Positions 1-22,793 of a DNA stretch of 22,793 nucleotides are shown in pieces; positions within the stretch are counted from its first letter, which is position 1; the number at the start of each line of letters is the position of its first letter. Under the pieces are notes generated by a model. The model did no database searches. It was not told where the DNA came from and saw nothing but the letters and a program-made list of their open reading frames with translations. The stretch is from positions 1 to 22,793 of the IMG/VR virus record IMGVR_UViG_3300029258_003118; one strand, written 5' to 3'. The DNA is from a virus. The position numbers and the translations under genes were made by a program.

Positions 1-9
1 ATGGTAGAA
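1..9. repeat. 9-bp terminal direct repeat, left copy
   Basis: The first nine bases (ATGGTAGAA) are identical to the last nine (22785-22793). A suffix-prefix match this long has a chance of roughly 4 to the power -9 for a random fragment. Together with the gene that reads in frame across the joint, it suggests the sequence closes into a circle of about 22,784 bp. Nine bases is shorter than the usual assembly k-mer overlap. Confidence 0.75.
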
Positions 10-110
10 ACCGGCTCCGCCTGGCCGCCCCCAATCCTGACCGCCAGCATGGCCGCGACCGAAACGGTCGCCAGCGCCAACAAAAAATAATTAGGTGGTT
101 TTGCGCTCAT
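1..110 (-). CDS. Small membrane or exported protein, 5' part of a gene spanning the circular joint
   Basis: The ATG at 110 is preceded by a good ribosome-binding site (AGAGGGG). The first 37 codons give a short polar start, a hydrophobic segment at about residues 9-25, and a Gly/Gln/Ala stretch that could be a signal-peptide end. The frame is open at base 1. If the 9-bp repeat is collapsed, it continues at 22793 and ends at the TGA at 22694-22696, for 66 residues in total. The second half is strongly acidic (EDDD, LQDDRDFE). It overlaps the end of the zinc-ribbon gene by 20 bp and is overlapped ATGA-style by the 118-residue gene downstream. Family not recognised; a single-pass inner-membrane protein or a small secreted protein both fit. 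Confidence 0.7.
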   Translation of the reverse strand, partial: MSAKPPNYFLLALATVSVAAMLAVRIGGGQAEPVST

Positions 111-321
111 ATCCCCTCTTTTTCCCGCATCCGGCCTTTACGCAAATAAGCATTGTGGCCCATCCGCGCCGGCTGAGATGGGCGCAGGCCGGGACTGCGA
201 TCATCCCAGATCCGCAAACCGGGCACGTCTTCCGCCTGACCAGGGCGCCCTTCAATTCCCGGGCCCCCGTCTTCGGGTTGGTGACGTATCGCTTGGCCGG
301 GTTCTGCTTTCCGCAGGCCAT
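91..321 (-). CDS. Small zinc-ribbon protein (76 aa)
   Basis: The start is the ATG at 321, which overlaps the upstream stop as TGATG and has GGGGAGGG just before it; an in-frame start further upstream (387) would overlap the upstream gene heavily. The protein has a basic N-terminal third (KQNPAKRYVTNPKTG), then a CPVCG knuckle at about residues 32-36, a second Cys-containing segment near PACAHLSRRG, and a LICVKAGCG pair. This gives four or more cysteines in a zinc-ribbon-like spacing. Such small ribbons in phages usually bind nucleic acid or a protein partner. No specific family is recognised. Its place after the HTH gene suggests a regulatory or accessory role, which is inference only. Confidence 0.75.
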   Translation of the reverse strand: MACGKQNPAKRYVTNPKTGARELKGALVRRKTCPVCGSGMIAVPACAHLSRRGWATMLICVKAGCGKKRGYERKTT

Positions 322-863
322 CAGCCCTCCCCCCGGGGGACCCTGGGCCGAACCGGCCGGCTCTGCCTGATCGCCTTCGGGTCCCAATCGGCCGGCATGG
401 AAAACGGATTGAATTTATGTTTAAGCATATACTCGATCAGGGCGTCCTCGAGGACCTCCGACGGGATCCGATTATATGCGCCGGCCAGATAAACCAGGCC
501 TTTTTTTACGGATGAATAAACCGGGACGTCGATGGGGACCCGGATCGGCCCCGCCTCCGTTTTCGCCGGCGCCGTTATTTTGTAAAGGCGGATATATCCC
601 TTGACCGTTTCGATCCGAGTACAGGTTTTTTCCGCGATTTGTTCCGCTGTGACCCCCGCCCGGATTTGCCGGGAAAGCCAGCCGGGGTCCCTGTATGTCC
701 CCTTGGCCTTTTTCTGCCGATCGAATTTTATCCCGACCCTATTGGCGACCTGGTAAACGTAAGCCTGGGAAACGCCCACCTGATCGGCGATCCAGGCGGC
801 CGACTTCCCGTCCTGCGCCGCTTGGATTATTTTGATTTTCGTTTTCGCTCCGATCCGCTTCAT
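321..863 (-). CDS. Helix-turn-helix DNA-binding protein (180 aa)
   Basis: The ATG at 863 overlaps the stop of the 47-residue gene as ATGA. Residues about 7-40 form a resolvase/homeodomain-like helix-turn-helix (KIKIIQAAQDGKSAAWIADQVGVSQ, the turn being QVGVSQ). A second HTH-like segment follows at about residues 65-92 (GVTAEQIAEKTCTRIETVKGYI). The C-terminal half (VPIDVPVYSSVKKGLVYLAGAYNRIPSEVLEDALIEYML) looks like a short helical domain, possibly for oligomerisation. The protein probably binds DNA as a regulator. A small-terminase role is possible because two HTHs and an oligomerisation tail are typical there, but the gene lies downstream of the packaging genes and a better TerS candidate exists at 12084-13274. 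Confidence 0.75.
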   Translation of the reverse strand: MKRIGAKTKIKIIQAAQDGKSAAWIADQVGVSQAYVYQVANRVGIKFDRQKKAKGTYRDPGWLSRQIRAGVTAEQIAEKTCTRIETVKGYIRLYKITAPAKTEAGPIRVPIDVPVYSSVKKGLVYLAGAYNRIPSEVLEDALIEYMLKHKFNPFSMPADWDPKAIRQSRPVRPRVPRGEG

Positions 864-1003
864 TTCTTGCGGCCCTTCCGATCGTCTTTTTTTTCTTCCT
901 CGTATGGGTTGCGGCCCGGTGCGACCTCTCGATCGTCGATCAGGCGCCCCTTTCGGATCGCCTCCAGGCGTTCCTTTTCCGTCATGTCGTGAATATTTTT
1001 CAT
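860..1003 (-). CDS. Small charged protein, function unknown (47 aa)
   Basis: This short gene fills the gap between the MuF gene and the HTH gene. Its ATG at 1003 overlaps the MuF stop as TGATG, and its TGA (860-862) overlaps the ATG at 863. The product is highly charged (MTEKERLEAIRKGRLIDDRE, then an EEEKKDDRKGRKK tail), with a short predicted helix and a basic end. There is no cysteine, signal or membrane segment. The tight coupling on both sides is the main reason to accept it. Family not recognised. Confidence 0.65.
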   Translation of the reverse strand: MKNIHDMTEKERLEAIRKGRLIDDREVAPGRNPYEEEKKDDRKGRKK

Positions 1004-2430
1004 CAGTAGCCCCCAAAATCGTCCCTATCTATAAATTCTAATTTAAAATTATGCATCTTGGCCAGCTCTTCGTTTATAAATTGGGTGTGTTCCCTCTGGA
1101 CAAGTACGGCCGCTTCCTGCCTCGGCATGCCAGCTAAAACCAGACGGTCATATTTTGGCTTGAATTTATTAAACGCGATGCCGTCAATGGCCTTGTAATC
1201 CGCCCCTATCGTCTGCCATGCCGGCCAGCCGCCCGCCGGCCTGATCGCCTGCCAGACGCCTTTTTCGGTGATGACCTGCATGGTTTTGACATCCTGGACG
1301 GATCCGAACATATAATCGGGGCCTGAAAACGCCGTCCCGTTGGGGTGATTATGAGAAAATACGCTGGCGCCCTTGATCTTCTTCGATTCCGCGTCTGTGA
1401 AATTTACATGATCGGACGCGCCTTTTTTGTATATCAGGGTTTTCCCCTGGGCGTCCATGGCCCCGGCATACTCAATTTTTCCGCCGCTTTTCTGGGCGTC
1501 CTTCCAGATCCGGTCCGTCATTTTCTGGTTTGGCGTCAGATCCGGGCCATCGTCCCCATAATAGGCCGCCCAGGTACACTCACAATGGGGGTGTGCCGGC
1601 TGCAATCCCTCGATCTCGTCAATGTTGTGAACCGATCCGTTTTGATCCTGGCAATATTCGCAGCAGTCCTCCGACATATCGGCGATCCAGATAACTTTTT
1701 TTATCCCAATCTGCTTGAACCCCTGGCGCTGGCCCTCAATCAAGGAAAACGCCGTTTCCGTCCGGGCGATCATCGCCGCCCGATATCGCAGCAGGCGCCG
1801 GGCCCTGGCATCCATGGCCGCCTTGACCTCGCTGGCCGTGAATCCGTCCGCTGTCATCTGGGCGCCCATGTTTACGACCGCCTGGGCATGTTTGGGCAGC
1901 AGGGGAATTATTGGCTCCAGGGCCCGGATATAGGGCCAGAGTGCGGCGCCGCTCTCGACCCCGCTGACGACGATCCCCCGGATAGTCCCCATTAATTCCT
2001 TTGTGATCGATGTTACCAGCTTTGCTGCATGGCCGGCTGACCAGGCCGTCGCTGATTCATTGATCATGTCGAAATAATCCCGCTTGAACATGCCCTGCTC
2101 GACCGTGGCCTTCCCGCCCTCGCCCAGGACCTCGAGCATGGCCGGCTTAAAAATCCGGGTCGCCGCGGCTTCGAAGTCGTCCCAATCCAGCAGCGCCTTG
2201 ACCGTTTTTGTCGGCGTCGACTTGGCCCGGGCCGTCCGCCCCGCCTCCTTGACTTCGGCGATCGCAAACTTGAAAAATTCTCTTGTCGCCTTCCGCAGGG
2301 TTGGCTCGTTTTTATTTAAAAGCCGATGATATCTCTGCCAGATTTTTCGGCGCCGGGCCTGGCTGACCCTTTTGATAAATTTGTCGGAATCCATCCCAAG
2401 CGTTGCCGCGGTAGGCCCGGCGCCGATCAT
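1003..2430 (-). CDS. MuF-type head morphogenesis protein with C-terminal JAMM-like domain
   Basis: A 475-residue protein starting three bases after the upstream stop. Residues 1-215 are mostly helical. Residues about 219-298 carry the phage Mu gpF signature: IARTETAFS, the IWIADMSEDCCEYC cysteine cluster, and PAHPHCECTW. MuF proteins are minor capsid proteins that associate with the portal and are packaged in the head, and this one sits in the expected portal-to-MuF order. The C-terminal part (about 310-475) has H360-N-H362 followed by S369-G-P-D372, the HxH...SxxD zinc-ligand pattern of JAMM/MPN (RadC-like) metalloproteases. C-terminal effector domains on MuF proteins are known in other phages and prophages. 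I do not see the usual upstream catalytic Glu with certainty (E320 is a candidate), so peptidase activity is inferred. Confidence 0.88.
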   Translation of the reverse strand: MIGAGPTAATLGMDSDKFIKRVSQARRRKIWQRYHRLLNKNEPTLRKATREFFKFAIAEVKEAGRTARAKSTPTKTVKALLDWDDFEAAATRIFKPAMLEVLGEGGKATVEQGMFKRDYFDMINESATAWSAGHAAKLVTSITKELMGTIRGIVVSGVESGAALWPYIRALEPIIPLLPKHAQAVVNMGAQMTADGFTASEVKAAMDARARRLLRYRAAMIARTETAFSLIEGQRQGFKQIGIKKVIWIADMSEDCCEYCQDQNGSVHNIDEIEGLQPAHPHCECTWAAYYGDDGPDLTPNQKMTDRIWKDAQKSGGKIEYAGAMDAQGKTLIYKKGASDHVNFTDAESKKIKGASVFSHNHPNGTAFSGPDYMFGSVQDVKTMQVITEKGVWQAIRPAGGWPAWQTIGADYKAIDGIAFNKFKPKYDRLVLAGMPRQEAAVLVQREHTQFINEELAKMHNFKLEFIDRDDFGGY

Positions 2431-2433
2431 TTT

Positions 2434-2769
2434 TTAGTTCCTTTTTTTTGTTCCCGGCATTAGGGGCATGATCCCCTGCGGTGCCGATATCCGCCCCCCG
2501 CCGCGCATCGCCCGGCGCCGGGCCTGTTCCTCTTTCGCCTCTTTTTCCATCTGCTCCAGTTCGGCCGCCGAAATCTCCCGGGCGTATTTCAGTTGATTGT
2601 TGGCATCCGTCCCGATCAGGACCTGGTGTCCGTGTCTGAAATCCTGGCTTTCGATGAAATTTTCCGGATCCCGCTCCAGGACCTGGTCCTTGAATGTCCG
2701 CCAGGACCCCTTGATGGCATAGGCCGACCTGTTCCCAGCCGGGGTTTCGATTTCAATGAGAATTGGCAT
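2434..2769 (-). CDS. Uncharacterised protein between sulfotransferase and MuF (111 aa)
   Basis: The start at 2769 has GGAGGG four bases upstream, and the stop sits three bases before the MuF start. The N-terminal part (ILIEIETPAGNRSAYAIKG) reads as a small beta-sheet domain. Residues about 70-92 form a charged helix (AAELEQMEKEAKEEQARRRAMR), and the tail is Gly/Pro/Met-rich and basic. In phages a small protein with a coiled segment between portal and MuF can be a head-associated factor or scaffold, but nothing in this sequence is diagnostic. Function unknown. Confidence 0.7.
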   Translation of the reverse strand: MPILIEIETPAGNRSAYAIKGSWRTFKDQVLERDPENFIESQDFRHGHQVLIGTDANNQLKYAREISAAELEQMEKEAKEEQARRRAMRGGGRISAPQGIMPLMPGTKKRN

Positions 2770-2781
2770 TTTCCCTCCGTT

Positions 2782-3495
2782 TTAATATTTTTCCCATCGT
2801 GGAAAATTGCGATGGGTCATTTCCTTTAATCTCCGGACATGCGGCTGATAAATCTCGCGCAGGCGCTTGAATGTCTGGGGTGGGATGGCCGGATATCCGC
2901 GCCCCTTCCGCCGGCGCCGGTGTTCCATGGGGTCCCAAAAATAGGTATCCCATCGGAAGTCCCGGGGGCATTTCTGGGCCAGGTAAAGCCTGTCCTCGAT
3001 CGCCATAATCAGGCCCATGGGGTTTTCAAAAAATTCTTCCGCCCCCCAGATCAAAAATTGATCTCTCGGAAAAACGGCAAACCAGGCCGCCAGATCCTCA
3101 TCATAGAATCCCCGCCGCAGCAGCCGGCTTTCGGCGTTGAATGTGGCCGCCGTTTCCCCGCGCCGGACCGTGAATTCCGACCAGGCCCGCCGGATCGGAT
3201 CCCGCAGCAGGATGATGAAAAGCCGAATCTCGGGAATGTGCTTTTTGATCCTGGCCGGCGCCTGATGGTATCCGAAATAAAACGGGGAAACCTCAAATCT
3301 CAATTTCCCCGGCTGCGGATCTGGGAACAGTCCGCGATAATGTGAAAGGCTCGTATTTTTGAATGTATCATCACAGAAAAAATTGATTTCCTTGTGATGT
3401 GGTGCCTGCAGGGCTGGGTGTGCCTCGAGCATTCTGTAAAGCGTGGAAGTCCCAGACCGCATCACGCCGATGGTCATAAAATCAGGCGTCCCCAT
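2782..3495 (-). CDS. PAPS-dependent sulfotransferase (237 aa)
   Basis: The product resembles bacterial Sulfotransfer_1/heparan-sulfate-type sulfotransferases, which move a sulfonate group from PAPS to a hydroxyl or amine, usually on carbohydrate. The 5'-phosphosulfate loop is at about residues 9-18 (IGVMRSGTST). KEINFF at about 36-41 matches the KExHFF segment that holds the catalytic Glu in this group. The 3'-phosphate-binding segment is LLRDPIRRAWSEF at about 88-100. The length fits a compact single-domain enzyme. I chose the ATG at 3495 because AAAGGGGG lies just before it; an in-frame ATG at 3510 has a poor site. The gene sits between a two-TM protein and the MuF block, in the packaging operon. 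The substrate is unknown: virion protein, surface glycan and a small molecule are all possible. Confidence 0.88.
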   Translation of the reverse strand: MGTPDFMTIGVMRSGTSTLYRMLEAHPALQAPHHKEINFFCDDTFKNTSLSHYRGLFPDPQPGKLRFEVSPFYFGYHQAPARIKKHIPEIRLFIILLRDPIRRAWSEFTVRRGETAATFNAESRLLRRGFYDEDLAAWFAVFPRDQFLIWGAEEFFENPMGLIMAIEDRLYLAQKCPRDFRWDTYFWDPMEHRRRRKGRGYPAIPPQTFKRLREIYQPHVRRLKEMTHRNFPRWEKY

Positions 3496-3721
3496 GGGGC
3501 CCCCTTTCATTTTTCTTTTCTTCGCCGTCCTTCATCGCGGGGGTAGAGTGCGGCTTCCGGGCCGGCAGCGGCCAGGTCGCCAGGCGGAACAGGACCAGGC
3601 CGACGGCCAGCAGGACCGCCAGCTCCGTTTTGGTCCCGATTTTCCCAGTCGTGAATGCAACTAAAAACCCAACGGACCATATAACGGACGCCTCCCGCAT
3701 CAACCCCCGCCTGATTTTCAT
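3482..3721 (-). CDS. Two-TM small membrane protein (79 aa)
   Basis: The ATG at 3721 overlaps the portal stop as ATGA. Two hydrophobic segments are visible, at about residues 12-27 (VIWSVGFLVAFTTG) and 33-52 (TELAVLLAVGLVLFRLATWPL), followed by a charged C-terminal tail (KDGEEKKNERG). This is the topology of a class II holin or a small phage membrane protein. The location directly after the portal gene is unusual for a holin. It overlaps the sulfotransferase start by 14 bp. Its tail is encoded in part by one copy of an 18-bp repeat (3534-3551) shared with the gene just upstream of the terminase. Confidence 0.65.
   Translation of the reverse strand: MKIRRGLMREASVIWSVGFLVAFTTGKIGTKTELAVLLAVGLVLFRLATWPLPARKPHSTPAMKDGEEKKNERGPHGDA
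3534..3551. repeat. 18-bp direct repeat, copy 1 (downstream of portal)
   Basis: Bases 3534-3551 (ATCGCGGGGGTAGAGTGC) occur again, exactly and in the same orientation, at 6883-6900. The two copies lie outside the terminase-portal pair, one on each side, in two unrelated small genes. In both genes the minus strand is read in the same frame and gives His-Ser-Thr-Pro-Ala. Confidence 0.8.
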
Positions 3722-5328
3722 TCTTTCGTGCGCCCCTTTCCGACCGCGACCTTTTCGCGCCGGCCGGGGCCGGGGTCGCCCAGGGCCTTCGACTCTATTT
3801 TCCGGACCCGGTCGGCCATCGATCGAATCAGGGCCCGGGATTCCTTGTTTATGGTCGCGACCTCGGCATCCCGTTTTTGGATCCGGCCGTGAATGGCTGC
3901 GATTTCCGCCTCGATGTCCCGCTTTTCCGTTGGCAAGGCCTCGCCGGCCTCAACGTACTGGTTCGAGACATAATAGGTTTTCATGTGGGGCTCGCCGGTG
4001 GGCACGTCCCCCAGGGCCTGGGCGATGTATTCCGCGTTTATGACCCCCATCGCAAAAAGTTTGGACCATCGCTCGACGGCCGCATCCAGGTTCCTTAAAT
4101 CCATCGGCTGGAATTTCATCACAGCGTCATCGAACCCCATCCCGTCCCTGATCAGGGTAGCCGTCAACATGGCCGCCAGGTCCCGTTTCAACGGGGCGAT
4201 CATGGCGCTGTTGTAAATTTTGGTTGACTCCGGCGCCGTCGACCCGCCCAGAGCCCCGACTTCCGCGATCCCGATCCTATAGGGGGGCATTTTGTAGGCC
4301 GCCAGGATCTCATCCCTGTGATCCTTTCGAATCAGCCGGAATGATCCCTCTTTGATTTCGGTTGAAAGCGGGACCATTTCAACTTTCCCCTCGTCGGGGA
4401 CCTCCAGGACCATGGTCCGGTGGGCGTTTTCGGTCCCCCGGATTTCCTCGGACATGAATTTTAAAATGGCATCCGCTGTCCCTTCCTCCCATCGGCCCTC
4501 GATGGTGATCAGGCAAGCTGGGACCCCGTAGTTTTCGAAAAACGAAAGATTGTAATCCCGGACGCCGATCATTCCCATCACCGCGCCGACCCCCGGCAAA
4601 ATCGGCGGCTCGCCGTAAAGGTCGGAAAGCCGGGAATACCGCCGGGTAAATATGACCTCATTGGCCCGCCGGTCGGCTGGGATTTCGCCGCCCTCTTTTC
4701 CGGTTTTGCAATCAATGTCATATGTGGCGCCGAATGGCTTAAACCAGGCCTTCGCCTGGCCGCGTACTTGACAATATTTCGTCTCGCTGTCATGAAAATA
4801 CAGAGTGTGGGCTGGAATGTGGAAAATCGCCACCGGCGGCCCGCTTGGGTTGTCGCCCTCCCTGGCGACCTCGATCCCCGCCCATCCGATCGACATCAGA
4901 TCATCAATCGCCCGCTCTAAAATCGCCGCTGGGGTTTCGTTTTGGGCATTGACCCCCGTAAAAAAAGCCTCCAGGTCGGCTTTGATCTTATCCGGTAATT
5001 TCTTTTTCGGGTCTTTGCTTTCGAAGACAAACCCAGACCCGGCGACGTCCTGGGCGACCGTCCTGGTGCAATTGGCGAAATAACTACAGTTCGCCTGCAG
5101 CTCCAATAATTCCTTGACGGAAAACGGAAACGGGACCAGGCTGTCGGCCCTTAAAAATCTTTTTGACGGCTCGACCTGGCGGCTTCCCTTTTCCCCCTTC
5201 GCCGCCGTCTTCAAAACGGACGTCGGGAAAATCCCCCGGCTGGTTTTTAAAAATGTTACCGCCCGGCCTGTCCGGCCGGCATCGGCGACGGTTTTTTTAA
5301 TAGACCGCTCGTCCCCTTTGGGTGCCAT
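3718..5328 (-). CDS. Phage portal protein (536 aa)
   Basis: The portal forms the dodecameric ring at the capsid vertex through which DNA is packaged and to which the terminase docks. Here it follows terL directly with a 32-bp overlap. The central region has features of the DUF935/Mu-like and SPP1-like portal superfamily: a long anchor rich in Phe and Asn (FFENYGVPACLITIEGRWEE), a helical stem, and the late motif GGSTAPESTKIYNSAMIAPLKRDL. The C-terminal 70 residues form a coiled coil (EKRDIEAEIAAIHGRIQKRDAEV). Start chosen at 5328, where GGGAGG precedes the ATG; the frame is open further upstream but only as an out-of-frame copy of the terminase end. The first 60 residues are basic and probably disordered. 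Confidence in portal is high from order and motifs, but the exact subfamily is uncertain. Confidence 0.88.
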   Translation of the reverse strand: MAPKGDERSIKKTVADAGRTGRAVTFLKTSRGIFPTSVLKTAAKGEKGSRQVEPSKRFLRADSLVPFPFSVKELLELQANCSYFANCTRTVAQDVAGSGFVFESKDPKKKLPDKIKADLEAFFTGVNAQNETPAAILERAIDDLMSIGWAGIEVAREGDNPSGPPVAIFHIPAHTLYFHDSETKYCQVRGQAKAWFKPFGATYDIDCKTGKEGGEIPADRRANEVIFTRRYSRLSDLYGEPPILPGVGAVMGMIGVRDYNLSFFENYGVPACLITIEGRWEEGTADAILKFMSEEIRGTENAHRTMVLEVPDEGKVEMVPLSTEIKEGSFRLIRKDHRDEILAAYKMPPYRIGIAEVGALGGSTAPESTKIYNSAMIAPLKRDLAAMLTATLIRDGMGFDDAVMKFQPMDLRNLDAAVERWSKLFAMGVINAEYIAQALGDVPTGEPHMKTYYVSNQYVEAGEALPTEKRDIEAEIAAIHGRIQKRDAEVATINKESRALIRSMADRVRKIESKALGDPGPGRREKVAVGKGRTKE

Positions 5329-6715
5329 GCTTCCTCCCCTTTGCCTCTTTCTCTTTTTTGTCGCCGGCTTCCTCTTGTTCGCTGGGCGGCTGCCGCAGCT
5401 GGGAAATCGAAACCGGCCTGGCGCTGCGGTCCTCCCGCAGCCGGTCCTCGATCTGTTTTTTCGCCGGCTGGGAAATCGCCCGGCCCTTCTGGGCATATGG
5501 CGCCAGGTGCTTGATCCATATATACGTTATAGCATAACGGGACCCGTCCATAAAATGATCTTTAAATTTTACGGGCTTTCCCGTTGATCGACCCTGGGCG
5601 TCGACGGCCGCCTTGTATCCCCGCCTTTCTTTCTCGATGTTGGTCGAGCCCTCAACGATCCGGATGTCCAGGCTCTGCAGCAGCTTGATCCCGTACTCCA
5701 CAGATCCGGGCGGCTTTAGGGCTGGGACCGCATTATGGCCCATCCCCTGGATGTCGGCGATCGATTTCGGGTCCTCCGAATCCCAGACCTCCAGGCGCTC
5801 TGGATCGTATCCCGGGATCTCCCGCAGCTGTTCGTCAATGGCTTTGTTGCCCAGCCCAGGCTTGTATAACAGTTCCTCGAGCCAGAAAACCAAGCCCTTC
5901 CTGTAAACTCTGACGACCGCGGTTTCGTTTACGGAAAACCCCCAATCCCCGCCCTTGACGATTTCATCATACCAGTCTGGGTCAAGGCTGGGCAGGGGTT
6001 CGGTCGGCCAGGTGTAAAACAGCCCCTTGATCGCGCCCCATTGGCCCAGGGCATAGATTTTCCTGGTCGTCGGATCTTTCAGGGCGTCCAAAACAGCCCG
6101 GTATGATTCCCGGATCTCTTTTATCGGGTTGTCCAGAAACGTCGAATGATGTAAATACGAATCCGGATATACGCCCGGTCCGCTGTAATCCGCCGGCATA
6201 GAATCCTGGAAAAACAAATCCCGGATCCAGGCGCCGGCCGCCTCGTCCGGATTAAACGACATTAGGATCTGCCGATATCCGGGGACGACGTCCCGCAGTC
6301 GAAGGTCAATCTGGGTAAAATCATCCTCCGTCAACTCCGTCGCCTCTTCGATCCAGACGGACGTGATCCGCTTGATTGATTTTAGTTTCAGCCGATCGTC
6401 CAGGCCCCAAAATATTAAAGTGCTGGGCTTTACGCCTGGCGGGGATATCTTTATGGTCAAGTCGGTTTTGTTCTGCTTGTATGGGATCCCGTTCTCTTCG
6501 AAAAATTCAATGAATGCCTGCCAGCAGGACTGCTTTAATGAATTCCGGACCTTCCGGATGATTAAATATCGATGATCCCCTTCGTCCGCGCAGCGTAAAA
6601 AAACCTTCCGCAGGCAAAACTCCGATTTCCCGGATCCGGCGCCGCCGTAAAGTAGCAGGTATCGGCTGGCCCGGTTCAATAGCGGGATGAATCGCCGGGA
6701 AAGTTTGATTTTCAC
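5297..6715 (-). CDS. terL: Terminase large subunit, packaging ATPase/nuclease (472 aa)
   Basis: TerL is the motor that threads DNA through the portal and cuts concatemers. The N-terminal ATPase has Walker A GGAGSGKS at residues 24-31, Walker B TSVWIEEATE at about 118-127 (with the E-E pair), and the SFNP coupling motif at 153-156. The C-terminal RNase-H-like nuclease starts near GGDWGF at 255-260, with Asp257 as a likely metal ligand; WDSEDP (about 313) and HFMDGSRYA (about 390) are candidates for the others. This arrangement matches the PBSX XtmB / Terminase_3 type. The start is GTG at 6715, just after the upstream stop. The last 60 residues are charged and low-complexity (EQEEAGDKKEKEAKG) and overlap the portal start. 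Confidence 0.95.
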   Translation of the reverse strand: MKIKLSRRFIPLLNRASRYLLLYGGAGSGKSEFCLRKVFLRCADEGDHRYLIIRKVRNSLKQSCWQAFIEFFEENGIPYKQNKTDLTIKISPPGVKPSTLIFWGLDDRLKLKSIKRITSVWIEEATELTEDDFTQIDLRLRDVVPGYRQILMSFNPDEAAGAWIRDLFFQDSMPADYSGPGVYPDSYLHHSTFLDNPIKEIRESYRAVLDALKDPTTRKIYALGQWGAIKGLFYTWPTEPLPSLDPDWYDEIVKGGDWGFSVNETAVVRVYRKGLVFWLEELLYKPGLGNKAIDEQLREIPGYDPERLEVWDSEDPKSIADIQGMGHNAVPALKPPGSVEYGIKLLQSLDIRIVEGSTNIEKERRGYKAAVDAQGRSTGKPVKFKDHFMDGSRYAITYIWIKHLAPYAQKGRAISQPAKKQIEDRLREDRSARPVSISQLRQPPSEQEEAGDKKEKEAKGRKHGTQRGRAVY

Positions 6716-6716
6716 G

Positions 6717-7028
6717 TCATCCGATCTCTTTTAAAATCTTCCTGAAAAGCGGATCCGCCCGAATCCCCCGGATCCGGAAATCCAGCAACTCATCCCGGAC
6801 TATTTCCCGGACCCGGGATTCGGTCATGGGGCTGATGGAATCAATCATGGCCTTGATAATCTCCGGCTCGATGTTGGCCGGGATCGCGGGGGTAGAGTGC
6901 AGGCCCCCGCCCGGCAAATCAAACCAATCCCCGCCCCGTCGAACAGCCCGGCTCAACGTCAGCAGCCGGGCGACGTCGTCCTGCAAATATCCCAATGGAC
7001 TGGGATGGCGATCGACTTTATTCCCCAT
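6717..7028 (-). CDS. Small protein directly upstream of terL (103 aa)
   Basis: The gene starts at ATG 7028 and ends one base before the terL GTG. The product has a Gly-rich middle (GGDWFDLPGGGLHSTPAIPAN) and a helical C-terminal half (EPEIIKAMIDSISPMTESRVREIVRDELLDF). No HTH is obvious. Position alone would suggest a small terminase subunit, but a protein with clear small-terminase features lies at 12084-13274. It may be a terminase accessory protein. Part of the coding sequence is one copy of the 18-bp repeat also found after the portal gene. Confidence 0.7.
   Translation of the reverse strand: MGNKVDRHPSPLGYLQDDVARLLTLSRAVRRGGDWFDLPGGGLHSTPAIPANIEPEIIKAMIDSISPMTESRVREIVRDELLDFRIRGIRADPLFRKILKEIG
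6883..6900. repeat. 18-bp direct repeat, copy 2 (upstream of terL)
   Basis: Exact match to 3534-3551 in the same orientation. By my estimate an exact 18-mer repeat in about 23 kb is expected well under once by chance. Both copies sit within small genes that flank terL and portal and are read in the same frame. Confidence 0.8.
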
Positions 7029-7031
7029 TGA

Positions 7032-7202
7032 TCAGGCCTTTGTCCTGGGGACCCGCGGCCGGCGTTTCTTCGGGATCCGCGGCCGAATGACAATTTTCGA
7101 AACCTGGGGATCCTCCGCCGCCTCCCGGGCCCGCTCGAATAATTCGTCCAGGTCCTTGTGCCGGCTGGATTCCTTCCGTCCGTCGTTGTAAGTTATTTGC
7201 AT
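7032..7202 (-). CDS. Small basic protein, function unknown (56 aa)
   Basis: A short gene that fills the interval between its neighbours exactly. Its ATG at 7202 follows the upstream TAA directly (TAAATG), and its TGA lies three bases before the next ATG. The product begins MQITYNDGRKESSRHKDLDE, continues through a short acidic helix (LFERAREAAEDP) and ends in an extremely basic tail (RPRIPKKRRPRVPRTKA). The tail suggests nucleic-acid contact. No family recognised. Confidence 0.6.
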   Translation of the reverse strand: MQITYNDGRKESSRHKDLDELFERAREAAEDPQVSKIVIRPRIPKKRRPRVPRTKA

Positions 7203-7418
7203 TTATTCATCCCTCCAGGATGTAAAAAAATCTTCGTCCGGCCATAAAAACGGGCTAATTTCTCGATATGGCAACGGCTCCCGGCCGGCATCCGCCCGCC
7301 GGCGGTCCTCTTCGGTCCGCCATTTTTGAATATCCCTGATCGTCTTCTCTGCAAGTATGATCAGGCCCAGAATAATCAAAACAATCCCCATTGAAACAGC
7401 GATCCCGGCGATTGGCAT
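7203..7418 (-). CDS. Single-pass membrane protein (71 aa)
   Basis: The ATG at 7418 comes one base after the upstream TAA. Residues 3-22 are strongly hydrophobic (IAGIAVSMGIVLIILGLIIL), followed by a positive-charged juxtamembrane helix (EKTIRDIQKWRTEEDRRRAD) and a polar, aromatic tail (SPFLWPDEDFFTSWRDE). An N-out/C-in single-pass topology is likely from the charge distribution. It is not in the lysis block, so an unassigned phage membrane protein is the safest call. Confidence 0.65.
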   Translation of the reverse strand: MPIAGIAVSMGIVLIILGLIILAEKTIRDIQKWRTEEDRRRADAGREPLPYREISPFLWPDEDFFTSWRDE

Positions 7419-7419
7419 T

Positions 7420-7626
7420 TTACAATACTCCCCGGACCCTCCGGATCGCCGCCATAACCATCAGGCCGATGACCCGGGGAATCCTCAAAATTCGTGATTT
7501 TAAACAGGGGGCCCCGGTTGGGTCGGTGTGGCCGACCCTAAAATATCTCGACAGACTGTCGTTATATTCCAGGGCATAAAGGCGCCTGGCAATTTCCCGC
7601 CGCTCGTTTTCAGCGTTCTTATTCAT
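7420..7626 (-). CDS. Small basic protein, function unknown (68 aa)
   Basis: The start at 7626 overlaps the end of the 169-residue gene by 8 bp (TGAATAAG region). The N-terminus MNKNAENERREIARRLYAL is helical and charged; the C-terminus (RILRIPRVIGLMVMAAIRRVRGVL) is an amphipathic, cationic helix that might touch a membrane. It shares the MNK start seen in the three genes upstream of it, which may reflect a copied initiation region or coincidence. Family not recognised. Confidence 0.55.
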   Translation of the reverse strand: MNKNAENERREIARRLYALEYNDSLSRYFRVGHTDPTGAPCLKSRILRIPRVIGLMVMAAIRRVRGVL

Positions 7627-8128
7627 TCCATTTTGTCCATTTTGGCCCCCATCCGATCATCAGCTCCTCAATTCGAAAAATCGCCACCCCCTGGGGGGCG
7701 TCCCTCCGCCAGATTTTAATCCGCATGTCCCCATCTTCGGGCTGGCCGAAATATTCGCCATGCAGCCATTCCATGCGCCGGCCGATAAAAACGCCCAAGC
7801 TTGGAAGTGATGGCCGAAACCGGCGGACCTCAAGGCTAAAATACCATCCGGCCGCCCCTTCAATAAGCGCCCCGGTGGGAAACCTGATCGTCGCCGTCGC
7901 TTCCGCCGTCGCCAGCTGCGCCTGGACCCGGATGTAATCATATCCGGACCAGGGCATTTTCCCCGGCCCCAGATCCTGGAATGGCTCGAAACGCGCCGGC
8001 GATCTGTCGGGGTCAAGGCTGGTGTTCTGGATTCGGATTTCTGTCGGCCCGCTATATCTCGCTATTTGCTCAACGGATAAAATCGGGGTCGCCTTTAGAC
8101 GGTCAATAATGGCCGGCCTTTTGTTCAT
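7619..8128 (-). CDS. Uncharacterised protein that shares its start region with the tandem PP-loop genes (169 aa)
   Basis: The ATG at 8128 overlaps the upstream stop as ATGA. The first codons and upstream ribosome-binding region (GGGGGTGCTATGAACAAAAGG) are the same as those of the preceding PP-loop gene, so this gene begins MNKRP like the two before it, then diverges completely. The body looks like an all-beta domain (GYDYIRVQAQLATAEATATIRF, AGWYFSLEVRRFRPSLPSLGVFIG) with many aromatic residues. A virion or adaptor protein is possible, but no diagnostic motif is present. Confidence 0.7.
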   Translation of the reverse strand: MNKRPAIIDRLKATPILSVEQIARYSGPTEIRIQNTSLDPDRSPARFEPFQDLGPGKMPWSGYDYIRVQAQLATAEATATIRFPTGALIEGAAGWYFSLEVRRFRPSLPSLGVFIGRRMEWLHGEYFGQPEDGDMRIKIWRRDAPQGVAIFRIEELMIGWGPKWTKWNE

Positions 8129-8823
8129 AGCACCCCCTGTAAATGCAGATCGCCAACATAGTCAGAGACGCGGCATCCGTCAATAAAGGTAAAATTTTGA
8201 TTTTCCTCATTGTCAGTTGCCGCCGTAATTTCAAGATCAACGGCAATCTGAAATAACTCTGGGTATCGACGCCTCAACTCTACCCATTCAGACCTCTTCT
8301 GCATCGAGCAAATATAACATCCGCTCTTCTGTGGCACCCTTAAACCCGCCTCCCGTATAACCCGACGGCAATCATTCCGCGTCATCTCCATCTCTACAAT
8401 CGGATACCGATACCCCTTGCGAGGCTTCGCCCTGTGGAATTCATCGGAAGAAATCCCGATCCATTGCTCATCAACCCCCATAGCACGAGCGAATCTTACT
8501 AATGGGACGCGCTTCCAATAACCCGTACACCATCTACTGCGATAACTCGGGATATACCCCTTCTCCCGGCAATGCTCCAGCAAAGTTTTCCCCGCCGGGC
8601 TAAACTTCCCGCCGGTTAAATATATCAACCCAGGATAACCCCGCCTCTTTAACTCCCCCTCAATATAATCGATGTATTCGTATGTCCCCGGCCATTCGAC
8701 GCCCGTGTCAGAGAAAACGACATAATCCGGCGCTGGAAGCCTTCCGAGGAAAACAAGGGCGAGGAGTGCGGTTGAGTTGACGCCAGCACCGTAAGAAAGA
8801 GATATCGTCGGCCTTTTGTTCAT
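8125..8823 (-). CDS. PAPS-reductase-like PP-loop protein, tandem copy B (232 aa)
   Basis: The PP-loop is SYGAGVNSTALL at residues 10-21, the SxGxxS signature of N-type ATP pyrophosphatases related to PAPS reductase. VVFSDTGVEWPGTYEYI follows, as expected for the second strand and helix of the fold. Cysteines occur in RWC (about 98), NDC (about 150) and a CxxC in GCYICSMQKRSEW (about 169-172), which could bind a metal or an Fe-S cluster. Such phage proteins normally activate a substrate by adenylation, often for sulfur or nitrogen insertion; the actual substrate is unknown. It is nearly identical to copy A (8820-9509) except for residues about 94-150 and a three-residue insertion (TDN) near 206. 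The start overlaps the stop of copy A as ATGA. Confidence 0.85.
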   Translation of the reverse strand: MNKRPTISLSYGAGVNSTALLALVFLGRLPAPDYVVFSDTGVEWPGTYEYIDYIEGELKRRGYPGLIYLTGGKFSPAGKTLLEHCREKGYIPSYRSRWCTGYWKRVPLVRFARAMGVDEQWIGISSDEFHRAKPRKGYRYPIVEMEMTRNDCRRVIREAGLRVPQKSGCYICSMQKRSEWVELRRRYPELFQIAVDLEITAATDNEENQNFTFIDGCRVSDYVGDLHLQGVL

Positions 8824-9509
8824 AGCACCCCCTGTAAATGCAGATCGCCAACATAGTCAGAGACGCGGCATCCGTCAATAAAGGTAAAATTTTGATTTTC
8901 CTCTGCCGCCGTAATTTCAAGGTCAACGGCAATCTGAAATAACTCTGGGTATCGTCGCCGCAACTCCACCCATTCAGACCTCTTCTGCATCGAGCAAATA
9001 TAACATCCGCTTTTTTGCGGCACCCTCAACCCCGCCTCTCGTATAACCCGACGACAATCATTCCGCGTCAGGCCCATTCCGACCAGCGGATACCTAAACC
9101 CTTTGCGCACCCTTGCCCTGTGGAATTCATCGGAAGAAATCCCAATCCATTGCTCATCAACCCCTATAGCCCGGGCGAATCTATTCAGCGGAGTCCGCTT
9201 CCAATAATCGTTACACCAGCGGTTCATTCTGGAAGGGATATATCCCTTCTCCCGGCAATGCTCCAGCAAAGTTTTCCCCGCTGGGCTAAACTTCCCGCCG
9301 GTTAAATATATCAACCCAGGATAACCCCGCCTCTTTAACTCCCCCTCAAGATAATCGATGTATTCGTATGTCCCCGGCCATTCGACACCCGTGTCAGAGA
9401 AAACGACATAATCCGGCGCTGGAAGCCTTCCGAGGAAAACAAGGGCGAGGAGTGCGGTTGAGTTGACGCCAGCACCGTAAGAAAGAGATATCGTCGGCCT
9501 TTTGTTCAT
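8820..9509 (-). CDS. PAPS-reductase-like PP-loop protein, tandem copy A (229 aa)
   Basis: Same fold and motifs as copy B: PP-loop SYGAGVNSTALL at 10-21, FSDTGVEWPGTYEY, and the GCYICSMQKRSEW CxxC. In the variable patch it reads SRMNRWCNDYWKRTPLNRF and RARVRKGFRYPLVGMGLTRN, where copy B has SYRSRWCTGYWKRVPLVRF and RAKPRKGYRYPIVEMEMTRN. All conserved Cys, Trp, Lys and Arg in the patch are kept, so both copies are probably active, with changed specificity rather than decay. The start has GGGGCGCT upstream; the gene lies ten bases after the Tat-like small gene. Both copies read as slightly less GC-rich than the neighbours, which hints at acquisition from elsewhere. Confidence 0.85.
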   Translation of the reverse strand: MNKRPTISLSYGAGVNSTALLALVFLGRLPAPDYVVFSDTGVEWPGTYEYIDYLEGELKRRGYPGLIYLTGGKFSPAGKTLLEHCREKGYIPSRMNRWCNDYWKRTPLNRFARAIGVDEQWIGISSDEFHRARVRKGFRYPLVGMGLTRNDCRRVIREAGLRVPQKSGCYICSMQKRSEWVELRRRYPELFQIAVDLEITAAEENQNFTFIDGCRVSDYVGDLHLQGVL

Positions 9510-9518
9510 AGCGCCCCG

Positions 9519-9758
9519 TTAAAGTTGCCGCCTCCCCCGGTTCCGCTGCCGGCGCTTGTGCGCCTCCCAGGCCTCCCAATCAAATCCGCTTTGATACATT
9601 TCCCCAAAAATCTCGTCTTCGCCTGTGTCGGTCGAATTATTGGCCGCGTCATATCGGATCCGGTTCAAGCTGGGCCGTCCTTCTTTCATCGCCTCGGCCA
9701 GGGCCGGCCCAACGATCGGGATGGCCCCCAACAACTCCATAAATTCACGTCGTTTCAT
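9519..9758 (-). CDS. Small protein with Tat-like N-terminus (79 aa)
   Basis: The ATG at 9758 overlaps the upstream stop as ATGA. The N-terminus (MKRREFMELLGAIPIVGPALAEA) has RR-x-F followed by a moderately hydrophobic stretch and an ALA cleavage-like site, resembling a twin-arginine signal, although the usual Ser/Thr before RR is replaced by Lys. The mature part is short, acidic then basic (SGFDWEAWEAHKRRQRNRGRRQL). If exported it would be a tiny folded or cofactor-binding protein; if not, the segment may be a plain amphipathic helix. Function unknown. Confidence 0.6.
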   Translation of the reverse strand: MKRREFMELLGAIPIVGPALAEAMKEGRPSLNRIRYDAANNSTDTGEDEIFGEMYQSGFDWEAWEAHKRRQRNRGRRQL

Positions 9759-10312
9759 GCCTTACTCCTTTTCCCCCAGCTTGAATCGACCCCGATTTGA
9801 AACAAACGGGCCCTTTCTCCAGAGTCGCTTTCAGGAAAAATTATAAATTCCAGCCGATGGCGCCTGTTTCCTTCCGCGTCGACCTCGATTTCGATTTCCC
9901 TGTGCGGAAACGCCTTGTATATAAATATATAGTCGTCCGGGTTGTCAACGGGGTCTGATCCGACAATCGGTCTTATCATGATCGACCGGGCCGTCGCTTC
10001 CAAGCTGCCGGGCCTAAAATTCCTCACCCGCCAGTCAATCATTTTCGCGTAGGCTTCCCTTCCGATGATAACTGACAATCGGGTCTGCGTGCTATACGCC
10101 CGGTTGGATGGCGGTTTTTCATAAAACTTTTTCACCTCGAACCTGGCGCCGTGTGATAACGATCGGATATAAACCTCATCGCCGCCGCAATCCCAGATTA
10201 TAAGGGCCGGGCCGATAGACGTAAAAGCCGGCCAGTCCTTTATTTCTCGCCCGGGGCCCTTCCTGAAAATCCGCCGGATGGCTGATTTGAAAAAATCAAT
10301 TATCCGCTTCAT
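9755..10312 (-). CDS. Uncharacterised protein with basic N-terminus (185 aa)
   Basis: The start at 10312 lies three bases after the upstream TGA. The N-terminal 25 residues are a cationic amphipathic helix (MKRIIDFFKSAIRRIFRKGPG). The rest alternates strands and turns with many charged residues (WDCGGDEVYIRSLSHGARFEVKKFYE, DDYIFIYKAFPHREIEIEVD), giving a beta-rich domain. There is no membrane segment and no metal-ligand cluster. The position between a small unknown gene and the Tat-like gene gives no functional hint. Family not recognised; a divergent structural protein cannot be excluded. Confidence 0.7.
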   Translation of the reverse strand: MKRIIDFFKSAIRRIFRKGPGREIKDWPAFTSIGPALIIWDCGGDEVYIRSLSHGARFEVKKFYEKPPSNRAYSTQTRLSVIIGREAYAKMIDWRVRNFRPGSLEATARSIMIRPIVGSDPVDNPDDYIFIYKAFPHREIEIEVDAEGNRRHRLEFIIFPESDSGERARLFQIGVDSSWGKRSKA

Positions 10313-10315
10313 TTC

Positions 10316-10708
10316 TCAAAAATCCTTATAGGTGAAAGTCGTCGACCAGCCGTTTTTTCGATCTTGGATCGTTCCCGCCTTGACCCGCCGCCAGATTAAT
10401 CGGGCCTCCCCCGGCTTCATTGAAAAGCGCCCCAGAATCAGACCTCGGACCTTTTCGGGCCGGACCATGTCGGCAAGCCATTGATGGCCTGAATCGGACC
10501 GACCCCAAAAATCCCGGCGGTTCGTGTGCTTTGGATTCATTCCCAGGGGGATCTGAAAATCTGGGCCAACAAAAAAAGACAGGCCGTCATGCTCTGTGCT
10601 TTTTGGAAACCGCCGGCCTGTCCATCCGGTGACTATAACGTCATCAGTCCCAGCTAACATTTCAGGGATGTCCATTTCCTTGGTTAGGATCGTTTCCTTT
10701 TCGGCCAT
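10316..10708 (-). CDS. Uncharacterised protein (130 aa)
   Basis: I place the start at the ATG at 10708, where GGAGG sits six bases upstream (GGAGGATAATATG); the frame is open for another 55 codons upstream, but those are a shadow of the HNH gene. The product reads MAEKETILTKEMDIPEML, then a mixed domain (VIVTGWTGRRFP, DGLSFFVGPDFQIPLGMNPKHTN, RRDFWGRSDSGHQWLADM) and an Arg/Lys-rich end (RLIWRRVKAGTIQDRKNGW). It is cytosolic and basic overall. No family recognised. Confidence 0.7.
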   Translation of the reverse strand: MAEKETILTKEMDIPEMLAGTDDVIVTGWTGRRFPKSTEHDGLSFFVGPDFQIPLGMNPKHTNRRDFWGRSDSGHQWLADMVRPEKVRGLILGRFSMKPGEARLIWRRVKAGTIQDRKNGWSTTFTYKDF

Positions 10709-10709
10709 A

Positions 10710-11138
10710 TTATCCTCCCTCTGCGCCCTCTGGCGCCGTATACGGCGGCTTTTTGCCGCCTCCGCAAAGTCGGCCGGGGCCGGCCGGTTGTAAAGCAGAT
10801 TTCCGGCCAGCCCGGGCCGTTGACACAATATTTCCCCGGGGCCCTTCCGGACGGTATCCCCCGGGGTCGGCATCGAATAAATTCCCCTGGCCGGCTTCCC
10901 GCTGGCGCCGGCGCTCCGCCCGCTCTTCCGCCAGGTGGCACCTGGCGCATAGGGCGACCATGCGGGCGTCTGGATTTTCCGGATCGTGATCCGGATGGTG
11001 AACAGTCAAACAGGTCCCCATCGTCCCATCGGATAGATGGCCGGCGCCGCAGCTTTCGCAGACCCAGCCGGCCGCATCCTTGACCGCCCGGGCCCGGGCT
11101 GGCCAGTCGTCGGGATATCGGGATTTATCGACCGGCAT
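10710..11138 (-). CDS. HNH endonuclease (142 aa)
   Basis: The ATG at 11138 overlaps the upstream stop as TGATG. The HNH fold is marked by a zinc knuckle CESCG (about residue 28), the LTVHHPDHDPENPDARMVALC core with the HH pair and the Asn, and a second knuckle CARCHL. HNH nucleases in phages commonly work next to the terminase as nicking enzymes needed for packaging, or as homing or host-degrading enzymes. This one sits after the TerS-like gene and its small partners, which favours a packaging role. The C-terminal 50 residues are Gly/Pro/Arg-rich and probably disordered. Confidence 0.87.
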   Translation of the reverse strand: MPVDKSRYPDDWPARARAVKDAAGWVCESCGAGHLSDGTMGTCLTVHHPDHDPENPDARMVALCARCHLAEERAERRRQREAGQGNLFDADPGGYRPEGPRGNIVSTARAGRKSALQPAGPGRLCGGGKKPPYTAPEGAEGG

Positions 11139-11719
11139 CAATCTTTCCTTTCGGCCATTTTTTCGTCGACCGCCTGGGCCGCTTCTATGATGGCGCCCTC
11201 GGATGCCTGCATTATCAACTCATGAATAGCGGACAATCGCTTGATCATCGCATCCATGTTTTTGATTTTATCCGCCGGCCGCCTGTGCTTCGTGTGTTCC
11301 TGGGCGAAAACGGCGCCGCCCAGGATATTGTTAACCTCGCCCAGCAGATTGGCCCGTATCGATTCAGGGCTCGGCTGTTTGCGTATCCGGGAATATGCCA
11401 TCATGTTCAATTTCCGGACCCATCGGAAAATATCAGCTGAAAATTTAGGATTTTCCGGCTTTACGCTCTGGGCGTATGTTACGGCCGCCTTTCTGGCGTG
11501 GGGGTCGGTGTCCAATCGCAGGACAAAATATTCGGCTTCCGGATCGATCGGATTCCCGTTGACTTTGGAAATGAAATATTTCGGGAAAATCAGGCCGTCG
11601 GTTTTATATGTTGGGGTCGGCTTCGGCGCCGGCGGCGGGGCTGTCGGCCGCCTGGCGTCGTCGGTGTGTTGCTTCCAGGTTCGCTTCCTGAGGCCCTCTG
11701 TTAGCGGTTTCATCGTCAT
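11138..11719 (-). CDS. Conserved-type phage protein (193 aa)
   Basis: The ATG at 11719 overlaps the upstream stop as ATGA. After a Pro-rich N-terminal stretch (PTAPPPAPKPTPT) comes FPKYFISKVNGNPIDPEAEY and FVLRLDTDPHARKAAVTYAQS, a wording I recognise from uncharacterised phage proteins with a FVLRxDxDPHA segment. A long helical C-terminal part follows (NNILGGAVFAQEHTKHRRPADKIKNMDAMIKRLSAI). No catalytic motif can be assigned. Its place between small proteins and the HNH nuclease suggests a DNA-metabolism or packaging accessory role. The family resemblance is from memory and should be treated as tentative. Confidence 0.75.
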   Translation of the reverse strand: MTMKPLTEGLRKRTWKQHTDDARRPTAPPPAPKPTPTYKTDGLIFPKYFISKVNGNPIDPEAEYFVLRLDTDPHARKAAVTYAQSVKPENPKFSADIFRWVRKLNMMAYSRIRKQPSPESIRANLLGEVNNILGGAVFAQEHTKHRRPADKIKNMDAMIKRLSAIHELIMQASEGAIIEAAQAVDEKMAERKD

Positions 11720-11910
11720 CGTAGCACCTCCATAATCGAATCGTGATCGATCTTTTTCATCCGTAGCATTTTGATAAAATCGCCCTCCCCGTATGCCGGG
11801 GCCTGTCCCCTATATTCCCTGTTTTGGTTTTCTGCCTGCATCCCCATGGCCTCGATCATGGCTTCGGCTGCCATAGCCATGATATAGGCCGCCTTTTGTT
11901 CCGGCGTCAT
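11716..11910 (-). CDS. Small Met/Ala-rich helical protein (64 aa)
   Basis: Coupled on both sides: its ATG (11910) overlaps the upstream TGA, and its own TGA overlaps the next ATG. The first 25 residues are an alanine- and methionine-rich helix (AAYIMAMAAEAMIEAMGMQ) that is too polar for a classical membrane segment. The remainder is charged (GDFIKMLRMKKIDHDSIMEVLR). No family recognised. Confidence 0.65.
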   Translation of the reverse strand: MTPEQKAAYIMAMAAEAMIEAMGMQAENQNREYRGQAPAYGEGDFIKMLRMKKIDHDSIMEVLR

Positions 11911-12065
11911 TCCGTCACCTCGATTCCGTGATCCTCGAGCCAGACCTTGACGATGGGGACCAGGTCGCCCGGGGTTTCGTGTAAGCTGAAAATCATCCGC
12001 CGGATGTCGCCCAGGCTGATCCGGACCGGCTCTGCAGCCTTTCTTTCCTTTTTGTCTTCCGCCAT
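11907..12065 (-). CDS. Small protein (52 aa)
   Basis: The ATG at 12065 is preceded by GGAGGGGAAA, a strong ribosome-binding site; an in-frame ATG at 12077 lacks one. The product has a charged start (MAEDKKERKAAEPVRISLGD) and a compact helical body (IRRMIFSLHETPGDLVPIVKVWLEDHGIEVTE). The stop overlaps the next start as ATGA. It lies directly after the TerS-like gene with an 18-bp gap. Function unknown. Confidence 0.65.
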   Translation of the reverse strand: MAEDKKERKAAEPVRISLGDIRRMIFSLHETPGDLVPIVKVWLEDHGIEVTE

Positions 12066-12083
12066 TTTCCCCTCCATGCTTGC

Positions 12084-13274
12084 CTATCTTGGATTATTGG
12101 CCCCGCAGCTGGGGCAAGCGCCTTTCGCCGGGATCTCAGCCATGCAAAACCGGCATCTTGCCTTCGAAGCGGCTGGCTTCCCTTTGGTAGAATCCGGCCT
12201 CTTGACCGCGCCGGCCGGGGCCGCTTTCTTTTTCTGGGCCGGTTTCGGCGCCCTCCCCTTGGCCAGGGCCTCGGCGAATTTCGGATCCTTCCCAGCTGGC
12301 GCCGGCCGTTTCGCCATGGCATCCTTGGCCTGGGCCTGCATTTCCGCGTCGGTTGGGTCCTTATACAGGCCGGCCGCTTCCAGATCGTCCCCGGCGATGT
12401 CGTCCCCGACGACTTCCGGAAGTGCCTCGAGCCCATCCGGGCCCTCCAGGATCTCGCCCTCTATTTCCTCCCCCCGGCTGTCGACCAGTTCAATCTGCAG
12501 TTTTCCGTCCTTCATGGCGCTGGGGATATCGATCTCCCTGGCGTCCCGCCAGTTCTCCGGATCCATGTTTTTGAGATAAAACGCGATGGCCGAAACCTCC
12601 GGGGCCAGGGTCTTGACCTTTTCCTCCGCCAGGATCCGCCGCCCCTGTTTTATGACCTTCCCGGACTTGTCCAGTTCTGGGGCAACGATGATAAATTTTC
12701 TTTCCAGGGTTTCGAATCCGTTGGCCCGATCGTGCAGGCTGCGGACCGTTTTCTGCAGGGCCGCCTCCCGGCCCCTTTTTATTGTGTAACAAAAAGCCGG
12801 GTATTTCCGGGACCATCGATTCAATGTCATTCTGGAAACGCCCCAGAGATCGGCTATTTTCTGCATGGTGAATCCCAGGCCGGCCAGGGCCTCGGCTTCC
12901 TTGAACATAAAATCCCGAAAAAGTGTCTTTCGTCCTTTCTTCCTGTACTCTTCCCCCTCCGACCTCGCCAGTTTAATCAGGGCCGCAGCGTGCCTTTCGT
13001 CTATGGGGTATTTTGAAAGCTCCAGTAATTCCTTTTCCCTTTTCTTCCGGGCCCTCTCTCTCGCTTCCCTCTCCCGCCGTCTTTTTAAGGCTGCCGCCTT
13101 TTTCCTTTTCTCGGCCGCGGCCTTCCTCTCCGCAGCCGTCATTTTCTTCCGGGCCGGCTTTTTCGCAGGGGGCTTTTTCCCCTGGGCCGTTTTCTCTGCC
13201 GGCGCCTTCGGCGCTGCGGTGTCGGCCGGTTTTTTTTTGGGCGGCCGCCCCCTTCTCTTTGGCGTTGTTGTCAA
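12084..13274 (-). CDS. Small-terminase-like DNA-binding protein with AT-hook and zinc ribbon (396 aa)
   Basis: Residues about 120-250 carry the layout I associate with phage small-terminase or HTH proteins: EAEALAGLGFTMQKIADLWGVSRMTLNRWSRKYPAF (HTH at about 134-156), IKRGREAALQKTVRSLHDRANGFE, and a final SAIAFYLKNMDPENWRD, which matches the FWLKNRxPxxWRD end of that family. The small terminase binds the packaging site and hands DNA to TerL. Unusual additions are an N-terminal AT-hook (KRRGRPPKK) with about 75 Lys/Ala/Arg-rich residues, and a C-terminal tail ending in a four-Cys ribbon (CRFC and CPSC). The start is TTG at 13274, overlapping the methyltransferase stop, with GGAGG six bases upstream. 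It lies about 5.4 kb from terL rather than beside it. Confidence 0.75.
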   Translation of the reverse strand: MTTTPKRRGRPPKKKPADTAAPKAPAEKTAQGKKPPAKKPARKKMTAAERKAAAEKRKKAAALKRRREREARERARKKREKELLELSKYPIDERHAAALIKLARSEGEEYRKKGRKTLFRDFMFKEAEALAGLGFTMQKIADLWGVSRMTLNRWSRKYPAFCYTIKRGREAALQKTVRSLHDRANGFETLERKFIIVAPELDKSGKVIKQGRRILAEEKVKTLAPEVSAIAFYLKNMDPENWRDAREIDIPSAMKDGKLQIELVDSRGEEIEGEILEGPDGLEALPEVVGDDIAGDDLEAAGLYKDPTDAEMQAQAKDAMAKRPAPAGKDPKFAEALAKGRAPKPAQKKKAAPAGAVKRPDSTKGKPAASKARCRFCMAEIPAKGACPSCGANNPR

Positions 13275-14365
13275 GATATCCTCCAATGCTCAATCAGTTT
13301 TATTTTTTCTATTATTTCATACGCCACCTGGGGCACTATCGCGTTTCCAAGGGCTTTAAGTCGGTCCACCCGATTGGGAACCCCATCAGATATTCGACAA
13401 AGGCGGGTTGCAACTTCAGACCAGGGCGTTTCCCAACTTTCGTCTGTAGATTTTCCCCACCTTCCCGCCCCTGCGTCCCCGGTCCCGTCGAGCATGAGGC
13501 GTGCGGCGTTGGGAGCATTTTGACGGCCGCATGAACCGAGTCCGCCTTGCCTCGATGCCGTCCCGCATCGAACCCTTCCATTCGTGGAGTCGGGATCATC
13601 TTGTTCAGATCGTGAATATCCGTTCTCAGACTCCGGCCCTGCCCGCCGCCCGTCGCTCCCTTGCAATCCCATGAGGCTGGAGTTGCTGCCATCTGCGGCA
13701 ATAATCCAGACTCGGTATCGCCGATGATCGGCTCCAACTGCCGAAGCCGGAACAATAACCGGGATGACCTCGTAACCGATTTTCTCAAAGTCTTCACAGA
13801 ATGAATTGAGCAACATTCTCTCTTGTCGTGTGAATACTGCCGCATAAAAGTCGTGGTCCTCGTCTCTGGTAATTGTTCGAACGTCCATTCGAAGTTCACC
13901 AATTTGTTGCCCCATCGAGGTGAGGCCAGCAACATTTTCACTAACGACCCAACGGGGCCGGGCTTCTTTAATAACGCGCAACATTTCCGGCCAGAGGAAG
14001 CGGTTATCCTCCGTGCCTCCCCGCTTCCCGGCAACGCTGAAAGGCTGGCAGGGGAAGCCCCCGGTAAGGAGAGCTGCCCCCCGGTATCGGGTGCCGTCGA
14101 AGTCTCGGATATCGGGGATGACTGGGATTCCAATGTTTCGTTCAGCGGCCGCGAATTCTTCGCCATTGTCTCTATCGACGCCTTCCCGCTTCTCCAGTCC
14201 CGGGATGTTGGCGTCGGCAACAACCGCCCCGAATCTCGCCTCAAGCACCCGCTGGCAGTATTCGTCTTTTTCGCAGAATGCGACCGTTTGGAATCCCGCC
14301 CATTGTGCGGCGAGCGCGAATCCGCCGACCCCAGAAAAAATGTCGACATGCTCAAGACCCTCCAA
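13271..14365 (-). CDS. DNA cytosine-5 methyltransferase (364 aa)
   Basis: The enzyme moves a methyl group from SAM to C5 of cytosine. Motif I is DIFSGVGGFALAA at about 8-20, motif IV GGFPCQPFS with catalytic Cys106, motif VI ENV at 143-145, motif VIII HRRYRVWI at 214-221, and motif X LKALGNAIVPQVAYEII near residue 340. All key residues are present. The part between VIII and X, where the target-recognition domain should be, is oddly Gly/Ser/Asp/Arg-rich (RAGPESENGYSRSEQDDPDS). I use the TTG at 14365, just after the upstream TAA; no better start exists in this frame and its ribosome-binding site is weak. A second long frame (13336-14349) covers almost the same DNA. The likely role is protection from host restriction. 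Confidence 0.9.
   Translation of the reverse strand: MEGLEHVDIFSGVGGFALAAQWAGFQTVAFCEKDEYCQRVLEARFGAVVADANIPGLEKREGVDRDNGEEFAAAERNIGIPVIPDIRDFDGTRYRGAALLTGGFPCQPFSVAGKRGGTEDNRFLWPEMLRVIKEARPRWVVSENVAGLTSMGQQIGELRMDVRTITRDEDHDFYAAVFTRQERMLLNSFCEDFEKIGYEVIPVIVPASAVGADHRRYRVWIIAADGSNSSLMGLQGSDGRRAGPESENGYSRSEQDDPDSTNGRVRCGTASRQGGLGSCGRQNAPNAARLMLDGTGDAGAGRWGKSTDESWETPWSEVATRLCRISDGVPNRVDRLKALGNAIVPQVAYEIIEKIKLIEHWRIS
13336..14349 (-). CDS. Second long open frame overprinting the cytosine methyltransferase (337 aa)
   Basis: This frame runs inside the methyltransferase gene on the same strand. Its ATG at 14349 has GGAGGG eight bases upstream, a better initiation signal than the methyltransferase's own TTG. 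The product contains LLPTPTSRDWRSGKAS, SRLLFRLRQLEP, FDAGRHRGKADSVHAAVKM, MLPTP and the C-terminal FVEYLMGFPIGWTDLKPLE. I recognise these from uncharacterised proteins of phage and metagenome origin that accompany cytosine methyltransferases. It may be a genuine dual-coded protein, or those database proteins may be mistranslations of the methyltransferase frame. I cannot decide from one sequence, so confidence that it is translated is modest. Confidence 0.35.
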   Translation of the reverse strand: MSTFFLGSADSRSPHNGRDSKRSHSAKKTNTASGCLRRDSGRLLPTPTSRDWRSGKASIETMAKNSRPLNETLESQSSPISETSTAPDTGGQLSLPGASPASLSALPGSGEARRITASSGRKCCALLKKPGPVGSLVKMLLASPRWGNKLVNFEWTFEQLPETRTTTFMRQYSHDKRECCSIHSVKTLRKSVTRSSRLLFRLRQLEPIIGDTESGLLPQMAATPASWDCKGATGGGQGRSLRTDIHDLNKMIPTPRMEGFDAGRHRGKADSVHAAVKMLPTPHASCSTGPGTQGREGGENLQTKVGKRPGLKLQPAFVEYLMGFPIGWTDLKPLETR

Positions 14366-15349
14366 TTATTTCTGATATCCCTTCCGCGGCGTCTTCCGCG
14401 TATAGTCAAAAATCCAGGGCCGGGTTTCCGCCAGGGCCGTCAGGCCGCCGGCTTTCTCGACCGCGGGCACAATTCGATTTATCGGCTGGTCGTGTTTGAT
14501 GGCCAGGATTATCAGCCCCCCGCCCCAATCGACCATAAACCGGCGCCAGGCTTCCGGCCAGGTCCTCCGCAGGACCCGGTATTTGCTCCCGAAAAATTGG
14601 GATCCGCCCCCGCAATAAACGCAGCCGATGGTGTCCGCGCCGCGGGCCCGGGCTGGGTGTTCGGGGATCTTGGCCCGGCGCTTGTATTCCCGGATATCGG
14701 CATCCGTCCATCCGTCCAGGGGGTTGGCGATCCAGATTTTATCCTGTTTGTTGAAAAATATCCGGCCGTCCTTCCGGGCCCGGGTCCCCCGCAGGGCGTC
14801 GTCAGAATCCCCCCGCTGGCCGGTGATCTGACAGCTGGCGCCGGCGTTCTTTGTCATCTGCCGGCCGGGGACGATTTTCATATTTCGACAGCAGGATGAA
14901 CAGTCGACCCGGAAACCAAAACCCGCGTGCCCTTGCATCCATATCCGGGCCGGCCGCTTCCCCAGCATGGGCCATCCGTGCCGGCGCCATTGTTCCGTTG
15001 GGGTCCGGGCCGCCCGGGCGACCCTCAGCCGCATCCCCAGGCTGTCGACAAACCCCCGGACGAATGCTTCCGTTTCCGGATATTCCATTTGACTGTCGAC
15101 CCAAACGACCTCCGCATCCGGCCGGACGCCGGCGGTCAGCTGCAGGGCGACGGATGAATCCCCGCCGCCTGAAAACGCGACGACCAGGCGCCAGGCCTTC
15201 CGGGCCGCCTGCCGGATCGTTTGCCGGGCCGTATCAATCTTTTTGTCCAGGCCCGGGGCCAGGCCCTCCGCTTCCTGGGCTGGCTTCGGCGGCTCTGGGA
15301 TCTCTTCCTCGGCCAGGATCGCATCGGCCAGATCTGAAATATCGATCAT
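14366..15349 (-). CDS. PAPS-reductase-like/DndC-like PP-loop protein (327 aa)
   Basis: The PP-loop is VVAFSGGGDSSVAL with SGGGDSS at 60-66, the classic SGGxDS of PAPS reductase, DndC and related ATP pyrophosphatases. VVWVDSQMEYPET is the second conserved segment. Cysteines cluster at 150, 153 and 154 (DCSSCCR), 173, and 243/246 (CVYCGG), a plausible Fe-S or zinc site. The N-terminal 40 residues are acidic and probably flexible. The gene overlaps the ParB-methyltransferase stop as ATGA. A PP-loop protein paired with a ParB-domain protein resembles the IbrA/IbrB pair and phage modification loci, so the two probably act together on nucleic acid. The reaction is not known; the sequence does not show which atom is transferred. 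Confidence 0.87.
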   Translation of the reverse strand: MIDISDLADAILAEEEIPEPPKPAQEAEGLAPGLDKKIDTARQTIRQAARKAWRLVVAFSGGGDSSVALQLTAGVRPDAEVVWVDSQMEYPETEAFVRGFVDSLGMRLRVARAARTPTEQWRRHGWPMLGKRPARIWMQGHAGFGFRVDCSSCCRNMKIVPGRQMTKNAGASCQITGQRGDSDDALRGTRARKDGRIFFNKQDKIWIANPLDGWTDADIREYKRRAKIPEHPARARGADTIGCVYCGGGSQFFGSKYRVLRRTWPEAWRRFMVDWGGGLIILAIKHDQPINRIVPAVEKAGGLTALAETRPWIFDYTRKTPRKGYQK

Positions 15350-16665
15350 TTTCCCCCGTCTTTCCGGGCCGGCTTCGGCCTGACGTTCTTTCGAGTCGCC
15401 CGGATCTCTTCCTCCGTCGCGCCCCCGCCGGCCGCGTATCGGCGGATTATGACATCGGCAAATATCGGATCCTTTTCGATGATCCGGGCCCGCCGGCCCT
15501 CCCGATCCGACCCTATTAAGGCCGTCCCGCTGCCGCCGAATGGATCCAGGACCAGGTCGCCGGGCTTCGATGAATTTTGAATAAACCGCTGGAAAAGCCC
15601 CAGGGGTTTCTGTTCCGGATGAATCGATTTTCTGGCCGGGATCGGCGGGACCTCGAGGATATCCGCCTCAAATCGCTGGTCCTGGAAATAATGCTTCCCG
15701 CCATTCCATCCGTAAAGGATCGGCTGTCCGGCCCTCTTCCCCGTTCTCCCGATTATCGCCTGTCCGTGCCTGGCCTTGTAATCCCCCGGGCTGATCCCGG
15801 CGCCGGCCTTGATCCAAACCAGGACCGCATCCGGGACAAAGCCGGCTTTTCGGATAGCATATAGAAAAATCGGATAGGTTGGGAATCCCGCGCATAGGTA
15901 GAAAGCGGCCCCCTTCCGGACGTTTTCGGCCATCCTGTCAACGGCTGCGATCGAAAATTCAATAAACTGATCGTCCGTCATGGCGCCGGCCGGGCCTGGG
16001 CCGTCGATGTTGGTCGGCGGATCCGTTAGGATCAGGTCGGCCTTTTCCCCTTCCATGATCGCCTCGTATGGCCAGGCTTCGGTCGCGTCCCCGCATATAA
16101 GGCGATGATCGCCCAGGTCGAACATGTCCCCCGGCTTGGAAACCGGGTCGACCTCCGGCGCTGGGATTTCGTCCTCTTCGATCAGCATGGGGCCGGGCCC
16201 GAATTTTTCTACAATGGCATCAAGGGGGGTCTGCTCTTTTGTGTCGATCGCGTACTCGGAAAGCGGAATCTCTTCCTTGTATGGATCGACCAGCTCCGCG
16301 ACCGCCTGGTCGTCGTATTCCCCGAACCGTTGATTTGCCCGCAGGGCCAGGCGGATCCGCTCCGCTTCGTTTTCTGGAAAATTCAGGCTGATCTGGATCT
16401 TGACGTCCGGCTTGTATTTCAGCCGGTGCCGCATCGCCTGATATCGCATATTCCCGCCGCCGGTCTGATATCGGCCCGTATCCTCCGCCGGATATTCCCC
16501 GTATTCCCCCCCCGCCGGCCAGCAGACCAGGTTTTCAAATTGGCCCAGCTCTTCCAGGCTGGCGGCCAGGGCGTCAAGCTTTTCCTCTTTTATCCGCCTT
16601 GGGTTCTGGCCCCATGGCTCGATCTTGTCAAACCGGACCTTTTTAAAAATCGGCTTTCTATGCAT
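15346..16665 (-). CDS. ParB-like/DNA methyltransferase fusion with altered DPPY motif (439 aa)
   Basis: Residues about 8-125 are a ParB/sulfiredoxin-like domain (VRFDKIEPWGQNPRRI, LEELGQFENLVCWP, LRANQRFGEYDD). Residues about 175-410 are an N6-adenine/N4-cytosine methyltransferase of the beta order: motif IV first (LILTDPPTNID, 212-221), then the target-site region, then the SAM-binding motif (VLDPFGGSGTALIG, 372-384). Family members read DPPY at motif IV; here the codon at 16012-16014 gives Thr218. The Tyr stacks on the flipped base, so Thr may weaken or change catalysis. The start at 16665 overlaps the upstream stop as TGATG. It forms a tight pair with the downstream PP-loop gene. DNA modification or self-protection is the likely role. 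Confidence 0.88.
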   Translation of the reverse strand: MHRKPIFKKVRFDKIEPWGQNPRRIKEEKLDALAASLEELGQFENLVCWPAGGEYGEYPAEDTGRYQTGGGNMRYQAMRHRLKYKPDVKIQISLNFPENEAERIRLALRANQRFGEYDDQAVAELVDPYKEEIPLSEYAIDTKEQTPLDAIVEKFGPGPMLIEEDEIPAPEVDPVSKPGDMFDLGDHRLICGDATEAWPYEAIMEGEKADLILTDPPTNIDGPGPAGAMTDDQFIEFSIAAVDRMAENVRKGAAFYLCAGFPTYPIFLYAIRKAGFVPDAVLVWIKAGAGISPGDYKARHGQAIIGRTGKRAGQPILYGWNGGKHYFQDQRFEADILEVPPIPARKSIHPEQKPLGLFQRFIQNSSKPGDLVLDPFGGSGTALIGSDREGRRARIIEKDPIFADVIIRRYAAGGGATEEEIRATRKNVRPKPARKDGGK

Positions 16666-17201
16666 CAGGTCCCCGTTTTTGATTTCCCGTTTCTGGCCAT
16701 GGTTAAAATATGCTCGGCGTTGGCTTTCACTCCAGCATGGGCCGCCTCGATCCGCGTTTCGAATTGCTTGACCGTGGCCTCGCATCTGGAATTTATCCCA
16801 GATATTCCCTTTTCAATTTCCCCTATAGACCGGGTCTGCTCTGACTGCGCCCGCTGGATTGACCCGATCGCGCTGGTGGAAATCGCGCTGTCTCTTTTGA
16901 TCTTATCAACGACGACCCGGATTTCCGTCAGGTGGCCGTTCTTTGTCTTGAAATCCCGGGATTTCTTCAATTCCCGGATCCATATCGGAACATTGGCCAC
17001 AAAAACAATAATAGCGGTATAAACGACCCCCGGCCAGGTTGTCGGGGTTTCTTCCGGTTGCCCAGGGATCCGGTCGATGGCGGCCGGCTGTCCGGCCTCC
17101 TCCTGGGTCCGCGGTCGGCTGCTGGCGACCGTGAAAATCAAAAGTCCGGCCAAAAGGCCGGCGGCGAATAGGGCGAAAACCGCCCGGCGCCTCTTTATCA
17201 T
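16665..17201 (-). CDS. Membrane protein with coiled-coil tail (178 aa)
   Basis: The ATG at 17201 overlaps the upstream stop as ATGA. There is a signal-like or TM segment at about residues 8-26 (FALFAAGLLAGLLIFTVASS), a Pro-rich linker, a second hydrophobic stretch at about 56-75 (WPGVVYTAIIVFVANVPIWI), and then about 90 residues of heptad-like sequence (IRVVVDKIKRDSAISTSAIGSIQRAQ) reaching the C-terminus. This resembles phage lysis accessory proteins with membrane anchors and coiled coils, such as spanin or hemolysin-XhlA-like proteins. It follows the peptidase gene, which supports a lysis role, but no family-specific motif is visible. Confidence 0.65.
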   Translation of the reverse strand: MIKRRRAVFALFAAGLLAGLLIFTVASSRPRTQEEAGQPAAIDRIPGQPEETPTTWPGVVYTAIIVFVANVPIWIRELKKSRDFKTKNGHLTEIRVVVDKIKRDSAISTSAIGSIQRAQSEQTRSIGEIEKGISGINSRCEATVKQFETRIEAAHAGVKANAEHILTMARNGKSKTGT

Positions 17202-17533
17202 TTCTCGCCCGCCCGCATCCGCTTGATTTCGTCCTTCAATTCCCGATAATGCTTCAAAAAATCGGCGTTGACCAGGAAAAAAGCGTCCCCGACTTCCGGG
17301 GCCAGCTCAAGGATGGGGTCCAGCCGAACCAGCCAGCCGCCCTCTTCCATGCTGGCGACCCCGACGGGGTTGATCTCGACCGCTTCCCCAGGCTTTAAAA
17401 CGTCGTAGCTTGGGAAAAATGCCGGGTTATATCCTGTGTAGCATGTCGCGCAAATCGCGCAAATCAGCAGGATTCCCGGAATTAACCGCCTTGTCGCATG
17501 CGGCATGTAGTTTTTTCCGCGTTTTGATGTCAT
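17198..17533 (-). CDS. Exported or membrane-anchored small protein (up to 111 aa)
   Basis: Two starts are possible, ATG 17533 and ATG 17506; neither has a clear ribosome-binding site, and the shorter gives a cleaner signal-peptide-like N-terminus (MPHATRRLIPGILLICAICATC). The Cys residues at the end of the hydrophobic stretch recall a lipoprotein, but ICATC is not a canonical lipobox. The mature part (GYNPAFFPSYDVLKPGEAVEI and LDPILELAPEVGDAFFLVN) ends in a charged helix. It overlaps the previous gene out of frame by 80-107 bp, which resembles nested spanin pairs, though the partner lacks a membrane segment. Possible outer-membrane spanin subunit; tentative. Confidence 0.6.
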   Translation of the reverse strand: MTSKRGKNYMPHATRRLIPGILLICAICATCYTGYNPAFFPSYDVLKPGEAVEINPVGVASMEEGGWLVRLDPILELAPEVGDAFFLVNADFLKHYRELKDEIKRMRAGEK

Positions 17534-17621
17534 TTTGCTTTTTGATCTCCGTTGTGATTTCGGTTTTTAAATCGATGATTTTCTCGACCGCCTTGATTAT
17601 CGCCCCTAAATCGGCCGCCAT
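17427..17621 (-). CDS. Small helical protein (64 aa)
   Basis: The ATG at 17621 has AAAGGGGG upstream. The product is helical and charged throughout (IIKAVEKIIDLKTEITTEIKKQN, then KKLHAACDKAVNSGNPADLRDLRDML), with no membrane segment. It follows the NlpC/P60 peptidase by 13 bp and overlaps the next gene out of frame by 107 bp. It may be a cytosolic partner or regulator of the lysis proteins; no family recognised. Confidence 0.6.
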   Translation of the reverse strand: MAADLGAIIKAVEKIIDLKTEITTEIKKQNDIKTRKKLHAACDKAVNSGNPADLRDLRDMLHRI

Positions 17622-17634
17622 GAAAAGCCCCCTT

Positions 17635-18291
17635 TCACGCCTGTTTAAAGGCGTCGCAAATTTTAAAATTCAATCCTCTGTATCCTAAACGATCCGCCCG
17701 GATATAGGCGTTCCGCTCGATGGCTTCCCGATGATAAATATATCTTTTCAGGATCCAGGCCAGGTCTGGGTTTTCCTTGACCATCTCCCGGGCCCCGATT
17801 AAACAGACCTCCGTTCTGGCGTAATCCTCCGGCTGGCGCCCGGCGTCATAGATTTCCCTAAGATATCCCAGGGAATCTTTGAAGATAAGCTCTTCGAATG
17901 CCGTATTTCCGGCGATAACGTCTTCCGGCCTCCGGCTCGGGGATCCCCCGCCGCCGGCGTGAATAATAACCTCCCGATGGCCCAGGATGGCCGTATGAAC
18001 CGCCCGGCCGGCATCATTGAACCAATAAACAAAATCCCCCGCCTCCCGGTCCTCTGGATCGACGACCTGGCCGCGCTCAAGGTGCCGGCGGAACAGCCCG
18101 TCCGCCGTGAAATCCTCCCCGCGGTTGATCGTGCCGCCCAGGATCTGCAGCTCGATATTAAACCCGCTGCAGTCAAAACCTGCGTGATCATCGCCGCCCC
18201 AGATATAAGGCCGGCCGACCCATTGGACCGCGTACCAGGCCAGGGTTTTTTTCGTTATTTCCTGGGTTGGGAAAGCCCCATAAAATGGCAT
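17635..18291 (-). CDS. NlpC/P60 cell-wall peptidase, probable endolysin (218 aa)
   Basis: The catalytic Cys motif is GFDCSGF with Cys41, preceded by GRPYIWGG, the standard NlpC/P60 opening. The His motif is AVHTAILGHREVIIHAGGG, with His99 and His111 as candidates. These enzymes cut gamma-D-Glu-diaminopimelate or related peptide bonds in peptidoglycan. There is no signal peptide, so it needs a holin or another route out of the cytosol. The C-terminal 90 residues are helical and may bind the wall. The start at 18291 has GGGGAGAG nine bases upstream. It lies in the middle of the small membrane protein genes, as expected for a lysis block. A tail-associated peptidase is the main alternative. Confidence 0.85.
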   Translation of the reverse strand: MPFYGAFPTQEITKKTLAWYAVQWVGRPYIWGGDDHAGFDCSGFNIELQILGGTINRGEDFTADGLFRRHLERGQVVDPEDREAGDFVYWFNDAGRAVHTAILGHREVIIHAGGGGSPSRRPEDVIAGNTAFEELIFKDSLGYLREIYDAGRQPEDYARTEVCLIGAREMVKENPDLAWILKRYIYHREAIERNAYIRADRLGYRGLNFKICDAFKQA

Positions 18292-18404
18292 GTTTGCTCT
18301 CTCCCCTTGTTTAGCGCCCGGCCGGGTTGGGCCCCCGGCCGGGCATCTGGAGGATAATATGAAGGGATCAGGACCCCTTGGCCCTTTTCCTTTCGACGGA
18401 ATCC
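18292..18404. other. Intergenic stretch containing a strong GC-rich inverted repeat
   Basis: This is the least gene-dense part of the window. Bases 18316-18326 and 18334-18344 form a perfect 11-bp inverted repeat (GCCCGGCCGGG / CCCGGCCGGGC) around a 7-base loop. No U-run follows on either strand, so it is not a standard Rho-independent terminator. It lies 25-53 bases upstream of the peptidase start on the minus strand. A regulatory or transcript-processing hairpin is possible. No -10/-35 promoter pair is convincing. Confidence 0.5.
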
Positions 18405-18584
18405 TTATTTTTTCCGCGGGGCCGGTTGCCGGGGCGTCCCCCTGTTCCCTTTCCCTCTCGAGGATCCGTCCCGCCGGCGCTGGCCCCCGCAGGCGCCTCG
18501 GCTTCCGCGTCCTGGGTTCCCTCGGCTGGATCCCCTGGTCGCCGCCTGAATCCCCGCTGGCTTGGTGTTGATATTCTCCGACAT
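18405..18584 (-). CDS. Possible small Arg/Gly-rich protein (59 aa)
   Basis: An ATG at 18584 follows the stop of the membrane-protein gene by eight bases, and the frame runs to 18405. The N-terminus (MSENINTKPAGIQAATR) looks natural; the rest is a low-complexity Arg/Gly/Ser chain. The ribosome-binding site is poor (GTAGG). In the next frame of the same strand the DNA gives a more ordinary Ala/Glu/Gly-rich sequence (GDPAEGTQDAEAEAPAGA) ending at about 18370, but that frame has no start. A frameshift near the AGGGGATCC run (around 18530) would join the two. Treat as uncertain. Confidence 0.3.
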   Translation of the reverse strand: MSENINTKPAGIQAATRGSSRGNPGRGSRGACGGQRRRDGSSRGKGNRGTPRQPAPRKK

Positions 18585-18591
18585 GGCGGGC

Positions 18592-18999
18592 CTACAGTTT
18601 ATCCTTGACCTGGGCCTTGATCGCCTTCCACCAGCCATTGGAAACGCCCCAGGTATAAACCGTATACGCCGCCAGCGGAAAAACCGCCAGGCTTTCGAAT
18701 TGATAGAGCGTTATAGCCGTCCCGATCGCCGATAGAATGAAGGAAAATGCATATCCCCGCCAGCCGCTGGCTGTCGACCCAAAAATTTTTTCAAATCCGA
18801 TTTTCAGCAGCTGGGTCAATCCGTAAACCCCGCCGGCCAGCAGGGTCTGGATCGCCAGGATGACGGCCGGATCCAGGATCCCAGAAAACGGCCAGTCGAC
18901 CTCCGCCTGATCCTGAATCCCGACGGCCGCAAGGGCCGGCATGGCCGCCAGAAACAAAACGGTCAAAACCGCCGCCAGTAAAACATAATTTTTCCTCAT
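18592..18999 (-). CDS. Multi-pass membrane protein with signal-like N-terminus (135 aa)
   Basis: The ATG at 18999 has GGAGG five to six bases upstream; a further in-frame start at 19026 lacks a site. Residues 4-25 are a signal peptide or TM segment (NYVLLAAVLTVLFLAAMPALAA, with ALA cleavage-like end). Two or three further hydrophobic segments follow (PAVILAIQTLLAGGVYGLTQLL, GYAFSFILSAIGTAITLYQ, LAVFPLAAYTVYTWGV). The C-terminus is basic (KAIKAQVKDKL). The size and topology fit a class I holin or related small membrane protein, and it sits beside the peptidase. Holin function is inferred from context only. Confidence 0.7.
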   Translation of the reverse strand: MRKNYVLLAAVLTVLFLAAMPALAAVGIQDQAEVDWPFSGILDPAVILAIQTLLAGGVYGLTQLLKIGFEKIFGSTASGWRGYAFSFILSAIGTAITLYQFESLAVFPLAAYTVYTWGVSNGWWKAIKAQVKDKL

Positions 19000-19015
19000 A
19001 GGTGCCTCCGTTTTT

Positions 19016-19318
19016 TTATTCCGCATCCGGGCCGGCTGATATAAACAAAACTTCCGCCGCCCGGGCGATTCCTTCCCGGCATTCGTCCAGATTGTGCAGC
19101 AGGCCGTCGATGTCGGTTTCCGTCAATTTCCGGATCTCAATCCGAATCCGGGCCTGATCCTTCCGAATCTCCGCAAACCAGATTTCCCCCCGGGCCCATC
19201 CGATCGCGCCGGCCAGCAAAACGCCGACCAGGCCGCCGATCAGATAATACTTGATCCGCCGGAAAGCATCCCCAATGGGGTCATTATTCCGGACCCGGGC
19301 ATCCGTGGCCTTTCTCAT
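19016..19318 (-). CDS. Membrane-anchored coiled-coil protein, spanin-like topology (100 aa)
   Basis: The ATG at 19318 overlaps the upstream TGA (TGATG). There is one TM segment at about residues 24-43 (YYLIGGLVGVLLAGAIGWA) with a basic cytosolic side (FRRIK), then a charged helix that would lie in the periplasm (RKDQARIRIEIRKLTETDIDGLLHNLDECREG). An N-in anchor with a periplasmic coiled coil is the layout of an inner-membrane spanin, which links inner to outer membrane at lysis. Sequence alone is not diagnostic. Confidence 0.65.
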   Translation of the reverse strand: MRKATDARVRNNDPIGDAFRRIKYYLIGGLVGVLLAGAIGWARGEIWFAEIRKDQARIRIEIRKLTETDIDGLLHNLDECREGIARAAEVLFISAGPDAE

Positions 19319-19479
19319 CACGCCCCCGCGGAAAAAAGCGCCGCGATTAAAAGCGCCATGATAACGATCCCCAGCCAGCCGGCGACCCGGGAAAAACTTC
19401 CCTTTTCGCCTTGTTCGATCTGGGCGACCAGACGGGCGATGAAAAAAAACCCGATCATAAAACCAATGGCTTGAATCAT
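19318..19479 (-). CDS. Two-TM mini-protein, holin candidate (53 aa)
   Basis: The ATG at 19479 has GGAGGG upstream and overlaps the previous stop as ATGA; the TGA overlaps the next ATG. Two hydrophobic helices are seen, at about residues 1-17 (MIQAIGFMIGFFFIARL) and 33-52 (GWLGIVIMALLIAALFSAG), joined by a polar loop (VAQIEQGEKGSFSR). This is a compact class II holin-like hairpin and the best holin candidate in the window by topology. The tight coupling on both sides and the strong ribosome-binding site support a real gene. Confidence 0.65.
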   Translation of the reverse strand: MIQAIGFMIGFFFIARLVAQIEQGEKGSFSRVAGWLGIVIMALLIAALFSAGA

Positions 19480-19802
19480 GGGACCCTCCTTTTTTCGTCC
19501 GGGGCGATGGTCCGCTTCCCGGCTTTCTCTGTGATTTTGTATTTCCGGCCGATCTCCAGGCCCTCCGCCGGGACCTCATCGATGACCAGGGCATGGCCAT
19601 CCTCGAATAAAACGACCGTTTTTCCGTTGTGTTGGATTTGATCCTCCAGGACGCCCTCGGCGATGACATCCCCAGGATCCAGGGCCCGCTCAATCTTCGC
19701 CGTCGTTATTGAAACGATTGCGATCATGGCCCCCAATATGACCGCCAGGGCCAGGGGGCCGATCCAGACGCTGGAAAATTTCCGATGGGTAGAATCCAGC
19801 CT
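19476..19802 (-). CDS. Single-pass membrane protein with C-terminal beta domain (108 aa)
   Basis: The ATG at 19802 overlaps the stop of the glycosidase-like gene as ATGA; an upstream extension in this frame exists but is a shadow of that gene. There is a TM segment at about residues 12-33 (VWIGPLALAVILGAMIAIVSI). The rest (GDVIAEGVLEDQIQHNGKTVVLFEDGHALVIDEVP, then IGRKYKITEKAGKR) reads as a small SH3- or OB-like barrel facing the cytosol or periplasm. Family not recognised. It belongs to the series of membrane proteins that leads to the peptidase. Confidence 0.65.
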   Translation of the reverse strand, partial: RLDSTHRKFSSVWIGPLALAVILGAMIAIVSITTAKIERALDPGDVIAEGVLEDQIQHNGKTVVLFEDGHALVIDEVPAEGLEIGRKYKITEKAGKRTIAPDEKRRVP

Positions 19803-21091
19803 CATTTCATCGGCTCCCATCGTTCCCAGCCGGCGTCCCCGTAGGCGGCGACATGGGCATTTATCGCTTTGTTTAAGCGCTTGGCCTCTTCGGTCTTTGT
19901 GAAAACCTCCCGCTGGAAACATTCCGCCAGGGGCCAGGTCCGGACCTCGTCGCCGACCTTAAACTTTCGGACCGCAGCCGCTGGCTCGCATCCTTCCGGA
20001 TATCCCTGCAGGGTGCGGAAAAACGTCATCTGATATCCGACCGGCTTATTTTTTAGGGCCCCTTTTTTCATGACGTGCCGCAGCAGATGGCCCGTCTGGC
20101 TTGGCGATCCCTGGGCCCATATTTTCGCCGGCTGATCGCCCGGGCTATAAAGCGCCGTGCCTTCGGCCTTCTCTTTTTCCGCGCCGGCGCCGGCATCCCC
20201 GCCTAACCACCAGACGGACGGGGCCCCCCAGGCCGACCCGAAATAAACGTCGACATCCGTCCCGATGTTTTCCGGGATAGAATATCCGTGATTGATCGTC
20301 TGGACCTCCCGGCGCTTGTATGGGCCCAGAAAAAAATCCGATCCGATCGTCCCGTTACAGTATTCCGTCGGGCTCCCGTTGTAATAGGGGCATCGATCTT
20401 GACCAGAAAACGGCGCCTTCGCCGCCTCGGAATCGGTGATGTCCATATACAACTTGACCATCTTGACCATGTTGGCCATGTTGGATTCTGAATAAATCGT
20501 CCGGGCCCAATCCGCGACCTTGTGCAGCATGCGATGATTCCCACCGTGGGCGATTTCGTTTTCCGGGCAGTATCCGGCCGCGATTTCCCCATAAACCCGC
20601 CTCTCGACATCCAGGCAAGCATTAATGAAATCGATCTGATACGGCCATCCCCGCTCGTCCATAAAGCCGGCGACTCCGTTGACGTTGTTCCGGAAAACGA
20701 TATCTGAATATCTCGGCATGAATCCGACCTGCAGGGCCCGATTTCCGGCGTCTTTCAGGATCTCCAGGGCATCCTCGAGCATTCGGAGATATTTTGGCCG
20801 GACCGTTTTCAGAATAAACGGCTCGCCGGCCTTTTTCGCCCGGGGAAACGGACAGCATTTATGAACATATGCGTTCCCGGGGTCATCCAGGCGCAGGCCG
20901 TACCACCAGGAAAAAAACTTGATCGCGCCGACATGCTTTTCCGAAAACCAGGCCGCCGTCCGGGCCAGCTGCTCCCGGGCGTAGTTTTTGGTCGCCGCCT
21001 CCCACCATAGGGGGGCAAACCAGCCGAAAATACAGCCCATGACATCGGCCTGTAAATATCGAAGTTTCCATTCTTTCGTTTTGTCCGCCAT
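19802..21091 (-). CDS. TIM-barrel glycoside-hydrolase-like protein (429 aa)
   Basis: The start at 21091 lies one base after the upstream TGA. The N-terminal 280 residues alternate strands and helices as in a (beta/alpha)8 barrel: MGCIFGWFAPLWW, VGAIKFFSWWYGLRL, ALQVGFMPRYSDIVF, then AAGYCPENEIAHGG at about 171-184. The PENE at 176-179 sits where clan GH-A enzymes keep the Asn-Glu acid/base dyad. There are many Trp and Tyr residues, as in sugar-binding clefts. A later domain (about 300-429) is rich in charged residues. Likely roles are cutting a host cell-wall or capsule polysaccharide, alone or with the NlpC/P60 peptidase. No signal peptide is seen. The exact GH family is not clear, and enzymatic activity is an inference from the fold-like pattern. 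Confidence 0.6.
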   Translation of the reverse strand: MADKTKEWKLRYLQADVMGCIFGWFAPLWWEAATKNYAREQLARTAAWFSEKHVGAIKFFSWWYGLRLDDPGNAYVHKCCPFPRAKKAGEPFILKTVRPKYLRMLEDALEILKDAGNRALQVGFMPRYSDIVFRNNVNGVAGFMDERGWPYQIDFINACLDVERRVYGEIAAGYCPENEIAHGGNHRMLHKVADWARTIYSESNMANMVKMVKLYMDITDSEAAKAPFSGQDRCPYYNGSPTEYCNGTIGSDFFLGPYKRREVQTINHGYSIPENIGTDVDVYFGSAWGAPSVWWLGGDAGAGAEKEKAEGTALYSPGDQPAKIWAQGSPSQTGHLLRHVMKKGALKNKPVGYQMTFFRTLQGYPEGCEPAAAVRKFKVGDEVRTWPLAECFQREVFTKTEEAKRLNKAINAHVAAYGDAGWERWEPMK

Positions 21092-21092
21092 G

Positions 21093-21278
21093 TCAATCCG
21101 TCCTTTCTTCCAAAATACCATTTTTTCCGCAATCGAAACAATGGTATTTTTTCGATTCTGGGTAATAAATAAACAACTTGGCGCCGCAGTCCGGGCATTT
21201 GCCGGCGTAAACATGGGCGCCGGCCAGCATTTTTTCGGTCATCCGAATGTTGGCCCCGTCGATTTTAATCGTGATCAT
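21093..21278 (-). CDS. Small zinc-ribbon protein (61 aa)
   Basis: The start is the ATG at 21278, which overlaps the end of the previous gene by 14 bp; an in-frame extension to 21359 would overlap more and lacks a site. Two Cys pairs, CPDCGAK at about 28-34 and HCFDCGKNG at about 46-54, form a four-Cys ribbon. The first half (ITIKIDGANIRMTEKMLAG) looks like a short strand-helix element. Likely a small nucleic-acid or protein-binding ribbon. No specific family recognised. Confidence 0.75.
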   Translation of the reverse strand: MITIKIDGANIRMTEKMLAGAHVYAGKCPDCGAKLFIYYPESKKYHCFDCGKNGILEERTD

Positions 21279-21576
21279 TTTCCGCAATCGTCCAGGATCC
21301 GGTCCGGTAGTGTGACCCGCTGTCTTCCGGCTTTTTTCCCTCTGGCCATAGGACCTCAACCTTTACGACTTCCGCGGTCGTCACGCCTTGGCCGTCTGGG
21401 CCAAAATGGACCGACTGCCTGACCAGGGTTTCCTGCGTGGCCGTGCCCAAAAACTCAACGACAGCCCTAAAAATCGGCAGCAGCCGGGCGCCGTCCAGCA
21501 GCCCGGCCGGGCTTTTTTCGATGTCGTGGATCGTCTTTTCAAACCGGGATATAACTTCTTTTTTCGTCCCGGCCAT
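21265..21576 (-). CDS. Uncharacterised protein (103 aa)
   Basis: Two adjacent ATG codons are possible (21579 and 21576); the second overlaps the upstream stop as TGATG and is at the better distance from GGGAGG. The N-terminal half is helical (EVISRFEKTIHDIEKSPAGLLDG), the second half beta-like (EVVKVEVLWPEGKK, GSHYRTGSWTI). No cysteine or membrane segment. It sits between the coiled-coil protein and the zinc ribbon, in what looks like an early or regulatory group. Function unknown. Confidence 0.65.
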   Translation of the reverse strand: MAGTKKEVISRFEKTIHDIEKSPAGLLDGARLLPIFRAVVEFLGTATQETLVRQSVHFGPDGQGVTTAEVVKVEVLWPEGKKPEDSGSHYRTGSWTIAENDHD

Positions 21577-22313
21577 CATCGCCTCCCGGTGCTGGTTTTC
21601 GATTTGAAGACGACCCCCGGGACCTTGATCTGGTCGTGATATTTCCGGGCGATGGCCCCCAGCTCGGATGTGTTGGGGATCATCAGCTGAAACGGGCGCC
21701 CGTCAATGTTGATCGTCCTGGGGATTTCGTTTTCGTTTTCGATTTCGGCGTACCATGTCTCGATGGTATAAACGCCGGATTTGCTTTTCGGGGGGGCGGC
21801 CGCCTTCGCCTCCTGGGCCAGGCCCATGGTTCCCCGCTTGGCCTCCCGCTTGGCCTCCTCTTCCTTTCGGGCCGCCATCCTCATCCGCAGGTCGGCCTCC
21901 TCTTCGTCGCCGGATTCCATCGCGTCGATGGCTTTTTCCATGTCTTTCTCGGCCTCTTTCCGCAGCCGCTCCTCTTCCTGCCGGCGGGCCTCGTCCGCCT
22001 TCCGCTTGGCCTCTGCGGCCTCTGCTTTCTTCCGTTGCCGGTATCGGGCGATTAAAAGCCCCGTCTGGGTGATGATCCGGTTCGGCTCTTTCAGCAGCCG
22101 GTCCCGCAGGTCCCGGATTTCATCATAAGCCGCCTTCGCCTTTTTCCGGGCCGGCTCCAGTTCGCCCCTGATCATCTTGACCATGTCCTTGGCGTCGCTG
22201 TATACCGCCTCGACCCGGCCCAGGTCTTCGTCCGTCTGGATCTCGGTCTTGATTTTCTCCAGGGCCTGCGCTGAAAAGCTCTCGACGTTCTGGGTTAATT
22301 TTTTTGTTTCCAT
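21576..22313 (-). CDS. Coiled-coil phage protein of the recombination-associated type (245 aa)
   Basis: The start at 22313 has GGAGGATAAC just upstream; an ATG at 22325 has no site. After a short helical start come VYSDAKDMVKMIRGELEPARKKAKAAYDE and IRDLRDRLLKEPNRIITQTGLLIARYRQ, then about 70 residues of Glu/Lys/Ala/Arg coiled coil. The C-terminal domain (TIETWYAEIENENEIPRT, then SELGAIARKYHDQIKVPGVVF) matches in layout the WxxEIxD...LPRE...IPGVxVF ending of a common phage protein usually found beside RecT/Erf recombination genes. Neither of those genes is visible here. Its role is unclear even in known phages; probably DNA metabolism. Confidence 0.78.
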   Translation of the reverse strand: METKKLTQNVESFSAQALEKIKTEIQTDEDLGRVEAVYSDAKDMVKMIRGELEPARKKAKAAYDEIRDLRDRLLKEPNRIITQTGLLIARYRQRKKAEAAEAKRKADEARRQEEERLRKEAEKDMEKAIDAMESGDEEEADLRMRMAARKEEEAKREAKRGTMGLAQEAKAAAPPKSKSGVYTIETWYAEIENENEIPRTINIDGRPFQLMIPNTSELGAIARKYHDQIKVPGVVFKSKTSTGRR

Positions 22314-22340
22314 GTTATCCTCCATTTTTTTTGTCGGGAA

Positions 22341-22697
22341 TCAATCCCGCTTGATGGTTTTTTTCTTGACCTCGACCTCGCCGAACGATGCCGGCGCCGA
22401 TTCCGGCCCGGAAATCAGAAAGGTCCGGTCTTTGTTGATCCGGCTTTTTTTCGTCTTCGACCCGTCGGGAAACAGGATGTTTTCGCTGGCCAAGACCCGC
22501 AGGGCGCCGCCCTGGTCCCAAAAAATCAGATATCCGGGCCGCTGGCGCTGGATCGTCCCGCCTCCGGTGATCGTTCCGATCAGATCCTGGCAGAAAAAAA
22601 TCCTGACGATGATCCCCTTCCCATGCCGGCTTAAAATTTCCAGCCGCACCTCCGATTGAAGGTCAAAATACTGTTCGAAGTCGCAATTTTCGCTCAT
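22341..22697 (-). CDS. Uncharacterised basic protein (118 aa)
   Basis: The ATG at 22697 overlaps the stop of the joint-spanning gene as ATGA. The N-terminus (MSENCDFEQYFDLQSEVRLEIL) is acidic, the middle is beta-rich (GIIVRIFFCQDLIGTITGGGTI, GYLIFWDQGGALRVLASENILF), and the C-terminus is a basic, flexible tail (SFGEVEVKKKTIKRD). No catalytic motif, membrane segment or metal site is apparent. Family not recognised. It is followed by a short gap and the strong site of the coiled-coil gene. Confidence 0.7.
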   Translation of the reverse strand: MSENCDFEQYFDLQSEVRLEILSRHGKGIIVRIFFCQDLIGTITGGGTIQRQRPGYLIFWDQGGALRVLASENILFPDGSKTKKSRINKDRTFLISGPESAPASFGEVEVKKKTIKRD

Positions 22698-22793
22698 TCG
22701 TTTATTTTCTCCAGATAAAGTTCGAAGTCTCTGTCATCTTGTAATTCCATTCCGCCCGGCCGGTCGTCGTCTTCATTTTTCTCGATGGTAGAA
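22694..22793 (-). CDS. 3' part of the joint-spanning small membrane protein
   Basis: Open from the right end of the window to the TGA at 22694-22696, which overlaps the ATG of the 118-residue gene. It supplies the acidic second half (IEKNEDDDRPGGMELQDDRDFELYLEKINE) of the protein that begins at 110 on the left end. With one copy of the 9-bp repeat removed, the two parts total 201 nt, exactly 67 codons with the stop. The frame also holds if both copies are kept. Confidence 0.7.
   Translation of the reverse strand, partial: STIEKNEDDDRPGGMELQDDRDFELYLEKINE
22785..22793. repeat. 9-bp terminal direct repeat, right copy
   Basis: Identical to bases 1-9. See the left copy for the interpretation as a circular joint. 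Confidence 0.75.

Follow-up and report, generated by a model that had tools for sequence, protein, structure and literature searches.

A nested reading frame in a phage cytosine methyltransferase gene: a probable two-polypeptide enzyme encoded by one stretch of DNA

A cytosine methyltransferase gene on the minus strand of IMG/VR virus record IMGVR_UViG_3300029258_003118 encloses a second long open reading frame, which raises the question of whether this inner frame is a by-product of the outer gene or encodes a protein of its own and, if so, what that protein could do. The whole stretch of DNA analysed, 22,793 nucleotides in length, is called the window here, and the outer and inner frames are called alpha and beta. 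The original prediction placed a 337-codon frame, with an ATG at 14349 and a GGAGGG ribosome-binding site, inside a 364-codon methyltransferase having a TTG start and a weak site; these coordinates are confirmed, and all of the peptides quoted for the second frame are present. The best explanation, to which we assign a probability of about 0.83, is that this one stretch of DNA encodes an M.EcoHK31I-type m5C methyltransferase made of two polypeptides. This model draws directly on the open reading frames and how well they are conserved, on selection acting in both frames, on ribosome-binding sites, on the split of motifs between the frames, and on a single-chain equivalent in which the parts are in frame.

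Alpha belongs to the m5C DNA methyltransferases (PF00145), with motifs I, IV (PCQ), VI (ENV), VIII, and X. The features of this frame and of the gene upstream are as follows.

13271 to 14365, minus strand: alpha, m5C DNA methyltransferase open reading frame (PF00145, 3.8e-38; phrog_363, 4e-65; HhaI similarity; alignment A2)
14318 to 14344, minus strand: alpha motif I, DIFSGVGGF
14021 to 14062, minus strand: alpha motif IV, GGFPCQPFSVAGKR, with the catalytic Cys (alignment A2)
13700 to 13726, minus strand: alpha motif VIII region, HRRYRVWII (alignment A2)
13328 to 13354, minus strand: alpha motif X, ALGNAIVPQ (alignment A2), its final third lying 3′ of the beta stop
14366 to 15349, minus strand: upstream gene, PAPS-reductase-like (phrog_424, 1.7e-24), its stop abutting the alpha TTG

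No motif IX was found in the alpha chain between motifs VIII and X in alignment A2; it is found in the +1 frame instead. The alpha stretch between these two motifs is of low complexity, a property common to the homologs in the same alignment. The TTG directly abuts the TAA (14366-14368) of the upstream gene, making translational coupling possible. The PAPS-reductase-like gene and a ParB/DNA-methyltransferase-like gene (15346-16785), both directly upstream, form a DNA-modification cluster, and the neighbours in the window include a terminase small subunit and a portal protein as well as the ParB/methyltransferase-like gene. A protein encoded at 11138-11719 matches the sulfatase-modifying-factor family (phrog_9572), whose fold is often used by diversity-generating elements.

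Beta lies entirely within alpha, in its +1 frame, and combines modules resembling a target-recognition domain (TRD), built around a PTP motif, with a C-terminal motif IX.

14358 to 14363, minus strand: GGAGGG Shine-Dalgarno site, 8 nt upstream of the beta ATG (sequence and family-wide enrichment)
13336 to 14349, minus strand: beta, nested +1-frame open reading frame with TRD-like PTP modules and motif IX (phrog_1008, 1.5e-21; alignments A1 and A6; shuffle test)
14197 to 14223, minus strand: beta PTP module in the N-terminal extension, LLPTPTSRD, without clear constraint here
13657 to 13686, minus strand: beta PTP-like module, ATPASWDCKG
13573 to 13599, minus strand: beta PTP module, MIPTPRMEG
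13492 to 13518, minus strand: beta PTP module, MLPTPHASC, whose T and P are >90% conserved (alignment A6)
13360 to 13413, minus strand: beta motif IX, LQPAFVEYLMGFPIGWTD, in which E, M, and G are invariant (105-107 homologs)

The C-terminal end of beta, LNPxWVEWLMGFPxGWT, matches motif IX of ordinary m5C methyltransferases, as exemplified by LTPRECWRLQGFPDWAF in Streptococcus phage CHPC1148, and the number of PTP modules differs between homologs from one to several. The phrog_1008 profile, which is labelled 'DNA methyltransferase' with the overlap unmentioned, matches beta across the family, and several other PHROG matches are labelled 'unknown function'. Pfam and NCBIfam gave no relevant match to beta, and neither beta nor its motif IX region matched any sequence in the PDB. 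AlphaFold models of beta alone were poor for both a short homolog and the window copy (pLDDT 64 and 57), and the short-homolog model produced no convincing match with Foldseek/VIA-align; a beta-only chain may not fold by itself.

The nested arrangement is found in hundreds of phages and prophages, usually half-annotated. Beta overlaps alpha in the +1 frame at 194 of 196 loci, comprising viral loci, genome-contig loci, and the window, the two exceptions being L035, whose contig is truncated, and L107, a tandem pair. All 26 loci of a set with genome draws among its sources are likewise nested at +1, and the +1 reading frame recurs at about 30% protein identity. Motif scans alone identified relatives encoded in 522 viral and 329 genome stretches, and beta is carried by 8 of 291 and 9 of 274 genomes drawn from two bacterial classes (~3%). 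Both frames are complete in 92 of 112 loci, nearly all of which had been chosen through alpha. Every nested beta found sits inside an alpha gene; standalone beta genes were expected, and none was found. A search for stop codons or neutral substitution in beta found neither, apart from a stop in beta alone with alpha complete (L315, 1276-1900) and an Escherichia coli prophage copy with both frames stopped near one place (L229, 1501-2262). The tandem locus (L107, 132-1952) holds two alpha/beta pairs, the second alpha being without its start region.

Most records annotate alpha only, and both frames are annotated in Paenibacillus phages Shelly and Jacopo. In Porphyromonas phage BK068099 (L340, 1679-2293), only beta is annotated, as a hypothetical protein, and the overlapping methyltransferase is missed. 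The suspicion of a systematic annotation artefact is thus partly borne out by the records, which carry alpha only, beta only, or both; the dual coding itself is supported. The uncharacterised proteins that the original prediction places near phage methyltransferases are the second frame of those very genes.

Whether the open +1 frame could arise by chance was addressed by permuting synonymous codons within alpha, with protein and codon use kept, in 1000 shuffles. The +1 frame of the window is open for 342 codons, compared to a mean longest run of 130 in the shuffles, none of which equalled it, and the +2 frame is unremarkable (p=0.63). Among 23 other loci, most +1 frames gave p<=0.001 and the +2 frame was significant in none. 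However, two of five single-chain control enzymes (Javan49 and CHPC1148) also have unusually open +1 frames, probably through conserved alpha motifs casting an open shadow, and openness alone is therefore weak evidence. The tests of constraint and of initiation are independent of frame openness.

Third codon positions of alpha are second positions of beta. In 47 independent pairs, with each locus used once, alpha third-position differences were 0.138 in the overlap versus 0.378 outside it, and the overlap value was the lower in 35 of the 37 pairs with enough codons outside (sign test, 1e-8). A division by region was made for the 31 pairs in which motif VIII was located. Differences at the first, second, and third alpha positions were.101/.046/.357 in the part 5′ of the overlap,.093/.047/.173 over motifs IV-VIII,.192/.062/.069 over the TRD-motif IX stretch, and.079/.049/.246 in the part 3′ of the beta stop. 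The codon periodicity over the TRD-motif IX stretch is inverted and equals that of beta, and 415 changes in this stretch are nonsynonymous in alpha and synonymous in beta, versus 127 of the reverse kind. It follows from this pattern that purifying selection passes from alpha to both frames, then to beta over the TRD and motif IX, and back to alpha at motif X. Testing each frame for selection in homologs, as had been proposed, thus finds both constrained, each by region.

The window copy lacks close relatives, and its homologs have diverged too far to allow a clean test of selection on it. Compared with L030, a highly diverged partner, its third-position change is lower over motifs IV-VIII (0.43 versus ~0.65), and the pair is saturated elsewhere, including the N-terminal extension of beta. 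Because of this saturation, the exact start of beta and its residues 1 to about 85 are uncertain; the true start could sit further in than the ATG at 14349.

Internal initiation is suggested by the sequences ahead of the beta start. A Shine-Dalgarno match of at least 5 nt occurs at the first beta-frame ATG in 49% of 110 loci, compared to 3.0% at later beta-frame, 8.1% at +2-frame, and 4.9% at alpha-frame control ATGs; examples within alpha are AAGGAGGTAGCAA-ATG (L014) and AAGGAGCTTAA-ATG (L016). Together with the recurring +1 frame at ~30% identity and the suppressed synonymous variation in alpha, these internal sites support the proposal of a widespread dual-coding gene.

Relatives with other layouts provide insight into what beta contributes. 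Gordonia phage Stultus gp4 is a single 461-aa chain, matched by the beta HMM at 1.7e-17, in which the PTP modules and motif IX follow motif VIII and precede motif X, all in frame. A merely partial overlap of the beta gene with alpha is seen in Arthrobacter phage ArV1 and Mycobacterium phage Firecracker, whose beta chains carry motif IX and then motif X, both in the beta frame. These layouts indicate that beta occupies the place of the target-recognition domain and motif IX. Three single-chain actinophage enzymes, Tweety gp72 (L202), Stultus gp4 (L343), and Graduation gp47 (L347), still have, in the +1 frame, a segment resembling the N-terminal part of beta, as though they had descended from the nested form or were precursors of it.

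Three other explanations deserve consideration. Alpha alone might be translated, with the +1 frame kept open through its motifs and a codon bias avoiding stops, and the 'motifs' of beta would then be alpha motifs read in the wrong frame. The similarity of the N-terminal half of beta does partly mirror conserved alpha motifs, motif IV in particular, and the two open single-chain controls fit such a shadow, but it cannot reduce alpha-synonymous change or invert the codon periodicity over the TRD-motif IX stretch. Neither the Shine-Dalgarno sites ahead of the beta ATG nor the in-frame occurrence of the same peptide in relatives with a single chain is predicted by it, and we consider it very improbable.

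Ribosomes could instead shift from the alpha to the beta frame and back, giving one chain without a separate beta subunit, which would suit the location of motifs IX and X in different frames and the single-chain forms of Stultus and Tweety. This would require two opposite shifts, and beta has its own start and ribosome-binding site; moreover, its conserved N-terminal half overlaps alpha motifs IV-VIII under dual constraint, so that frameshifting is an unlikely explanation. Equally unlikely is a translated beta with another role, for example host-protein binding, beside an alpha that is a complete enzyme by itself. The absence of a relevant Pfam or NCBIfam match and the PHROG labels of 'unknown function' agree with such a role, but alpha has no motif IX and a relaxed recognition region, in Stultus, ArV1, and Firecracker exactly this region is filled by sequence of the beta type, and nested betas were found within alpha genes only.

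For the two-polypeptide enzyme, we infer that beta is translated, that it assembles with alpha and reads the DNA sequence, and that the enzyme has an anti-restriction role. Alpha would provide SAM binding and catalysis through motifs I-VIII, as well as motif X, whereas beta, initiated in the +1 frame at ATG 14349 from a ribosome-binding site of its own, would provide the target-recognition region, with its PTP modules, and motif IX. In single-chain enzymes, motif IX holds the recognition domain in place. Both chains would assemble into one enzyme for site-specific methylation of phage DNA, most likely enabling evasion of host restriction. Judged from sequence comparisons, the hidden frame very probably supplies the DNA-target recognition part missing from alpha. 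The low complexity of the alpha recognition region, which had been ascribed to constraint from a second frame, is real and shared by the homologs, but its reason has to be corrected: recognition has very probably moved to the beta frame, where the constraint now lies.

To our knowledge, nested two-frame methyltransferases had so far been limited to one or two enzymes of bacteria. In M.EcoHK31I, a two-polypeptide m5C methyltransferase (YGGCCR), the small chain is reportedly read in a different frame within the gene for the large chain (Lee, Kam and Shaw, 1995), and beta is likewise encoded within alpha in the window. By published motif layout the two are also alike, since the large subunit of M.EcoHK31I has motifs I-VIII and X and the small subunit has motif IX only (PMC3404938). 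The published prediction for M.EcoHK31I differs in assigning the recognition domain to the large chain; in the present family, the TRD-motif IX stretch is under selection in the beta frame, and beta modules take the TRD position in Stultus. Moreover, the family of the window is phage-borne and comprises hundreds of loci. M.AquI is split linearly, with motifs I-VIII on one chain and IX-X on the second (PMC3404938); its two chains form one enzyme, as is proposed for the family of the window, but its layout differs from the nested form and is resembled by the partly overlapping genes of ArV1 and Firecracker. Chains split between motif VIII and the recognition domain, whether naturally or artificially, are known to complement each other (PMC5944983). 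Paenibacillus larvae phage gp55/gp56 ('g55 internal gene') show the same nested arrangement, annotated as two genes in some records, and neither function nor generality is stated in the Paenibacillus phage records or papers searched. The ShiLan element, an out-of-frame HNH endonuclease in a mycobacteriophage methylase (PMC11855218), is likewise a protein hidden in another frame of a phage methylase, but it is an inserted selfish endonuclease, whereas beta shows no HNH match in Pfam, PHROGs, or NCBIfam, involves no insertion, and carries a methyltransferase motif. Our literature search did not find the nested arrangement described as widespread; the kind itself is known, and the breadth of the M.EcoHK31I-type arrangement and the recognition region in beta appear undescribed.

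In a gut/rumen phage clade, an (AG)n tract of 16-31 nt separates the recognition block from the IX/X block and precedes motif IX by about 80-90 nt (L284, L285, L289, L303, L311, L330, L331, L334, L350, and L354; (CA)n in L325). Relative to the proximal block, the IX/X block of this clade occurs in each of the three phases, the IX-X spacing being fixed at 50 nt where both were located, and L323, L329, and L335 are shifted in phase without a long tract. This pattern resembles phase variation by slippage that affects both subunits together, assembly error being possible. The varying number of PTP modules resembles what serial recognition units might show. A tentative joint reading would take beta as a modular specificity cassette, together with (AG)n re-phasing of both subunits in the one clade. 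The variable PTP modules would then be serial target-recognition units gained and lost inside the overlap, phages would diversify methylation specificity in one frame while alpha merely tolerates passenger sequence, and slippage at (AG)n between the recognition and IX/X blocks would re-phase both subunits in the gut/rumen clade.

A curiosity of two enzymes thus becomes a family present across phages and in ~3% of the sampled genomes of two bacterial classes, and a stock of 'hypothetical' PTP/LMGFP proteins is explained. If the two-chain model is true, one of the two subunits required is routinely lost in annotation, and the annotated methyltransferase expressed alone would probably be inactive. 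The family also lends itself to the study of extended, strongly constrained dual coding in nature, and its evolution is testable through its single-chain, partly overlapping, and fully nested relatives.
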